Assembly (NCBI RefSeq): GCF_006438965.1
Contig: NZ_RCZM01000005.1
Coordinates: 124,001-188,000 of the forward strand
Reading direction: 5' to 3'
From: Pedococcus bigeumensis
GTDB taxonomy: Bacteria > Actinomycetota > Actinomycetes > Actinomycetales > Dermatophilaceae
DNA length: 64,000 nucleotides
The translations under genes were made by a program, and so were the position numbers. Positions 1-64,000 of the stretch are shown in pieces. Each line of letters opens with the position of its first letter. Position 1 is the stretch's first letter. Under the pieces are notes generated by a model. That model was given only the letters and a program-made list of their open reading frames with translations, was not told where the DNA came from and made no database searches.

Positions 1-1
1 C

Positions 2-325
2 CTGACCGACGAGTGGACCGTGCCGAACGACGCGCTCGACCTGTTCTTCGTCCGAATGTACGTCACGGCCACCGCGGGCCTGTCCCGGGTCGACGGTCCG
101 TGTGACAAGAACGCCAAGGGGATGGACGGCAGCGTCGTCGAGATGAATGCGGGCGGCGGGGTCTCCGACTTCGCCACCGCGCACGAGCTGGGCCACTACC
201 TGGGTCTCAGCCACCGGAACGACGCCACGGCGCTGATGAACCCGACGATCCCCAACGGGGGCGTCATCACCACGTCCGAAGCCGACAACATGCGGGACCA
301 CTGCCGCATGAAGAACCCCTGCTAG
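2..325 (+). CDS. Metzincin-like zinc metalloprotease, C-terminal part
   Basis: The reading frame is open to the left edge of the window, so this is the last ~107 residues of a longer protein. It carries the extended zinc motif HELGHYLGLSH (HExxHxxGxxH, bases ~182-214) and, eleven residues later, LMNP, which resembles the Met-turn of metzincins such as matrixin-type peptidases. A pair of cysteines near the end could form a disulfide, as expected for an exported enzyme. The signal peptide would lie outside the window. The next gene follows after 8 bp, with its ribosome site (ggagg) touching this stop codon, so the two are probably co-transcribed. The substrate is unknown. Confidence 0.8.
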   Translation: MTDEWTVPNDALDLFFVRMYVTATAGLSRVDGPCDKNAKGMDGSVVEMNAGGGVSDFATAHELGHYLGLSHRNDATALMNPTIPNGGVITTSEADNMRDHCRMKNPC

Positions 326-333
326 GAGGCGGC

Positions 334-1380
334 ATGTCAGTCATCATCGGGTCCCGCAAGGACCGCACCGTGTCGGGGGCCATCGCGGCTCTTGCCGGCA
401 AACCCACCACGCTGACCCCCGGGGCAGCGATCGCCATCCTGGCCGAGGCAGCCGCTACGGCTCCGGACAAGGTGGCCGGCCGCAGGGCCACCACCGCCCT
501 GGCCAAGGTGGTCTCCGACCACGACGAACCGCAGGTGCGGGTCGCCGCGGCCAAGGGACTGGGGCAGGTGCAGTCCTCGACGTCGGTCCGGGCGCTGCGC
601 AAGGCGGCCGACCACGCGCAGGACGGCCAGCTCGTCGCCGCTGCGTCCGCCGGCCTCAGCAACCTGGGAGTCCGCGCCGACGTCAGGCGGCTCCGGGCTG
701 CGAGCGACCGGGCCGAGTGGCCGCACGCCGGCGTGCAGGCCGCCGCCTCGGCGCGGATGCTCGCCCACCGGGTGGGAGCGGCCGTCGACCCGGCCGACCC
801 CGCGCAGGAGCTCCCGGGCGAGTCTGCCCAGGTGCTGCCGGTGACGGCCCGGCTCAAGACCAGGATCAAGCCGGTCGAGCTGCCCGTCGCGCGCAAGGCA
901 GCGACGGCGGACCTGCCCTGGCGGTCACTGGTGCCGGACGGCGCAGCGGCCGTGGGCGCGTTCAGCTGTGGGGACCGCACGCACGTGGTGCTCGCCGGCA
1001 AGGACGCGACGAAGCTCCTGTCCGCGCCAGGCATCGCCGGCACCCTGCTCGGTGTCAACGAGTCGATGGGGACGACGTTCGTCCGCTGGGTGGTGCTGAC
1101 CCGGCCGGACGGCGACGGCCTGGCGGTCACCGTGACGCGGCCGACCGGCGAGGTCGGCTTCGTCGGACGCGGGACGATCGTCGACGGCGTCCTGTCGGTG
1201 ACCGTTGATGCGGTCGACACCCCGGGCGCCACCGCCGCGCACGTCACGGTGTCGCTCGCGAAGGGCAAGCTCGAGGTCGACGGCCGCACCGAGAAGGCCA
1301 TCACGTCGCCGCGTCGGCAGCCGGTGCCGGTGCCCCTGCAGTTCGACGCCTCCGGTCCGGGGGCGGCCCGGGTCGGCTGA
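334..1380 (+). CDS. HEAT-repeat-like protein with a beta-rich C-terminal half
   Basis: The 348-residue protein starts at an ATG behind a good ribosome site. Residues ~15-150 are Ala/Leu/Val-rich paired helices with the spacing of HEAT/Armadillo repeats (for example VRVAAAKGLGQV), a fold used for protein-protein contacts. Residues ~200-340 look like beta sandwich with many Val/Thr/Gly. No signal peptide or transmembrane helix is visible, so it should be cytoplasmic. It is tightly coupled to the upstream metalloprotease gene, suggesting a joint role (inference). No enzymatic motif is seen and no specific function can be given. Confidence 0.75.
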   Translation: MSVIIGSRKDRTVSGAIAALAGKPTTLTPGAAIAILAEAAATAPDKVAGRRATTALAKVVSDHDEPQVRVAAAKGLGQVQSSTSVRALRKAADHAQDGQLVAAASAGLSNLGVRADVRRLRAASDRAEWPHAGVQAAASARMLAHRVGAAVDPADPAQELPGESAQVLPVTARLKTRIKPVELPVARKAATADLPWRSLVPDGAAAVGAFSCGDRTHVVLAGKDATKLLSAPGIAGTLLGVNESMGTTFVRWVVLTRPDGDGLAVTVTRPTGEVGFVGRGTIVDGVLSVTVDAVDTPGATAAHVTVSLAKGKLEVDGRTEKAITSPRRQPVPVPLQFDASGPGAARVG

Positions 1381-1387
1381 CGTCACC

Positions 1388-1417
1388 TCCCGGGAGGCGG
1401 TTCGCCGCCTCCCGGGA
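1388..1417 (+). terminator. UUCG-capped terminator hairpin
   Basis: Thirteen-base-pair GC-rich stem closed by a ttcg tetraloop, starting 7 bp after the stop of the HEAT-repeat gene. There is no U-run, which is common in high-GC actinomycetes. Confidence 0.75.
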
Positions 1418-1430
1418 AAGACTGGGGGGT

Positions 1431-1973
1431 ATGCCGGCTGACACCGACCGCACCCAGCTCACCTCCGGGACCGGGTCTGAGCCCAGGTCGGGGACCGAGC
1501 CCGGGTCTGGGACAGAGCCGGGTGGTGGGCGGAGGCCGGTCTGGCCCGCCACGGCGCTCGTGGTGCTGCTGGGCTGGTGCCTGATCGCCTGGACGGTGTT
1601 CGCGGCCCTCATCGGCACCGCGCCGTTCTTCGGCGACATTCCGTCCCGGGGCCGCTACGTCGAGGCGGGCATGGTCATGCTCACGGCGCTGATACCGATC
1701 GCGATCCTGCTGGTCCTGGGCGGTCTTGCGGGATCCCGCTGGGGTCTGGGGCTGCTGGCCGTGCCTGCCCTGCTGCTGGTGCCGCTCGGCCTCAGCCTGC
1801 TCGCCAACGCCGGCGATCCCTCGGACCCGGACCACGGCCGACCGGTCCGGTTCACGGACGCCTTCCAGGACCTGACCCGGCTCAACTGGCTCGCGACCGT
1901 GGCTCTCCTCCTCGCGCTGGGACTGGTGCTGTGGCGCCGTCGGCGACAGACCGGCATACGGGCCATGGCCTAG
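1431..1973 (+). CDS. Small multi-pass membrane protein, function unknown
   Basis: This 180-residue protein has a polar N-terminus (residues 1-35) containing three GTEP/GSEP-type repeats, followed by about four hydrophobic segments (~37-60, 78-98, 99-118, 140-165) and a short basic tail (WRRRRRQ). The start ATG lies within a GGTATGCC word, with a run of six G upstream serving as a possible ribosome site. No family could be recognised. It stands alone between a terminator and a leaderless gene. Confidence 0.65.
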
Positions 1974-1991
1974 GTGGGGCAACGGGAGACG

Positions 1992-1997
1992 TAAGGT
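1992..1997 (+). promoter_or_regulatory. -10 hexamer TAAGGT, leaderless start
   Basis: TAAGGT lies 7 nt before the GTG at 2005 and no Shine-Dalgarno sequence is present, so transcription probably begins at the start codon. Confidence 0.55.
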
Positions 1998-2004
1998 TGC
2001 GGAC

Positions 2005-2805
2005 GTGCCTGAGACCCCGCTCGACACCGCCCGCATCTGGGTGGAGTTCACCGATCCCGCCGACTCGGGACAGCGGTTCCGCTGCGACCTGACCTGGCTG
2101 ACGTCGAACTGGACCTGCATCTTCGGCAGCGGCTGCCAGGGGATCTACGCGGACCGGCCGGACGACGGCTGCTGCACCCTCGGCGCCCACTTCACCGACG
2201 ACGACGACATCAAGCGGGTCAAGAAGGTCGTCAAGGACCTCGGTGAGGACGAGTGGCAGATGCACCCCGGCTCGACCAAGCTCTCGGCCTGGACCGAGAA
2301 GGAGGACGACGCCCTCAAGACCAAGGTCGTCGACGGCGCCTGCATCTTCCTCAACCGGCCCGGCTTCCCCGCCGGCGCAGGGTGCGCGCTGCACCAGCAT
2401 GCTGTCCTCACCGGCAAGGAGCCGCACACGGTCAAGCCGGATGTCTGCTGGCAGCTGCCGATCCGCCGCACCTACCGCAAGGTCGAGATGCCGGACGGGT
2501 CGAGCTGGCAGGAGGTCTCCATCACCGAGTACGACCGCCGCGGCTGGGGCCCCGGCGGCCACGACCTCGACTGGTACTGCTCGAGCAACCCCGAGGCCCA
2601 CGTCGGTCGCGAGCCGGTGTTCCGCAGCAACCGCGGCGAGCTGGTCGAGCTGATGGGCGAGGAGGCCTACGGCGAGCTGGAGGTCCGTTGTGAGGCCCAC
2701 CTCGCGAGCGTGAAGGCGGCACGGAACGCCTACTCCCGCAAGATGTTGCCACTGCTGGTGCACCCGGCGACGCTGGCCGCCCAAGAGGCCCGCAAGACGC
2801 GATGA
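2005..2805 (+). CDS. Conserved cysteine-rich protein, function unknown
   Basis: The 266-residue soluble protein has ten cysteines, several clustered in the first third (RC, TC, GC, GCC) and others in GAC, AGC and DVC contexts. This suggests a bound metal or Fe-S cluster, as in YkgJ/DUF3109-type proteins, though membership of that group is a guess. The GTG start is set by a TAAGGT hexamer seven bases upstream. Its stop overlaps the next gene by 4 bp (ATGA), so it is translationally coupled to the methyltransferase. Confidence 0.7.
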
Positions 2806-3512
2806 GCCAGCCGCCGGGGCCCCCGCCAGAGCCCACGCGCAGCCCCAACATCTGGGACTCGCCCGACGTCTACGAGGTGGAGAACCTCGGCGTCGACCGG
2901 GCGGGTCTCATCGAGGCCACGATGGCGTCGCTGCACCCGTTCGAGGGTGCCGACCTGGTGGACGTCGGCTGCGGGACCGGCTTCCACCTGCCCCGGTTCG
3001 CGTCGCTCGGCTGCGCGAGCGTCGTCGGCGTCGAACCGCACCTTCCGCTGGTTTCCCTTGCCGAGCAACGCATCTCAGGTATGCCGCTGGTGCAGGTTCT
3101 CGAGGGAGCGGCCCAGGCCCTGCCGCTCGCTGACGGGTCCGTGGACATCGCCCATGCCCGGTGGGCCTACTTCTTCGGCGCCGGCTGCGAACCCGGGCTG
3201 GGTGAGCTCGAGCGGGTCCTGCGCCCCGGCGGCACGGCATACGTCATCGACAACGACGCCACCCGCTCGACGTTCGGCAGGTGGTTCACCCGCGCCTACC
3301 CCTCCTACGATCCCGTTGCGGTGGAACGGTTCTGGGCCCGACAGGGGTGGTCAAGGGAACGGCTGACGATCGAGTGGACGTTCGACTCGCGAGGCGACTT
3401 CGAGTCGGTGGTGCGGATCGAGTTCCCCGAAACCGCAGCCGAAGGGATCCTGGCCGAGCACGAGCGAACCGACGTCGACTACGCGGTGAACCTGTGGTGG
3501 CGCCACTTCTGA
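2802..3512 (+). CDS. Class I SAM-dependent methyltransferase
   Basis: The 236-residue protein contains the SAM-binding glycine motif DVGCGTGFH (residues ~50-58), an acidic residue at the end of strand 2 (VGVEPH), and a Methyltransf_11-type motif IV ([11 protein letters not shown]), followed by [14 protein letters not shown]. Its ATG overlaps the stop of the Cys-rich gene. The substrate is not evident. It might act on a partner encoded upstream or on a small molecule. Confidence 0.85.
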
Positions 3513-3638
3513 GGCGCAGGTGGTTCGAGGGGCTCGCGTGGCGCTGACCTGCACCGATTCCGCTGGACAGGTCGGCGTGGGCGGTACAGGGTGGAACGAA
3601 CCGGACACCCCGGACACCCTTGACCGACAGGAGTCACC

Positions 3639-4067
3639 ATGACCGACCACGTCGCCACTGCCAGCACGACCGTCGATGCCGACCCCGACCGGGTCTGGCA
3701 GGCGATGACCGAACCCAAGCTGGTCGCCGAGTACATGATGGGCAGCGAGGTCGCCAGCGACTGGCAGCCGGGTAGCCCCATCACGTGGAGCGGCGAGTGG
3801 GAGGGCAAGCCCTACCAGGACAAGGGTGAGGTGCTGCAGGCCGAGCCCGGACGGCTCCTCGAGGTCACCCACTACAGCCCGTTGACCGGGGACGACGACG
3901 TGCCCGAGAACTACCACACGCTCCGTTATGAGCTCTCCCCGTCGGGCGACGGGACGGCCGTGAAGCTGACCCAGGACGGCTGCGACAGCGCGAAGCAGGC
4001 CGAGGAGTTCTCGCAGAACTGGCAGGGCATGCTCGACGGCCTCAAGAAGGTCGCCGAGGGCCACTGA
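3639..4067 (+). CDS. SRPBCC/AHSA1-type ligand-binding protein
   Basis: At 142 residues this fits the START/Bet v1-like AHSA1 family. It begins with a beta strand TASTTVDADPDRVWQAMTEP, has the characteristic W-x-x-GSPITW stretch, and ends with a long amphipathic helix. The family binds hydrophobic ligands or co-chaperone partners, and the ligand here is unknown. An AGGAG ribosome site sits 6 bp before the ATG. It appears monocistronic. Confidence 0.8.
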   Translation: MTDHVATASTTVDADPDRVWQAMTEPKLVAEYMMGSEVASDWQPGSPITWSGEWEGKPYQDKGEVLQAEPGRLLEVTHYSPLTGDDDVPENYHTLRYELSPSGDGTAVKLTQDGCDSAKQAEEFSQNWQGMLDGLKKVAEGH

Positions 4068-4124
4068 CCTCACGCGCCCTGAGACGACGCGGCCACCGGT
4101 CCCCTGACTGTCGGCGCCGCGCCG

Positions 4125-4130
4125 TAGGTT
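4125..4130 (+). promoter_or_regulatory. -10 hexamer TAGGTT of radA, leaderless start
   Basis: TAGGTT is followed by 7 nt and then the ATG at 4138. The upstream in-frame TTG at 4129 falls inside the hexamer and so is not the start. Confidence 0.6.
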
Positions 4131-4137
4131 GTCGTCC

Positions 4138-5523
4138 ATGGCAGCGAAGGCGACAACCAAGTCGAGCGGGTTCCGCTGCTCGGAGTGTGGCTGGACCACC
4201 GTCAAGTGGGTCGGGCGGTGCGGGGAGTGCCAGTCCTGGGGCAGCGTCAGCGAGATCGGCGCGGTCACGGTGCGCACCACCGCCGCGGCCAGGGTCGAGC
4301 GCCCAGCCCTGCCCATCGGTCAGGTCGATGCCCGCCGTGCCGAGGCCGTCAGCACAGGGGTCGGCGAGTTCGACCGGGTCCTGGGCGGCGGGCTCGTGCC
4401 CGGCGCCGTGGTGCTCGTCGCCGGCGAGCCCGGCATCGGCAAGTCCACCCTGTTGCTGGACGTGGCCGCCCGCGCGGCCAGGTCCGGCTCCGGCCGGACC
4501 GTTCTCTACGTCACGGGTGAGGAGTCCGCCGCCCAGGTGCGCATGCGGGCGGAGCGGATCGAGGCGATGGCCGCGACCCTGTTCCTCGCCGCCGAGACCG
4601 ACCTCGCCACCGTGCTCGGCCAGATCGACGCGGTCAAGCCAGACCTGGTCATCGTCGACTCGGTGCAGACCATCTCCAGCGGGGACGTCGAGGGCTCGGC
4701 GGGCAACGTCACCCAGGTCCGTGAGGTCGCCGCCTCGCTCATCCAGGTGGCGAAGTCGCGCGGCATCGCGACCCTCCTGGTCGGCCACGTGACCAAGGAC
4801 GGCTCGATCGCCGGCCCCCGCGTCCTCGAGCACCTCGTCGACGTCGTCGTGCAGTTCGAGGGCGACCGGCACTCCCGGCTGCGGCTGGTGCGGGCGGTCA
4901 AGAACCGCTACGGCCCCACCGACGAGGTCGGCTGCTTCGACCTGTCCGACGTGGGCATCGTCGGCCTGCCCGACCCCAGCGGGCTCTTCCTGTCGCGGGG
5001 CACCTTGAGCGTGCCCGGCACCTGCGTGACGGTGACCCTCGAGGGTCGTCGGCCACTGATGACCGAGGTGCAGGCGCTCGTCACCAAGAGCGAGATCCCC
5101 ACCCCACGGCGCGCCACCAGCGGGCTCGACTCGGCCCGGGTCGCGATGATCATCGCCGTGCTGGCCAAACGCGCCCAGGCACCGATCGGCAGCGCCGACG
5201 TCTACCTCTCGACCGTCGGCGGGGTGCGGCTCACCGAGCCGGCCTCCGACCTGGCCATCGCCCTCGCGGTGGCGAGCGCGGTCAAGGACCAGCCGTTGCC
5301 CGACAACGCCATCGCCTTCGGAGAGCTGGGGCTGGCCGGCGAGATCAGGCCGGTGACCGGCATACCCCGTCGTCTCGCGGAGGCGGGCCGACTGGGGTTC
5401 CGGACGGCCTATGTGCCTGCGGGCGTCCTCGGCACCGCTCCCACGCCTGAAGGCATGCAGGTGATCGAGTGCGAGGACATCCGCACCGCGGTGCGCGCGG
5501 CACTGCAGCCTGTGCACAGTTAG
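4138..5523 (+). CDS. radA: DNA repair protein RadA (Sms), branch-migration ATPase
   Basis: RadA is a hexameric DnaB/RecA-like motor that extends recombination intermediates. The 461 residues show the N-terminal C4 zinc finger (CSECG...CGEC, residues ~11-28), Walker A GEPGIGKST (~97-105), Walker B (LVIVDSV), the RadA motif KNRYG (normally KNRFG) and a Lon-like C-terminal domain with SADVYLSTVGG. The ATG at 4138 is chosen over the upstream TTG because of the -10 hexamer. It lies 43 bp before disA. In bacilli and mycobacteria RadA binds and restrains DisA, so the arrangement is functionally meaningful (known elsewhere, inferred here). Confidence 0.97.
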   Translation: MAAKATTKSSGFRCSECGWTTVKWVGRCGECQSWGSVSEIGAVTVRTTAAARVERPALPIGQVDARRAEAVSTGVGEFDRVLGGGLVPGAVVLVAGEPGIGKSTLLLDVAARAARSGSGRTVLYVTGEESAAQVRMRAERIEAMAATLFLAAETDLATVLGQIDAVKPDLVIVDSVQTISSGDVEGSAGNVTQVREVAASLIQVAKSRGIATLLVGHVTKDGSIAGPRVLEHLVDVVVQFEGDRHSRLRLVRAVKNRYGPTDEVGCFDLSDVGIVGLPDPSGLFLSRGTLSVPGTCVTVTLEGRRPLMTEVQALVTKSEIPTPRRATSGLDSARVAMIIAVLAKRAQAPIGSADVYLSTVGGVRLTEPASDLAIALAVASAVKDQPLPDNAIAFGELGLAGEIRPVTGIPRRLAEAGRLGFRTAYVPAGVLGTAPTPEGMQVIECEDIRTAVRAALQPVHS

Positions 5524-5566
5524 ACTCGCGCCAGACCGAGCCGGCGGCACCAAAGGGGTTTGACAA

Positions 5567-6643
5567 GTGGATCTTCGCGAGGATGAGGTGCTGCGCGCCA
5601 CCCTCGCCGCCGTGGCACCCGGCACCGAGCTGCGCGACGGTCTGGAACGCATCCTGCGGGGGCGCACGGGGGCGCTCATCGTGCTCGGCCACGACCGGAC
5701 CGTGGAGCAGCTGTCCACCGGCGGGTTCCCCCTCGACATCGAGTTCTCCGCCACTCGGCTGCGCGAGCTGGCCAAGATGGACGGTGGCATCGTCCTGGAC
5801 CGCGACGCCACCCGCATCCTCCGCGCCGCCACGCAGCTGCTCCCCGACCCTTCGATCGAGACGAGCGAGTCCGGCACCCGGCACCGCACAGCGGAACGGG
5901 TCGCCAAGCAGACCGGCTACCCCGTCATCTCGGTGAGCCAGTCGATGCGGATCGTCGCCATCTACGTCGACGGACGCCGCCACGTCCTCGAGGACTCCAG
6001 CGCCATCCTGTCCCGCGCCAACCAGGCCCTGCAGACCCTCGAGCGCTACAAGTCGCGCCTCGACGAGGTCACCGGCACCCTCTCGGCGCTGGAGATCGAG
6101 GACCTGGTCACCGTCCGCGACGTCGCCAGCGTGCTCCAGCGCCTCGAGATGGTGCGCCGCATCCGTGACGAGATCTCCGGCTACGTCGTCGAGCTGGGTG
6201 TCGACGGCCGGCTGCTCACCCTCCAGCTGGAGGAGCTGACCGGCGGCCTCGGCAACGACCGCGAGCTCGTCATCCGCGACTACCTGCCGGTCACCAAGAC
6301 CGACCTGACGCTCGAGGAGGCGATGGCCGCCCTCGAGGAGCTGACGTCCACCGAGCTGCTCGACCTGGCCGCCGGCGCCAAGGCCGTCGGCTTCGCCGTC
6401 GGTGGCGACGCCCTCGACTCGGCGGTGAGCCCCTGCGGCTACCGCCTGCTGAGCAAGGTGCCCCGCCTCCCGGGCGCGATCGTCGACCGGCTGGTCGAAC
6501 ACTTCGGCAGCCTGCAGAAGCTGCTGGCCGCCAACCTCGAGGAGCTCATGGATGTCGACGGCGTCGGTGAGGGCCGCGCGCGAGCCGTCCGCGAGGGCCT
6601 GTCCCGCCTGGCCGAGTCGAGCATCCTCGAACGCTACGTGTGA
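5567..6643 (+). CDS. disA: DNA integrity scanning diadenylate cyclase DisA
   Basis: This enzyme makes c-di-AMP from two ATP while scanning DNA for branched structures. It has 358 residues: the DAC domain (1-145) with the RHRTAER motif, a linker coiled coil, and a C-terminal HhH DNA-binding domain ([33 protein letters not shown]). The usual catalytic triplet Asp-Gly-Ala reads Asp-Gly-Gly here (KMDGGIV, residues ~71-77). The essential Asp is kept, so activity is likely but not certain. The GTG start has an AAAGGGG ribosome site. A TAGACT hexamer at 5522 could be a promoter. It overlaps mutY by 4 bp. Confidence 0.96.
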
Positions 6644-7542
6644 GCACAGGAGCCGCTCCCGAACGACTGCACCACCGGGTGCTGGAGTGGTACTCCGTGT
6701 CCGCCCGGGACCTGCCCTGGCGCCGAACTGACGCGACCCCGTGGGGCATCTTCGTGTCCGAGATCATGCTGCAGCAGACGCCGGTCGCGCGCGTGGCACC
6801 GGTCTGGCACGAGTGGCTGGCGCGGTGGCCGACACCGACCGACCTCGCGGCGGACGCACCCGGTGAGGCCGTCCGCGCCTGGGGCCGGCTGGGGTATCCC
6901 CGTCGCGCGTTGCGGCTGCACGCCGCCGCCGTCGCGATGACCGAGCACCAGGCAGGGACCGTTCCGTCGACCGAGACCGAGCTGCTCGCCCTGCCGGGTG
7001 TCGGCACCTACACCGCCGCCGCGGTCGCCACCTTCGCCTTCGGCGAGCGGACCACAGTGGTCGACACCAACGTGCGTCGCGTGCTGGCCCGCGTCATCTC
7101 AGGCGAGGAGTATGCCGCGCCGTCACCGACGCGGGCCGAGCTCACCGTCGCAGCGGGGCTGGTGCCGCTGGACGCCGTCGAGGCTCGTACGTGGAGCGTG
7201 GCCGTCATGGAGCTGGGGGCACTGGTCTGCAGCGCCCGCTCGCCGCGGTGCTCCGAGTGCCCGGTCGCGGACCTCTGCGCCTGGCAGCTCGCCGGCCGAC
7301 CGTCATACCAGGGTCCGGCCCGCAAGGGCCAGGCGTGGGAGGGCACCGACCGCCAGCTCCGCGGAGCGTTGCTCGCCGTGCTGCGTGCGAGCGACGTCCC
7401 GGTGCCGCGCTCGTCGCTCGAGGCGTTGTCCGACAACGAGATCCAGCGTGAACGCTGTCTCGACTCCTTGGTCGCGGACGGGCTGGTCGAGCCGCTGTCC
7501 CGGGACCGCTACCAGCTGCCCGCGTCTCGCGAGGCGAGCTGA
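6640..7542 (+). CDS. mutY: A/G-specific adenine glycosylase MutY
   Basis: MutY removes adenine mispaired with 8-oxoguanine. The 300 residues include the catalytic Glu motif (VSEIMLQQT), a helix-hairpin-helix [11 protein letters not shown], the catalytic Asp in [12 protein letters not shown], and the 4Fe-4S ligand pattern CX6CX2CX5C (bases ~7230-7278). At 300 residues it is shorter than typical MutY, and the NUDIX-like C-terminal recognition domain is reduced to ~70 residues. The start is a GTG overlapping the disA stop, making radA-disA-mutY a compact repair cluster. Confidence 0.95.
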
Positions 7543-7543
7543 C

Positions 7544-9124
7544 ATGTCGGTCCCACCGGGCGACCAGCACGGCCGCGTCGCCGGCGAGTCCGGGGCTGGC
7601 GCGCGTGGGGCTGACGCGCGCCGGCGTGGGCAAGGCCCGCACGGTGACCCTGACCGGGCCGACGAACGCAACCCGGGTGCCGCCTCAGGAGCTGCGGACG
7701 GAGGCAGCGCAGGAGCCAGCAGGGGCCGAAAGGCAGCGCACGCACTGCGGATCGGGGCCACCCGCACCGGTCGGGTGGTCGGCCGCGGCACCATCGCCGG
7801 GGCAAAGCTGGCCGGACGCGGAAGCAAGGCAGGAGCCCGGCGAGCGCGGGCGTACACGCACTCAGCCGGGGCCGGTGAGAGCGGGCTGGCGCGCCTCGTC
7901 GAGCTGCACTTCGTCAACCTGATGGGTGACGCCGCCCTGACCGTGTCGCTGGCCGGGACCATCTTCGCCATCCCCACCGACGAGGCACGCGGCCAGGTGG
8001 CCCAGTTCCTCGCCCTCACCATGGCCCCCTTCGCGCTGCTCGCGCCGTTCATCGGGCCGCTGCTCGACCGGTTCCGGCACGGCCGACGGTGGGCCATCGG
8101 CACCACCCTGGCGCTGCGGGCCTTCCTCTGCTGGGTGCTGGCGGGAGCGGTCGCCGACGACTCGCCGTGGCTGTTCCCCGCTGCCCTGGGGTGCCTGGTC
8201 GCCTCGAAGGCCTACGGCGTGACGCGAGCCTCCGCAGTGCCGCGACTGCTGCCCCCGGGCTTCAGCCTGGTCAACGCCAACTCGCGCAACGCCCTGGCCG
8301 GAGTGGCCGGCATGGCAGTCGGGGGTGGGCTGGCCGGTGGCGCCGCCCGCATCGGACCCGAGTGGTCCCTGCGCCTGGCCTTCGTCATCTACGTGGCGGG
8401 CACGGTGCTGGCCATCCGGCTGCCGTCGCGGGTCGACTCCAGCATCGGAGAGCAGGACATCGAGGACACCGGGCCGTTGCCCGTCGGCGAGCCCGATGGA
8501 CGCAAGCTCGGCCTGTTCCAGCGGTTGCGGGCGCGGGTGGCCGCTCTGCCCGTCCCCGTGCTGACCGCGCTGTGCTGCGCCGTGGGCGCCCGGCTGCTCA
8601 CCGGCTTCCTCACCCTCTTCATGGCCTTCCTGATGCGTGAGCACCCCCTGCCCGGGCACGGGGGGACGTTCGTGCTGGCGCTGGTCGTCGGCGCTGCGGG
8701 CACCGGGAACGCCCTGGGCACGGTCATCGGCAACGCCCTGAGCAGACTGCGACCCGACCTGATCATCGCCGTGGCCCTGATCGCCGACGTCGCCGCCGCC
8801 CTCGCCGCGGCGCTCTTCTACTCGCTGACCACGCTGCTCGTCCTCGGACTCGTCGCGGGGCTCGGAGCGCAGCTGATCAAGCTGAGCAGCGACGCTGTCG
8901 TCCAGCGCGACATCGAGGAGTCGGTCCGGACCCGGGTGTTCGCCTGGTCCGAGACGGTCCTGCAGATCGCGTGGGTCATCGGCGGTGGCATCGGCATCGC
9001 CTTGCCGCTGGTCCCCCAGCTCGGGTTCGGGGTGATCTCCGGTCTGCTGCTGCTCGTCCTCGCCGCGTCGGTGCGGATCAGGATGAGCCGGCACCACCCG
9101 GCCCACCCGGCCCAGCCGGCCTGA
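7544..9124 (+). CDS. MFS-type transporter with a long basic N-terminal extension
   Basis: The start is the ATG 2 bp after the mutY stop, giving 526 residues. The first ~110 residues are low-complexity, rich in Gly/Ala/Arg and predicted disordered. They precede about 12 hydrophobic segments from residue ~120 onward (LHFVNLMGDAALTVSLAGTIF and so on). The internal motif LLDRFRHGRRW matches the MFS cytoplasmic loop between helices 2 and 3. The substrate is unknown. The N-terminal basic stretch (RGRKAAHALRIGATRTGR) is unusual for the family and might contact nucleic acid or lipid head groups (speculative). Confidence 0.8.
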   Translation: MSVPPGDQHGRVAGESGAGARGADARRRGQGPHGDPDRADERNPGAASGAADGGSAGASRGRKAAHALRIGATRTGRVVGRGTIAGAKLAGRGSKAGARRARAYTHSAGAGESGLARLVELHFVNLMGDAALTVSLAGTIFAIPTDEARGQVAQFLALTMAPFALLAPFIGPLLDRFRHGRRWAIGTTLALRAFLCWVLAGAVADDSPWLFPAALGCLVASKAYGVTRASAVPRLLPPGFSLVNANSRNALAGVAGMAVGGGLAGGAARIGPEWSLRLAFVIYVAGTVLAIRLPSRVDSSIGEQDIEDTGPLPVGEPDGRKLGLFQRLRARVAALPVPVLTALCCAVGARLLTGFLTLFMAFLMREHPLPGHGGTFVLALVVGAAGTGNALGTVIGNALSRLRPDLIIAVALIADVAAALAAALFYSLTTLLVLGLVAGLGAQLIKLSSDAVVQRDIEESVRTRVFAWSETVLQIAWVIGGGIGIALPLVPQLGFGVISGLLLLVLAASVRIRMSRHHPAHPAQPA

Positions 9125-9125
9125 C

Positions 9126-9620
9126 CTAGACCGCGGCCGGTCCGTCCATCGGTGGTGTGTCCATCGCGGCCGTCGCGGTCCGAGCCACTGCCGCCGAACG
9201 CTGGAACAGGTAGGCACCCACCGTGACGCCGGTGACGGCGGTGTTCTCCCCGGAGAGGAAGACCCGCTCGGTGCTGCTCTGGCCGGTCACGGCGAAGTAG
9301 TAGCTCGCGTGCTCGAGGTGCCACCCGACTGCCTCGATCTCGGCCAGCACGCTCGCCGAGCTGGTCACGGAGCCGGACGATGTCACGCCACCGAACGACG
9401 CCTGACCCTGCTGGGTGCGTACCTCGAGCTGCAGCTCGAAGAACAGCTCACCCGCAGCACGCGCCGCAGTGGCTGCCCCCACCGGCGAGGCGAGGTATGC
9501 CTGCCGCTGGCGGTCGGCGTCCTCCGCGCGACGCCGCTCGGCCTGAGCAGCCACCTCGCGAGCCTGCTCCACCTCGCGCTGCTGCCGCTCGGCTTCCCTC
9601 TCCTCGGCACTCTTGAACAC
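9126..9620 (-). CDS. Conserved actinobacterial protein with N-terminal coiled coil
   Basis: The GTG at 9620, behind a G-rich ribosome site, starts a 164-residue protein. Residues ~3-45 form a charged coiled coil (EEREAERQQREVEQ). This is followed by YLASPVGAA and a mixed alpha/beta domain ending in a YLFQR strand. Proteins of this layout are widespread in Micrococcales without a known role. The frame is open further upstream, but residues before the GTG look non-coding. It converges on the MFS gene and ends 1 bp from it. Confidence 0.7.
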   Translation of the reverse strand: MFKSAEEREAERQQREVEQAREVAAQAERRRAEDADRQRQAYLASPVGAATAARAAGELFFELQLEVRTQQGQASFGGVTSSGSVTSSASVLAEIEAVGWHLEHASYYFAVTGQSSTERVFLSGENTAVTGVTVGAYLFQRSAAVARTATAAMDTPPMDGPAAV

Positions 9621-9724
9621 GGCGCCCCCCTGGGTCGTTGGTCGTGCGCACACCCTAGGGGCGACGGCATACCGCGGACCACGGATTGCCGAGAAGGCCA
9701 CCGACGCGTGGTCGGACGCACTGC

Positions 9725-10228
9725 TCAGAGGGTGCGCAGCATCCTGGAGTTGCCCAGGGTGTTGGGCTTGACCCGCTCGAGGTCGAGGAACTCTGCGACT
9801 CCCTCGTCGTACGAGCGGACGAGCTCCGCGTAGACCTCGGGCTCGACGGCTTGCCCCTCGATCGCCTCGAACCCGTGTCGGGTGAAGAAGTCCACCTCGA
9901 AGGTCAGGCAGAACAACCGCTGGACCCCGAGGTCACGCGCGTCGGCCATCAGGGCCTCCAACAGCCTCGACCCGACCCCGTGGCCCTTTGCCTCAGGGCG
10001 CACCGCCAGGGTGCGGATCTCGGCGAGGTCCTCCCACATGACGTGCAGAGCGCCACAGCCCACGACCACGCCGCCCTGCTCCGCCACCCGGAACTGCTGG
10101 AGCGCCTCGTAGTAGGTCACCGCGTCCTTGGACACGAGGACCCGCGAGTCCGCGTGCGGGCGGACGATCTCCCTGATGGTGCGGATGTCGCCGGTGCGGG
10201 CAGCCCGGATGACGACCTCGTCAGGCAC
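9725..10228 (-). CDS. Amino-acid N-acetyltransferase (GNAT), ArgA-like
   Basis: At 167 residues this is a single GNAT domain with the acetyl-CoA loop VRPEAKGHGVGSRLLEAL (residues ~78-95) and the closing motif FFTRHGFEAIEG. The arrangement matches the stand-alone N-acetylglutamate synthase type (Rv2747-like) used for the first step of arginine synthesis in actinomycetes that lack classical ArgA. The GTG start overlaps the LCP stop by 8 bp. The specificity is inferred from family resemblance only. Confidence 0.85.
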   Translation of the reverse strand: MPDEVVIRAARTGDIRTIREIVRPHADSRVLVSKDAVTYYEALQQFRVAEQGGVVVGCGALHVMWEDLAEIRTLAVRPEAKGHGVGSRLLEALMADARDLGVQRLFCLTFEVDFFTRHGFEAIEGQAVEPEVYAELVRSYDEGVAEFLDLERVKPNTLGNSRMLRTL

Positions 10229-11384
10229 CGAGACGGCCGTTCCTCATGTCCCTGAAGATCGACAGCGCGCCAGATCCGAGCAGCACCACGGACTGGCCGG
10301 AACGCGTTCCGACCCCACCCGGGACCACGACGTTCTTCACCGTGTTCGGGCTGGCCCGGAAGACCGAGGCGCCGAGGTTGAGCACCTGCTCGGTCGAGAG
10401 GTCGGTCTCGACGTGCGGCGACATCGCGCCGAGGTACTTCACCAGCGCCTTGGGGCCGCCCGCACGGGCCATGCTCATGCCGGCGAGCATGAGCCTGCCC
10501 TGGTTCTGGGAGCGGCCGAAGTCGCCGTTCTTGAGGGTGTGGCGCTCCCGGGCGAAGCTGAGGGCCGGCTCGCCGCGCAGGATGTTCAGGCCCTTCTTGG
10601 CGAGGATGCCGTGCTCGCCCTTGAAGACGGCAGGAGCGACGTACCGCAGCCCACCCACCGCGTTGATCATGGCGCGGAAGCCCTTGAACCCGGTCATGAG
10701 GTACCCGTCGAGCTGGACCCCGGACGTGCGGGACACGGTCTTGACGACGTTCTTCGGGCCTCCGAACGGGAGCGCCGCGTTGATCTTGTTGGTGCCTCCC
10801 GAAGCCAGCGGGACCCACGAGTCACGCGGGATCCCCACGATGCCGCCGACACCCTTGCTGTCGACGCCGATGATGTGCAGCGAGTCGCTGCGCTGGCTCG
10901 CGACCTTCTGGTTGGGCCGCGCGTCGGACCCGATGGCCAGCACGCGCATGGTGGCGACCGGCGACGTGGCCACCCCCAGCGAGGGCCACCAGCCACCGAC
11001 GACCGACCACGACTTGCCCTTGACGAGCAGGGTGAGGTCCGAACCGCTGGCGACGACCGCGATGGGGACGCCCTTCCACTTCCCGACCGAGCCGGCCACC
11101 TTGGGTGGCGCGGTGAGCGACTTCCGCTTGGCCAGGGCCGCGGCGACCGCGCCACCAGCCGGAACCTTGCCACCCAGGTAGAGGGCGGTCATCGTGCCGA
11201 GCAGGTCGGCCGGCAGGCCTGCACCGGTGACCTGTACCGGTGGTGCCGCGGTGGTGGCGGTGGTCGCAGACGTGGTCGTCGGACCGCCGGGTTTCGGCTG
11301 GTCCTTCGAACACGCTGCAACGGTCAGGGGCGCGGCAAGGAGGCCGAGCAGGACGGAGCGACGGGGGAGGTGGGGAGCAAACAC
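10221..11384 (-). CDS. LytR-CpsA-Psr (LCP) family cell-wall glycopolymer transferase
   Basis: LCP proteins transfer glycopolymers from lipid carriers to peptidoglycan. The start is set at GTG 11384, giving 387 residues, because a TACTCT hexamer lies exactly 7 nt upstream. The N-terminus (RRSVLLGLLAAPLTVAAC) is a signal peptide with lipobox VAAC, so the protein is probably a lipoprotein. It is followed by a Pro/Thr-rich linker. The LCP domain shows VLAIGSDARPN, SQRSDSLHIIGVD and the Arg-containing VGIPRDSWV. It lies downstream of clpC but behind a terminator, and is coupled to the GNAT gene. Confidence 0.88.
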   Translation of the reverse strand: MFAPHLPRRSVLLGLLAAPLTVAACSKDQPKPGGPTTTSATTATTAAPPVQVTGAGLPADLLGTMTALYLGGKVPAGGAVAAALAKRKSLTAPPKVAGSVGKWKGVPIAVVASGSDLTLLVKGKSWSVVGGWWPSLGVATSPVATMRVLAIGSDARPNQKVASQRSDSLHIIGVDSKGVGGIVGIPRDSWVPLASGGTNKINAALPFGGPKNVVKTVSRTSGVQLDGYLMTGFKGFRAMINAVGGLRYVAPAVFKGEHGILAKKGLNILRGEPALSFARERHTLKNGDFGRSQNQGRLMLAGMSMARAGGPKALVKYLGAMSPHVETDLSTEQVLNLGASVFRASPNTVKNVVVPGGVGTRSGQSVVLLGSGALSIFRDMRNGRLGA

Positions 11385-11391
11385 GCGCCCC

Positions 11392-11397
11392 AGAGTA
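11392..11397 (-). promoter_or_regulatory. -10 hexamer TACTCT, leaderless start of the LCP gene
   Basis: On the minus strand TACTCT is followed by 7 nt and GTG (11384). There is no Shine-Dalgarno sequence, which supports this start over the longer upstream frame. Confidence 0.55.
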
Positions 11398-11487
11398 CGT
11401 CCGGACCGCCTCCACGGGCACATCCGTCCGCGGCGCCAGGTGCCACCGAGCACCAGACCTGCCCGATGAGGGCCGCGCCCGCACGAG

Positions 11488-11521
11488 AAGAGGGAGGCAC
11501 CCGAGTGGGTGCCTCCCTCTT
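11488..11521 (-). terminator. Strong terminator downstream of clpC
   Basis: Fifteen-base-pair perfect stem with a 4-nt loop, followed on the minus strand by a pyrimidine tract (tcttctc). It separates clpC from the LCP gene. Confidence 0.85.
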
Positions 11522-11526
11522 GTGCA

Positions 11527-11567
11527 GGTGAGGTATGCCGCGTGGTCACCACGCGGCATACCTCACC
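11527..11567. repeat. 41-bp palindrome of the GGTATGCCGCGTGG family
   Basis: Two perfect 20-bp arms around a single central C, 5 bp after the clpC stop. Each arm contains the window-wide word GGTATGCC. A related palindrome is at 27467-27503 and a half copy at 16357. It may add to termination or protect the mRNA 3' end. Confidence 0.85.
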
Positions 11568-11572
11568 GTTGG

Positions 11573-14098
11573 TCAGCTTGCGGCGTCCGCAGACCCCGCG
11601 ACCGTCTCGACCACGGGCAGCTCGATGCTGCCGGGGTGCGGCGTGCCGACGAAGGTGAACGTGCCGCTCTTGCCCTCGCCCTCCGCACCGACGAGCACCA
11701 GCTCGCCGGCCTTGAGCTCGCCGTAGAGGATCTTCTCGGACAGCACGTCCTCGATCTCGCGCTGGATGGTGCGACGCAGCGGTCGCGCACCGAGCACGGG
11801 GTCGTAGCCCTTCGAGGCAAGGACACCCTTGGCCTCGATGGTGAGCTCGATGCCCATGTCCTTGTCCTTGAGCCGCTTGTCCAGCTTGGCGATCTCGAGG
11901 TCGACGATGGCGACGATCTCGTCCCGCGTGAGCTGGGGGAAGACGATGATGTCGTCGACCCGGTTCAGGAACTCGGGGCGGAAGTGCTGCTTGAGCTCGT
12001 CGGTGACCTTGTTCTTCATCCGGTCGTAGCCACTCTGGGTCTCGGCGCCGGCCGAGAAGCCGAGCGAGCCCTTCGTGATGTCCCGGGTGCCGAGGTTGGT
12101 CGTCATGATGATGACGGTGTTCTTGAAGTCGACCATCCGACCCTGGGAGTCGGTGAGGCGGCCGTCCTCGAGCACCTGCAACAGCGTGTTGAAGATGTCG
12201 GGGTGGGCCTTCTCGACCTCGTCGAACAGCACCACGGAGAACGGCTTGCGGCGGACCTTCTCGGTGAGCTGGCCACCCTCTTCGTAGCCGACGTAGCCGG
12301 GAGGCGAACCGAAGAGCCGCGAGACGGTGTGCTTCTCGGAGAACTCCGACATGTCGAGCTGGATGAGGCTGTCCTCGTCACCGAAGAGAAACTCGGCGAG
12401 CGTCTTGGCGAGCTCGGTCTTACCGACACCGGTCGGACCGGCGAAGATGAACGAGCCACCGGGACGACGCGGGTCCTTCAGACCGGCGCGGGTGCGACGG
12501 ATCGCCTGGGACATCGCCTTGATGGCGTCGTCCATGCCGACCACGCGCTTGTGCAGCTCGTCCTCCATGTGGAGCAGTCGGCTGGACTCCTCCTCGGTGA
12601 GCTTGAAGACCGGGATGCCGGTGCTGGCAGCCAGGACCTCGGCGATGAGCTCCTCGTCGACCTCGGCCACAACGTCCATGTCGCCGGACTTCCACTGCGT
12701 CTCGCGCTCCGCCTTGGCGGTGAGCAGCTTCTTCTCGTCGTCACGCAGGCTGGCGGCCTTCTCGAAGTCCTGGCCATCGATGGCCGACTCCTTCTCCAGC
12801 CGCACGGCCGCGATCTTCTCGTCGAACTCGCGCAGGTCCGGCGGTGCGGTCATCCGGCGGATGCGCAACCGCGCGCCCGCCTCGTCGATGAGGTCGATCG
12901 CCTTGTCGGGGAGGAACCGGTCGTTGATGTAGCGGTCGGCGAGGTTGGCCGCGGACACGAGGGCACCGTCGGTGATGGACACCCGGTGGTGGGCCTCGTA
13001 GCGGTCGCGCAGGCCCTTGAGGATCTCGATCGCGTGGCTGAGCGTGGGCTCGGCGACCTGGATCGGCTGGAACCGGCGCTCGAGCGCCGAGTCCTTCTCG
13101 ATGTGCTTGCGGTACTCGTCGAGCGTGGTGGCACCGATGGTCTGGAGCTCGCCGCGGGCCAGCATCGGCTTGAGGATGCTGGCGGCGTCGATCGCGCCCT
13201 CGGCGGCACCCGCACCCACCAGGGTATGGATCTCGTCGATGAACAGGATGATGTCGCCGCGGGTGCGGATCTCCTTGAGGACCTTCTTCAGCCGCTCCTC
13301 GAAGTCACCGCGGTAGCGGCTGCCGGCCACGAGCGCGCCGAGGTCGAGGGTGTAGAGCTGCTTGTCCTTGAGGGTCTCGGGCACCTCGCCCTTGACGATG
13401 TCCTGGGCCAGGCCCTCGACGACGGCGGTCTTGCCGACGCCGGGCTCACCGATGAGGACCGGGTTGTTCTTGGTGCGGCGGGACAGCACCTGCATGACCC
13501 GCTCGATCTCCTTCTCACGCCCGATGACGGGGTCGAGCTTGCCCTCGCGGGCAGCCATCGTGAGGTTGCGACCGAACTGGTCGAGCACGAGCGAACCCGC
13601 GGGGGTGCCCTCCTGCTGCACGTTGCCGGACAGGCCGGCGGCTCCGCCACCCTCCTTGCCCTGGTAGCCGGAGATGAGCTGGATCACCTGCTGCCGCACG
13701 CGATTCAGGTCGGCGCCCAGCTTGACGAGGACCTGGGCTGCGACGCCCTCGCCCTCGCGGATCAGGCCGAGCAGGATGTGCTCGGTGCCGATGTAGTTGT
13801 GGCCGAGCTGCAGCGCTTCGCGCAGGCTCAGCTCGAGGACCTTCTTCGCCCGCGGCGTGAAGGGAATGTGGCCGCTCGGGGCCTGCTGCCCCTGGCCGAT
13901 GATCTCCTGCACCTGCTCGCGGACTGACTCCAGCGAGATACCGAGGCTCTCCAGAGCCTTGGAGGCGACGCCTTCACCCTCATGGATGAGACCGAGCAGG
14001 ATGTGCTCCGTGCCGATGTAGTTGTGGTTGAGCATGCGCGCTTCCTCCTGCGCAAGCACGACCACCCGACGGGCCCGGTCGGTGAACCGTTCAAACAT
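11573..14098 (-). CDS. clpC: ClpC, AAA+ unfoldase of the Clp protease
   Basis: ClpC unfolds proteins and feeds them to ClpP. At 841 residues it is full length. It has two N-terminal Clp_N repeats (residues ~1-145), AAA module 1 with Walker A GEPGVGKT (~213-220) and Walker [10 protein letters not shown], a UVR-containing coiled middle domain (~420-470), and AAA module 2 with [14 protein letters not shown] (~545-558) and [12 protein letters not shown]. The start ATG has a weak ribosome site. No clear ClgR or HspR operator was found upstream by eye. It is a single transcription unit closed by the hairpin at 11488-11521. Confidence 0.98.
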
Positions 14099-14298
14099 CT
14101 TCTGCTCCTGCCTATCGAGATCACCTCGATGCTATCCGTGCGGGGGGACCATGGCGTACGCCTTCCGACGACCGATACCTGATCGGGACGGAATTGGTCC
14201 TTTCGCACGACTCGATGGGGGAACGCGGGGGGTTCCTTCCCTGTTCCCCGCCCTGAGCGGAGTCCGCTCATGTTCGCCGTGGGCGGACGCACACCCGG

Positions 14299-14330
14299 GG
14301 TATGCCGCCCGCCCGGCTCCCCGGCATACC
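14299..14330. repeat. Intergenic dyad with GGTATGCCG arms
   Basis: Nine-base-pair perfect arms GGTATGCCG/CGGCATACC separated by 14 bp, downstream of the minus-strand gene at 14367. It belongs to the same word family as 11527 and 27467. Confidence 0.6.
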
Positions 14331-14342
14331 TCGCCTTGGGGA

Positions 14343-14369
14343 GCCCGGTCAGCCCGGTCAGCCCGGTCA
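14343..14369. repeat. Three tandem copies of GCCCGGTCA
   Basis: A 9-bp unit is repeated three times without change and runs into the last codons of the minus-strand gene ending at 14367. It is a simple replication-slippage repeat. Confidence 0.7.
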
Positions 14370-14879
14370 GGCGGCGGGGCCCTTCTTGCGGACCTCGTCG
14401 ACGTGCGCCATCGCCTCGCGCAGCTCGCCCAGCCAGCTGTCGGACTTCTCGCCCACGAGCTTGACGCACCAGGCGAGGGCTTCGGAGCGGGACTTGGCGA
14501 CGCCGGCCTCGACGAGGGTGTCCAGGACGTGCCGCTCGGGCTGGCGCAGTCGGGTCATGACGGGAGCCGCGAGGTGGGTGAAGAGCGCCTCGGTGTCCCC
14601 GACGCGCACGCCCCAGGACACCTTCTTGCCGCTGAGGTGCTCGAGCTCGCGGGCGATCTCGATGCGACGCTCGCGGGTGTCCTCGCGGAACGACTTGATC
14701 CGGCCGCGTGCGGCGATGGTGCGGTCGGTGTCATCGACGTCGCCGTCCATGGTGGGTTCGGCAAGGGTGCCGATGATGACGAGCTCGTCGCGGTCACGGG
14801 TGACCTCGACGGGGCCGGTGAACCAGTCGGTCGGGAGGCGGCCGGCCAGCCACGCCTCTGCCGTTGTCTTTATTGCCAT
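14367..14879 (-). CDS. Conserved actinobacterial protein with a ribbon-helix-helix-like C-terminus
   Basis: The 170-residue protein has an N-terminal alpha/beta part (VTRDRDELVIIGTLAEP) and a central basic helix (RGRIKSFREDTRERRIEIA). The C-terminal segment LVEAGVAKSRSEALAWCVKL resembles the strand-helix-helix of RHH (MetJ/Arc) DNA-binding folds. The start ATG lies inside a TGTAAT/ATTACA dyad, which suggests self-repression or control by another factor. No ribosome site is apparent. The gene is monocistronic. Confidence 0.7.
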   Translation of the reverse strand: MAIKTTAEAWLAGRLPTDWFTGPVEVTRDRDELVIIGTLAEPTMDGDVDDTDRTIAARGRIKSFREDTRERRIEIARELEHLSGKKVSWGVRVGDTEALFTHLAAPVMTRLRQPERHVLDTLVEAGVAKSRSEALAWCVKLVGEKSDSWLGELREAMAHVDEVRKKGPAA

Positions 14880-14894
14880 GTAATGATGATTACA
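14879..14894. promoter_or_regulatory. Operator-like dyad TGTAAT-N4-ATTACA
   Basis: A perfect 6-bp inverted repeat with 4-bp spacer overlaps the start codon of the minus-strand gene. It is AT-rich in an otherwise ~70% GC region, the usual look of a repressor site. Confidence 0.6.
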
Positions 14895-15000
14895 CGGTTA
14901 CAGCGCTCGGGGACCGTTGTCCGCTGACGGCGAACGCCGGCCTCTGTGCACAGACCCTGGAGCAGCTGCGCAGAGACCAGGTCACTGCGCAGCCAGCCCA

Positions 15001-15018
15001 CCCTCTGTGCACAGAGGG
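15001..15018. repeat. 18-bp palindrome downstream of paaK
   Basis: The sequence CCCTCTGTGCACAGAGGG is a perfect palindrome that can fold to a 7-bp stem with a TGCA loop. A partial second copy (CCTCTGTGCACAGA) is at 14941. It may serve as a paaK terminator or a regulator site. Confidence 0.5.
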
Positions 15019-15046
15019 CGGGGCGCGGGGCGGTGCAGGCCGGCGC

Positions 15047-16324
15047 TCAGTGCGGGCGCTGGTCGCTGATCCGCTTGGCCTTGCCGAGCGACCGCTCCAG
15101 GGCGTGCGGCGCCAGCACCTCGACGCGCACCGTCACCCCGACCCGGTCCTTGACCCGCTTCTGCAGGGTGCGAGCCATCCGCGCGTGGTCGTCGTCGGTG
15201 GAGGTCTCGGAGGCCGCCTCCACCTGCACCGTGAGCTCGTCCATCCGCCCGGGTCTGGTCAGCACACACAGGTAGTGCGGCGTCAGCCCTTCGATGCTGA
15301 GCAGGTGCTCCTCGATCTGCGAGGGGAAGACGTTGACCCCGCGCACGATCATCATGTCGTCGCTGCGGCCGGTGATCTTGGCCATCCTGCGGAACTGCGG
15401 GAAGGCCGTGCCGGGCAGCAGGGTGGTCAGGTCGCGGGTGCGGTACCGGACGACCGGCATGGCCTGCTTGGTCAGCGAGGTGAAGACGAGCTCCCCCTCC
15501 TGGCCGTCGGGCAGCACCTCCGCCGTCACCGGGTCCACGATCTCCGGGAAGAAGTGGTCCTCCCAGATGTGAAGTCCGTCCTGGGTCAGCCCGGACTCCT
15601 GCGAGACCCCCGGCCCGATGACCTCGGAGAGCCCGTAGATGTCGACGGCCCGGATGTTGCTGCGGCGCTGGACCTCCTCACGCATCTGCTCGGTCCACGG
15701 CTCGGCGCCGAAGATCCCGATCTCCAGCGAGGTGTCCTTGGGGTCGATCCCCTGCGCCTCCATCTCGTCGAGGATCCCGAGGAAGTAGGACGGGGTGACC
15801 ATGACGATCCGCGGCTTGAAGTCCTGGATGAGCTGGACCTGCCGCTCGGTCATGCCGCCGCTGACCGGCACCACCGTGCAACCCAGCCGCTCGGCACCGT
15901 AGTGCGCCCCCAGGCCACCGGTGAACAGCCCGTACCCGTAGATGACGTGCAACAGGTCGCCTGGCCGGCCGCCCGCAGCCTCGATCGACCGCGCCATCAC
16001 CTCGGCCCACATGTCGATGTCGTCGCGGGTGTAGCCCACCACCGTCGGCTTGCCGGTCGTCCCGCTGGAGGCATGCACCCGCACGACCTGCTCACGTGGC
16101 ACCGCGAACATCCCGAAGGGGTAGTTGTCGCGCAGGTCCGCCTTCGCCGTGAACGGGAAGCGCGCCAGGTCGGCCAGCTCGTGCAGGTCGTCGGGGTGAA
16201 CCCCGGCCGCGTCGAAGGCTGCCCGGTAGTGGGGGACGTTCTCGTAGGCGTGGCCCAGGCTCCAGCGCATCCGGTCCAGCTGGAGGGTGCGGAGTTCCTC
16301 GACCGTGGAGACGACGTTGTCCAT
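15047..16324 (-). CDS. paaK: Phenylacetate-CoA ligase PaaK
   Basis: This enzyme activates phenylacetate, or a similar aryl acid, to its CoA thioester with ATP. The ATG at 16324 gives 425 residues, the normal PaaK length. The AMP-binding signature is SSGTTGKPTVVGYT (residues ~95-108), followed by IYGYGLFTGGLG, the aryl-adenylate motif YGLSEVIGPG, and the C-terminal GRSDDMMIVRGVNVFPSQIE. No other paa genes are nearby, so it may work with a pathway encoded elsewhere. A TAGATT hexamer 7 nt upstream fixes the start over the TTG at 16333. Confidence 0.95.
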   Translation of the reverse strand: MDNVVSTVEELRTLQLDRMRWSLGHAYENVPHYRAAFDAAGVHPDDLHELADLARFPFTAKADLRDNYPFGMFAVPREQVVRVHASSGTTGKPTVVGYTRDDIDMWAEVMARSIEAAGGRPGDLLHVIYGYGLFTGGLGAHYGAERLGCTVVPVSGGMTERQVQLIQDFKPRIVMVTPSYFLGILDEMEAQGIDPKDTSLEIGIFGAEPWTEQMREEVQRRSNIRAVDIYGLSEVIGPGVSQESGLTQDGLHIWEDHFFPEIVDPVTAEVLPDGQEGELVFTSLTKQAMPVVRYRTRDLTTLLPGTAFPQFRRMAKITGRSDDMMIVRGVNVFPSQIEEHLLSIEGLTPHYLCVLTRPGRMDELTVQVEAASETSTDDDHARMARTLQKRVKDRVGVTVRVEVLAPHALERSLGKAKRISDQRPH

Positions 16325-16331
16325 GCCCAGC

Positions 16332-16337
16332 AATCTA
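16332..16337 (-). promoter_or_regulatory. -10 hexamer TAGATT of paaK, leaderless start
   Basis: TAGATT on the minus strand is followed by 7 nt and ATG (16324), with no Shine-Dalgarno sequence. Confidence 0.55.
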
Positions 16338-16356
16338 CGGCCGGGGCATGCTCCGG

Positions 16357-16380
16357 GGTATGCCGCGTGGTCACCTCACG
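16357..16380. repeat. Degenerate half copy of the GGTATGCCGCGTGG palindrome
   Basis: The first 19 bp (GGTATGCCGCGTGGTCACC) are identical to part of the palindrome at 11527, while the second arm has decayed. It lies in the divergent gap between paaK and the protease gene. Confidence 0.7.
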
Positions 16381-16489
16381 CAGCCGGGTCCCGATGCCCA
16401 CGCCACATCTTTCGACGACCCCGGATCTGCCGAACCTGAGAGTTCTCCGTGAATCGCGGCCTCCCGTATCGCCCGGCCGGGATCGGACG

Positions 16490-16495
16490 TACGCT
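16490..16495 (+). promoter_or_regulatory. -10 hexamer TACGCT, leaderless start of the protease gene
   Basis: TACGCT lies exactly 7 nt before the GTG at 16503, favouring that start over the GTG at 16449. Confidence 0.5.
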
Positions 16496-16502
16496 CGCAA
16501 AG

Positions 16503-17360
16503 GTGGACCGGGTGGGCTCGCCTCTGGTCGTCGAGCCACCGCAGGAGGTGGCCGGCGCGGGTTCGCCTGCCCCGTCACGACGCCCGCCTCGCCTGTGGGT
16601 CATCGCCGCGATCGTGGCCGTGGTCGTCCTTGCCGTCGCGGTCTTCGCGCTCACCCGCGGACCGGACACCGCTCCGATCACCGCCAGCGACGTCAACAAG
16701 GCAGTGCAGAACGGCATCGCGAAAGCCCAGGACGAGGCGGCCAAGGCACCTCCTGACGCGGCCGCGGCATACCGGGTCGCCTTGCCGTCACTGGTGACTG
16801 TCACCACCCAGCGCACCGACAGCAACGGCGCCGAACGGGGCACCGGCGCAGGGGTCGTCGTCAGCGCCGAGGGCACCGTCCTGACCGCGCTGCACGTGGT
16901 CCAGGGGGCGAAGAGCATCGAGGTGACCTTCTCCGACGGCACCGCGTCCGAAGCGACCGTCGAGGACCAGGACCTCGCGACGGACATTGCCGTCCTCACC
17001 CCGACCCAACTGCCCCAGGTCGTCGTCCCGGCCGTCCTCGGCGGCGGGGCGCAGGTCGGCGAGGCCGTGTTCGCGCTCGGCCATCCGTTGGGGCTCAACG
17101 GATCCCTGTCGGCCGGGGTCGTGTCGGCCCTGGGCCGGACGGTCCAGGTCAGCTCCGACCGGACGCTCAAGGACCTCATCCAGTTCGACGCCGCAGTCAA
17201 CCCCGGCAACTCCGGCGGACCGCTGCTCAACAAGGCCGGACAGGTGGTCGGCATCGTTACCGGCCTGGCCAACCCGTCCGAACAGAACTTCTTCGTGGGC
17301 ATCGGTTTCGCCGTGCCCATCGCCACTGCCGGCGGCATCGCCGGCAGCCCACCGCAGTAG
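16503..17360 (+). CDS. Membrane-anchored trypsin-like serine protease (S1C) without PDZ domain
   Basis: The 285 residues begin with a short cytoplasmic tail and one transmembrane helix (WVIAAIVAVVVLAVAVFALT, residues ~32-51), so the catalytic domain faces outside. The triad can be seen as His in TALHVV, Asp in TDIAVL and Ser in NPGNSGGPLL. A HtrA/DegP protein would continue into a PDZ domain, but this one stops after the protease fold. It sits 23 bp before moxR on the same strand, so it may be expressed with the MoxR-VWA group and cleave or monitor envelope proteins (inference). Confidence 0.87.
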   Translation: MDRVGSPLVVEPPQEVAGAGSPAPSRRPPRLWVIAAIVAVVVLAVAVFALTRGPDTAPITASDVNKAVQNGIAKAQDEAAKAPPDAAAAYRVALPSLVTVTTQRTDSNGAERGTGAGVVVSAEGTVLTALHVVQGAKSIEVTFSDGTASEATVEDQDLATDIAVLTPTQLPQVVVPAVLGGGAQVGEAVFALGHPLGLNGSLSAGVVSALGRTVQVSSDRTLKDLIQFDAAVNPGNSGGPLLNKAGQVVGIVTGLANPSEQNFFVGIGFAVPIATAGGIAGSPPQ

Positions 17361-17383
17361 CGCATCGCACCCGAGGAGAGCGC

Positions 17384-18424
17384 ATGGATCCGCACCGCCC
17401 CGACCTGGGCCGACAGCACCCGTTGGAGCAGGCGCTCTACGAGGTCAAGAAGACCATCGTCGGCCAGGACGTCCTCCTCGAACGGATGCTGGTCGCGCTG
17501 CTGGCCCGCGGCCACCTCCTCGTCGAGGGTGTCCCCGGGCTCGCGAAGACGATGGCGATCAAGACGCTGGCAACGGCGATCGGGGGCGAGTTCCAGCGGA
17601 TCCAGTTCACCCCGGACCTCGTGCCCGCCGACGTCATCGGCACGCGGATCTACAACCAGAAGGAGGGCGAGTTCCAGGTCTCGCTGGGACCGGTCTTCGC
17701 CAACCTGGTGCTCGCGGACGAGATCAACCGTGCGCCGGCCAAGGTGCAGAGCGCCCTGCTCGAGGTCATGCAGGAGCGGCAGGTCACCATCGGTCGGGAG
17801 ACGTTCAAGGCACCCGACCCGTTCCTCGTCATGGCAACCCAGAACCCCATCGAGTCGGAGGGGACCTACGCGCTCCCCGAGGCGCAGGTGGACCGGTTCA
17901 TGCTCAAGACCCTCGTCGGATACCCCACTGCCTCAGAGGAGTTCGTCGTCGTCGAGCGGATGACGACCACCTTCGAAGCCGCCCAGCGGGTGCTCGAGCC
18001 GGGGCAGCTGGTGGAGTTTCAGAAGAAGGCCGACGCCGTCTACGTCGACCCCGCGGTGATCGAGTATGCCGTCCGGCTGGCCGCCGCGACCCGCTCACCT
18101 GGGACCGTGGGACTGCCCGACCTGGCTCGATACCTGTCGTTCGGTGCCAGCCCACGTGCCTCGATCAACCTGGTCCTGGCGGGCAAGGCGCTGGCCTTCC
18201 TGCGGGGCCGGGACTTCGCGCGGCCCCAGGAGGTCCGCGACCTCGCCCGCGACGTGATGCGGCACCGCCTCGTGTTGTCCTACGAAGCGCTGGCCGAGGG
18301 CATCGGACCCGACGACCTGCTCGGCCCGATCCTGGACGCCGTCACGATGCCGGACGTCCCCCTGCGCGAGCGTCGCCAGACCCAGACCACCTCCGAGGCG
18401 CCATGGGCCGCCGGACCTCGGTGA
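17384..18424 (+). CDS. MoxR-family AAA+ ATPase
   Basis: At 346 residues it has Walker A GVPGLAKT (residues ~48-55), Walker B LADEINRAPAKVQSALLEVM, sensor 1 (ATQNPIESEGTY), and the C-terminal lid domain. MoxR ATPases act as chaperones that assemble or activate proteins together with VWA-domain partners. It has an AGGAG ribosome site. Its stop lies 22 bp inside the DUF58 gene, so the two are coupled. The protein is cytoplasmic. Confidence 0.94.
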   Translation: MDPHRPDLGRQHPLEQALYEVKKTIVGQDVLLERMLVALLARGHLLVEGVPGLAKTMAIKTLATAIGGEFQRIQFTPDLVPADVIGTRIYNQKEGEFQVSLGPVFANLVLADEINRAPAKVQSALLEVMQERQVTIGRETFKAPDPFLVMATQNPIESEGTYALPEAQVDRFMLKTLVGYPTASEEFVVVERMTTTFEAAQRVLEPGQLVEFQKKADAVYVDPAVIEYAVRLAAATRSPGTVGLPDLARYLSFGASPRASINLVLAGKALAFLRGRDFARPQEVRDLARDVMRHRLVLSYEALAEGIGPDDLLGPILDAVTMPDVPLRERRQTQTTSEAPWAAGPR

Positions 18425-19344
18425 CCCCCGCGCCCGCCACCCCGGGACCGTCGGTCTCGGGGCCGTTGACCGCCGAGCGACTGCTCCGGCGCCTCGAGTG
18501 GCGCGTGGTGCGCCGGCTCGACGGGCGGCTCCAGGGCGACTACCGGACGCTGTTCCGCGGGACGGGCGTGGACTTCACCGACCTGCGGGAGTACGAGCCG
18601 GGTGACGACCTGCGGCACATCGACTGGAACGTCACCGCCCGGATGGACACGCCCTACGTTCGTGAGTACGTCGAGGACCGGGAGGTCACGGCGTGGCTGC
18701 TCCTGGACCGGTCGGCGTCGATGGGTTTCGGTCCCGTGGACCGGCAGAAGTCGTTGGTACTGGCCGAGATCGCCACGACGATCGCGCACATCCTGGCGCG
18801 AGGGGGCAACCGCATCGGTGCCGCGTTGTTCGACGGCGGCATCGAGACGATCCCTCCGGGACAGGGACGCAACCAGGTGCTCCGGATCAGCCAGGCGCTC
18901 CTGCGGGCACCGACGGCTGCGCCGTCGAAGGACACCACCGACCTGTCCCGCCTGCTCCGCGCTGCCCTCGGTCTGGCCCGCCGCCGTTCGCTGCTCATCA
19001 TCGTCTCCGACTTCATCACCCAACCGGGCTGGGAGCAGCCGCTGGCCTTGCTGGCCCGGCGCCACGACGTGGTGGCCATCCAGGTGGTCGACCCGCGTGA
19101 GGCCGAGCTCCCTGCTGTGGGGATGGTCTATGTCGAGGACGCCGAGACGGGCGAGCAGATCTTCGTCGACACCAACGACCCGGTGTTCCGTGCGCGGCTC
19201 GCGACGGCGGCCCGGGAGCGGCAGGAGGCCCTGGTCGCAGCAGCCCGACGGTCGGGAACCGAGATCCACCCGGTCGCGACCGACGACGACCTCGTCCGGG
19301 CCCTGGCCCGCATCTCCGAGCTGCGCCGACGGAGACGCCGATGA
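18403..19344 (+). CDS. DUF58 protein (MoxR partner, VWA-like)
   Basis: The 313-residue frame begins at the ATG at 18403, inside the moxR end. It has the DUF58 hallmark DFTDLREYEPGDDLRHIDW (residues ~47-65) and the MIDAS-like DRSASMGF, plus VSDFI. There is no transmembrane segment. DUF58 proteins bind MoxR and the following VWA proteins. Its stop overlaps the next gene (ATGA). The open frame extends upstream on paper, but that part is antisense-like shadow of moxR. Confidence 0.92.
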   Translation: MGRRTSVTPAPATPGPSVSGPLTAERLLRRLEWRVVRRLDGRLQGDYRTLFRGTGVDFTDLREYEPGDDLRHIDWNVTARMDTPYVREYVEDREVTAWLLLDRSASMGFGPVDRQKSLVLAEIATTIAHILARGGNRIGAALFDGGIETIPPGQGRNQVLRISQALLRAPTAAPSKDTTDLSRLLRAALGLARRRSLLIIVSDFITQPGWEQPLALLARRHDVVAIQVVDPREAELPAVGMVYVEDAETGEQIFVDTNDPVFRARLATAARERQEALVAAARRSGTEIHPVATDDDLVRALARISELRRRRRR

Positions 19345-20327
19345 GCTTCGAGTGGCCGACCCTGCTGCTGTCCCTGCTCGCGGTCCCCGTCCTGGTGGTC
19401 GCGTACCGAGCGCAGCTGCGCCGCCGCGACCAGCGCCGCGCACAGCTGGCTGCCGAGGGACTCGTCGCAGCCAGCGCGGTGCGTCCCGACCGGTGGCGGC
19501 ACGTCGCGCCAGTCCTGCTGCTCACCGCGCTCACCCTCCTGCTCGCCTCGCTGGCCCGCCCCGCCGCCACCGTTGCCGAGCCGCGGCGGGAAGGCACGGT
19601 CATCCTCGCGTTCGACGTGTCGACGAGCATGGCGGCCAAGGACCTCTCCCCCACCCGGCTCGACGCGGCCAAGGTCGCGGCCCGGGCCTTCGTGGCCAAG
19701 CAACCGTCGACCATCCGGCTGGGGGTCGTCGCCTTCGGGGACTCGGCCGTCATCTCGCAGCAGCCGACCAACGACCGGACGCAGGTGCTGGCCGCCATCG
19801 ACAGACTCGCGCCACAAGGAGGGACCGCACTCGGGCGCGGCATCGTCTCGGCCATCAGCGCGATAGCCGGCAAGCCGATCAGTGTCGACGAGACGGGACA
19901 GGACGGCACCGCTGGCGGCGACGACCTCGGCTACTACGGCTCGTCCGCCGTGGTGCTGCTGTCCGACGGCGAGAACACCACCGAACCTGATCCCCTCGTC
20001 CTGGCCCAGCTCGCCTCGACCGCCGGCGTGCGGATCTATCCGATCGGGCTGGGCAGTCCCCAGGGCACGGTGCTCGAGGTGGACGGCTTCCAGATCGCAA
20101 CCAGGCTCGACGAAGCCACCCTCAAGCAGATCGCCGACACCACCGACGGCACCTACTACGCCGCCAGCGACAGCGCCGCCCTCAGCAAGGTCTACAGCGC
20201 GATCAACCTCACCTGGACCGCTCGCACCGAGCGTCGCGAGATCACCTCGTGGTTCGCCGCGCTCGCCGCCGCGTTCCTGCTGCTCGGCGCTGGCCTCTCC
20301 GTCGTCCGTTCGGGGCGGGTGGTCTAG
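19341..20327 (+). CDS. VWA-domain membrane protein (BatA-like), first copy
   Basis: The 328 residues have an N-terminal membrane hairpin (LLLSLLAVPVLVVAYRAQLRR, then VLLLTALTLLLASLA), a VWA domain with MIDAS DVSTSMAAKD (residues ~91-100), GGTALGRGI and LLSDGENTTEPDP, and a C-terminal transmembrane helix (FAALAAAFLLLGAGLSV). The topology places the VWA domain outside. It is probably assembled by the MoxR/DUF58 pair. It shares architecture with the next gene, suggesting tandem duplication. Confidence 0.92.
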   Translation: MSFEWPTLLLSLLAVPVLVVAYRAQLRRRDQRRAQLAAEGLVAASAVRPDRWRHVAPVLLLTALTLLLASLARPAATVAEPRREGTVILAFDVSTSMAAKDLSPTRLDAAKVAARAFVAKQPSTIRLGVVAFGDSAVISQQPTNDRTQVLAAIDRLAPQGGTALGRGIVSAISAIAGKPISVDETGQDGTAGGDDLGYYGSSAVVLLSDGENTTEPDPLVLAQLASTAGVRIYPIGLGSPQGTVLEVDGFQIATRLDEATLKQIADTTDGTYYAASDSAALSKVYSAINLTWTARTERREITSWFAALAAAFLLLGAGLSVVRSGRVV

Positions 20328-20329
20328 CC

Positions 20330-21439
20330 GTGTCCTTCGCCCTGCCCTACGCCCTGCTGGGCCTGCTTGCCGTCCCGATCCTCGTCGCGGCATACCTCTG
20401 GCAGCTGCGGCGGCGCCGCCGCGCGGCGGTCCAGTTCTCCAACGTCGCCCTGATCCGGGCGGTGCTGCCGCGTCAGCGGATGTGGCGCCGGCACGTGCCG
20501 CTCGCACTCGTGCTGGCCAGCCTGGCCCTCCTCGGGCTGGCCGCCGGTCGCCCGCAGGTGCGTGCCGAGGTGCCGATCTCGAGCTCGGCCGTGATCCTCG
20601 CCGTGGACGTGTCCGGATCGATGTGCGCGACCGATGTCAGCCCGAACCGCCTTGCGGCAGCTCAGGAAGCGGTGCGCGACTTCATCGACAAGCAGGACGA
20701 CCGCACCCGGATCGGGCTGGTGGTGTTCTCCGGCTTCGCCCAGGTCGCCGTCGCACCGACCACCAACCACGACGACCTCCTGCACGCCGTCGACGGACTG
20801 ACGACCGGACGCGGGACCACCATCGGCGCGGCGATCCTCAAGTCCATCGACGCGATCGCCGAGATCAACCCGGACGTCGCCCCGGTCGACTCGGGCGACA
20901 CCGGCGCCGGCGACGGTCAGGGCTCCCCCACCCCGACGCCGGAGGCAACGCCCGGCGCACCGGAGCCGAAGGCGGCCAAGACCGTCCCGGAGATCGTGGT
21001 GCTGCTGACTGACGGTGCCAACACCCGTGGGGTGACCCCCGAAGAGGCGGCCGTGCAGGCGGCGGCCCGAGGGGTGCGGGTCTACCCGATCGGGTTCGGC
21101 ACCACCGAGCCGACCCAGATGGTCTGCACCAGCGACCAGCTCGGGGGTGGGCTGTTCGACGGGCCGCCCGGCGGCTTCGGGGGCGGTCTGGGGCCCGGAG
21201 GGCGCAACTTCCTGGTCGTCGACGAGGAAGCGCTGCAGACGGTGGCGAGGACCACCGGCGGCGAGTACTTCAAGGCGAGCGACGCCGACCAGCTGCAGGG
21301 CGTCCTCAACGACCTGCCCAAACACGTTGACGTGCAGGAGCGCAACGTCGAGATCAGCGTCGCATTTGCCGGACTGGCAGCGCTTCTGCTGCTCCTCGGG
21401 CTCGGGCTAGCGGGACGCTGGACCGCCCACCCACAGTGA
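20330..21439 (+). CDS. VWA-domain membrane protein (BatA-like), second copy
   Basis: The GTG at 20330, 2 bp after the previous stop, gives 369 residues. Its layout matches the first copy: two N-terminal helices, MIDAS DVSGSMCATD, RGTTIGAAI, LLTDGANTRG and a C-terminal helix (FAGLAALLLLLGLGLA). It differs by an acidic/Pro/Thr insert (GDGQGSPTPTPEATPGAPEP, residues ~190-210) and a Gly-rich loop (residues ~275-295). It is the last gene of the protease-MoxR-DUF58-VWA-VWA series. Confidence 0.92.
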   Translation: MSFALPYALLGLLAVPILVAAYLWQLRRRRRAAVQFSNVALIRAVLPRQRMWRRHVPLALVLASLALLGLAAGRPQVRAEVPISSSAVILAVDVSGSMCATDVSPNRLAAAQEAVRDFIDKQDDRTRIGLVVFSGFAQVAVAPTTNHDDLLHAVDGLTTGRGTTIGAAILKSIDAIAEINPDVAPVDSGDTGAGDGQGSPTPTPEATPGAPEPKAAKTVPEIVVLLTDGANTRGVTPEEAAVQAAARGVRVYPIGFGTTEPTQMVCTSDQLGGGLFDGPPGGFGGGLGPGGRNFLVVDEEALQTVARTTGGEYFKASDADQLQGVLNDLPKHVDVQERNVEISVAFAGLAALLLLLGLGLAGRWTAHPQ

Positions 21440-21491
21440 CGTCGTAGCACTGGCTCGGCCACTGGTGGGCAGGCCGCCCTCCCCTGTGCCG

Positions 21492-21529
21492 CAAAGGATC
21501 CCGCGGACGGTGGCCCGCGGGATCCTTTG
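21492..21529. terminator. Bidirectional terminator between convergent genes
   Basis: Fifteen-base-pair perfect stem (arms contain AAAGGATCCCGCGG) with an 8-nt loop, placed between the VWA gene and the SPFH gene, which ends 2 bp away. Confidence 0.85.
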
Positions 21530-21530
21530 G

Positions 21531-22211
21531 TCACTGCACCGACTGCGTGGTCGGGTCGGGCGCGCCCACCCGCAGCACGAGCTGCGTGCCCACCGGGACG
21601 GACTGCACCATGCGCAGCTGGGCCAGCGCGGGGTGCGCGTCCAGCAGCTTGGCGCCGTTGGCCAGTGAACGAAGCGCCGCCGTCTCGGCCCGAGCCGTCT
21701 CGAGCTGGGCGGCACCGCGGTGTCGCGCCGTGACCAGCTCGGCCGCAGCGTGCCGCACCTCGGCCGGGAGGATGACGTCCTTGACGACCACCTCCGAGAC
21801 CTCGACACCGACCCGAGCAGCGACCGCCGCCGTTGCGCCCGTGATCTGCTCGACCGGCAGCGCCGCGCCACGAACCGAGAGGGCCTCCACCGACGCGCCG
21901 GCCAGGGCATCGCGAAGCGCGACCTGGGCCGCGAGGTAGACCGTTCCCAGCGGATCCGTCGACTGCTCGACGAACGCCACCGGGTCGCCGACCGACCACC
22001 GGACCGTGGCCGTCACCTTGACCGGGACCGCGTCGGAGGTCATGACCTCCTGCGGGGACAGGGCGAGCAATGCGTCGCGCAGGTCGATCCGGACGTAACG
22101 GGACCCCCGCACCCGACGGTGCCGCCCCGCGGGCAGGACCTGCTCGAGGCGTCCGTGTCGGTAACGCAGCGCGCACTCGCGCGCATCGATGGTGATGGCG
22201 AACAGGTTCAT
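21531..22211 (-). CDS. SPFH/band-7 (slipin-like) protein lacking a membrane hairpin
   Basis: The 226 residues show the SPFH core (VRIDLRDALLALSPQEVMTSDAV, VKVTATVRWSVGDP) and the slipin-type EVVVKDVILP followed by an Ala/Glu-rich helix. Unlike most slipins or prohibitins it begins directly with MNLFAITIDAREC and has no hydrophobic N-terminal segment, so it is likely soluble or peripherally bound. It has an AAGGAGG ribosome site. The gene is isolated, with a terminator on one side and a 400-bp gap on the other. Confidence 0.85.
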   Translation of the reverse strand: MNLFAITIDARECALRYRHGRLEQVLPAGRHRRVRGSRYVRIDLRDALLALSPQEVMTSDAVPVKVTATVRWSVGDPVAFVEQSTDPLGTVYLAAQVALRDALAGASVEALSVRGAALPVEQITGATAAVAARVGVEVSEVVVKDVILPAEVRHAAAELVTARHRGAAQLETARAETAALRSLANGAKLLDAHPALAQLRMVQSVPVGTQLVLRVGAPDPTTQSVQ

Positions 22212-22618
22212 GGTGGCGACCTCCTTCAGGTATGCCGGGTGGTTGGCTCGGGTTCGTGGACTGAGCTGTCAACGCGTTCACTTGGTGGGACGTATTCAGT
22301 TGTGGGACAACGGCCTCGGCGAGGCGGCGTCGACAGGCAGCGGTGCGTGCGGGGACACGACGAGTGTCGTGGCCGCAGGGCGCGCACCGAGGTGCGCCTG
22401 ACCGACGCCGCCTCAGGGGAGTTGAACCCCATAGGTGTCCTGGACACCGTGATGCCTGTCCTGCCGGAGCAGGGGGAGCACACCGGGCGGGGACGACGCG
22501 CAGGACCGACCGTGGCACGCCACGTCTGCTGCTGACCCCACCCTGTCCGTCCACCATGGTGGCGGGTCGCATTCGCGCTGCGCCACCGAGTTTCCGCCCG
22601 GGTGACCACGAAGGCAGA
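22212..22618. other. Intergenic stretch without a convincing gene
   Basis: This 407-bp gap holds the SPFH ribosome site, a GTATGCC word (22231), a 15-bp palindrome GGTGTCCTGGACACC (22434-22448) and a hairpin with a tRNA T-arm-like loop near 22410-22430. No acceptor stem matches it. Short open frames here lack codon bias and starts. Confidence 0.5.
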
Positions 22619-23236
22619 TCAGGCGGGCTGGTCCACCCGGTGGCGCTCGGCGTGGGCGGCGACCTTGGCCCGGTTGCCGCACGAGCGCATGCTGCACCAG
22701 CGCCGGCGCCCGCGAGGGTCGAAGAAGACCCAGCCGCACTCGTGGCCGGGACAGGCGTGCACGGCGCTCAGGTCCAGTGTCGTCAGGGCCTGGGCGCCGG
22801 CCCACGCGACGGCCGACAAGGGTCGCTCGAGGCCACCTCCGACGTCCCAGCGAGGCTGGTCGCCAGGCACCAGGTGCAGCTGGGCGAGGGCGGGGCGGAG
22901 CAGGCGCGAGAAGGTCGCGAGGTTCCGTTGGTCAGTCGGTTCCAGCAGGACCGCGCGGAGCCGGGACCGCAGGGCCAGCGCCTGCACCAGGATCTCCTCC
23001 CCGTCCCGGGGTCGCGACGTGGCGCGCCGACGCAGGGCAGCCACCGAGGCAGAGTCGAGCAGACCCGCCTGCTCCGCGAAGGCGGCCAGGTGGGCATACG
23101 ACTTGAGGTACTCGCTGCCGACCGGCTCGTCGTCCCACCCCGCCAGGGTGTTCACGAAGTCCAGCGCCGGATGTCCCCCGACCGGTCGCGGCAACACCAG
23201 TCCGCGGAACTCGACCCAGTACGGACCATCCACCAC
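22619..23236 (-). CDS. CGNR zinc-finger (ABATE-type) regulator
   Basis: The 205 residues open with an ABATE stress-related domain (GGHPALDFVNTL, residues ~21-32) and end with the CGNR zinc finger: HACPGHECGW followed by RWCSMRSCGNRAKVAAH. Family members are predicted transcription factors, often next to the gene they control. Here the divergent neighbour is a secreted protein and the shared gap contains an 8-bp inverted repeat that could be its operator (inference). Confidence 0.88.
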   Translation of the reverse strand: MVDGPYWVEFRGLVLPRPVGGHPALDFVNTLAGWDDEPVGSEYLKSYAHLAAFAEQAGLLDSASVAALRRRATSRPRDGEEILVQALALRSRLRAVLLEPTDQRNLATFSRLLRPALAQLHLVPGDQPRWDVGGGLERPLSAVAWAGAQALTTLDLSAVHACPGHECGWVFFDPRGRRRWCSMRSCGNRAKVAAHAERHRVDQPA

Positions 23237-23282
23237 GTCTTGCCCACCACCCTTGACGTTCTCGCCGATGCACGATTGGCTG

Positions 23283-23312
23283 CTAACCAGTTAATGAATG
23301 TTATCTGGTTAG
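23283..23312. promoter_or_regulatory. Operator-like dyad CTAACCAG-N14-CTGGTTAG
   Basis: Perfect 8-bp arms with partial symmetry continuing inward, in AT-rich DNA between the CGNR regulator and the secreted-protein gene. It ends 9 bp before the latter's ATG and overlaps its ribosome-site region. Confidence 0.65.
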
Positions 23313-23321
23313 GAGAGATTC

Positions 23322-23852
23322 ATGCGACGCATCGCCGCAACTGCTTCCGGCACCGCTTTCACCGTCCTGGCACTGGGACTCACGCTCGGTGCCGCACCCG
23401 CCCTCGCGGACACCCCCTGGACCCCCTACGAGCAGCAGGATGCGCTGGTCCCCGCGGCCAGATCGACCTGCGCCTTCGACGTCCAGGAGAGCGTCGTCGA
23501 GGACGCCGAGCGCTACCGCACCACTGCTACCTACCCCGACGGCAGCCCGAAGACGCAAGTCTTCCAGGGGACCCTCGTGATGTCGTACACCAACACCACG
23601 ACCGGGACCACGGTGACGCACGACCTCAGCGGGACCGGCGTCTTCGAGTACAACGCCGACGGGAGTCCCGCCTCGCTGACCTCGACGCACGGGCCGTTCG
23701 GGGCGACGATGCCGGCGGGCAGCACGCCGGACACGGGCATCTTCGTGCTCTCCGGACACGGTGCCTCGGTGACCTTCAACGCCGACGGGACCCGCAGCTA
23801 CCAGGTGGGCCCGAGCGGCTCGGTCATCGACGTCTGCGCCGAGCTCGACTGA
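23322..23852 (+). CDS. Secreted protein of unknown function
   Basis: The 176 residues start with a clear Sec signal peptide (cleavage after APALA, residue ~29). The mature part is beta-rich and Thr/Gly/Ser-rich with two cysteines (STCAFDV near its start and DVCAELD at the C-terminus) that could form a disulfide tying the ends together. An AGGAGAG ribosome site is present. No family was recognised. Divergent position from the CGNR regulator and a dyad before the start suggest regulated expression. Confidence 0.75.
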   Translation: MRRIAATASGTAFTVLALGLTLGAAPALADTPWTPYEQQDALVPAARSTCAFDVQESVVEDAERYRTTATYPDGSPKTQVFQGTLVMSYTNTTTGTTVTHDLSGTGVFEYNADGSPASLTSTHGPFGATMPAGSTPDTGIFVLSGHGASVTFNADGTRSYQVGPSGSVIDVCAELD

Positions 23853-23879
23853 CCCGGCGGCAGGGACGGCGGCAAGGCT

Positions 23880-23911
23880 GACCGCCGGTGGGGCTGACCG
23901 CCGGTGGGGCT
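23880..23911. repeat. Two tandem 16-bp units between convergent genes
   Basis: The unit GACCGCCGGTGGGGCT is present twice exactly, with a partial third copy downstream. It sits between the secreted-protein gene and the glycosylase gene. Confidence 0.7.
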
Positions 23912-23933
23912 GACCGGCGGTAACGGATCCCCG

Positions 23934-24761
23934 TCAGCGACGGCGTTGGCAGCGGCCGCACCAGAACAGGTTCCGACCCGCCACCACCCTCGTGCGGATC
24001 CTCGACCCGCAGACGCGGCACGGCTCGCCCTGACGCTTGTAGACGTACGAGAGCCGCTCGGTCAGCCGGTCCACCTGGCCCGCGGCGACCTCCGCGCGGA
24101 TCTCGTCGACCTGCTCCGCCACCGTCACGATCTTGCCGGTGGCTACACCGAGGGGCAGCAGGTCGACGAGGTCCAGCCAGATCGCGTCCCACGTCGTGCG
24201 GCGGATCTCCTTGCCAGGGCGGAACGGGTCGACGCGCTGTCGGAACAGCACCTCGCTGCGGTAGACGTTGCCGATGCCGGCCAGCACCGACTGGTCCATC
24301 AGCAGCTCGGCGATCGCCTTGGCGCTCCGGGCGATCTTGCGCCAGGCGATCTCCGGATCCGGTTCTGGGCGAAGGGGATCCGGCCCAAGGCGGGCCATCA
24401 CTGCCTCCACGACGTCGGGCGTGATGACGGCGCACAGATTGGGGCCGCGCAGGTCGGCCACGTGCTCGTCGGTAGCCAACCGCAACCGGACCTGACCCAC
24501 GACCGGCACCTCGCCGGCATACTGGCGCTCATCGATCGAGAAGGTGCCGATCAGGCCGAGGTGCACGTGCAGCCACGCGTCGTCCTCGAACTCGGCGAAC
24601 AGGTGCTTGCCCCACGAGGTCGCGTGGACGAAGGTTCGTCCGGACAGCACGGCCGCACCCGCGGCGAACTTCCCCTGCGGACTGCTCACCGTGGGCTGGG
24701 TGCCCCGGTATGCCGCGTCGAGGTCCCGCGCGAGCGCGAACAGGGTGTGGCCTTCGGGCAT
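23934..24761 (-). CDS. Endonuclease VIII-like (Nei/Fpg family) DNA glycosylase
   Basis: The enzyme removes oxidised bases and cuts the abasic site. The start is the ATG giving MPEGHTL, since Pro2 and Glu3 are the catalytic residues after Met removal; the total is 275 residues. Further features are the H2TH region (LMDQSVLAGIGNVYRSEVLF) and a C-terminal zinc finger (CRVCG...FWCGRCQ). The PEGH N-terminus fits actinobacterial Nei2 better than MutM. It is divergent from padR, with only 34 bp between the start codons. Confidence 0.93.
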   Translation of the reverse strand: MPEGHTLFALARDLDAAYRGTQPTVSSPQGKFAAGAAVLSGRTFVHATSWGKHLFAEFEDDAWLHVHLGLIGTFSIDERQYAGEVPVVGQVRLRLATDEHVADLRGPNLCAVITPDVVEAVMARLGPDPLRPEPDPEIAWRKIARSAKAIAELLMDQSVLAGIGNVYRSEVLFRQRVDPFRPGKEIRRTTWDAIWLDLVDLLPLGVATGKIVTVAEQVDEIRAEVAAGQVDRLTERLSYVYKRQGEPCRVCGSRIRTRVVAGRNLFWCGRCQRRR

Positions 24762-24782
24762 GAGGCCATCATCGCCTGCTCC

Positions 24783-24788
24783 TACACT
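24783..24788 (+). promoter_or_regulatory. -10 hexamer TACACT of the padR gene, leaderless start
   Basis: TACACT is followed by 7 nt and ATG (24796), with no room for a ribosome site. Confidence 0.6.
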
Positions 24789-24795
24789 GCACCAC

Positions 24796-25440
24796 ATGGC
24801 GGCCACCGAGACCCGACTCCTGCTGCTCGGCACCGTCATGCTGTTCGAGCCGGTCAACGGCTACCAGCTGCGCCGCGAGCTGCTGTCGTGGCAGGTCGAG
24901 GACTGGGCGCACGTCAACCCCGGCTCGATCTACTCGGGCCTCGCGACGCTGGCCAGGCAGGGCAACCTCGCGCGGCACGACCTGGTCGACGGCAGCCGGG
25001 AGGTGGCGGTCTACACGAGCACCCCGCTGGGTCGGCGCGAGTTCGAGAAGCTCTGGCGCGCGGCGGTGGAGACACCGGACATCCTCTCCCCCCTGCCGTT
25101 CCACACCGGGATGGCCCTGATGCCGCTGATGAGCCGGACCGCGGTCCGCGAAGCCCTGCGGGCCAGGCTCGCCAACCTCGATGCCAACGCCCGCGCCCAG
25201 CTGGCCCAAGAGCGGCCGGCCGAGGCAGTCCCACCCCATGTCCTGGTGCTGGCCGACCTGTGGATGGGCATGGGGCAGACCGAGCGCGAATGGCTGGTCA
25301 ACCTGATGGCCCGCGTCGACCGCGGCGACTTCGGCCTGCGCGGCGAGCCGGCCGACTGGGAGGCGCCCGCAGACGACCCCGGCTGGCAGATGGCCAACGA
25401 CCGGCAGCGCTACCTGGAGCTCATCTCCCGCAAGGGCTGA
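24796..25440 (+). CDS. PadR-family transcriptional regulator
   Basis: The 214 residues contain the PadR winged helix (LLLLGTVMLFEPVNGYQLRR, NPGSIYSGLATLARQGNLA, DGSREVAVYTSTPLGRREF) and a C-terminal dimerisation helix bundle rich in aromatic and charged residues. PadR proteins usually repress a nearby exporter, and the next two genes form an ABC exporter on the same strand. Two copies of a dyad precede the exporter but none precedes padR, so control of the exporter by this protein is plausible but unproven. Confidence 0.9.
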   Translation: MAATETRLLLLGTVMLFEPVNGYQLRRELLSWQVEDWAHVNPGSIYSGLATLARQGNLARHDLVDGSREVAVYTSTPLGRREFEKLWRAAVETPDILSPLPFHTGMALMPLMSRTAVREALRARLANLDANARAQLAQERPAEAVPPHVLVLADLWMGMGQTEREWLVNLMARVDRGDFGLRGEPADWEAPADDPGWQMANDRQRYLELISRKG

Positions 25441-25479
25441 CCAGGCGTGCGCACGCTGGCCCACCACGGTCGCCGGACT

Positions 25480-25494
25480 GGGCACGCCGTGCCC
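25480..25494. terminator. Short hairpin after padR
   Basis: GGGCACGCCGTGCCC, a 15-bp inverted repeat 40 bp after the padR stop. It could end the padR transcript before the exporter promoter. Confidence 0.4.
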
Positions 25495-25598
25495 GAGCCT
25501 GCCGCCGCGATGAGTTCCTGTCGGTGGCCCGGTCTACCTTGATGGGCGCCCGACGTGCGTCCTTCACCGCAGGCCGGGAAAGTGGCTTGACGCAGCCA

Positions 25599-25637
25599 TG
25601 TTCAATGTTGAACACTGTCGATGTTCAAGTTTGAACA
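25599..25637. promoter_or_regulatory. Two tandem operators TGTTCAA-NN-TTGAACA
   Basis: Perfect 16-bp dyads at 25599-25614 and 25622-25637, with centres 23 bp apart (about two helical turns). A candidate -35 element TTGACG lies at 25587. The second copy ends 22 bp before the ATG of the ABC ATPase. This is the pattern of a repressor bound as two dimers over a promoter. Confidence 0.75.
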
Positions 25638-25659
25638 AAGACGGACAAGGGAGTTGGGG

Positions 25660-26676
25660 ATGATCCACGCACGAGGTCTGGTGCAGACCTTCCAGACGCG
25701 CGAGGGCAAGAAGAAGACCCAGGTGCGGGCCGTCGACGGCGTCGACCTGGATGTCGCAGAGGGCGAGGTCATCGGGTTCCTCGGGCCGAACGGCGCCGGC
25801 AAGACCACGACGCTGCGCATGCTGACCACGCTGCTCCGACCGACCGAGGGCACGGCCACCGTCGCCGGCTACGACGTCGTCAAGGAGTCGGAGAAGGTGC
25901 GCCGCAGCATCGGCTACGTCTCGCAGAGCGGGTCCACCGGCCAGTTCGCCCGAGCCGGCGACGAGGTCATCGACCACGGGATGCTCTACGGCATGACCGG
26001 CGCCGACGCGCGCCGACGCGGCCAAGAGCTGTTCAGCCAGCTCGACCTCGACGGGCTGTGGGGTCGGCAGCCCAAGACCATGTCCGGCGGCCAGCGCCGG
26101 CGTCTGGACATCGTCATGGGGCTGATCCACGAACCCACCCTGGTCTTCCTCGATGAGCCGACCACCGGGCTCGACCCGCAGGCCAGGGCCAACCTCTGGA
26201 CGCACATCGCCGACCTGCGCAAGCGGCGCGGGGCGACGGTGTTCCTCACGACCCACTACCTCGACGAGGCCGACGCGCTGAGTGATCGGATCATCATCAT
26301 CGACCACGGCAAGATCATCGCGGCCGACACCAGCGACAACCTCAAGGCACAGGTGTCCGGCGACCTCGTCGACCTCGAGGTGGCCGATCCTGACCTGGTG
26401 GCCCAGGCCGCGAAGCGGCTCGACGCCATCGCCGAGACCGGCCAGGACGGGCACGACGCGGTGGAGATCGACGGCAACCACGTCCGGGCCAGGGTCCAGC
26501 GAGCGGGCAAGGCCGTTCCGGGTCTGCTGAGCGACCTGCGCGAGGCCGACATCGACCTCGAGTCGATCGAGGTGCACCGCCCGACGCTGGACGACGTCTT
26601 CCTCACCCTCACCGGCCGCTCGCTGCGCGACGCGGAGTCGTCCGCCCCGGCCGACCCGACCTCGAAGGAGAACTGA
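25660..26676 (+). CDS. DrrA-type ABC transporter ATPase
   Basis: Start chosen at ATG 25660, behind a GGGAG ribosome site, rather than the ATG at 25621, which falls in the operator. The 338 residues show Walker A GPNGAGKTTT (~44-53), signature MSGGQRRRLDI, Walker B LVFLDEPTTGLDP, H-loop TTHYLDEAD, and a C-terminal DrrA-type domain (DIDLESIEVHRPTLDDVFL). It powers the permease gene that begins 1 bp after its stop. Members of this family export drugs, lipids or peptides. The substrate here is unknown. Confidence 0.93.
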   Translation: MIHARGLVQTFQTREGKKKTQVRAVDGVDLDVAEGEVIGFLGPNGAGKTTTLRMLTTLLRPTEGTATVAGYDVVKESEKVRRSIGYVSQSGSTGQFARAGDEVIDHGMLYGMTGADARRRGQELFSQLDLDGLWGRQPKTMSGGQRRRLDIVMGLIHEPTLVFLDEPTTGLDPQARANLWTHIADLRKRRGATVFLTTHYLDEADALSDRIIIIDHGKIIAADTSDNLKAQVSGDLVDLEVADPDLVAQAAKRLDAIAETGQDGHDAVEIDGNHVRARVQRAGKAVPGLLSDLREADIDLESIEVHRPTLDDVFLTLTGRSLRDAESSAPADPTSKEN

Positions 26677-26677
26677 C

Positions 26678-27433
26678 ATGCGGTTCCTGCGCGAGTCCTT
26701 CATCGTCTTCCGCCGCCAGCTGCGGATGAACCTGCGCAACCCCGCCTGGGTGCTCATCGGCCTGATGCAGCCGATCCTCTACCTCTTCCTGTTCGGGCCG
26801 CTGCTCAAGCCGATGGCCCAGCAGCTCGGCGTCGCGAACACCTGGACCTTCTTCGTCCCCGGCATGCTGATCCAGCTCGGCATGTTCGGCGCCTTCTTCG
26901 CCGGCTTCGGGCTCATCTCGGAGTGGCGCGACGGAGTCATCGAGGCCGAGCGGGTGACCCCGGCCAACCGGACCGCGCTGCTGATGGGCCGGCTCTGGCG
27001 CGACCTGCTCCAGCTCCTCGTCCAAGCGCTCGTCCTGGTCGGGCTGGGCTACTGGGTCGGCATGGAGGCTCCCCTGCGGGGTGTCGTCCTGGGAGTGGCG
27101 CTGACCCTGCTGGTCGGTGGCGCGTGCGCTGCGGCCTCCAACGCCCTGGCCCTCACGACCAAGAGCGAGGACGTCATGGCTCCGGTGATCAACGTCGTGA
27201 TGATGCCCGTGCTGCTGCTCTCGGGCATCCTGCTGCCGATGACGATCGGTCCTGACTGGCTGCAGCGCACCAGTGACTTCATGCCGTTCCGCTGGATCAC
27301 CGACGCAGTCCGTGGCTCGTTCGTCGGGGACTTCGGTGCCAACGCCGTGCTGTGGGGATCAGTGTGGGCCGTGGGCCTGTTCGCGATCGCCCTCTGGTGG
27401 GGCACGGCCACCTTCCGCAGGGAGAACGCCTAG
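26678..27433 (+). CDS. ABC-2 type permease (DrrB-like)
   Basis: The 251 residues have six hydrophobic segments with the ABC-2 layout: first helix PAWVLIGLMQPILYLFLFG (~28-46) and the conserved C-terminal PMTIGPDWLQRTSDFMPFRW loop before the last helix. It forms the exporter with the ATPase just upstream, probably as 2+2 subunits. It ends 33 bp before a palindrome that separates it from the convergent DUF4440 gene. Confidence 0.92.
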   Translation: MRFLRESFIVFRRQLRMNLRNPAWVLIGLMQPILYLFLFGPLLKPMAQQLGVANTWTFFVPGMLIQLGMFGAFFAGFGLISEWRDGVIEAERVTPANRTALLMGRLWRDLLQLLVQALVLVGLGYWVGMEAPLRGVVLGVALTLLVGGACAAASNALALTTKSEDVMAPVINVVMMPVLLLSGILLPMTIGPDWLQRTSDFMPFRWITDAVRGSFVGDFGANAVLWGSVWAVGLFAIALWWGTATFRRENA

Positions 27434-27466
27434 TCTCCCAACGCAGTTCGAACTTCCTGCAGTTCC

Positions 27467-27503
27467 GAGGCATGCCGCGTGGCTGAGCCACGCGGCATAC
27501 CTC
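27467..27503. repeat. 37-bp palindrome of the GGTATGCCGCGTGG family
   Basis: Eighteen-base-pair arms around one central base with a single mismatch, between convergent genes. The arm GAGGCATGCCGCGTGGC matches 15 of 17 bases of the arm at 11530. It may act as a bidirectional terminator. Confidence 0.8.
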
Positions 27504-27546
27504 TATCTGCGGGTGGTTCAGGTGGCGCGGGTGAGCAGGCCTGGGT

Positions 27547-27915
27547 TCAGGCGGCGGGGACCGCCGTGCCCTGATGGAAGCGGACCTGCCAGCGGCCCGA
27601 CTCGCGGACCCACAGCGAGCTGCGGTGGGCGCGGGCCTGCGGGGTCACCGAGTCGTAGGTGACCAGCACGACGTCGTCACCGAGGGGGACCGTCTCGAGG
27701 TCCTCGGCCCGGATCTGCACCAGCTCCGAGGTGTCCTCCATCAGGTCGAGGACGGACTCCTTGTCCCAGACCCGGCCGGACTTGCCGAACTCGCGGTACT
27801 CAGGGTGGAGCAGCAGCCCGGCGCTGAGCCGGTCGCCGCGAACGGCACCGGTGAGCAGGGCACGCTCGCAGTCGCGGACGATGTCGAGGTCGTCCTGCGT
27901 GATCGGCGCTCCCAC
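27547..27915 (-). CDS. DUF4440/NTF2-like small protein
   Basis: The 122 residues match the DUF4440 cone fold: LDIVRDCERALLTGAVRGD at the start, LLHPEYREFGKSGRVWDK, and a closing SSLWVRESGRWQVRFHQGT strand pair. Members bind small ligands, and no function is assigned. Its GTG follows the ku stop with no gap, so it is coupled to ku, but a direct role in end joining is not implied. Confidence 0.85.
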   Translation of the reverse strand: MGAPITQDDLDIVRDCERALLTGAVRGDRLSAGLLLHPEYREFGKSGRVWDKESVLDLMEDTSELVQIRAEDLETVPLGDDVVLVTYDSVTPQARAHRSSLWVRESGRWQVRFHQGTAVPAA

Positions 27916-28782
27916 TCAGCTGGCCTTCTTGGCGGTTTTCTTCGCAGCCGTCTTCTTGGCAGCGGTCTTGGCGGCCGGCTTCTTCGTGTCTGCGGTGGAC
28001 TCGCCACGGGACGCCTTGGCCTTGTCGACCGACTTCTTGAGGGCCGCGAGCAGGTCGACCACCTCGCCGGACTCGTCCTTGGACTCGGGCGCGAACTGCA
28101 CCTCGCCGCCCTCGACCTTGGCCTTGACCAGCGACTGCAAGGCAGCGGCGTAGTCGTCCTCGTAGTCGTCGGGCTGGTAGTCCCCGGCCAGCTGCTCGAT
28201 CAGCAGGTCGGCCATCGCCAGCTCCTGCTTGGTGGCCTTGCCCTCGTCATCGAGGGTGGCGAAGTCGGGCTTGCGGATCTCGTCCGGCCACAACATCGTC
28301 TGCATCAGGATGACGCCGTCGTGGACGCGCAGCACCGCCATCGTCATGCGGGTGCGGATCGACACCGTCACGACCGCGACGCGGTTCTCCTTCTCGAGCG
28401 CGTCGCGCAGCAGGATGTAGGGCTTCGTCGAGGCCTTGTCCGGCTCGAGGTAGTAGGACTTGTCGTAGAGCATCGGGTCGATCTGCTCGGCAGGCACGAA
28501 CTTCTCGACCGAGATCTCCTTGCTGCTCGTCGCCGGCAGGTCCTTGAAGTCCTCGTCGGTGAGGACGACCATCTCGCCGTCCTCGGTCTCGTAGCCCTTG
28601 GCGATGTCGTCGTAGGACACGATCTCGCCGTCGATGCTGCAGACGCGCTGGTACTTGATCCGGCCGCCGTCCTCGCGGTGCACCTGCCGGAACTGCACGT
28701 CGTGGTTCTCGGTGGCGGAGTAGAGACGGATCGGCACGTTCACCAGGCCGAACGACACCGCGCCCTTCCAGATTGCTCGCAT
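27916..28782 (-). CDS. ku: Ku, DNA end-binding protein of non-homologous end joining
   Basis: Bacterial Ku forms a homodimeric ring on DNA ends and recruits LigD. The 288 residues open with MRAIWKGAVSFGLVNVPIRL and contain the beta-barrel core (YQRVCSIDGEIV, DFKDLPATSSKEI). They end in a Lys/Ala-rich tail (KKPAAKTAAKKTAAKKTAKK), which in mycobacterial Ku helps DNA binding. A ribosome site (AAGGATCGAAGG) precedes the ATG. The ligase and polymerase genes lie 2.8 kb away on the other strand. Confidence 0.97.
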   Translation of the reverse strand: MRAIWKGAVSFGLVNVPIRLYSATENHDVQFRQVHREDGGRIKYQRVCSIDGEIVSYDDIAKGYETEDGEMVVLTDEDFKDLPATSSKEISVEKFVPAEQIDPMLYDKSYYLEPDKASTKPYILLRDALEKENRVAVVTVSIRTRMTMAVLRVHDGVILMQTMLWPDEIRKPDFATLDDEGKATKQELAMADLLIEQLAGDYQPDDYEDDYAAALQSLVKAKVEGGEVQFAPESKDESGEVVDLLAALKKSVDKAKASRGESTADTKKPAAKTAAKKTAAKKTAKKAS

Positions 28783-28828
28783 ACCTTCGATCCTTCCGTA
28801 TGCCGCGCGGTCGCGCCACGCACTTCGC

Positions 28829-29623
28829 TCAAGGATGCCCCGGCGCGTGCCGCGTTGCCCAGTTCAGCAGCCCGGCGATGACGGCCAGGAGGCACCCGGC
28901 ATACCCGGGGGAGCCGAAGCCCGTGGGGGCGATGGCCGCGGAGACCGCCACCCAGACCAGCGCGACGCAGACGGTCCGGTCCCACCATCGCGCGCCGCAC
29001 AGCGCACCCAGGCACAGTCCGGCCACGACGGCGATCGGGAACCCGACTATGTCGTAGCGCAGCTCGCCCGTCGTGCCCAGCGAGGACTTTGTCGTCGGGT
29101 CCAGGTGAGTGATGGCGACGGCCCATGGCCAGCAGGCAGCCGCGACCATGAGCGCCAGCGCGAGCAGCGGACGACGAACCAGCACCGGGTCCCTCCACAG
29201 CCGGGAGCGGTGGTCGGACAGGAGGAGCCATGGCCCCACCCACAGCACGAGCGATACGGCCGAACGCCCGAGGCGCTCCCCTGCGGAGGCTGGTTCTTCG
29301 GGCGCCACGAGGTCCGCTGCCAACCAGACCAGCTGCCCCAAAATCAGGGCCCGGACCGCGAGGGCGCTGCGTCCGCGCGACGCGAGGATGACGAGAGCGG
29401 GCCCCAGGGTCAGCAGCTTGAACGCACCTGCGGCGAGGGCCCCGAAGGTCCACGACGGGTCCGGCAGCCGACCCAGTAGGACCATGACCGTGCCGAAGGT
29501 GGTCATCACGAGCGCCCAGAGCGACAACAGCGCGTAGATGGCGCACAGTGCCACGAGCCGGATCCGGGGCCACCGCGCGCTGTGGGGTCGAAGTTGCTGA
29601 ACTGCGACGACGGGAGCAGTCAT
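28829..29623 (-). CDS. Multi-pass membrane protein, function unknown
   Basis: The ATG at 29623 with a strong AGGAGG ribosome site gives 264 residues. About seven hydrophobic helices can be seen (for example LVALCAIYALLSLWALVMTTF, LLALALMVAAACWPWAVAI, FPIAVVAGLCLGALCGA). No motif of an enzyme or transporter was recognised. It is divergent from the histidine kinase gene (182 bp between starts), so it could be a target or accessory of that system. Confidence 0.7.
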   Translation of the reverse strand: MTAPVVAVQQLRPHSARWPRIRLVALCAIYALLSLWALVMTTFGTVMVLLGRLPDPSWTFGALAAGAFKLLTLGPALVILASRGRSALAVRALILGQLVWLAADLVAPEEPASAGERLGRSAVSLVLWVGPWLLLSDHRSRLWRDPVLVRRPLLALALMVAAACWPWAVAITHLDPTTKSSLGTTGELRYDIVGFPIAVVAGLCLGALCGARWWDRTVCVALVWVAVSAAIAPTGFGSPGYAGCLLAVIAGLLNWATRHAPGHP

Positions 29624-29793
29624 GTCACGCCTCCTGAGTTGGTTGTCCGTCCTGCTCCACCGAGGGTCGCGGCCGAGCGAGGGCAAGTCGTCGCCACCAG
29701 CGACCGAGCACCTCCGCCCTCGGGGGCGCGGGGTCGTCCACGCGGGCAAGGGACGTCATCCCGAAGGACGACGTGCCGCGGGCCGCACCGGCC

Positions 29794-29799
29794 TACCGT
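29794..29799 (+). promoter_or_regulatory. -10 hexamer TACCGT, leaderless start of the kinase gene
   Basis: TACCGT followed by 6 nt and ATG (29806). An alternative in-frame GTG at 29773 has only a modest AAGGA site. Confidence 0.45.
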
Positions 29800-29805
29800 G
29801 AGCTC

Positions 29806-30936
29806 ATGAGCTGGCAGCTCCCGGCGCGGTTCACAGGGCGGTACTCCGCCATCGAGGTGCTGCCCCCTCTTGCCCTGCTGGCGTGGAGTGCCGTGGAAAT
29901 CTGGACCACTCACGTGGTCTCTGGTTCGCGCGCGCTGGTGACGGTAGCCATGACAGTGGGCGCGGTTGGATTGGTAACTCGCCACCGTCAGGCCTTTGTC
30001 TCCCTGTGCCTCATGTCGTCGGTCCTCGTCGTACCCGCCCTCTTCGGCACCACGACCACTTCGGCCCCAGCGGTTCTCCTTTTCGTCATGGCGGTGTTCG
30101 CCTCGGGGCGCTACGGGTCCACGCGGTCGACCTGGGCCTCCCTGCCTGTCGCGGTCGCCGTAGCGGCGGTGGGGAGCGCGGCGGGACCCGTCGAGACGCT
30201 GTCGTCCAGCTGGGGCTGGAGCCTGAACATGATCTGGATCTGGGGCCTGGCGCGGTGGCTGCGCGAGTCGGATCGTCGACTCCGGGCAACTCGCGAGGAG
30301 GCCGACGCAGTCGCTCGCGCAGCCGCCGCAGAGGAACGGCTGCGGGTCGCCCGCGACCTGCACGATGTGCTGGCACACAGCCTCTCGATGATGGTGGTGC
30401 AGGCCGAGGTGGCCGATGAGCTCTTCGCGCACGACCCGGAACGCGCGCGGCAGGCCGTGCGCAACGTGCAACGCACGGGGCGGGAGGCACTCCGTGAAAC
30501 CCGCAGCGTCCTGGGACTGCTCCGCGGCTCCCCCCACCCCCAACCCGGGGGCATCGCCGACCTCCCCGGGCTGGTTGACGCCTTCCGTTCGGCGGGACTG
30601 CCCATCACCATTCGGGTCGAAGCCGACCTCGCACTGACGGCTTCTGCCGACGAGGGAGTGTTCCGGCTGGTCCAGGAGTCGCTCACGAACACCCTTCGCC
30701 ACGCTGGCACCCAGCCCACGTCGATCTCCCTGCGCCGCAATGGAGACGGCTTGACCGTCAGGGTTGAGAACGAGGGCGAGTACGGCGGGCGACTCGCTGT
30801 GGACGGTGTCGGCCACGGACTCATGGGCATGCGGGAGCGGATCGAGGCCTGCGGGGGTCGCCTGGCTTCTGGGCCACGCCCCGAAGGGGGCTTCCTGGTC
30901 GAGGCCGTGCTTCCCAGATCGGCAATGAGCACATGA
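29806..30936 (+). CDS. Sensor histidine kinase, NarL-partner (HisKA_3) type
   Basis: The 376 residues begin with four or five membrane helices (residues ~15-135) with little outside the membrane. The dimerisation/phosphoacceptor motif is RVARDLHDVLAHSLSMM (phosphorylated His in DLHD, residues ~175-191). The HATPase_c domain follows, with the N-box QESLTNTLRH and G-box GHGLMGMRERI. Kinases of this build sense membrane stress or antibiotics. It overlaps the response-regulator gene by 4 bp. The start could also be GTG 29773. Confidence 0.9.
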   Translation: MSWQLPARFTGRYSAIEVLPPLALLAWSAVEIWTTHVVSGSRALVTVAMTVGAVGLVTRHRQAFVSLCLMSSVLVVPALFGTTTTSAPAVLLFVMAVFASGRYGSTRSTWASLPVAVAVAAVGSAAGPVETLSSSWGWSLNMIWIWGLARWLRESDRRLRATREEADAVARAAAAEERLRVARDLHDVLAHSLSMMVVQAEVADELFAHDPERARQAVRNVQRTGREALRETRSVLGLLRGSPHPQPGGIADLPGLVDAFRSAGLPITIRVEADLALTASADEGVFRLVQESLTNTLRHAGTQPTSISLRRNGDGLTVRVENEGEYGGRLAVDGVGHGLMGMRERIEACGGRLASGPRPEGGFLVEAVLPRSAMST

Positions 30937-31577
30937 TCCGGCTGGTGGTCGTGGACGACCAAGAACTGGTCCGAGACGGCTTCGCGCTCATCTTGGACTC
31001 CCAGGACGACATGCAGGTCGTCGGCACCGCCGCAAACGGTGTCGACGCGATCGGTGTCTGCCGGGCCACGCTGCCCGACGTCGCCCTGATGGACGTGCGC
31101 ATGCCCGGTCTCGACGGGCTGCAGGCCACCCGCCGGGTGCTCCAGGAGTCCCCCGCGACGAAGGTCTTGGTCCTCACGACCTTTGACAACGACGAGCTCG
31201 TGGTGGGGGCCCTGCAGGTCGGAGCCAGCGGCTTTCTGCTGAAGGACACCCCACGGGCTTCGCTGATCGCCTCCGTCCGTGCCGTTGCGGAAGGCGAGGT
31301 GATGCTGGATGCGACCGTCATGGCGGCGCTGGTCGCGACCCATCTCGGGCCGGCTCACCGGCGCAACCACGAGACCGAGATCGCGAGGATGACCCCCCGC
31401 GAACGCGACGTACTGCGCTGCGTCGCCAACGGCCTCAGCAACGCGGAGATCGCCTCTGCCCTGCACATCTCGGAAACCACCGTGAAGACGCACGTGGCGC
31501 GCCTGCTGTCGAAGTGGAGTGCGCGAGACCGCGTGCGGCTCGTGGTGCTCGCCCACGAGGCGGGCCTGGTGTCCTGA
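30933..31577 (+). CDS. LuxR/NarL-type response regulator
   Basis: The 214 residues have a receiver domain with acidic pocket (VVDDQ), phosphoacceptor Asp in DVALMDVRMPG (~residue 54) and conserved Lys (FLLKDTPR), then a LuxR helix-turn-helix (TPRERDVLRCVANGLSNAEI, HISETTVKTHV). It is the partner of the kinase just upstream. Likely targets, from position only, are its own operon or the divergent membrane protein. Confidence 0.95.
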   Translation: MIRLVVVDDQELVRDGFALILDSQDDMQVVGTAANGVDAIGVCRATLPDVALMDVRMPGLDGLQATRRVLQESPATKVLVLTTFDNDELVVGALQVGASGFLLKDTPRASLIASVRAVAEGEVMLDATVMAALVATHLGPAHRRNHETEIARMTPRERDVLRCVANGLSNAEIASALHISETTVKTHVARLLSKWSARDRVRLVVLAHEAGLVS

Positions 31578-31608
31578 CGACGATCGCAGTCGCTGACAGG
31601 ATGGCCCC

Positions 31609-32553
31609 ATGCGCCCCATGCTGGCCAGTCCGGCCACCTTCATCCCCGTCGGGGACGACTGGATCCACGAGGTGAAGTGGGATGGCATGCGGGTGCTGGC
31701 GGACGTGCGCGACGGGGTGCTGACCCTGACGTCCCGCATCGGCAACGACGTGACGGTGAGCTTCCCCGAGCTGCTGCCGTTGGCAGACTCCTACGACGAC
31801 ATGCTGCTCGACGGTGAGGTCGTCGCCCTCGACGGCGGACGACCGTCGTTCGGCGCCCTGGCCGATCGGATGCACGTGCGCGACCGGCGCAAGGCCGAGC
31901 GGCTGGCCACGGTGCGACCGGTGACCCTGATGATCTTCGACCTGTTGCGGCTCTACGGCTCCGACCTCACGACCCAGCCGCTCTCGGCCCGGCGCGAGCT
32001 GCTGGAGCGCCTCGACCTCTCGGGGCGGCACTGGCAGGTGCCGCCCGTCTACGAGGACGGCAAGGAGCTCTTCGCCGCGACCCTCGAGCAGGGTCTCGAA
32101 GGGGTGGTCAGCAAGCGGCTCTCCGCGCCCTACCTCGCCGGGCGTCGTTCCACCGACTGGCTCAAGTCACCACACCGCGCCACCCTGTCGGCCGTGGTCT
32201 GCGGGTGGCGGCCCGAGAAGACCAACGACTCGGGACGGCTCGGGGCGGTCCTGCTCGGTGTCCCCGACGGCAACGGCGGTTGGCGGTTCGCCGGGCGGAT
32301 GGGCAGTGGCATCGCGGGCCGCGCTGCCGTCCAGCTCGCCGAGGCCCTCGCCCCGCACACCCGAGCGCACTCGCCGTTCAGCGACGCGGTGCCCCGCATC
32401 GACAGCGTCGGCGCAACGTGGGTCGACCCAGTCGTCGTGGTGGAGGCCCGCACCCTCGAGGTGACCCGCGACGGGAGGCTGCGCCAGCCGGCATACCTCG
32501 GCATCCGCACCGACCTGACCCCCGACGACCTGCAGGAGGCCGACGGTGCCTGA
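31609..32553 (+). CDS. ATP-dependent DNA ligase (LigD ligase module)
   Basis: The 314 residues contain the nucleotidyltransferase motif EVKWDGMR with the adenylated Lys at ~23, motif III (LMIFDLLRLYGSDL), motif IV (LEGVVSKRL), motif V (DWLKSPH) and a C-terminal OB fold. This is the ligase part of the NHEJ enzyme LigD as a separate protein. It overlaps the polymerase gene by 8 bp, so both are made together. A CAGGAT hexamer 6 nt before the ATG suggests a leaderless start. Confidence 0.92.
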   Translation: MRPMLASPATFIPVGDDWIHEVKWDGMRVLADVRDGVLTLTSRIGNDVTVSFPELLPLADSYDDMLLDGEVVALDGGRPSFGALADRMHVRDRRKAERLATVRPVTLMIFDLLRLYGSDLTTQPLSARRELLERLDLSGRHWQVPPVYEDGKELFAATLEQGLEGVVSKRLSAPYLAGRRSTDWLKSPHRATLSAVVCGWRPEKTNDSGRLGAVLLGVPDGNGGWRFAGRMGSGIAGRAAVQLAEALAPHTRAHSPFSDAVPRIDSVGATWVDPVVVVEARTLEVTRDGRLRQPAYLGIRTDLTPDDLQEADGA

Positions 32554-33427
32554 GCGCTATGTCCCGCAGGTCACCCGCGTCGAGGTGGCCGGTCGCAAGC
32601 TCAAGCTGACCAGCCTCGACAAGCTGCTCTTCCCCTCGACCGAGACGACCAAGGGCGAGGTGCTGAGCTACTACGCCCAGGTCGCCGACGTGCTGCTCCC
32701 GCACCTGGCCGACCGGGCCCTGACCCGCGTGCGGTGGCCGCACGGCACGGGCGACCAGAGCTTCTTCGAGAAGAACCTTCCCTCGGGCGCGCCCCCGTGG
32801 CTGCCGCGCGTCACCGTCGACACGGTGACCTACCCGATGGTCGAGGACCTCGCGCAGCTCACCTACCTGGTCAACCTCAACTCCATCGAGCTGCACATCC
32901 CGCAGTGGAGGGTGGTCGACGGGGAACGGCAGCACCCCGACCGGCTGGTCATCGACCTCGACCCGGGTTCCCCGGCGGGGCTGCGCGAGTGCGCCCAGGT
33001 CGCCGTCATGGTGCGCGACCGGCTGGGCGCGCTGGGGCTCAACCTGTACCCGGTGACCAGTGGTAGCAAGGGAATGCAGCTCTACGCGGGCCTTCCGGGC
33101 GACCTCACGTCGGACCAGACCCGCGACCTGGCCCTGCAGCTGGCCCAGGAGCTCACCAAGAAGCACCCCGACCTGATCGTCTGGAAGATGACCAAGTCGC
33201 TGCGGCCGGGGAAGATCTTCCTCGACTGGAGCCAGAACGTCGCCGCCAAGACGACCATCAGCCCGTACTCGTTGCGCGGCAAGGAAACTCCGACCGTCGC
33301 GGCTCCCCGGTCGTGGGACGAGGTCGAGGCGGGAGCAGAGGGCGCGAAGTTCGAGCAGCTGATGTTCGACGAGGTCCTCGACCGGCTCGAGTCCGAGGGC
33401 GACCTCCTCGCGGACCTGCTGGCCTAG
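32546..33427 (+). CDS. ligD: LigD-type NHEJ polymerase/primase module
   Basis: The 293 residues match the archaeo-eukaryotic primase-like LigD polymerase domain: RVRWPHG, FFEKNLP, the metal-binding IDLDPG, and the SGSKGMQLYAGL motif. It fills gaps with ribonucleotides during end joining. In mycobacteria this domain, a 3'-phosphoesterase and the ligase are one protein. Here polymerase and ligase are separate and no phosphoesterase domain is seen in the window. Confidence 0.92.
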   Translation: MPERYVPQVTRVEVAGRKLKLTSLDKLLFPSTETTKGEVLSYYAQVADVLLPHLADRALTRVRWPHGTGDQSFFEKNLPSGAPPWLPRVTVDTVTYPMVEDLAQLTYLVNLNSIELHIPQWRVVDGERQHPDRLVIDLDPGSPAGLRECAQVAVMVRDRLGALGLNLYPVTSGSKGMQLYAGLPGDLTSDQTRDLALQLAQELTKKHPDLIVWKMTKSLRPGKIFLDWSQNVAAKTTISPYSLRGKETPTVAAPRSWDEVEAGAEGAKFEQLMFDEVLDRLESEGDLLADLLA

Positions 33428-34128
33428 GTGCCGCTGCCCGTGACGTCGCTGCTCGGGGTGGCGCTGAGGCGAGGACAACCGGAGCACTCGTGCACGCCGG
33501 GCAGGACGTAGATGAAGCAGCACGACCCGCGCTCGGGCGGACGCTGGCCACGCGCCCGAGCCAGGGTCATCGCCCAGACGTCGTCGACCATGGCCAGTCG
33601 GGTGCGCTTGCCGAGGTTGGCATCGGACCGGTAGCCGAGCGCCAGCTCGACCGCATCCACGCGGTATGCCGCCCGCGCGGCTTCCAGCCGGTCGTCCAGG
33701 AGCGCCGGGGTCACCGTCCGCCGCCGGAACTGGGCCGCGACCGGATAGAGCTGTGTCGGCTGCAGGGCGAAGGTGAGACCGGAGTCCGCAGGGTGCACGA
33801 TCCACGAATGGTGCCGCGCGGCATACACACCGACCTCGGCCGCCACCTCGAGAGTCCACTGCAGGACGAAGGCGGACGGCATCGACGAGGGCACGACCGC
33901 GGCATACTGGCGCGCGGTCGACACCGTCAGCTGGTCACGCCATTCACGCAGTGGATCGTCGCCGCCACGTTGGCCGTCGACAATTGCCTGCCAGCTCCAG
34001 AAAAGGTCCGCAGAACCCTCGGGAACGTGCCGGATATCCAGCGTCAGTGCGCCTTGTCGTAGGCGGCCTGGACCTCGGCGGAAATGCGGCCGCGGTCGCT
34101 GACTTTGTGGCCGTTGGAGCGAGCCCAC
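33424..34128 (-). CDS. FhuF-like (2Fe-2S) siderophore reductase
   Basis: The C-terminus carries GSCCFIYVLPGVHECSGCPR, the CC-x10-C-x2-C cluster ligand set of FhuF ferric-siderophore reductases. Upstream is the FhuF alpha/beta part (ATRKQYAAVV-like helices, LYPVAAQFRRR). The start is uncertain. The only standard starts lie inside lsr2 (GTG 34128 is the longest), while homologous sequence seems to begin near LTLDIRHVPEG (~34041), so a CTG start near there is possible. It ends 4 bp inside the convergent polymerase gene. It is likely co-transcribed with lsr2. Confidence 0.78.
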   Translation of the reverse strand: MGSLQRPQSQRPRPHFRRGPGRLRQGALTLDIRHVPEGSADLFWSWQAIVDGQRGGDDPLREWRDQLTVSTARQYAAVVPSSMPSAFVLQWTLEVAAEVGVYAARHHSWIVHPADSGLTFALQPTQLYPVAAQFRRRTVTPALLDDRLEAARAAYRVDAVELALGYRSDANLGKRTRLAMVDDVWAMTLARARGQRPPERGSCCFIYVLPGVHECSGCPRLSATPSSDVTGSGT

Positions 34129-34379
34129 TCGCGGACATCGCCCAGGTCGCGCTTGCCGGTGCCACGGGAGCCAGCCGGACGGCCGGCGCTGCGGCGACCG
34201 GCACCGGCGGAGCGACGCGCATGGCCGACGTACGGTGCGAGCGCGTCACGCAACGCGCCGGCGTTCTTGGCGTTGAGGTCGATCTCATAGGTGACACCGT
34301 CGAGGGCGAAGGTCACCGTCTCGTCGGCGGCCGAACCGTCGATGTCGTCCTCGAGCACAATGCTGACGCGCTGGGCCAT
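34044..34379 (-). CDS. lsr2: Lsr2, nucleoid-associated xenogeneic silencer
   Basis: Lsr2 is the actinobacterial H-NS analogue. The ATG at 34379 (MAQRVSIVLEDD) behind GAGAGGAAA gives 111 residues. It has the N-terminal dimerisation domain (VTFALDGVTYEIDLNAKNA) and the C-terminal AT-hook-like DNA-binding domain (DVREWARSNGHKVSDRGRI), which contains the RGR motif. The 92 bp upstream are markedly AT-richer than the surroundings, fitting autoregulation by Lsr2 (inference). A TATCTT-like -10 lies ~45 bp before the ATG. Confidence 0.97.
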   Translation of the reverse strand: MAQRVSIVLEDDIDGSAADETVTFALDGVTYEIDLNAKNAGALRDALAPYVGHARRSAGAGRRSAGRPAGSRGTGKRDLGDVREWARSNGHKVSDRGRISAEVQAAYDKAH

Positions 34380-34471
34380 GGAGTTTCCTCTCGGCAAAGA
34401 ATGAAATGGGGAGCAGGTCAAAGATAGTGGCCATACCAGCCCATTCTCAAACAGCCGTCAGAAATGGCCGC

Positions 34472-34672
34472 TCAGGGAATCTTCTCGCCATTTGCAGAAT
34501 GACCGGAATTGTCCTTCGCGCTCTCTTGCGCTGCCTGCTGGGCATCCCATTGCGAATGCGCCAACCGCTCTTTGCGGTCACCTTCGATCATGTTCTTGAT
34601 GACCAGCCAGAAGAGGAAACCCACGCCGGCTGACGGAATCAGTGCGGCGATGTAGGGCCAGATACCGCTCAT
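34472..34672 (-). CDS. Small single-pass membrane protein coupled to lysS
   Basis: The 66 residues have one membrane helix (IAALIPSAGVGFLFWLVI, residues ~8-25) and a charged cytoplasmic tail ending KDNSGHSANGEKIP. Its ATG overlaps the lysS stop (ATGA), so it is translated from the lysS message. Similar small proteins follow lysS in other actinomycetes. The role is unknown. Its sequence is less GC-rich than its neighbours. Confidence 0.8.
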   Translation of the reverse strand: MSGIWPYIAALIPSAGVGFLFWLVIKNMIEGDRKERLAHSQWDAQQAAQESAKDNSGHSANGEKIP

Positions 34673-36210
34673 CGGGAAACCTCCGGCTTGAGGTGCGGGA
34701 ACAGGATGGTCTCGCGGATGCTGGCATCGGTGAACAGCATGACGAGGCGGTCGACGCCGAAGCCGAGACCGCCCATCGGTGGCGCGCCGTACTCGAGCGC
34801 ACGCAGAAAGTCCTCGTCGAGCTGCATCGCCTCGGGGTCTCCGCCGGCAGCCTTGACCGACTGGGCGGTCAGCACCTCGCGCTGGACCACCGGGTCGACC
34901 AGCTCGGAGAACCCGGTCCCGCGCTCGACCCCACCGATGATGAGGTCCCACGCCTCGATCAGCCCTGGCCTGCTTCGGTGCGGGCGGGCCAGGGGCTGCG
35001 CGATCGCGGGGTAGTCGCACAGGAACGTCGGCTGGAGCAGTCCGGGCTCGACCAGCTCGCCGAGCAGCTCGAGGAACACCTTGTCCTTGTCCCAGGCCGC
35101 GTCGATCGCGACGTCGTGCTTCGCGGCATACCCGCGCAGCGTGTCCACGTCGGTGTCGACGGTGACCGTCTCGCCCACGGCCGCGGAGACCCCTTCGTAG
35201 ACGGGCAGCCAGCGCCACTCGCCGTCGAGGTCAACGGTGCCGGCTGCGGTCTCGACCTGGCGGGAGCCAAGGGCATCGGCGACGCCGACGAAGATGTCGC
35301 GCATCAGGGCGGCGATCGTGGTCTGGTCGCCATAGGCCTGGTAGGCCTCGAGCATCGTGAACTCGGGGCTGTGGGTGGCGTCGACGCCCTCGTTGCGGAA
35401 GATCCGGCCCATCTCGTAGACCCGGTCGACTCCCCCGACGACGGCCTTCTTCAGGTTGAGCTCCAACGCGATCCGCAGCGTCATCTCCTGGTCGAACGCG
35501 TTCATGTGGGTCTTGAACGGACGCGCGGCGGCACCGCCGTGGATGAGCTGGATGATCGGCGTCTCCACCTCGAGGTAGCCCTGGTCCTCGAGGACGTGGC
35601 GGATCGCGGACAACGCGCGCGCCTTGGTGCGCACCATGTCGCGAGCCTCCTGCCGGACGATGAGGTCGGCGTAGCGCTGGCGCACCCGCGACTCCTCCGA
35701 CAGGTCCTTGTGCAGGACCGGCAGCGGCCGCAGCGCCTTGGACGCCATCTCCCACCGGGTCGCCATGACCGACAGCTCGCCGCGCCGCGAGGAGATCACC
35801 CGGCCCTCGACGAAGACGTGGTCGCCGAGGTCGACCGTCGACTTCCAGTCGGCGAGCACCTCCTCACCGACCTCGGCCAGGCTCAGCATGACCTGGAGCC
35901 GCGTGCCGATGCCCTCTTGGAGGGTGGCGAAGGCCAGCTTGCCGGTGTTGCGGATGAAGATGACGCGGCCGGCGACACCGACGACGTCCTGCGTCTCCTC
36001 ACCGGTCTCGAGGTGGCCCCACTGGTCACGGACCTCACCGAGCGTGTGCGTGCGCGCCACCTGCACCGGGAACGCCTGCTTCCCCTCCGCCAGCAGCCGA
36101 TCTCGCTTGTCCCGCCGCACCTGCATCTGCTCGGGCAGGTCGGCGTCGGGCTGGGGTGCATCCGGCGAGGCCACGGTGGTGGCGTCGGTTGCGCTGGGGG
36201 GCTGGCTCAC
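34669..36210 (-). CDS. lysS: Lysyl-tRNA synthetase, class II
   Basis: The enzyme charges tRNA-Lys. With the GTG at 36210 it has 513 residues. Residues 1-30 are a Pro/Asp-rich extension, followed by the OB-fold anticodon-binding domain (~50-160) and the catalytic core with motif 1 (YLEVETPIIQ), motif 2 (YEMGRIFRNEGVDATHSPEF) and motif 3 (GGLGFGVDRLVMLF). A TACCCT hexamer 6 nt upstream marks a leaderless start, making GTG 36210 preferable to TTG 36216. It is divergent from the ATPase gene with overlapping promoter regions. Confidence 0.97.
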   Translation of the reverse strand: MSQPPSATDATTVASPDAPQPDADLPEQMQVRRDKRDRLLAEGKQAFPVQVARTHTLGEVRDQWGHLETGEETQDVVGVAGRVIFIRNTGKLAFATLQEGIGTRLQVMLSLAEVGEEVLADWKSTVDLGDHVFVEGRVISSRRGELSVMATRWEMASKALRPLPVLHKDLSEESRVRQRYADLIVRQEARDMVRTKARALSAIRHVLEDQGYLEVETPIIQLIHGGAAARPFKTHMNAFDQEMTLRIALELNLKKAVVGGVDRVYEMGRIFRNEGVDATHSPEFTMLEAYQAYGDQTTIAALMRDIFVGVADALGSRQVETAAGTVDLDGEWRWLPVYEGVSAAVGETVTVDTDVDTLRGYAAKHDVAIDAAWDKDKVFLELLGELVEPGLLQPTFLCDYPAIAQPLARPHRSRPGLIEAWDLIIGGVERGTGFSELVDPVVQREVLTAQSVKAAGGDPEAMQLDEDFLRALEYGAPPMGGLGFGVDRLVMLFTDASIRETILFPHLKPEVSR

Positions 36211-36216
36211 CCGCAA

Positions 36217-36222
36217 AGGGTA
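36217..36222 (-). promoter_or_regulatory. -10 hexamer TACCCT of lysS, leaderless start
   Basis: Minus-strand TACCCT, 6 nt, GTG (36210). Only 35 bp separate the start codons of lysS and the divergent ATPase gene. Confidence 0.5.
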
Positions 36223-36232
36223 CCGACCGGCA

Positions 36233-36238
36233 TACAGT
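36233..36238 (+). promoter_or_regulatory. -10 hexamer TACAGT, leaderless start of the ATPase gene
   Basis: TACAGT, 7 nt, ATG (36246). It overlaps a GGCATAC word and is back to back with the lysS promoter. Confidence 0.6.
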
Positions 36239-36245
36239 GCCCCGC

Positions 36246-36998
36246 ATGGCGGGGAAAGGCAGCGGCGAGGTGGACTGGACCGTGCCCCTCCCAGTGCGGC
36301 GCGTCGAGCGCAGCCCGTATGCCGCCCTCCCGGCGGACCAGTGGCCGCTCACCATCCCGGCCGTGGCCCACGTGCTGCGCGAGGGGCTGGACCTGGGACC
36401 CGCCACGATCCTGGTCGGCGAGAACGGCGCCGGGAAGTCGACGATCGTGGAGGCCGTCGCGATGGCCTTCGGACTGTCCGGTGAGGGCGGCTCTATCAAC
36501 GCCCGGAACTCCACTCGCGCGACCGAGTCCGCACTGCACGACGACTTGCGTCTGGTGCGCGGAGCCGGGGCTGCGCGATGGGGCTACTTCCTGCGCGCGG
36601 AGACCCTGCACGGGCACTTCACCTACCTCGAAGGAGTGGCCGGACCGAACGACCCGGCGTTCCACGAGCTCAGCCACGGAGAGTCGTTCATGGCAATGCT
36701 GCGGACCGGGCGGTTCGACGGTGACGGGTTCTTCGTGATGGACGAGCCGGAGGCCGGACTGTCGTTCTCTGCGCAGCTGGCCCTCGTGGGGTCCTTGGCC
36801 GAGGCGGTCGCCGAACCGGGCAGGCAGGTGCTGGTCGCAACCCACTCGCCGATCGTGGCCAGCCTGCCCGGCGCCAGGATCCTGCAGCTCGATGAGACCG
36901 GCATCCACGAGACCGCCTGGGAGGACCTCGACGTCGTGGCGCACTACCGGCGCTACCTCGAGGGTCCGGGCCGCTACCTGCGCCACCTGCTCGACTGA
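36246..36998 (+). CDS. Stand-alone ABC/SMC-like predicted ATPase (COG3910 type)
   Basis: The 250 residues are a single ABC-like nucleotide-binding domain: Walker A GENGAGKST (~58-66), signature-like ELSHGESF, Walker B GFFVMDEPEAGLS, and H-loop ATHSPIVASLP. There are no membrane helices and no partner permease, so it is a soluble ATPase of the AAA_21/COG3910 group, whose role is unknown. The ATG is set by the TACAGT hexamer. It ends 29 bp before a 48-bp palindrome. Confidence 0.85.
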   Translation: MAGKGSGEVDWTVPLPVRRVERSPYAALPADQWPLTIPAVAHVLREGLDLGPATILVGENGAGKSTIVEAVAMAFGLSGEGGSINARNSTRATESALHDDLRLVRGAGAARWGYFLRAETLHGHFTYLEGVAGPNDPAFHELSHGESFMAMLRTGRFDGDGFFVMDEPEAGLSFSAQLALVGSLAEAVAEPGRQVLVATHSPIVASLPGARILQLDETGIHETAWEDLDVVAHYRRYLEGPGRYLRHLLD

Positions 36999-37026
36999 CC
37001 CCGCGCCCCTTCCCGACCGATCGCCT

Positions 37027-37074
37027 CTGTTGGAAGTGGAACTACCGGATATCCGGTAGTTCCACTTCCAACAG
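37027..37074. repeat. 48-bp perfect palindrome with no spacer
   Basis: Two 24-bp arms (left arm begins CTGTTGGAAGTGGAACTACC, centre GGATATCC) match without a mismatch or loop, between the convergent ATPase and nadC genes. It is less GC-rich than the flanks (~48%). It can act as a bidirectional terminator, but the zero-length loop and perfect symmetry are unusual for that. Confidence 0.9.
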
Positions 37075-37090
37075 GAGCACAACCATGGAG

Positions 37091-38002
37091 TCAGCCGTCG
37101 GTGAGGTCGAGGGCCAGGTCGAGGATCGGTGAGGAGTGCGTCAACCCTCCGACGCTGAGGTAGTCGACGCCGGTCTCCGCGTACTCCCTCGCCACCTGAA
37201 GGGTCAGACCGCCGGTGGCTTCCAGCTCGACGTCCTCGCCGGTGGCCCGCACCGCCTGCACCGTCTCGCGCAACAGCTGCGGAGACATGTTGTCGCACAA
37301 CAGGAACCGCGCGCCCACCTCGACCGACTCGAGCGCCTCCTGCGTCGTGGTGACCTCGACCTGGATGGGGACGTGGGGGAACTTGGCCAGCACCGCGGCA
37401 TACGCCTTGCTGAGCGAGCCGGCGGCGAGCTTGTGGTTGTCCTTGATCATGGCCACGTCGTAGAGGCCCATCCGCTTGTTGGTGCCGCCCCCGGCGCGCA
37501 CGGCGTACTTCTCGAGGGCGCGCAGGCCGGGGGTCGTCTTGCGGGTGTCGAGGACGGTGGCACCGGTGCCCTCGAGCCGCTGCGCCCAGGCGTAGGTGTG
37601 CGTCGCGATCCCGGACAGGCGGCACACGATGTTGAGCATCGTGCGCTCGCCGACGAGGGTCACCTGGGTCGAGCCGGACAGCGTCGCGACCACGTCGCCC
37701 TTGCTGACCACGTCGCCGTCACGGTGCTTCGTGGTGGTGCCTAAGGGCTCGGCACCCAGCCGCCTGGCCACCTCGTCGAAGACCATGGCGATGACGGGTA
37801 TGCCGGCCAGTGCGCCGGCCTCGCGCGCGACCACCTGGGCGCTGCTCACCTGGTCGGCCGGGATGGTGGCCATCGTGGTGACGTCGACGCCGTCGGGGCC
37901 GCCGAGGTCCTCGTCGAGGGCCGTCCTGATGACGGCCAGCGCGTCAGCCTCGGGGAACTCCAGCTCGGCGGCTCGCAGGTCTGTGGCGTGGGGATCGGTC
38001 AT
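37091..38002 (-). CDS. nadC: Nicotinate-nucleotide pyrophosphorylase (quinolinate phosphoribosyltransferase)
   Basis: NadC converts quinolinate and PRPP to nicotinate mononucleotide in de novo NAD synthesis. The ATG at 38002 overlaps the nadB stop and gives 303 residues. Motifs include EDLGGPDGVDVTT, the catalytic region TRKTTPGLRALEKYAV, GGGTNKRMGLYD, MIKDNH and the C-terminal SVGGLTHSSPILDLALD. It is the last gene of the pantothenate-NAD operon and ends before the 48-bp palindrome. Confidence 0.96.
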   Translation of the reverse strand: MTDPHATDLRAAELEFPEADALAVIRTALDEDLGGPDGVDVTTMATIPADQVSSAQVVAREAGALAGIPVIAMVFDEVARRLGAEPLGTTTKHRDGDVVSKGDVVATLSGSTQVTLVGERTMLNIVCRLSGIATHTYAWAQRLEGTGATVLDTRKTTPGLRALEKYAVRAGGGTNKRMGLYDVAMIKDNHKLAAGSLSKAYAAVLAKFPHVPIQVEVTTTQEALESVEVGARFLLCDNMSPQLLRETVQAVRATGEDVELEATGGLTLQVAREYAETGVDYLSVGGLTHSSPILDLALDLTDG

Positions 38003-39777
38003 GCGAGGTCCTGTTCGGGCACGGGTTCGAAGGTGGTGGAGAGGCTGCCGTCGGCGCCGCGGACGATCAGCGTGTGCCCCCGCCACCGCGGGTCGACCTG
38101 GTCGGGGTGGTCGCTGCGGACATGGCCACCGCGGGTCTCCTCCCGAAGGGTTGCGGCCAGGGTCAGCACCTGACCGATGTGCAGCAGGTTGGTCGTCTCC
38201 CACGACGCCGGGCCGGACTCGGTGGACGTCGCAGCGAGGGCCAGGTCGCGCAAGGCAGCCGCCGTGCTCGCCAGCGACTGCGCCGACCGGACTGCGCCGG
38301 CCCCGGCCGTCATGGCGGCCTGCACCTGGACGCGGGCGGAGCTGTCGAGCAGGGCGGACCCGTCGTGCGGGTCACCATCGTCAGTGGCCCCCACCTGCGC
38401 CGAGCGATCTGCCTGGTCGGCCTGGGGCAGCTGGCCCACCGCCATCCGCTCGCTGATGTCGTCGGCGATGCGGTGGGCGAAGACCAGCCCTTCGAGAAGC
38501 GAGTTGGACGCGAGCCGGTTGGCGCCGTGGACCCCCGTGCAGGACACCTCGCCACACGCATAGAGACCGTCGAGGGACGAACGCCCGACGAGGTCGGTGC
38601 GCACGCCGCCACTGGCGTAGTGCTGTGCCGGGGCGACCGGAAGCAGCTCGGTCGCGGGGTCGAACCCGAGCTCGCGACAGCGCGCCACGATCGAGGGGAA
38701 GCGTTCCTCGAGGAACGCCTGGCCCAGGTGGCGGGCGTCGAGGAACACGTGGTCCTCACCGGTCTGCTGCATCCGGTCGACGATGGCCCGCGAGACGACG
38801 TCACGGGGCGCGAGGTCGGCGAGCGGGTGACGTCCCTGCATGAACCGGACGCCGTCGCGGTCGACGAGGAAGGCGCCCTCGCCGCGCACGGCTTCGGAGA
38901 TGAGCGGCTGCTGGCCGCTCGATCCGGGGCCCAGCCACAGCACGGTCGGGTGGAACTGCACGAACTCGACGTCGGCCATCACCGCGCCGGCGCGCAACGC
39001 CGCCGCCATCCCGTCGCCCGTCGCGACCGACGGGTTGGTCGTCGCGGAGTAGACCTGTCCCAGCCCGCCCGTGGCCAGCACGACCGCGCGGGACATCGCG
39101 GCGCCGACGCCATCCATCTGCCCCTCGCCGATGACGTGCAGGGTCACTCCGCAGACGCGGGACTCGTTGTCCTGCAACAGGTCCACGACGAGAGCGTGCT
39201 CGATCACCTCGATCCCGGGGTCGTCCTGGACCCGGTGCAGAGCAGCGATCAGGGCGCGAGAGATCTCCTTGCCCGTGGCGTCCCCGCCGGCATGGGCGAT
39301 CCGGTCCTTGTGGTGGCCGCCCTCGCGGGTGAGCTTGAGCTCGCCCTCGTCGTCGAGGTCGAACTCCGCACCGAGGGCGACGAGCTCGCGGACCCGCTCC
39401 GGCCCCTCGTGGACCAGCGCCGTGACGGCCGGGACGTCGCAGACTCCGCAGCCGGCCACGAGGGTGTCGTGCAGGTGCTCCTCGGGCGAGTCGCCCGGGT
39501 CCAGCGCCGCGGCGATGCCGCCCTGCGCCCACTGGGTCGACCCCTCGTTGAGGACGGTCTTGGTCACCAGCAGCACGCGGTCCACGCGCTGCCGCAGCCG
39601 CAGGGCGGTCGTCAGCCCGGCGATGCCGGAGCCCACGACGATGACGTCGGCAGACGTGGTCCAGCCGGGCTCACCCGCGACGAGGCTGCGGGGGATGCTC
39701 AGCTCGGCGGGAGTGCCCCTCTGATGGCCGAGGTCCGGCGTGGTCGGCAGGTCAGGCATGGCCGGCTGGTCAGTCAT
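37999..39777 (-). CDS. nadB: L-aspartate oxidase
   Basis: NadB is the FAD enzyme that oxidises aspartate to iminoaspartate, the first step of NAD synthesis. The 592 residues show the FAD-binding [13 protein letters not shown] (~47-59), the substrate-capping [17 protein letters not shown]-type catalytic region ([12 protein letters not shown]) and [21 protein letters not shown] ~35-residue N-terminal extension precedes the Rossmann fold. It overlaps panD by 8 bp and nadC by 4 bp. nadA is not in the window. Confidence 0.96.
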
Positions 39778-40195
39778 GGCTTCGCCGCGTCACGGCAGAG
39801 GTCGCCAGGCCGAAGCCCGCGGGCACGTCGCCGGCGTCGTGACCGATCTCGACGATCTTGTTGTCCTTGTCGACGAAGACCACCTGCGGTTCGAACGACT
39901 TCGCCTCGTGGTCGTCCATGGCGGCATACGCGATGATGATGACGGTGTCCCCTGGTGAGATCAGGCGGGCCGCAGCGCCGTTGATGCAGACGATGCCCGT
40001 GCCCCGCTCGCCCTCGATCGCATAGGTGGTCAGGCGGTTGCCGTTGTCGACGTTCACGACGTCGACCTGCTCACCGGGCAGCAACGCCGCGGCGTCCATG
40101 AGGTCGCGGTCGATGGTCAGCGACCCGACGTAGTGCAGGTCCGCCTGGGTGACCGTCGCCCGGTGGATCTTCGCGTAGAGCATGAAGCGCTGCAT
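39770..40195 (-). CDS. panD: Aspartate 1-decarboxylase PanD
   Basis: PanD makes beta-alanine for pantothenate and is activated by self-cleavage to a pyruvoyl enzyme. The ATG at 40195 gives 141 residues, [20 protein letters not shown], with the cleavage site GS at residues 24-25 (YVGSLTID) and the conserved [12 protein letters not shown] and NGAAARL. There is a GGAAC/AAGG-type ribosome region upstream. The gap to panC contains four tandem 16-bp repeats. Confidence 0.96.
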
Positions 40196-40205
40196 GGCAC
40201 GTTCC

Positions 40206-40269
40206 TTGGTGTGTATGGCCCTTGGTGTTAATGGCCGTTGGTGTGCTTGGCCCGTGGTGTGTGTGGCCG
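40206..40269. repeat. Four tandem 16-bp repeats between panC and panD
   Basis: Units on the plus strand are TTGGTGTGTATGGCCC, TTGGTGTTAATGGCCG, TTGGTGTGCTTGGCCC and GTGGTGTGTGTGGCCG. They fill the 81-bp gap inside the operon, ending 10 bp before the panD start codon, so they form the panD leader in the mRNA. Confidence 0.88.
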
Positions 40270-40276
40270 GCAACCG

Positions 40277-41281
40277 TCAGGCGCCGGCGGAGTCGACGTC
40301 GGAGAAGACCTCGAGGGGACCACCGCTGGGTCCGACGGAGATGGGCAGGTTGTCGATCAGCCGGGTGGTACCGACCCGCCCGGCGACAGCCAGGAGCGCT
40401 TCGCCGCGGTACCACTCCGGCACGTCCTCCAAGGTCGACGGGTGCACGAGGACCAGGTAGTCGATCAGCGCCAACGGCTCGCGCACGAGCACCGACCGCG
40501 CGGCCCGTCGGATCGCCGAGGGCCCCTCGGCAGCCGCGGCCGCACCGGCCCGCAACGCCCGGGACAGGCACAGCGCGGTCTCGCGGTCGGAGTCGGTGAG
40601 GTACATGTTGCGGCTGCTCATGGCCAGGCCGTCGGCCTCGCGCACGGTGGGCACCGAGACGACGCGCACCGGGAAGTCCAGGTCGCCCACCATCCGCCGG
40701 ATCAGGAGCAGCTGTTGGGCATCCTTCTGTCCGTAGTAGGCAGTGTCGGCGCGAGTCAGGTGCAGCAGCTTGGCCACCACGGTCAGCATCCCGTCGAAGT
40801 GGCCGGGTCGGGCCTGCCCCTCGAGCACGTTGCCCAACGGGCCGGCAGACACACGGACGCCGGGGTCGCCGTCCTGGTAGATGACGTCCGGCGTCGGCGC
40901 GAAGACCAGGTCCACGCCGGCACGACGGCAGATCTCCATGTCGGAGTCGAAGGTCCGCGGGTACCGCGACAGGTCCTCGCGCGGCCCGAACTGGAGCGGG
41001 TTGAGGAAGATCGTGACGACGACGTGCGCGGCCCGCTGCCTGGCCGTCTCGATCAGCGTGGCGTGACCCTCGTGCAGCGCGCCCATCGTCATGACCACCG
41101 CGACGTCGCCGTCGGTGAGCTGACGCCTGGCCATCCGCAGCTCGTCGCGGGTCCGGGCCACCACAGGTCCGGCAGCGACGGGGGCGACGGGGGCGACGGG
41201 GGCGGGGCTGGTTCCCGGAGGCGCGGGGTCGGCGGGGGGCGCAGCCACGGAAGCTGCCGGCATACCGGGCTGTGTGCTCAC
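40277..41281 (-). CDS. panC: Pantothenate synthetase PanC
   Basis: PanC joins pantoate and beta-alanine with ATP. The 334 residues have a ~40-residue Pro/Ala-rich N-terminal extension (with PVAPVAPVA repeats) before the normal start of the family. The core shows the HIGH-like MGALHEGHATLI (~66-77), FLNPLQFG, and YYGQKDAQQL, and the KMSKS-like MSSRNMYL. The GTG start overlaps the upstream DUF2520 gene by 4 bp. Confidence 0.96.
   Translation of the reverse strand: MSTQPGMPAASVAAPPADPAPPGTSPAPVAPVAPVAAGPVVARTRDELRMARRQLTDGDVAVVMTMGALHEGHATLIETARQRAAHVVVTIFLNPLQFGPREDLSRYPRTFDSDMEICRRAGVDLVFAPTPDVIYQDGDPGVRVSAGPLGNVLEGQARPGHFDGMLTVVAKLLHLTRADTAYYGQKDAQQLLLIRRMVGDLDFPVRVVSVPTVREADGLAMSSRNMYLTDSDRETALCLSRALRAGAAAAAEGPSAIRRAARSVLVREPLALIDYLVLVHPSTLEDVPEWYRGEALLAVAGRVGTTRLIDNLPISVGPSGGPLEVFSDVDSAGA
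41175..41201. repeat. Three tandem 9-bp units in the panC 5' coding region
   Basis: GCGACGGGG repeated three times (plus strand), coding Pro-Val-Ala repeats in the PanC extension. Copy number could vary by slippage without shifting the frame. Confidence 0.7.
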
Positions 41282-42177
41282 TGTCGCTCCTGGTCGGTCG
41301 CGAGGATGTCCAACAGGGGTTCGGCCACGTGCGGCTTGAGCCGACCACTGGCGAGGGCGCGTTCGGCAGTGGCCCGCGCCAGGGCAACGTAGGTCGGACG
41401 GATGTCAGGGCTGAGGCTCTGGAGTTGTCGCAGGTGCTCGGCCACGGTACCCGCATCACCGCGCGCGACGGGCCCGGTGAGGGCAGCGTCACCTGCGCGC
41501 AGGGCGTTGTCGAGGGCCGCGGACACCAGTGGTCCCAGCACCCTCGACGGCTCCTCCACCCCGGCGGCCCGCAAGGCTTGCAGCGACTGGGCGATCAGCG
41601 TGACGAGGTGGTTGGCACCGTGCGCGAGGGCTGCGTGGTAGAGCGGCCGCGCCGACTCCTCGATCCACACGGGCTCGGCACCGATCTCGAGGACGAGCGC
41701 CTCCGCGACCGGCCGCAGCGGCTCCGGCGCGGTCACGCCGAAGCAGCACTCGACGAGCCGCTCGAGGTCCAGGCCGGTGCCCGTGAACGTCATGGCGGGG
41801 TGCAGGGCCAGACCCAGGACGTGCTGCTCCAGCGCCGGCGCATAGACCTCCAGCCCGTGCCGCCCCGACGTGTGCGCCACGAGCTGTCCGGCCTGCCAGG
41901 TCCGGGTCGCGGCCAGCCCGGCGACGAGGTCCGCGAGCGCGTCGTCCGGGACCGCGAGCAGGACGAGCTCGGCCCGTCGCACCACATCGTCCGGAGCCAC
42001 AACGGGTATGCCAGGGAGCAGCTGGGCGGCGCGGGTCCGGGACTGCTCGCTCACGCCCGAGACCGCGACGACGCGGTGGCCGGCCCGCTGGAGCGCCGCA
42101 CCGAGAACGGCCCCGACGCGCCCGGCGCCGACGACGCCGACGTCGAGCCGTGCGGGACGCTCGTCGGCCGAAGTCAC
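41278..42177 (-). CDS. Rossmann/DUF2520 protein linked to pantothenate synthesis
   Basis: The 299 residues have an N-terminal NAD(P)-binding fold (VGVVGAGRVGAVLGAAL, ~13-29) and a C-terminal helical DUF2520 domain (LYHAALAHGANHLVTLIAQS). This is the Rv3603c-type gene that stands before panC across actinomycetes. The fold is like 6-phosphogluconate and ketopantoate reductases, so a reductase role in the pathway is reasonable but not shown. GTG 42177 follows a TAGGTT hexamer by 6 nt. Confidence 0.9.
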   Translation of the reverse strand: MTSADERPARLDVGVVGAGRVGAVLGAALQRAGHRVVAVSGVSEQSRTRAAQLLPGIPVVAPDDVVRRAELVLLAVPDDALADLVAGLAATRTWQAGQLVAHTSGRHGLEVYAPALEQHVLGLALHPAMTFTGTGLDLERLVECCFGVTAPEPLRPVAEALVLEIGAEPVWIEESARPLYHAALAHGANHLVTLIAQSLQALRAAGVEEPSRVLGPLVSAALDNALRAGDAALTGPVARGDAGTVAEHLRQLQSLSPDIRPTYVALARATAERALASGRLKPHVAEPLLDILATDQERQ

Positions 42178-42183
42178 GGCCCC

Positions 42184-42189
42184 AACCTA
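42184..42189 (-). promoter_or_regulatory. -10 hexamer TAGGTT of the pantothenate-NAD operon
   Basis: Minus-strand TAGGTT, 6 nt, GTG (42177): a leaderless operon start. The divergent gene at 42260 uses the same hexamer. Confidence 0.55.
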
Positions 42190-42247
42190 TCTCGCAGCCT
42201 CGGGACCTGAGAGGTGGCTAGGGCCCCGCCCCGAGCCCGCGACCTCG

Positions 42248-42253
42248 TAGGTT
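42248..42253 (+). promoter_or_regulatory. -10 hexamer TAGGTT, leaderless start of the MidA-like gene
   Basis: TAGGTT, 6 nt (ggccgg), GTG (42260). The same arrangement recurs at 63462-63474. Confidence 0.6.
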
Positions 42254-42259
42254 GGCCGG

Positions 42260-43204
42260 GTGACCCTCCTCGACTGGCAGGCGGCCTGGCAGGGCGCCCT
42301 CTACGGTCCCGACGGCTTCTACCGCGCGGCCGCGGGTCCGGCCGGCCACTTCACGACCGCCGCCCACGGCCCACTCGGCGAGCTCCTCGCCGGCGCGGTG
42401 GCACGGATGGCGCGCGAGAACGGCCTGACCCACGTCGTCGACGTCGGCGCCGGTCGTGGCGAGCTGCTCACCCAGGTGCATGCCGCGGGCCCGGCACTGC
42501 GCCTCACCGGGGTCGACGTGGTCGCCAGGCCGCAGTCCCTGCCACCGGAGGTCGAGTGGCACGTCGCACCGGGCGGAGCGGACCTGCCACCCGCGCTGCG
42601 CGAGCTCGACCACGCGCTCGTCATCGCGCACGAATGGCTCGACGTGGTGCCCTGCCCCATCGCCGAGGTGGACGGCGACGGCGACCTGCGGCTGGTGATG
42701 GTCGACTCCACTACGGGCGTGGAGAGCTTCGGAGCCCTGGTCGACGGCGACGAGCTCGCTTGGTCCACAACACATTGGGAGCCGACGGCCAGCGGGGACC
42801 GGGTCGAGGTGGGCCTCCCGAGGGACCACGCCTGGGACGATCTCGTCAGCCGGGTCGACCGGGGTGTCCTCGTCGCCGTGGACTACGGCCATCGCGGTGG
42901 TGACCGGCCGATGGAAGGCACGCTCGCGGCATACCGGCGCGGGCAGCTCGTCACGCCCGTCCCCGACGGGACCTGCGACCTGACCGCCCACGTCGCCATG
43001 GACACCCTCGACCACGACGAGCTGCTCGACCAGCGCACCGCCCTGCGTGGCCTCGGCGTGGACGGTCGGCAACCGCCCCTGGACCTTGCGAGTCGCGACC
43101 CGCAGCTCTACCTGCAGACGCTCGCAACCTCTTCTGCCGCAGCGGCCCTCACCGCGCCAGGTGGCTTCGGCGACTTCCTCTGGGCGATCAAGCGTGTGGG
43201 CTGA
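42260..43204 (+). CDS. MidA/NDUFAF7-like (DUF185) SAM-dependent methyltransferase
   Basis: The 314 residues have the DUF185 layout: N-terminal YGPDGFYRAAAGPAGHFTTA, SAM-binding VVDVGAGRGELL (~59-70), DHALVIAHEWLDVVPC, and the late VAVDYGHRGGDRP. In mitochondria NDUFAF7 dimethylates an arginine of the NDUFS2 subunit of complex I. Here an orphan NDUFS2/NuoD homologue lies 2 kb downstream on the same strand, so this may be its modifying enzyme (inference). The stop overlaps the convergent P450 by 17 bp. Confidence 0.85.
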   Translation: MTLLDWQAAWQGALYGPDGFYRAAAGPAGHFTTAAHGPLGELLAGAVARMARENGLTHVVDVGAGRGELLTQVHAAGPALRLTGVDVVARPQSLPPEVEWHVAPGGADLPPALRELDHALVIAHEWLDVVPCPIAEVDGDGDLRLVMVDSTTGVESFGALVDGDELAWSTTHWEPTASGDRVEVGLPRDHAWDDLVSRVDRGVLVAVDYGHRGGDRPMEGTLAAYRRGQLVTPVPDGTCDLTAHVAMDTLDHDELLDQRTALRGLGVDGRQPPLDLASRDPQLYLQTLATSSAAAALTAPGGFGDFLWAIKRVG

Positions 43205-44390
43205 GGACCAGCCGCTCGAACCCGCGGAGCACGAAGGTCGGACGCCGGTGCGCTTCCAGGACCACCAGGTCCGGGAACCGGGCGAGCATGGTGCGCACCG
43301 AGATCTCGAGCTCGAGGCGGGCCAGTGGCGCACCGATGCAGAAGTGGATGCCGGCCCCGAAGGCCAGGTGCGGGTTGGGGTCCCGTCCGCCGTCGAACCG
43401 GTCGGGGTCGGCGAACACCGCGGGGTCGCGGTTTGCTGCTCCAAGCAGGGCAGCAACCTTGTCGCCGGGTTCGAGCGCGACCCCGGCCACCTCGGCGGGT
43501 TCCTTGGCGGTCCGCTCGAACAGGTGCAGCGGCGAGTCATGGCGCAGGAACTCCTCGACCATCCGCGACACAGCGGCGTCGTCGTCGACGTCCAGCCGCG
43601 GCCGGTCCGGGGCGGTGAGCCACGAGTGCAGTCCGTTGCCGAACCCGTTGACGCTCGCCTCGTGCCCGGCGTTGAGCAGCAGCACCGCGGTGGCCACGAG
43701 CTCGTGGGCGGACAGTCGGTCCGACCCGTCACGAGCGGTGACCAGGTCGGTGAGCAGGTCGTCGCCCGGCGCCTTCGCGCGCTCCGCCGCAAGCTCCTCG
43801 ACGTATGCCGCGAACGCCCCTGCTGCCTCGCGGGCCGCCTCCTCGTCGGCAGGGGTCCGGTCCACCTCGTACATCCGCACGATGGCCTGCGACCAGGGCC
43901 GCAGGTGGTGCCGGTCGCCTTCCGGGACACCCAGGAGCTCGGCGATCACCAGGACGGGGAGCGGCTCGGCGTAGTGCTCGATGACGTCGAACTCGCCATC
44001 GGGCAGGTCGGCCAGCAGCCCGGCGGCCAGCTCCTCGATGCGGGGGGCCAGCCGCTGCACATGCCCACGTCCGAACGCGCCGGCAACCAGTCGGCGCAGA
44101 CGGGTGTGCTTCGGGGGTTCGCTGTCGAGGATCGAGTCGGCGTGCAGCCAGTTGAAGGTGTCCCACTCGGCGTCCGGCGTGCGTGGCCCGAACACCCTCC
44201 CGAGGCGCCGGTCGCGCAGCACGGCACCGGCCTCGGCGTGCCCGCTCGCCAGCCAGACGCCCATCCCGCTGTGCCAGGCCATCGGGGCTGCCGAGCGCAA
44301 CGCGGCCAGGTGGGGATAGGGGTCCGCGACGACGGCGGGGTCGCCCAGATCGAGGATTTCGGCGGCGTCGACGGTGGGCTGGATGGGCAC
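43188..44390 (-). CDS. Cytochrome P450
   Basis: The 400-residue soluble bacterial P450 starts at GTG 44390. It shows the I-helix LLLNAGHEAS (the usual Thr of AGxxT is Ser here), the ExxR motif in EEFLRHDSP, and the haem loop FGAGIHFCIGAPLARLE with the Cys ligand. The open frame continues upstream for ~300 codons but that is shadow. No ferredoxin or reductase gene is adjacent. It lies between the MidA-like gene and the lipoprotein; the substrate is unknown. Confidence 0.95.
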   Translation of the reverse strand: MPIQPTVDAAEILDLGDPAVVADPYPHLAALRSAAPMAWHSGMGVWLASGHAEAGAVLRDRRLGRVFGPRTPDAEWDTFNWLHADSILDSEPPKHTRLRRLVAGAFGRGHVQRLAPRIEELAAGLLADLPDGEFDVIEHYAEPLPVLVIAELLGVPEGDRHHLRPWSQAIVRMYEVDRTPADEEAAREAAGAFAAYVEELAAERAKAPGDDLLTDLVTARDGSDRLSAHELVATAVLLLNAGHEASVNGFGNGLHSWLTAPDRPRLDVDDDAAVSRMVEEFLRHDSPLHLFERTAKEPAEVAGVALEPGDKVAALLGAANRDPAVFADPDRFDGGRDPNPHLAFGAGIHFCIGAPLARLELEISVRTMLARFPDLVVLEAHRRPTFVLRGFERLVLSPHA

Positions 44391-44483
44391 CCGATCAGCC
44401 TGCCGCAGATCGTCGAGTTTTGTCAGGCGCTCCAGCGAGGGCAAACTTGACTGTTGCTGTCCCTCGAAAGGACCCCTGTCCCC

Positions 44484-45056
44484 ATGACGCACCAGCACCA
44501 CCTGCGCACGGCCACCGCCGCGACCCTGACCGCCCTCGCGGCCGTGGTCCTGCTCTCCGGCTGCGGGTCGGACACGCCCTCCACCGGGGGGAACGTGACC
44601 GTCACGGTCACCCCCACCGTCACGGCCAAGCCGGGCGGCCCGACGTCCGCCGCGCCGAAGGCCCCCAAGTCCGACGTGGTTGGCCGTGCCTTCGACTTCG
44701 GGGTCGTCACGAAGGTGAGCACCGTGGCCGGCGTTGACGTGCTGGAGCTGGACCGGTGGACCTGGACGGGTCTGAGCGACGCCAAGCTCGCCAAGGACGG
44801 TGTTCCCACGGCCCCGTTCAAGGGTGCGGTGCCCTACACCAACCAGAATGCCAAGCTGACCTTCACGATCCCGGTGGCCGACGGTGCGCGGATCCTGTTC
44901 AGCCACTGCATCGCCGCCGACCAGCCGCTGCAGACGAAGTCCGTCAAGCCCGCCCAGCTCAAGGGCCTGGCCGACCGCGAGAACACGGTGCTCGTGCAGA
45001 TCGACAGCAAGGGCCAGGCCACCAGCATCCAGAACATCCCCGGCTGCCCCGGCTGA
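44484..45056 (+). CDS. Putative lipoprotein, function unknown
   Basis: The ATG at 44484 gives 190 residues with a lipoprotein signal ([11 protein letters not shown], Cys ~29) and a Thr/Val-rich linker ([17 protein letters not shown]). The C-terminal domain is beta-rich and contains two cysteines ([14 protein letters not shown]). It has a GAAAGGA ribosome site, somewhat far from the ATG. It is followed by the orphan nuoD after 118 bp. No family was recognised. Confidence 0.78.
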
Positions 45057-45162
45057 CCGACCCGGAGGCCACGACGCCTCGCCACCCCGGATGGGCGGTC
45101 GGCGAGGACGCACCCCCCCGACCCCGGCACCGGCGGCACGGCGTTCTCCGCGCGGCATACGG

Positions 45163-45168
45163 CAGACT
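45163..45168 (+). promoter_or_regulatory. -10-like hexamer CAGACT, leaderless start of orphan nuoD
   Basis: CAGACT, 6 nt, GTG (45175). It has the A at position 2 and T at position 6 of the consensus but C at position 1. Confidence 0.4.
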
Positions 45169-45174
45169 GGCGAC

Positions 45175-46347
45175 GTGACCACCACGGAAGGCCGGCGCGA
45201 CCTCACCGTCGGCATGGGCGCGGGCGGCCTGGCCACCGCTGACATGGTGCTCAACATCGGTCCGCAGCACCCCGCCACCCACGGCGTGCTGCGGCTGCGG
45301 ATCGTCGTCGACGGCGAGCGGATCGTCTCGGCCGAGCCGATCGTGGGCTACATGCATCGCGGCGCCGAGAAGCTGTTCGAGGTGCGCGACTACCGCCAGA
45401 TCATCGTGCTGGCCAACCGGCACGACTGGCTGTCGGCCTTCTCCTCGGAGCTCGGGGTGGTGCTTGGCGTGGAGCGAATGCTGGGCATGGAGGTGCCCGT
45501 CCGCGCGGTCTGGGCCCGGACCCTGCTGGCCGAGCTGAACCGGGTGCTCAACCACCTGATGTTCCTCGGCTCCTACCCGCTCGAACTCGGCGCCATCACC
45601 CCGATCTTCTACGCGTTCCGTGAGCGGGAGGAGCTCCAGGCCGTCATGGAGGAGGCCTCCGGCGGTCGGATGCACTACATGTTCAACCGCGTCGGCGGGC
45701 TCAAGGAGGACCTCCCAGCCGGGTGGCTCGACCGCGTCGCGTATGCCGTGTCGGCAGTCCGCAGGCGGCTGCCGGACATCGAGGCGCTGATCGTCGGCAA
45801 CGAGATCCTTGAGGCGCGGACCCAAGGGGTTGGCGTAGTCTCGCCGGAAGTCATTGCGGCGTATGGCGTTTCGGGACCGATCGCGCGTGCCGCCGGTGTT
45901 GACATGGACCTGCGACGCGACGAGCCGTACCTCGCCTACGCCGAGCTGTTCGCGGACGGTGGCCCGGGTCGCGTCGTCACGCGCACTGCGGGCGACTGCC
46001 TGGCGCGGCTCGAGGTGCTGCTCGAACAGGCACACGTGAGCCTCGACCTCGCCGAGGCCTGCCTCGACAGGCTGCGGTCACTCCCGCAGGGCCCGGTCAA
46101 CGTCAAGCTGCCCAAGGTGCTCAAGGTCCCGGAGGGCGACCTCTACACCGCCACCGAGAACCCGCTCGGCTTCAACGGCTACTACCTCGTGTCACGCGGC
46201 GAGAAGACCCCGTGGCGGCTCAAGCTGCGCTCGGCGTCGTTCAACAACGTCGCAGTGCTCGCCGAGGTGCTCCCCGGCAACCTGATCGCCGACATGGTGG
46301 CCATCCTCGGCTCGATGTTCTTCGTCGTCGGCGACGTCGACAAGTAG
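45175..46347 (+). CDS. nuoD: Orphan NuoD (complex I 49-kDa) homologue
   Basis: The 390 residues cover the whole NuoD fold: [15 protein letters not shown] (~26-40), [43 protein letters not shown] and a C-terminal [14 protein letters not shown]. No other nuo gene is present, so this is a second copy outside a nuo operon, as known in other actinomycetes. Where respiratory NuoD has Asp-Tyr in its quinone-site loop (Tyr in RLDYxS), this protein has Asp-Trp (NRHDWLSAF). That suggests altered quinone binding or a different partner. Confidence 0.92.
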
Positions 46348-46523
46348 CCCGGTCCGGGCAGCTCTTTGACCCGCTCACCCACCGGCACTCGCTCGTGGCG
46401 CGCGGCTCGCTGGGGTCGCACGGCACGCTCCAAGTCCCGTCCGTAGGCAGGGCGCGCTCACGCGATGCAGGACGGTCGGCATGGGTCTGGCCCCGCCCGG
46501 GGTGGGCCGGGTGTGGGGCGGGG

Positions 46524-47834
46524 TCACGCTGGTTCCTTTGCGGCGCGGCGGGCCAGGAGCTGGTCGTAGCTGCCCAGGGTGCGGTCCCACTCGACCCGCT
46601 CCCCGGCGTCGCCGTGCACCACTTGTCCGGCGTACCGGCGGCTGTGCACGATCGTGTGGTGACGCTCGCACAGCAGCGCGGCGTTGCCCAGGTCCGAGGT
46701 CCCGAAGTCGGCCCAGTGCACCAGGTGGTGCGCGTCGGTCCAGTGCGGCGGCATCGAACACCCCGGATACGTGCACCCACCGTCGCGCAGCCACAGCCGG
46801 CGGGTCTGGGCCGGGGTGAAGAACCGGACCGCACGCCCCTGGTCGAGGACCTCCCCCTCGGACCCGAGCAGCACCGGGACCACCGACGCGTCACACGCCA
46901 GCCGGCGCACCGTCTCCGGGGCCAGGATCGTGCCGGTGTCCGAGCCGCCGACGGTGACCCCGGCCCCACGCACCCCGGCGACCAGCGACTCCCAGTCCAT
47001 CGTCACGACCAGCTGGGCCTTCGGGTTCGTCCCGACCTGCTCACCCGCGGCCACTGCCCGGCGGACCAGGGTGACCAAGGCCTCGCCGCGGCGCTGGTCG
47101 CAGCTGCGCAGGTCCCGGTCCCCCTGCACCGGTCTGGGCGCGGACAACGGCCCGAGGGCCGCCTCGAGGACAGCCTTGCCCTCGACATCCAGGACCAGCC
47201 GGTACTCCGCGGTCCCGGTGCCGTCCTCGACCGGTTGCGACAGCGACACGAACCGCCTTGCGACGTCCTGCTGGGTCTGCAGCTCACCGTCCTGGCCGTA
47301 CCTGGCCAGCAACGCCGGCCGCACCATCCGGCACCCCCGCGGCCCGTGCTGCGCCGCCATCTCGATCAGACCCGCCAACACGTGCGGCTGCGCCCCCTCG
47401 ACCAGCAACGGCCGCAACCGGTCCGCCTCGGCCAGCACCACCGCCGCCGACCGCACCGGCAGCACCCCGGACCGGATGGCCAGGACCACCGGTGCGTTGA
47501 CCGGTTTGCCGAACTCCTGCGCCACCGCCACCAGCTGACCGGCCCCACCCGCCCGGGTCGAGGGCGCGTGGTGCCGCACCCACTGGGTCAGGGTCATCGC
47601 CGCCGCCCCCTCGGACGTCTCGCCCCGCTCCATCGCCTCGGCCACGATCGACACCTTCGCCGCCTCACACATCGCACCCAGCGCGTCCACCTCGCCGAGC
47701 AAACCTGCCAGGCCACCACCGCCGCCTCCGCCACCACCAGGGACCTGCCACAGCGACCCATCGAACCCGGCCAGCGCCTCGCGCGCGGCTGCGATCTGCT
47801 CGCGTCGCTGCTCAACCGTCAGGTTCCCCTCCAT
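46524..47834 (-). CDS. DUF222/HNH endonuclease-domain protein (13E12 family)
   Basis: The 436 residues (ATG 47834) comprise an N-terminal DUF222 helical region, a run of nine glycines (~residues 37-45) and a C-terminal HNH domain: GGCTYPGCSMPP, DAHHLVHWADFG, NAALLCERHHTIVH. Such proteins occur in many copies in actinomycete genomes and are thought to be mobile or selfish nuclease genes. Codon use is even more GC-biased than its neighbours. A TAGTGT hexamer sets a leaderless start. It stands alone, flanked by 175-bp gaps. Confidence 0.9.
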   Translation of the reverse strand: MEGNLTVEQRREQIAAAREALAGFDGSLWQVPGGGGGGGGGLAGLLGEVDALGAMCEAAKVSIVAEAMERGETSEGAAAMTLTQWVRHHAPSTRAGGAGQLVAVAQEFGKPVNAPVVLAIRSGVLPVRSAAVVLAEADRLRPLLVEGAQPHVLAGLIEMAAQHGPRGCRMVRPALLARYGQDGELQTQQDVARRFVSLSQPVEDGTGTAEYRLVLDVEGKAVLEAALGPLSAPRPVQGDRDLRSCDQRRGEALVTLVRRAVAAGEQVGTNPKAQLVVTMDWESLVAGVRGAGVTVGGSDTGTILAPETVRRLACDASVVPVLLGSEGEVLDQGRAVRFFTPAQTRRLWLRDGGCTYPGCSMPPHWTDAHHLVHWADFGTSDLGNAALLCERHHTIVHSRRYAGQVVHGDAGERVEWDRTLGSYDQLLARRAAKEPA

Positions 47835-47841
47835 GACCCCA

Positions 47842-47847
47842 ACACTA
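47842..47847 (-). promoter_or_regulatory. -10 hexamer TAGTGT of the HNH gene, leaderless start
   Basis: Minus-strand TAGTGT, 7 nt, ATG (47834). This favours the ATG over the longer frame to 47879. Confidence 0.55.
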
Positions 47848-48021
47848 GACGCCACCACCGACACCCCGCCGTACCACATAGAGCGTCAATTCCATTGTGC
47901 TGCACCCTTTTTCACCGACACGCTGCGGTGCACAAGGCAAGCCCCAGCGCCCCGCCTGTGGACAACGAGAGGGTGCCCGACCCGTCTGTGGACGACCGCA
48001 ATCGCCTTGTGGGCCTACTTC

Positions 48022-48495
48022 TCAGGAGCGCGAGTCGCGGTCCTTGGGCGGGTCGACGCGGCACATCCGCTGGGTGAGCATCCCCGCGGTCGTGAGGACC
48101 AGTGACGCCACACAGAGCGCGAGCAGCCGCCAGAGCAGCTCGCGGTAGCCGGGCAGGTCGAGGTCGCCGAGCGCGTGAGCCACCTGCGCGGCATACCAAC
48201 CCAGCACCCCCGACCCGGTGAGGGCGGCAGCCTGGGCGAGCACGAGGGTGCGCGCCGCCCGGATCGGGCTGAGCGACTTGCGAGCCTCGCCACGTAGGAA
48301 GCGGCGCACCGGCAGCCCGGCCCCGATGACCAGGACCGCCATCGCGACCAGCATGACCGCGGAGACCCACGACGCGGGTCCGAGCAGGTGGCCGCCGTTG
48401 AGGTAGAGCCGCCACCCGAGCCACGACAGCAGGCCGACGACCAGGGCGATCCCAGCGAGCTGTGCCCAGCGCAGCCCGTTGCCCTGGTTCACCAC
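48022..48495 (-). CDS. DUF3180 membrane protein
   Basis: The 157 residues have four membrane helices (LAGIALVVGLLSWLGWRLYL, WVSAVMLVAMAVLVIGAGL, ~80-105, and LLALCVASLVLTTAGMLT). The family regularly follows folK in actinomycetes, as here, where its start overlaps the folBK end by 7 bp. The role is unknown. It is the last gene of the long minus-strand series that begins near 58967. Confidence 0.88.
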   Translation of the reverse strand: MVNQGNGLRWAQLAGIALVVGLLSWLGWRLYLNGGHLLGPASWVSAVMLVAMAVLVIGAGLPVRRFLRGEARKSLSPIRAARTLVLAQAAALTGSGVLGWYAAQVAHALGDLDLPGYRELLWRLLALCVASLVLTTAGMLTQRMCRVDPPKDRDSRS

Positions 48496-49373
48496 GGCCC
48501 CTCCAGCAGGTCGATGTCCGGCCCGGGTCGGACCCCAGACACGTCCATCCCGCTGACCAGGTCAGCCACCCGGCGCACCTGGCCGGCCACCCGCAGCACC
48601 GCCTCGGAGTCGGCCTGCAACCACGGCAGGAGCACGAAGCTGCGCTCGTGGGCACGCGGGTGCGGCAGGGTGAGCGTGGGGCTGTTCATGACGATGTCGG
48701 TGTCGAACACCGGGTCGCCGTACTGGATGAGGTCGAGGTCCAAAGTCCTTGGGCCCCAGTGCACTTCGCGAGTTCGGCCGTGGGCCCGCTCGATGTCGTG
48801 CAGGCCGGCCAGGAGCGAGGACGGCGCCAGGTGCGTCGTCCCCGTCACCACCGCATTGAGGTATGCCGGCTGCTCCGGACCACCCACCGGGTCCGTCTCG
48901 ACGACCGGGGAGACCTCGATGATGTCGATGAGCCCGTAGAGGGAGATGGCGGCGTCGTGCAGGGTCTCGATGGAGTCACCGATGTTGGATCCCATCGCAA
49001 TGACCACCTGGGACTGGCGTTCCCGGCTGACCCGCACCTGCACGTCGGTGAACGGGTGACCCACGGGCGCCTCGGGCTTGTGGACGACGACCTCGACCGC
49101 CTCGACGAGGGGCCGCGCCAGCACCCGGTCGGCGATCCGGGAGGCAAGCGCCTCGATCAGGTCGAGGGAGTCTCCCTCGATGAGGGCCACCACGTCGCCC
49201 GCGACCTCGGCGTAGTTGACGGTGTCGGCCAGGTCGTCGCTGGTGCCGGCCGCCGCGAGGTCGACGTGCATCGTCACGTCGACGACGAAGGTCTGTCCGT
49301 CGCGCTTCTCGAAGTCGAGGACACCGTGGAAGCCCTTGGCCGAAATGCCTTTGAGGACAATTTGATCGGTCAC
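48489..49373 (-). CDS. folBK: FolB-FolK fusion: dihydroneopterin aldolase and HPPK
   Basis: One 294-residue chain holds two folate enzymes. Residues ~1-118 are FolB (LKGISAKGFHGVLDFEKRDG, NYAEVAGDVVALIEG, VHKPEAP), and residues ~122-290 are FolK (VIAMGSNIGDSIETL, DIERAHGRTREVHWGPRTLD, HPRAHERSFVL). They catalyse consecutive steps, aldol cleavage of dihydroneopterin and pyrophosphorylation of the product. The GTG start at 49373 has a GAAGGTG ribosome site. In many actinomycetes folB and folK are separate neighbours. Confidence 0.94.
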   Translation of the reverse strand: MTDQIVLKGISAKGFHGVLDFEKRDGQTFVVDVTMHVDLAAAGTSDDLADTVNYAEVAGDVVALIEGDSLDLIEALASRIADRVLARPLVEAVEVVVHKPEAPVGHPFTDVQVRVSRERQSQVVIAMGSNIGDSIETLHDAAISLYGLIDIIEVSPVVETDPVGGPEQPAYLNAVVTGTTHLAPSSLLAGLHDIERAHGRTREVHWGPRTLDLDLIQYGDPVFDTDIVMNSPTLTLPHPRAHERSFVLLPWLQADSEAVLRVAGQVRRVADLVSGMDVSGVRPGPDIDLLEGPW

Positions 49374-49401
49374 TGATGCACCTTCGTCGATGTTCCGGGT
49401 G

Positions 49402-50268
49402 TCACTGGGCTTCCTCGATGGCGCGGGCGACCCGCATGGCGTCGAGCGTGGAGGGGATGTGGTGGACGCGGACGCCCCAGGCTCCCAGTCGCGCGGCGTG
49501 CATGGAGGTGGCTGCGGTGGCCGGGTCGCGGTCCAGCGGGTGGCGCGGCTCCTCACCGGCCGGCACACCGAGTCGGCCGAGAAAGGTCTTGCGTGAGGTG
49601 CCCACCAGGATGGGGTGGCCGAGCTCCAGCAGGCGGTCGAGCCCGCGCAGGAGCGACCAGTTGTGCCCGGTTCGCTTCGCGAACCCGAAGCCGGGGTCGA
49701 GCACGATCCGGTCCGCGGCGATCCCTGCTGCGACCAGCTCAGTCGCCCGCTGCGACAGCTCGGCGACGACGTCGGCAACCACGTCGTCGTAGACCGCCCG
49801 GGACTGCATGTCGACACTGTGCCCGCGCCAGTGCATCGCGATGAACGGGACTCCTGCCGCGGCGACGAGCTCGGCCATGGCGGGGTCGGCCATGCCACCG
49901 CTCACGTCGTTGACGATGCCCGCGCCGACGGCGAGCGCCTCGGCAGCTACCTCGGCCCGCATGGTGTCGACCGAGACCAGCGCACCCTCGGCGACCAGGG
50001 CAGCCACCACGGGCAGTACCCGGCGCTTCTCCTCCCCCACGGAAGGACGTTCGGCACCCGGCCGGGTCGACTCGCCGCCCACGTCGAGGATGTCGGCCCC
50101 TTGGGCCATCAGGTCACGCCCGTGCTCGATCGCCGCCGACGGCTCGAACCACTGACCACCGTCGCTGAACGAGTCGGGAGTCACGTTCACCACGCCCATC
50201 ACCACCGGCAGCCCGTCGGCCCGCCGCAGCGGCCACGACAGGGCGCCTGCCCCGGGTGCCACGGTCAC
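49402..50268 (-). CDS. folP: Dihydropteroate synthase
   Basis: FolP joins p-aminobenzoate to the pterin and is the sulfonamide target. The GTG at 50268 gives 288 residues with MGVVNVTPDSFSDGG (~24-38), ILDVGGESTRPGA, VSVDTMRAEV, GIVNDVSGG, DPGFGFAKRTGHNW and the C-terminal GVRVHHIPSTLDAMRVA. The start overlaps the upstream membrane-enzyme gene by 4 bp. It lies 28 bp before folBK. Confidence 0.96.
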   Translation of the reverse strand: MTVAPGAGALSWPLRRADGLPVVMGVVNVTPDSFSDGGQWFEPSAAIEHGRDLMAQGADILDVGGESTRPGAERPSVGEEKRRVLPVVAALVAEGALVSVDTMRAEVAAEALAVGAGIVNDVSGGMADPAMAELVAAAGVPFIAMHWRGHSVDMQSRAVYDDVVADVVAELSQRATELVAAGIAADRIVLDPGFGFAKRTGHNWSLLRGLDRLLELGHPILVGTSRKTFLGRLGVPAGEEPRHPLDRDPATAATSMHAARLGAWGVRVHHIPSTLDAMRVARAIEEAQ

Positions 50269-51986
50269 GCGCCACCGCCGAGCCGGCCCAGCGTGGGCCA
50301 GGTGAGGAACGCCTCCGCCTCGAGCGCAGCCAGCCCGACCCGCGGGAGGTCCGACCCCGAGGGGTAGACGAGGAACCGTGGCTGCCACTGGGGCTGGAAC
50401 TTGGCGTTGAACCGGTAGAGGCTCTCGATCTGGAGCCAGCGCGAGGCGAACAGCAGCACCCGCCGCCAGGACCTGAGGACCGGGCCGGCGCCGAGCTTGC
50501 CGCCGCGTTCCAGGACCGACCGGAACGCCGCGAAGTTGAGCGACACCCGCTGCACGCCCAGCCCGGGAGCGGCCGCCAGTGCCTCGGTGATCATCAGCTC
50601 GTTGACACCGGCCTCCGCGGTCGAGTCGCGCCGCATCACGTCCAGGGACATCCCGTCGGGACCCCAGGGGACGAACTGCAGGAATGCGCGCACCACCCCA
50701 TCCTGCCGTGCCGCCACGAAGACGCAGTCGGGATCGCTCTCGTCGAGCAGTCGCCCGAGCGCCATGGAGAACCCGCGCTCGGTGGCGCTGGACCGCCACG
50801 AGGCCGCATCGGCCATCGCCCGCTCGCGTACCCCGGTGGTGACGTCGCGGACGCGACACACATCCACGGCATACCCGGCCCGCGCGACCCGCCCCACCAT
50901 CTGACGGACGTTGCGCATGGGACGGCCCGCGAGGGTGAAGGTCGTCGCGTCGACCACGGCCTCGTCGCCGAGCTCGAGGGCGGTGTAGCCGGTCTCCCGC
51001 ACCCAGACGGTGCCGGCGTGCTCGGAGCACCCGAGCACGGCGGGGGTCCAGGCGTGCGCACCCGCCTCGGCCAGGAACGCCTGCATCGCCCCCGGCCACG
51101 CCTCGGGGTCGCCAACCGGGTCGCCGCTGGCGAGCATCACGCCGGACACGACGCGGTAGGCGATCGCTGACTTGCCCGACGACGACCAGATCACCGACTT
51201 GTCGCGACGGGTGTTGAAGTAGGCGAGCGAGTCGCCCTGCCGGTCGACGAGCGCGCGTATCCGGGCTTCGTCGTCCTCGGTCAGGGACGGCACCGGTTCG
51301 GCCGGACGCAGCGCGAGGTAGGCCGGCGTGAGGAGCGTCATCAACCCGAGCCCCAGCAGGAGCGACCCCACGATGTCGGACGCCCGGTCCTGGGTGAACT
51401 CCAGCGGGCCATTGGCGCCGACCATGCCCAGGCCCAGCTCCTGGACGAACGCCCCCAGCCCGGGGAAGCCGCCCACGATGTCGCGCCGGTTGAGCCAGAC
51501 GACCAAGCCGCCGGCCAGGACCGACACGACGAGCAGCACGACGAACGCGCGCACCGCCCGCCACCGCGTGGTGGGGTCACCGAGTGCGCGGAACTGCGCC
51601 CGGTCGCGGACGAGCAGACCCAGCCCGACGAGCGAGATGGCAGCCGATGCGGGCTCCGTCTTGATCACGTGCAGACCGACCGACAGGGCGAGCAGGCCGA
51701 CCGCGGCGCGCCAGGCGCGGCGCTTGCGGCGCTTGAGCGAGTGCCCGAGCACGATCAGGAAGATCCCCGACACGACCGTGACCGCCGCTGCCGCGTCGGA
51801 CAGGGCGCCGGGCAGCATCTCGGTCAGACCGTGCAGGTGCAGCCGCCAGGAGTGCAGCAGCCCGGTCAGCAGGTCGACCGTGCCGACGAGGTAGGTCAGG
51901 TTGCCGAGCAGCCGAGGCGCCCTGGACGCCGTGAGTATGCCGGGGAGCTTCGGGGTGGTGGGGCGCGACAGTTCGCGTCCGCTCAC
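50265..51986 (-). CDS. DUF2156 (MprF/LysX C-terminal type) membrane aminoacyltransferase
   Basis: The GTG at 51986 gives 573 residues. About six membrane helices occupy residues ~20-260 ([53 protein letters not shown]). The rest is the DUF2156 GNAT-like domain ([41 protein letters not shown]). In MprF this part moves Lys or Ala from tRNA to phosphatidylglycerol, lowering sensitivity to cationic peptides. It is translationally coupled to both folE and folP, although its role is unrelated to folate. Confidence 0.86.
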
Positions 51987-52565
51987 CGCTTGCCACCCAG
52001 GAGCAGCGCCATGGCCTCGGCCCGGGTGGCGGGGTCGCGCAGCTGGCCGCGCACCGCTGAGGTGATGGTCCGCGACCCCGGCTTGCGGATGCCCCGCATC
52101 GACATGCAGAGGTGCTCGCACTCGACGATGACCATCACGCCCTGGGCACCGAGGTGGGTGACGAGGGAGTCGGCGACCTGGGTCGTGAGCCGCTCCTGCA
52201 CCTGGGGGCGACGGGCGTACATCTCGACCAGTCGGGCCAGCTTCGACAGACCCGTCACGCGGCCGTCCCTGGCCGGGATGTAGCCGACATGGGCGACGCC
52301 GTGGAACGGCACGAGGTGGTGCTCGCACATCGAGTACACCTCGATGTCGCGCACCAGGATCATCTCCTCGTGGTCGATCCGGAAGGTCTTGGACAGCACC
52401 TCGCCGGCGTCGAGGGACAGCCCGGCGAAGAACTCGCCGTAGGCCCGCGCCACCCGGGCCGGCGTCTCGACGAGACCCTCACGGTCAGGGTCCTCGCCGA
52501 TGGCGATCAGCAGCTCACGAACGGCCGCCTCGGCACGCGGCTGGTCCACCACGTGGGGCTTGGCC

Positions 52566-52576
<11 letters not shown>
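51983..52576 (-). CDS. folE: GTP cyclohydrolase I
   Basis: FolE starts folate synthesis from GTP. The ATG at 52576, inside the ftsH end, gives 197 residues. The zinc and active-site residues are seen in [13 protein letters not shown] (Cys and two His) and [13 protein letters not shown]. It also has [23 protein letters not shown]. It overlaps ftsH by 11 bp and the DUF2156 gene by 4 bp, forming one continuous message. Confidence 0.97.
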
Positions 52577-54662
<2,086 letters not shown>

Positions 54663-54828
54663 GTATGTAGCGGGGCTGGCCGCCCCGTTCCTCCTGCTCG
54701 CTCACGCTGTGTGCCGGGGCCCGGCCTGGGCTCGGCTCTACCACGACGGTACTACGCAGTGCTCCGGTGGCTCGTGCTGGACAACGACCCGGATGGACGC
54801 GGTGTTCCGTGCGCCTCTCGGGTACGCC

Positions 54829-55380
54829 TCAGGCGTAGACGTGCGGGGCGAGGGTGCCTACCTCGCGCAGGTTGCGGTAGTTCTCGGCATAGTCGAGCCC
54901 GTAGCCCACGACGAACTCGTTGGCGATGTCGAAGCCCACCCACTTGACGTCGATCTCGACCTTGGCAGCCTCGGGTTTGCGCAGCAGGGTGCAGATCTCC
55001 ACCGAGGCGGGCGAACGCGACTCGAGGTTGGCCTTGATCCAGGACAGGGTCAGCCCGGAGTCGACGATGTCCTCGACGATGAGGACGTGCTTCCCGGTGA
55101 TGTCGGTGTCGAGGTCCTTCAGGATGCGGACCACACCCGAGGACTTGGTGCCGGAGCCATAGGACGACACTGCCATCCAGTCGACCGGGGCAGTCCCGGG
55201 CAGCGCGCGGGACAGGTCGGCCATCACCATGACGGCGCCCTTGAGGACCCCGACCAGCAGCAGGTCCTTGCCTTCGTACTCCGCCCAGATCTCGGTCGCC
55301 AGCTCGTCGAGCCTGGCGTGGATCTCCTCCTCGGTGATGAGGACCTTCTCGAGGTCGGCTCCCATGTGGGCAGCGTCCAC
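54829..55380 (-). CDS. hpt: Hypoxanthine phosphoribosyltransferase
   Basis: Hpt salvages hypoxanthine and guanine using PRPP. The GTG at 55380 with a CAGGAG ribosome site gives 183 residues. They carry LVGVLKGAVMVMADL, the flexible-loop motif SSYGSGTKSSG, the PRPP loop VLIVEDIVDSGLTL and the base-binding VKWVGFDI. It lies between tilS and ftsH, a widely conserved neighbourhood. Confidence 0.96.
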   Translation of the reverse strand: MDAAHMGADLEKVLITEEEIHARLDELATEIWAEYEGKDLLLVGVLKGAVMVMADLSRALPGTAPVDWMAVSSYGSGTKSSGVVRILKDLDTDITGKHVLIVEDIVDSGLTLSWIKANLESRSPASVEICTLLRKPEAAKVEIDVKWVGFDIANEFVVGYGLDYAENYRNLREVGTLAPHVYA

Positions 55381-55424
55381 GGCTCTACTCCTGGTGGTTG
55401 GGTACTGGTCGTGCGGGTGCGGGG

Positions 55425-56405
55425 CTATTCAACCCGAGGCGAGGCGGCGATGGATACCCGCCCGTCGCTGCGGGTCACGAGGAGGGCGCCGGGCAGGCTG
55501 ACCGGTCCCTGCCCGTGCCAGCGCGTGAGCAGCGAGTCACACGCCTCGGTATGCCGCGTGCTCACCTGCCCGGCCGGCGCACCCGCCGCGACGGCGAGAC
55601 GTCGCCAGACCCGCGTGCGGACCGCACGAGGCAGCACGGCGAGGTCGGCAGCCGCCCACGGACCGGCCCCGAGGTCGGTCACAGCCTGGTCGGCCAGCAG
55701 GTCGAGGTGGTCGGCGTCCTCGCGCAGCTGGTCGGCGGTGCGGGCGAGCGCGGCCGCGACACCGGGGCCGAGGTCTCGCTCGAGGTCGACGAGGGCTCGT
55801 CGCGCGCGGACCCGCGTGAAGGAAGGGTCAGCGTTCATCGGGTCGTCCCACCAGGTGAGGTCCTCGGCGGCGCAGGAGGCACGGGTCTGCCCGCGGGTCA
55901 CCCCGAGGAGGGGACGTCGGAATCGGTCGCGAGCACGCGGCATACCGGAGAGGGAACGGGCGCCGGCACCACGGGTCAGGCCGAGCAGCACCTGCTCGGC
56001 CTGGTCGTCGAGGGTGTGGCCGAACAGCACGAGGCGCGCGCCGTGTCGGTCGGCGGCGGCATCGAGGGCGGCGTAGCGCGCCTGGCGGGCGGCGGCCTCG
56101 AGACCGTCGGTGCCTGCCGCGACCTCGACGGTCGCCCAGCTCGACGGAGCCAGTCCGAGGGCGTCACACTGCGCGGAGGCTCGTCGGGCGACCTCCGCCG
56201 AGTCGGCCGCCAGCCCGTGGTCGACCACCACCGCGCCCGCCCGGACCCCCAGCCGCGGCGCCTCGAAGGCAACGGCGGCCGCGAGCGCGAGCGAGTCCCC
56301 GCCGCCGCTGCACGCGACGAGGACGAGGTCGCCCGGGTCGCACTCGGCCAGGGCCGCGCGGACGGCGACCCTGATGGCCGCCGTGGCCGGGTGCGGTCCG
56401 GTCAC
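55425..56405 (-). CDS. tilS: tRNA(Ile)-lysidine synthetase
   Basis: TilS modifies the CAU anticodon of one tRNA-Ile so that it reads AUA. The 326 residues contain the PP-loop VACSGGGDSLAL (~32-43), LFGHTLDDQAEQVLL and the SLSGMPRAR region, with a C-terminal helical domain. The long TilS C-terminal domain is absent, as in other actinomycetes. GTG start at 56405. Confidence 0.95.
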   Translation of the reverse strand: MTGPHPATAAIRVAVRAALAECDPGDLVLVACSGGGDSLALAAAVAFEAPRLGVRAGAVVVDHGLAADSAEVARRASAQCDALGLAPSSWATVEVAAGTDGLEAAARQARYAALDAAADRHGARLVLFGHTLDDQAEQVLLGLTRGAGARSLSGMPRARDRFRRPLLGVTRGQTRASCAAEDLTWWDDPMNADPSFTRVRARRALVDLERDLGPGVAAALARTADQLREDADHLDLLADQAVTDLGAGPWAAADLAVLPRAVRTRVWRRLAVAAGAPAGQVSTRHTEACDSLLTRWHGQGPVSLPGALLVTRSDGRVSIAASPRVE

Positions 56406-56439
56406 CTCAGGTCCACCGGGATGCGGGTGTGGTCACCGG

Positions 56440-57513
56440 TCAGCCGTGGACCCGGGCGACCCAGGTCGACGGTGTGGCGATCTCGGCCGGCAGCGGCAAC
56501 GTCTCGGGCGACTCCCAGACGCGGTTGAAGCCGTCGGTGCCGACGGCCTCGGTCACCTCGCGGACGAAGACCGCGCCGTCGCGGTACTGCCGCATCTTGG
56601 CCTCCAGCCCCAGCAGCCGGCGCAGCACCCGGTCGAAGGCGCCGACGCCCTTACGACGTTCGTTGAACCTGCTCCGGATCTGCGCGACCGAGGGGATGAT
56701 CTGCGGGCCGACCTCGTCCATGACGACGTCGGCGTGCCCTTCGAGCAGGGACATGACCGCGGTGACCTCGGCGAGCTTGGCGCGCTGCTCCGGCGAGGCG
56801 ATGAGGTCGGTGAGGCCGGCGCCACCGCTCTTCAGCGCATCGGGGAGCTGCTTGCCGAGCCGGGAGAGGGTCTCCTGCAGGGACTCCGGGTCGGGCACGA
56901 GGTCCGTCGCCAGGGTGCGCACCCGGTCGACCATGTGGTCCCGCAGCCACGGCACCGCGGTGAACTGCACGCGGTGGGTCTCCTCGTGCATGCAGACCCA
57001 GAGCCGGAAGTCGGCCGGGTCGACGCCGAGCTCGCGCTCCACCTGGACCAGGTTGGGGGCGACCAGCATCAGCTGGGGCGTGCCACCCGGCGCGAGGTCG
57101 TACTGGCCGAGGACCTTGCTCGACATGAACGCGAGCAGCGCTCCGGCCTCGCCGCCGGTGACCTTGCCGCCGATCGCCTGCATCGTCTGGTTCGGCGCGG
57201 CCTTCTGGCTGTCGACGAGCTTGCCGAAGACGGGGTCCATCAGGGCCGACATGGAGTCGGCGTTGAGCGAGATCCAGGTGCGGCGGTCGACGACGACCGG
57301 GCCGGGTGCGTCGCCGGGAGCGTGCAGCCGAGCCGTCTCCGCCACGGGTTGCTGGGCGCGGTGGGCTGCGGCGCGCACCGACGCGACGACCTCGGCGGCT
57401 TCGGCGACGGTCACCTTGGGTCCGGCCGGCACGAGCCGGGTCCCGGTCGTCTTGGCGAACTGCCAGTCGACGTAGCGGGTGGCCTGCGGAGCTGCAGCGT
57501 CGGGCACGGTCAT
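56440..57513 (-). CDS. DUF2342 putative zinc-dependent metalloprotease
   Basis: The ATG at 57513, with a GAGGGG ribosome site, gives 357 residues. The active-site motif CMHEETHRVQF (HExxH, ~residues 172-182) and a downstream LLEGHADVVMD (possible third ligand) mark the DUF2342 family, labelled coenzyme-F420-biosynthesis-associated by co-occurrence only. It has no signal peptide. It stands between dacB (14-bp gap) and tilS, an order kept in many actinomycetes. Confidence 0.9.
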   Translation of the reverse strand: MTVPDAAAPQATRYVDWQFAKTTGTRLVPAGPKVTVAEAAEVVASVRAAAHRAQQPVAETARLHAPGDAPGPVVVDRRTWISLNADSMSALMDPVFGKLVDSQKAAPNQTMQAIGGKVTGGEAGALLAFMSSKVLGQYDLAPGGTPQLMLVAPNLVQVERELGVDPADFRLWVCMHEETHRVQFTAVPWLRDHMVDRVRTLATDLVPDPESLQETLSRLGKQLPDALKSGGAGLTDLIASPEQRAKLAEVTAVMSLLEGHADVVMDEVGPQIIPSVAQIRSRFNERRKGVGAFDRVLRRLLGLEAKMRQYRDGAVFVREVTEAVGTDGFNRVWESPETLPLPAEIATPSTWVARVHG

Positions 57514-57527
57514 CCCCTCACGGTAGG

Positions 57528-58967
57528 TCAGGGACACCCGCAGGTCGCGAGCACCGCCACGAAGCGGTCCAACGCGGCCCGCGCATTGAGGGTTCCGACG
57601 CCGCCCGGGAGCCCGTCGGCCTCGACCACGAAGGACAGCACGCGTCCGTCGGCGTCGATGACGGTTCCGGCCATGGCGCTTACTCCGGTGAGGGTGCCGG
57701 TCTTGGCCCGGGCCAGGCCCGCGACGGCACGCGTGCTCTTCGCGTGGAACCGGGTCGACAGCGTGCCCGACAGGCCGGCCACGGGCAGCTGCGCGACGGT
57801 GTCCTGCATCGCCGGCACCGACCCGTCGGCCCCGAGCTGGAGCACGTCCGACAGCACCTGCGGCGGGATCGCCTGGCCCGAGGTGAGCCCGCTCGCGTCC
57901 TTGAGGGTCACGCCGCTGAGGTCGACCCCGCGGGCCTCGACCGTGGTCGTCACGAAGGCGACGGCCGCCGCGAAGCTCGTCGAGCCCCCTGCCTTCACCG
58001 TCGCCTGCCGCGCCAGTCCCTCGGTCAGGGCGTTGTCGCTGTCGTCGAGGGCGAGGGCGAGGATGTCGCCGATCGGGGCCGACGCCACCCGCCCCAGCTC
58101 GGTGGCACCGGCGGGCACCTTCTCGGACCAGGTTGACTCGGGGGCGAGGGTCGCGGTGATCCCGGCCTTGGCCAGGGCGCTCACGAAGGCCGCACCGGTG
58201 GCGGCCTCGGGGTTGCGGGGTGCCGGCTTGAACGGCACGGCGCGCTGGCCGGCCAGGCCGAGCATCGACACCCCACCGGTGTAGCCGGCCTTGACGTCCG
58301 CCTGGCTCCAGCCCGGCGCCCAGCGCGGGCCCTTCGCGTAGGTGGTGTCCAGCCGGAGGGTGACCTTCGTGGTCGCTGCACCCTGCAAGGCCGAGGCGAC
58401 CTGGCCGGCCAGGTCGCCCAGGCCGGCGCGCCCCTCGACCGCCGTTGGCGTCCCCTTGCCCCTGGCCAGCATGGTGTCGCCACCGGCGACGAGCACGAGC
58501 TCGTCCGGTCGGGCGCCCTGCACCACCCTCGTGGGCAGCGTCGCCAGCGGGTCGAGCGTGGTGCCGACCGCGAGGGCGGTCAGCAGCTTGGCCGTCGAGG
58601 CGGGCACGCGGGCCTTCGTGGCGTCCTTGCTCAGCAGGGTCTGGCCGGTGAAGGCGTCGCGCACCACGATGCCCGGCCCGGGACGCAGGGCCGGGTCGGC
58701 GACGACGGTCGCGAGCGCCGAGGCGAGGGCAGCCGGGTCCGGGATGGGTGCGGACGCGGACGCGGGCTCGAGGGGTTGCGCGGCAGCGTTGACCGTGGGG
58801 ACCGGGACGGTGGTGGGTGCCGCAGTGCCGGTCGTGGCCGCCGGGGTGGGCGCCACCCGTGGCTGGTCACGGGTCAGGATCCCCGGCACGATGTCGAACA
58901 CGTCGAGAGTCGTGTAGACCGCCCCCAGCACCACGACGGCGAGCAACGCGGCCAGGATGCGGCGCAC
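57528..58967 (-). CDS. dacB: D-alanyl-D-alanine carboxypeptidase/endopeptidase (PBP4 type)
   Basis: The 479 residues start with a signal/anchor helix (ILAALLAVVVLGAVYTTL) and a Pro/Thr/Ala-rich linker (~32-75). The penicillin-binding fold then shows SxxK as PASTAKLL, a SDN motif (LDDSDNALTEG) and KTG (RAKTGTL), with the large PBP4 insert between the first two. It trims or cuts peptidoglycan cross-links outside the membrane. It has a GAGGGGG ribosome site. It is the first gene of the minus-strand series and is divergent from ppa. Confidence 0.95.
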   Translation of the reverse strand: MRRILAALLAVVVLGAVYTTLDVFDIVPGILTRDQPRVAPTPAATTGTAAPTTVPVPTVNAAAQPLEPASASAPIPDPAALASALATVVADPALRPGPGIVVRDAFTGQTLLSKDATKARVPASTAKLLTALAVGTTLDPLATLPTRVVQGARPDELVLVAGGDTMLARGKGTPTAVEGRAGLGDLAGQVASALQGAATTKVTLRLDTTYAKGPRWAPGWSQADVKAGYTGGVSMLGLAGQRAVPFKPAPRNPEAATGAAFVSALAKAGITATLAPESTWSEKVPAGATELGRVASAPIGDILALALDDSDNALTEGLARQATVKAGGSTSFAAAVAFVTTTVEARGVDLSGVTLKDASGLTSGQAIPPQVLSDVLQLGADGSVPAMQDTVAQLPVAGLSGTLSTRFHAKSTRAVAGLARAKTGTLTGVSAMAGTVIDADGRVLSFVVEADGLPGGVGTLNARAALDRFVAVLATCGCP

Positions 58968-59077
58968 TCGACCCCCTCAGCGCTGGACTTGCGTCATACG
59001 GAACACTTAGCGGCGAGCCTAGGTCATAGGCGCGCGCACCACGTCTCAGGCATGCGCACTACGGAAGGGACATCGTC

Positions 59078-59635
59078 GTGGAGTTCGACGTCACCATCGA
59101 GATCCCGAAGGGGCACCGCAACAAGTACGAGGTCGACCATGAGACCGGTCGGATCAGGCTCGACCGGCTGCTCTTCACCTCGACGCGGTACCCCGCCGAC
59201 TACGGCTATGTCGAGGACAGCCTCGGTGAGGACAGCGACCCGCTCGACGCCCTGGTCCTGCTCGAAGAGCCCACGTTCCCCGGCTGCCTGGTGCGCGTCC
59301 GCCCGATCGGCATGTTCCACATGCGCGACGAGGCCGGCGGCGACGACAAGATCCTCTGCGTGCCGGCCGGCGACCCGCGCCAGGCCCACCTCGTCGACCT
59401 CGAGCAGGTCAGCAGCTTCGACCGCCTCGAGATCCAGCACTTCTTCGAGACCTACAAGGACCTCGAGCCCGGCAAGTCCGTCGAGGGCGCCCACTGGGCC
59501 GGCCGCGAGGAGGCCGAGCGCGTGGTGCGCGAGGCGATCCAGCGCGCCAAGGAGGCCGGCATGACCACCGCCCGCTGGCGGATGCCCGACGTCTCCGCCG
59601 AGCCGATGTCCGAGGCCAAGCCCCCCACCGACTGA
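59078..59635 (+). CDS. ppa: Inorganic pyrophosphatase
   Basis: This soluble family I enzyme hydrolyses pyrophosphate made by biosynthetic reactions. The 185 residues include [42 protein letters not shown] (signature with the metal-binding Asp cluster) and [15 protein letters not shown]. It is ~15-20 residues longer at the C-terminus than the shortest homologues. A GGAAGGGAC ribosome site precedes the GTG start. Confidence 0.97.
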
Positions 59636-59639
59636 GCCT

Positions 59640-59660
59640 CGCGCGCGGGGCGCGCGCGCG
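59640..59660 (+). terminator. Alternating CG hairpin after ppa
   Basis: Seven-base-pair CG stem with a GGG loop beginning 5 bp after the ppa stop. It borders a GGCATAC word. Confidence 0.5.
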
Positions 59661-59786
59661 GCATACACAGGCCCTAAGGCGACAGGACGTCAGCCAGGGG
59701 GCTTGGTGTCTTGGGGGGAGGTGTGCCGGGTGCCTGGATAGGCACTCGGCTCACCGGGGCGTCCGCTCGGGCCGCCGCGGGAGTAG

Positions 59787-61157
59787 CTAGGGGCGGCCGC
59801 CATAGGGCACGAGGTCGGAGCGGTAGATGGAGGCGTAGCGGACGTTGGCACCGGTGTAGGGCGCCTCGATCATCTGGCCGCCGCCGATGTAGAGACCGAC
59901 GTGGTGGCTGGTGGGGCCGGAGTCGCCGTAGAAGACGAGGTCTCCTGGGCGCAGGTCGCTGATGGCCACCCGCGAGGTCTCGCCCCACTGGGCACCGGTG
60001 TAGTGCGAGAGGTTGACGCCGGCCCGCTGCCAGGCGCGCATGGTCAGGCCTGAGCAGTCGAAGCTGTTCGGACCCGAACCGCCCCACTGGTAGGGCTTGC
60101 CGATCTGGGAGCGCGCATACCCGATGACCGCCGAGACCCCACCGTTCGTGGACGGCGGCGGGGGCGGGGGGTTGTCCGGCTTGGGCTTGGGCTTGGGGTG
60201 GTTCTGCTGCTGCGACGCCTCTTCGGCGGCCTTCTCGGCGGCTTCGGCGGCGGCCTTCTGGCGAGCGGCCTCTGCGGCGGCGCGGGCTGCAGCCTGCTGG
60301 GCCGCCTTCCTGGCGGCAGCGGTGCGAGCGGCCTTGGCGCGCTCAGCGGCAAGGCGGGCCTGACGGGCGGCCTCAGCGGCGGCGGCCCGGGCGACTGCCG
60401 CGGCGGCCAGCCCGTCCTGGCGCTGCTTCTCCAGGTCGACCGAGGTCTTGCGCAGGGTGGCCAGCTGCACGGTGAGGGCGTTCTGCTCCTGCTGGATCTG
60501 GGCCGCCGCGGCCTCGGCCTGGTCGGCCTGCGCCTGGGCGGCGTTCCGGGCGTCCTCAGCGGCCTTGGCAGCCTTGGCCTGCGCCGCCTCGGCTCCGGCG
60601 GCCTGCTGACGCATCGTGTCGGCGACGATCGAGGAGGCGGCTGCCTGCTGGAGGGTGCGGGTCCGGGCGTCGCTCACGGCCTCGAGGGCGGTGGCGCGGT
60701 CCATCAGGTCCTGCGGGCCGGTGCTGGACAGGTAGGCCTCGAGCTCGCCGAGGTTGCCGCCCTGCTGGTAGACGCTGGCTGCGTAGCGCCGCACCTGCAG
60801 GGCCGCGGCATCCGCGACCTCCTGCGCCTGGGCGGCACGCTTCTTGGCGGCGGTGGTCTCGGCGGTGCGCTTGTCGAGCTCGTAGACGGCTCCGTTGTAG
60901 GCCTCTGCGGCCGCACCGGCACGGTCCTGGACCTGGCTGAGCTGGGCGCTGGCGGCGGCGTACTGCGCGTCGAGGCTGGAGACCTTGCCGGACGTGGTGG
61001 CGACGGCGGACTGGGCCTTGTCGACCTGCGCCTTGGACGGGTACACCGGGTCCGGGTCGGCCGAGGCGGACAGCGCCGTGGTGCCAGCCAGGATCCCCAC
61101 CATGCAGAGGGTCGCACCGGTGCGCAGTGCGCGTCGGGCGGAGTGGGCGTTCGGCAC
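59787..61157 (-). CDS. NlpC/P60 peptidoglycan endopeptidase with long coiled coil (RipA-like)
   Basis: Start chosen at GTG 61157 behind GAGAGG, giving 456 residues. It has a signal peptide ending SASA-DPDP (~34), then ~270 residues of Ala/Gln/Lys coiled coil that probably auto-inhibits the enzyme, a Pro/Lys spacer (KPKPKPDNPPPPPP), and the NlpC/P60 domain with catalytic Cys in FDCSGLT and His in SHHVGLYIG. It resembles RipA-type hydrolases, which cut the peptide stem to separate daughter cells. A 35-bp dyad lies ~130 bp upstream. Confidence 0.93.
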   Translation of the reverse strand: MPNAHSARRALRTGATLCMVGILAGTTALSASADPDPVYPSKAQVDKAQSAVATTSGKVSSLDAQYAAASAQLSQVQDRAGAAAEAYNGAVYELDKRTAETTAAKKRAAQAQEVADAAALQVRRYAASVYQQGGNLGELEAYLSSTGPQDLMDRATALEAVSDARTRTLQQAAASSIVADTMRQQAAGAEAAQAKAAKAAEDARNAAQAQADQAEAAAAQIQQEQNALTVQLATLRKTSVDLEKQRQDGLAAAAVARAAAAEAARQARLAAERAKAARTAAARKAAQQAAARAAAEAARQKAAAEAAEKAAEEASQQQNHPKPKPKPDNPPPPPPSTNGGVSAVIGYARSQIGKPYQWGGSGPNSFDCSGLTMRAWQRAGVNLSHYTGAQWGETSRVAISDLRPGDLVFYGDSGPTSHHVGLYIGGGQMIEAPYTGANVRYASIYRSDLVPYGGRP

Positions 61158-61283
61158 GGGGGGATGCCTCTCAGATCGGGTGGCCAGTCGGGTTTGTGGC
61201 AGCCGCACGAGACTAGAGCCGGGTTTTCACTCAGAACACTCTCGTCACACAAATCCCACGCCTTACCGGCCTCGGGCGGGAAT

Positions 61284-61318
61284 GACATTGGTGTAGTTCG
61301 TCGAGTTACACCGATGTC
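61284..61318. promoter_or_regulatory. 35-bp imperfect dyad upstream of the NlpC/P60 gene
   Basis: Symmetry around 61301 pairs GACAT, GGTGTA and TCG with CGA, TACACC and ATGTC (14 of 17 positions). It lies in the 369-bp gap 61158-61526, which is AT-richer than its surroundings and otherwise shows no gene. It could be an operator for the hydrolase gene or a 3' structure of the MFS message. Confidence 0.6.
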
Positions 61319-61526
61319 TTTCAGCAGGCCGCGGCAATCCTTCGATCACCTGTCCAGAACTGATCACGAATAGGTAACGAAATCGGCGTTTTCGCAGGTG
61401 AGAGGCCCTGAGCACCCCTCTGGGGCCCATCCGACGACCGCACTTCTGGCCACCAATCTGGCAGCAAACCCCTTGATAACCCCCGGGGCGCGGCACGGGT
61501 GGCCAGCGGTCGGAGGAGGCCGCAGC

Positions 61527-62846
61527 TCAGGGGGTGATGGCCTCGCCGGACCGCAGGGCGGCATACGCGTCCGGATCGCTGTCCAACAACGCCCTCCGGG
61601 TCTTGCGCCGGTACCTCAGGATCTGCACGACACCGGCACCCCAGACGAGGTACTGCACCGACATCGCGGCCCTGAAGGTGTCCACGTCGTAGGTGCTCGG
61701 TCCACCCGGCGCGACCCGGTCCAGGATGATCCCGATCAGCGTCACCGTCGACAGTGACGCAAGGAAACCACCGACGTTCACGATCCCGGTGGCGCTGCCC
61801 AGCCGCGTGGGCGGGTTGAAGGTCCGAGCCAGGTCGAAGCCCACGAGCGAACCGGGACCGCCGACCGCCGTGATGACGACGAGCACCACCAGCAGCGGCA
61901 GCGGCGCCCGGCCGGGCCACAACAGGACGACGGCCCAGACGGTCATGATCGAGAAGACGATCCCGAGGATGAGCGTCGAGCGTGAGAACGGGTACTTCGT
62001 GACGAACCCGCCGATCAGCGGGCTGCTCACCACCGTGGTCACGGTCATCAGCATCAGCAGGATGCCGGCCGTCTTGGGCGACAGCCCCTGTCCGGCGACG
62101 AGGAACGGATAGCCCCACAGCAGCGCGAACACGGTTGCCCCGAACTGGGCGGAGAAGTGCGACCACAGCCCGAGCCGGGTGCCGGGAGTTCGCCAGGCGG
62201 CCCGGACGCTGCCCGCGAGGGCGCGGACCTTGATCTGGTCGAGCTCGTGGTCGGGGTTGGGTGAGTCCCGCACGACGACCAGGACGATGGCGCCCAGGAC
62301 GACACCGAACAGCGCCGAGCCCGCGTAGGACGGCGTCCAGCCCCACTTGTGCAGTGCGAAGACGAGTGGTGTCGCCGCAGTGAGGGCGCCCAGCTGCCCC
62401 AGCAGACCGGTGACCTGGGTGACCATCGGGATGCGCAGCGGCGGGAACCACAGCGCCACGATGCGCAGCAGAGGGATGAACACCATGGCGTCGCCGATCC
62501 CGACGAACACCCGGGTCACGATGCCGATCCAGAACACGTCGGCGAAGGCGAAGCCCAGCTGCGCGACGGTCATCAGGGTGACCCCGCACAGCAGCAGCCG
62601 CTTCGGCCCGAACCGGTCGAGGAGCGCGCCGACCGGGATCTGCATGGCGGCGTAGACGAGGAGCTGCACCATCGTGAAGACGGACAGCTGGGTCGCCGCG
62701 ATGTCGAAGCGTTCGCTCGCGAGCAGCCCGGCCACGCCGAGGGAGCTGCGGTGGAAGACCGCCAGGATGTAGACGGACACCGACGCGGCATACACGATCC
62801 ACGCCCGCCGTCCGCCGAGGTCGTACTGGGCGGCAGGCTTGGTCAC
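61527..62846 (-). CDS. Major facilitator superfamily transporter
   Basis: The GTG at 62846 gives 439 residues and 12 predicted helices. The MFS loop motif is seen as GALLDRFGPKRLLL (~66-79), repeated less clearly in the second half (IGGFVTKYPFSRSTLI). The start AWIVYAASVSVYILAVFHRSS is typical of nitrate/sugar-phosphate-like MFS permeases of actinomycetes. Substrate is unknown. It ends 369 bp before the NlpC/P60 start. Confidence 0.9.
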   Translation of the reverse strand: MTKPAAQYDLGGRRAWIVYAASVSVYILAVFHRSSLGVAGLLASERFDIAATQLSVFTMVQLLVYAAMQIPVGALLDRFGPKRLLLCGVTLMTVAQLGFAFADVFWIGIVTRVFVGIGDAMVFIPLLRIVALWFPPLRIPMVTQVTGLLGQLGALTAATPLVFALHKWGWTPSYAGSALFGVVLGAIVLVVVRDSPNPDHELDQIKVRALAGSVRAAWRTPGTRLGLWSHFSAQFGATVFALLWGYPFLVAGQGLSPKTAGILLMLMTVTTVVSSPLIGGFVTKYPFSRSTLILGIVFSIMTVWAVVLLWPGRAPLPLLVVLVVITAVGGPGSLVGFDLARTFNPPTRLGSATGIVNVGGFLASLSTVTLIGIILDRVAPGGPSTYDVDTFRAAMSVQYLVWGAGVVQILRYRRKTRRALLDSDPDAYAALRSGEAITP

Positions 62847-62904
62847 GTGCCATTGTCTCGCACCCCCGAGCCTGTTGGCGCGACGGGTCACGCCGCCAAC
62901 ACGC

Positions 62905-63357
62905 TCACCGACTCTGAGCCAGGTAGTCGACGAGGCCAGCCCGGCCGGACCGCATCATCCACGAGTGGTTGGCCCGCATCAGCGGTCCGGTGACGCGGGC
63001 GGTCCGGGCGAGCAGCGTGGGGGTGAGGACGGCCTCCTGGTCGAACTCCGCGACGCTCACCCCAGTTCCGTTGCCACCAGTGCGAACTCGCCACTCGCAC
63101 CACCCCTCGAGGTCTCCTCTCACGGCAACCTTCAGGTGACCGTTGGACCGGTCCTCCACCTCCCGGCGCAGCACGAGGTGGAGGGTGTAGGGCAGGAAGC
63201 TGCGGATGTGAGTACGCCCCGACTCGTCGTCGATCCGTTCGGCCGAGCGCACCTGCGGCCACCAGACGGCATACCGCTCCACGTCGGCGAGCGCGTCGAA
63301 GACCCGCTCCGGTTCGGCAGGGAGGGCCCACTCGTGGTGGAACTGGAAGGTCGGCAC
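62905..63357 (-). CDS. SRPBCC (polyketide cyclase-like) protein
   Basis: The 150 residues follow the SRPBCC plan: FQFHHEWALPAEPERVFDALADVERYAVWWPQV, internal strands, and a long C-terminal helix (RANHSWMMRSGRAGLVDYL). It probably binds a hydrophobic small molecule. It is not closely similar to the SRPBCC gene at 3639. The GTG start has a CATCAT hexamer 6 nt upstream, so a leaderless message is possible. Confidence 0.85.
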   Translation of the reverse strand: MPTFQFHHEWALPAEPERVFDALADVERYAVWWPQVRSAERIDDESGRTHIRSFLPYTLHLVLRREVEDRSNGHLKVAVRGDLEGWCEWRVRTGGNGTGVSVAEFDQEAVLTPTLLARTARVTGPLMRANHSWMMRSGRAGLVDYLAQSR

Positions 63358-63461
63358 GGCCCCATGATGTCCGGCCCGGCCCCGCCCTGTGCGACTCGGC
63401 CCACATCAGGACCGGTGCTGCTGCCGCTCCACCCCGCCCCGGGCATCCTGCAGCGCCGGGA

Positions 63462-63467
63462 TAGGTT
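63462..63467 (+). promoter_or_regulatory. -10 hexamer TAGGTT, leaderless start of the hydrolase gene
   Basis: TAGGTT, 6 nt (cgccgg), GTG (63474), nearly the same string as before the MidA-like gene. Confidence 0.6.
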
Positions 63468-63473
63468 CGCCGG

Positions 63474-64000
63474 GTGGAGCAGTTCATGCGGGACGGCCTG
63501 GTGTTCGACGTCACCGACAGGGGCGGCGGAGACGACGTCGCGGTCCTGCTGCACGGCTGGCCCCAGGACCGGCACGCGTGGGCGCAGGTAACGCCGCTGC
63601 TCACCGAGGCTGGCCTGCGCGTGGTGGCCCCGGACCAGCGCGGCTACTCCCCGGGCGCGCTACCGACGGGACGCGCGGCCTACCGCATGTCCGAGCTGGT
63701 CGCCGATGTGCTGGCGCTCGTCGACGCGTTGGGCGAGTCCCGCGTGCACCTCGTGGGGCACGACTGGGGCGGGTCGGTCGCGTGGGCTTTTGCCGAGCGC
63801 CACCCCGAACGCCTGCTCAGCCTGACCGTGGTCTCCACGCCGCACCACCGCGCCATCGCGTGGGCGATGCGTCACGCGGACCAGGCCCGGCGCAGCTGGT
63901 ACATGGCCGCGTTCCAGCTCCCGGTGGTCCCCGAGCTGGTGCTGCGCCGCCGGCTCCCCGTCGCGCTGCGTCGCTCCGGGCTGCCCGAGCAGGACGTGCA
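63474..64000 (+). CDS. Alpha/beta hydrolase, epoxide-hydrolase-like, truncated by the window end
   Basis: About 175 residues are visible before the right edge. The oxyanion motif HGWPQDRHAW (~24-33) and the nucleophile elbow GHDWGG (~95-100) have Asp rather than Ser as nucleophile. This is the mark of epoxide hydrolases and haloalkane dehalogenases. RVVAPDQRGYSPG lies between. The cap domain begins near the edge, and the acid and His are beyond the window, so the exact reaction cannot be told. Confidence 0.88.
   Translation, partial: MEQFMRDGLVFDVTDRGGGDDVAVLLHGWPQDRHAWAQVTPLLTEAGLRVVAPDQRGYSPGALPTGRAAYRMSELVADVLALVDALGESRVHLVGHDWGGSVAWAFAERHPERLLSLTVVSTPHHRAIAWAMRHADQARRSWYMAAFQLPVVPELVLRRRLPVALRRSGLPEQDV

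Follow-up and report, generated by a model that had tools for sequence, protein, structure and literature searches.

In a comparison of 13 species, the hairpins of Streptomyces were the longest and the most stable (PMC12207403). In S. clavuligerus, 353 of 535 highly structured transcript ends are without a U-run and have been likened to I-shaped terminators or to Rho-dependent ends, and bidirectional ends also occur (PMC8269248). Bacterial stem-loops cluster at the 3' ends of genes and in the gaps between convergent genes, and some of them belong to families of repeats (PMC1590033). The origin of such 3'-end hairpins and the persistence of long perfect stems are open questions. One process that can both create and maintain RNA hairpins is template switching in DNA replication, which alters several bases at once toward the complement of the other arm (PMC8794818).

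The palindrome described here touches on both questions. It lies at 37027-37074 of the window (the whole 64-kb stretch of DNA that was analyzed), and a scan of the entire window bears out the initial annotation, which had described a perfect 48-bp palindrome: the arms are 24 bp each, their complementarity is 100%, and the spacer is 0 nt. The left arm (37027..37050, plus strand) reads CTGTTGGAAGTGGAACTACCGGAT, the majority of family copies having CTGTTGGAAGNGRAACTNCCGGAT here, and the right arm (37051..37074, minus strand) is its exact reverse complement.

The 48-bp palindrome and its family

From the composition of the window, such a palindrome would be expected by chance about 1e-8 times per 64 kb; the second-longest zero-spacer palindrome in the window has arms of only 12 bp. 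The palindrome is also less GC-rich than its surroundings, as had been remarked at the outset (50% vs. 70.6% for the window). This low GC content is a trait of the 48-bp family, since the palindromes of four sampled genomes average 68-74% GC, near the genome values. On one side lies the gene for an AAA-type ATPase (36246..36998, plus strand), an ORF that matches Pfam PF13304 and PF13175 and whose start is uncertain, the longest ORF running from 36156. On the other side is nadC, encoding quinolinate phosphoribosyltransferase (37091..38002, minus strand), an ORF that matches PF01729 and PF02749, with its start taken from a codon-usage gene caller. The two genes are convergent, as the initial annotation had them, with the ATPase stop codon 28 nt before the palindrome and the nadC stop codon 16 nt after it, and the palindrome takes up half of the 92-nt gap between them.

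A search for other copies in the same genome and its relatives, proposed with the first description, found the family at 21 places in the genome of origin (G000) and at 19 or more in that of Phycicoccus sp. Soil802 (G008); two further congeners (G005 and G003) have traces of it. With about 20 places per genome in both G000 and G008, a unique element was rejected. At up to 3 mismatches, the arm matches 27 times in G000, compared with 1 match for the reversed-pattern control. When the arm pattern was loosened and up to 2 mismatches were allowed, there were 50 matches in G000 and 56 in G008 (27 and 17 in the reversed controls), and ten further genomes, nine of the same genus and one of the same family, all had fewer matches than their own controls. 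The exact full pattern matched G008 alone among 84,980 species, in a search set that possibly lacks the genome of origin.

The 21 copies in G000 and 19 in G008 were laid out together, and these 40 copies are the basis of the alignment and of a covariance model. Six extra G008 places found with the model, one of which (C7:41074) was inspected, stay outside the set of 40; one candidate (L126, G008 C7:383811) was judged to be no copy and was removed, and another (L127, in G003) is excluded from the counts. At E ≤ 0.001, the model from the 40 copies (A1, R1) gives 39 strand matches in G000 and 47 in G008, and between 0 and 5 per genome in the remaining nine members of the genus. The real-looking members outside G000 and G008 are two in G005 (51.7 and 36.3 bits) and one in G003 that adjoins nadC (46.5 bits). 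The remaining weak matches across the genus are other hairpins: those in G002 (two), G007 (one) and G003 (three) resemble a family with the sequence GATTCGAGGTAAAACCGCCGG, and the one in G010 is a different hairpin. In a family-wide search with stricter filters, under which weak matches are lost, model R1 matches 6 of 149 genomes at E ≤ 1e-6. Beyond G000 and G008, both of the readable matches (in G046) belong to the other hairpin family GATTCGAGGTAAAACCGCCGG, and in three more (L264, L265 and L267) the inspected sequence lay off-centre. A phage or plasmid origin was rejected after a search of viral contigs, plasmids and phages gave no match. The 48-bp family is lineage-restricted and dispersed.

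Sorted by eye, the 40 copies fall into two classes. Class A (28 of the 40) is near-symmetric, with a "left" arm, CTGTTGGAAG..., on both sides, and 8 of the 28 show no mismatch across the 24 bp. By its sequence and its place in the family layout and alignment, the window copy (37027..37074) is of this class, with two left arms head to head. Class B (12 of the 40) is asymmetric, combining the left arm with a different right arm, roughly NTCCGGAAGTTNYSGCWCSGACYC, and an internal loop results. There is also one right-right place, in G008 (C3:375656-375703), found as a pattern match with 2 and 1 mismatches in the two arms. A proposed rule for the orientation of class B, by which the left arm would face the upstream stop codon, was abandoned, as L092b/L120 and L106 are exceptions to it.

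Hairpins at the ends of genes

The predicted RNA fold of the window copy has energies of -46.9 and -47.7 kcal/mol on the two strands, with z values of -12.9 and -12.5; three class B copies that were folded are far weaker (-24.8 to -30.1 kcal/mol). A T-run past the palindrome was looked for on both strands of the window copy and none was found, and a canonical intrinsic (U-run) terminator was therefore rejected. What is present is a stable hairpin close 3' of a stop codon and free of a U-run, as in I-shaped terminators, which are further defined by RNA 3' ends that the polymerase makes at the base of the hairpin. I-shaped termination is itself contested for some RNA polymerases. Membership in an Rfam family was also rejected, the 8 matches at E ≤ 1 being all to microRNA models and none of them reaching the gathering score.

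Where do such palindromes sit? A census was made in 400 kb each of G000, G008, G006 and G003, with arms of at least 15 bp, a loop of at most 12 and at most 1 mismatch, and with genes from a simple codon-usage caller that was validated only on the genes near 37027-37074. It gave 29, 35, 26 and 41 palindromes in these four genomes, respectively, compared with 2 (G000), 3 (G008), 1 (G006) and 3 (G003) in order-2 Markov sequence (one simulation per genome). Among gaps of at least 60 nt, a palindrome was present in 46 of the 107 between convergent genes, in 56 of the 416 between tandem genes and in 5 of the 178 between divergent genes, the difference between convergent and divergent occupancy having a Fisher p of 7e-18. 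In tandem gaps, the palindrome lies a median of 22 nt past the upstream stop codon and 101 nt ahead of the next start, and 11 of the 131 census palindromes are inside called genes. This distribution is that of 3'-end hairpins. Within the 48-bp family, 10 of the 28 class A copies are in convergent gaps and 15 in tandem gaps, where one (L108) overlaps a called ORF; the other 3, at two loci, are in divergent gaps. Five of the 40 copies overlap a called ORF (L093, L100, L108, L119 and L120), and some neighboring genes are hundreds of bases off.

Two of these places have features of their own. In G008 (C1, L108:2989-3742), the called gene reads through the palindrome, and in G000 the stop codon precedes it; since the called gene runs through, the C-terminus of the adjacent protein may be encoded by the palindrome. 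At L091/L121, both species have a second inverted repeat, TGTGAGAGAGTCCTCTCGAAAGAGTYCTCTCACA, possibly an operator, which shares the divergent gap with the palindrome at a distance of about 20-60 nt.

Orthologous gaps were compared pairwise among four genomes, counting hairpins with arms of at least 13 bp; the pairs are not independent. In convergent gaps, a hairpin was present in both genomes in 12 cases, in one only in 3 and 4, and in neither in 8 (p = 0.02). The corresponding numbers for tandem gaps are 12, 4 and 10, and 83 (p = 2.5e-7), and for divergent gaps 0, 0 and 1, and 54. In 6 of the 12 convergent hairpin pairs the two sequences align poorly, with local scores of 6-11 vs. 17-33 for the rest. 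The ATPase/nadC gap of G006 holds a palindrome of different sequence with 25-bp arms; 3' of nadC, G008 has GGTTCGAGGTAAACGCGCCG... and G003 a related variant of the 48-bp family. The gaps at L111 and L112 hold the 48-bp family in G008 and, in G003, that genome's own family, TCATGCAAAAGGCGAGTTAGCG, whose arms match 120 times in G003, once with 3 mismatches in G008 and not at all in the ten others. A further palindrome family, GGTATGCCGCGTGG...CCACGCGGCATACC, is present in 10 of 12 genomes. Since orthologous gaps hold different families across species, it appears that gene ends in these species are filled with a few repeated palindromes, part of them common and part their own.

Other hairpins were seen along the way. 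On C1 of G003, TCATGCAAAAGGCGAGTTAGCG in places forms arrays, with at least 3 same-direction arms about 41-63 nt apart (e.g., 115911-116088, 321106-321251 and 3602915-3603062). A palindrome with 20-bp arms at 11527-11567 of the window, GGTGAGGTATGCCGCGTGGT.C.ACCACGCGGCATACCTCACC, belongs to a second dispersed family (10 of 12 genomes searched), and one of like sequence with 18-bp arms (GAGGCATGCCGCGTGGCT) lies at 27467-27503, between convergent genes, the orthologous gap in G006 having a version with 31-bp arms. Another hairpin family, roughly GRTTCGAKGTRAAMNCGCCGG, occurs in gene gaps of G002, G003, G006, G007, G008 and G046 (e.g., L250, L252, L256 and L266), in two genera.

Arm symmetry and dispersal

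The two arms of a copy vary together. In class A, the arms agree at 616 of 672 positions, compared with a mean of 580 and a maximum of 603 when right arms were dealt to other copies (2000 deals). Over the 40 aligned copies, 29 of 858 cells are changed on both sides and still pair, against a shuffled mean of 13.6; none of 500 shuffles reached 29, and slid controls gave 4-14. Such paired changes occur at four positions (alignment columns 9/42, 12/39, 14/37 and 19/32). Only the number of cells and the score exceed the shuffles: pairs with a double change (5 vs. 5.4 shuffled) and pair types (16 vs. 16.4) do not. Pairing beyond the 48 bp (86 of 168, with a shuffled mean of 69.8 and a maximum of 90) is only suggestive. 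In both G005 copies, the partner of a left arm, CTGTTGGTG.., is a right arm containing GGCACCGAC or GGCATCGAT, which suggests, with the polarity taken from this one outgroup genome, that the left-right hairpin may have come first and given rise to the left-left and right-right palindromes.

How do perfect palindromes stay perfect? A comparison of family copies suggests an answer. In the orthologous pair L107 (G000) and L125 (G008), the right arms are identical and the left arms differ at 5 positions; the left arm of L125 is the exact mirror of its right arm, and that of L107 is the family consensus except for the two innermost bases. L099 (G000) is a class A copy with 0 mismatches, and its orthologue L109 (G008) is a class B copy with 7. 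In both pairs, one arm seems to have been recopied from its partner, which is what template switching would predict. We infer template switching as the mechanism, along with a direction of change that in neither pair is fixed by an outgroup. The initial annotation had argued that a palindrome that persists despite its instability suggests a function; this argument needs correction, since template switching can also renew the symmetry, and the two orthologous pairs fit such a process.

The family differs in its distribution even between the two genomes that are rich in it. An orthologous copy in G008 is found for 9 of the 21 G000 copies. Among the other 12, the gap is comparable for three only (L090, L092 and L103). 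The L090 copy is absent from the orthologous G008 gap, which is the nearest to an empty site, the extra DNA being longer than 48 bp and the gap divergent; at L092, G008 keeps a shortened remnant; and L103 is the window copy, where G008 is without the ATPase gene and has another palindrome after nadC. Conversely, 10 G008 copies are without a G000 partner, and in the three comparable cases (L111, L112 and L117), the copy is absent from the orthologous G000 gap. The flanks of the 48-bp unit are unrelated between copies. No target-site duplication or clean empty site was recognized in orthologous gaps, which are too diverged. Among the listed arms at 0-1 mismatch in the genome of origin, those inspected (all but C7:614177, at 1 mismatch) have an adjacent partner arm of the left or right type. 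The REP-type transposase Y1_Tnp (PF01797) was found in 0 of 12 genomes and in 5 of 14 control genomes; REP/RAYT mobility is therefore unsupported and was rejected.

One copy is part of a protein-coding gene. In both G000 and G008, coaBC harbors a class B copy in frame, in the linker between its two domains, and the ORF stays open (peptides VGSETSGYPEVSAPT and VGSETPGSPDVSART). The coaBC linkers of ten other genomes have no similar insert, including that of G003, the start of which equals that of G008. In G004, the same linker (L242) has an expanded coding repeat, ATTSQ/STTSQ.

Function, origin and known systems

What, then, do these palindromes do? The one in the window is probably a bidirectional 3'-end hairpin, most likely an I-shaped, U-less terminator for the ATPase and nadC genes, and a copy of a lineage-restricted, dispersed family of about 48 bp whose arms would be kept alike by template switching and selection. 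Transcripts from either side would form the same stem 16-28 nt past the stop codon. This stem would end the transcript, which is the preferred option, or protect an end generated otherwise, and would stop the ATPase and nadC transcripts from running into each other. The family would have spread as a unit, and its arms would stay alike via one-step rewriting of one from the other, plus selection for pairing. Termination and the route of spread are both matters that we infer. The initial annotation had offered three guesses, of which the bidirectional terminator is the best supported, by the gap statistics, the RNA folds and the retention of hairpins in orthologous gaps, sometimes with a changed sequence. 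Against a terminator, the 3 class A copies in divergent gaps (two loci) have no obvious job for one, and a strong terminator within the coaBC frame would be harmful in both species, though class B folds are weaker. Nor is the likeness of the copies explained by position alone, because a generic hairpin needs no conserved sequence. Copies in divergent gaps, a copy inside coaBC and the conservation of sequence, not of pairing alone, are easier to reconcile with a unit that disperses and is retained where the hairpin is useful.

The nearest rival is 3'-end protection after another mode of termination, in which the ends would be made by Rho or by processing, the hairpin would do no more than block 3'-to-5' exonucleases, and the mature ends would lie at its base. 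Position and structure would be the same as for a terminator, the U-run is absent, and Term-seq data from S. clavuligerus offer Rho-dependent ends with a protecting stem-loop as an alternative for hairpins that lack U (PMC8269248). However, the symmetry and the preference for convergent gaps (46 of 107) suit a two-sided block to the polymerase at least equally. Such a stabilizer is possible, if not what we would favor, and its odds overlap with those of the preferred explanation because it is a sub-case of a 3'-end hairpin. More speculative, and rather doubtful, is a mobile terminator that needs no transposase: the 48-bp unit with a left and a right arm would copy itself to gene ends, template switching would then turn class B into left-left or right-right, two-way class A, and related species would run different families at the same ends.

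It is unlikely that the family is simply a mobile or selfish repeat of the REP, MITE or RPE type, a palindrome without function for the cell that settles wherever its insertion is tolerated, for the most part right behind genes. A remnant of a mobile element was another of the initial guesses, and part of it stands: copies of the unit are scattered among unrelated flanks (at 21 places in G000 and 19 or more in G008), one copy is within coaBC of G000 and G008 and not seen in the linkers of ten other genomes, the two genomes differ at orthologous gaps (L090; L111, L112 and L117), some copies are in divergent gaps, and the family is nearly absent from other congeners. On the other hand, neither a Y1 transposase (0 of 12 genomes) nor a target-site duplication was found, these palindromes are strongly biased to 3' ends, and the co-variation of the arms and the hairpins of other sequence at the same gaps indicate selection for the hairpin.

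A binding site for a dimeric regulator or a nucleoid protein, the remaining guess, gained no support and is highly improbable. The perfect symmetry and the sequence conserved over 40 copies would suit it, but divergent (promoter) gaps hold just 3 of the 28 class A copies, the same kind of place is occupied by palindromes of unrelated sequence, and the paired changes at columns 9/42, 12/39, 14/37 and 19/32 favor pairing over sequence alone; moreover, operators are usually shorter than 48 bp. Assembly can go wrong at long perfect palindromes, but an artefact at 37027-37074 is unlikely in the extreme, since the same type of palindrome is found on several contigs here and in a separate genome record; the family as a whole covers many contigs in two genomes, and its differing arms are each still self-complementary.

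The 48-bp family offers dozens of natural copies, orthologous pairs with a seemingly rewritten arm, and species whose corresponding gene ends carry unrelated palindromes. Sequence comparison and simple reporter assays in harmless soil bacteria should therefore be able to test how terminators originate as well as the template-switch model.

As in the U-lacking, I-shaped terminators of actinobacteria, a stable hairpin follows here soon after the stop codon and the U-run is absent; unlike them, it is a perfect palindrome with zero spacer, its sequence is common to about 20 loci per genome, and its role as a terminator is a predicted one. The stem-loops described in other bacteria, some of them in repeat families, have the same bias toward 3' ends and convergent gaps, the new families named there being those of Yersiniae, Bordetellae and Enterococci (PMC1590033). 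REP/BIME elements with RAYT are likewise short extragenic palindromes in multiple copies, but they usually number more than 100 (PMC2817692) vs. about 20 here, where the 12 genomes have no Y1_Tnp gene. The RPE of Rickettsia provide a precedent for a palindromic repeat in frame within a conserved protein gene, although they are 105-146 bp long (PMC2229807) vs. 48 bp here, and the present copies are mostly at 3' ends, with one clear coding locus (coaBC). In quasipalindromes corrected by template switching, several bases of one arm turn complementary at once (PMC8794818); here, a similar process would account for left-left, left-right and one right-right form in one bacterial family. Among the papers listed in literature searches on palindromic terminators and repeats in this group, no title or abstract opening describes the 48-bp family. 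Hairpins of this kind are known as such, but a dispersed, terminator-like family whose arms occur in left-left, left-right and right-right combinations looks new.
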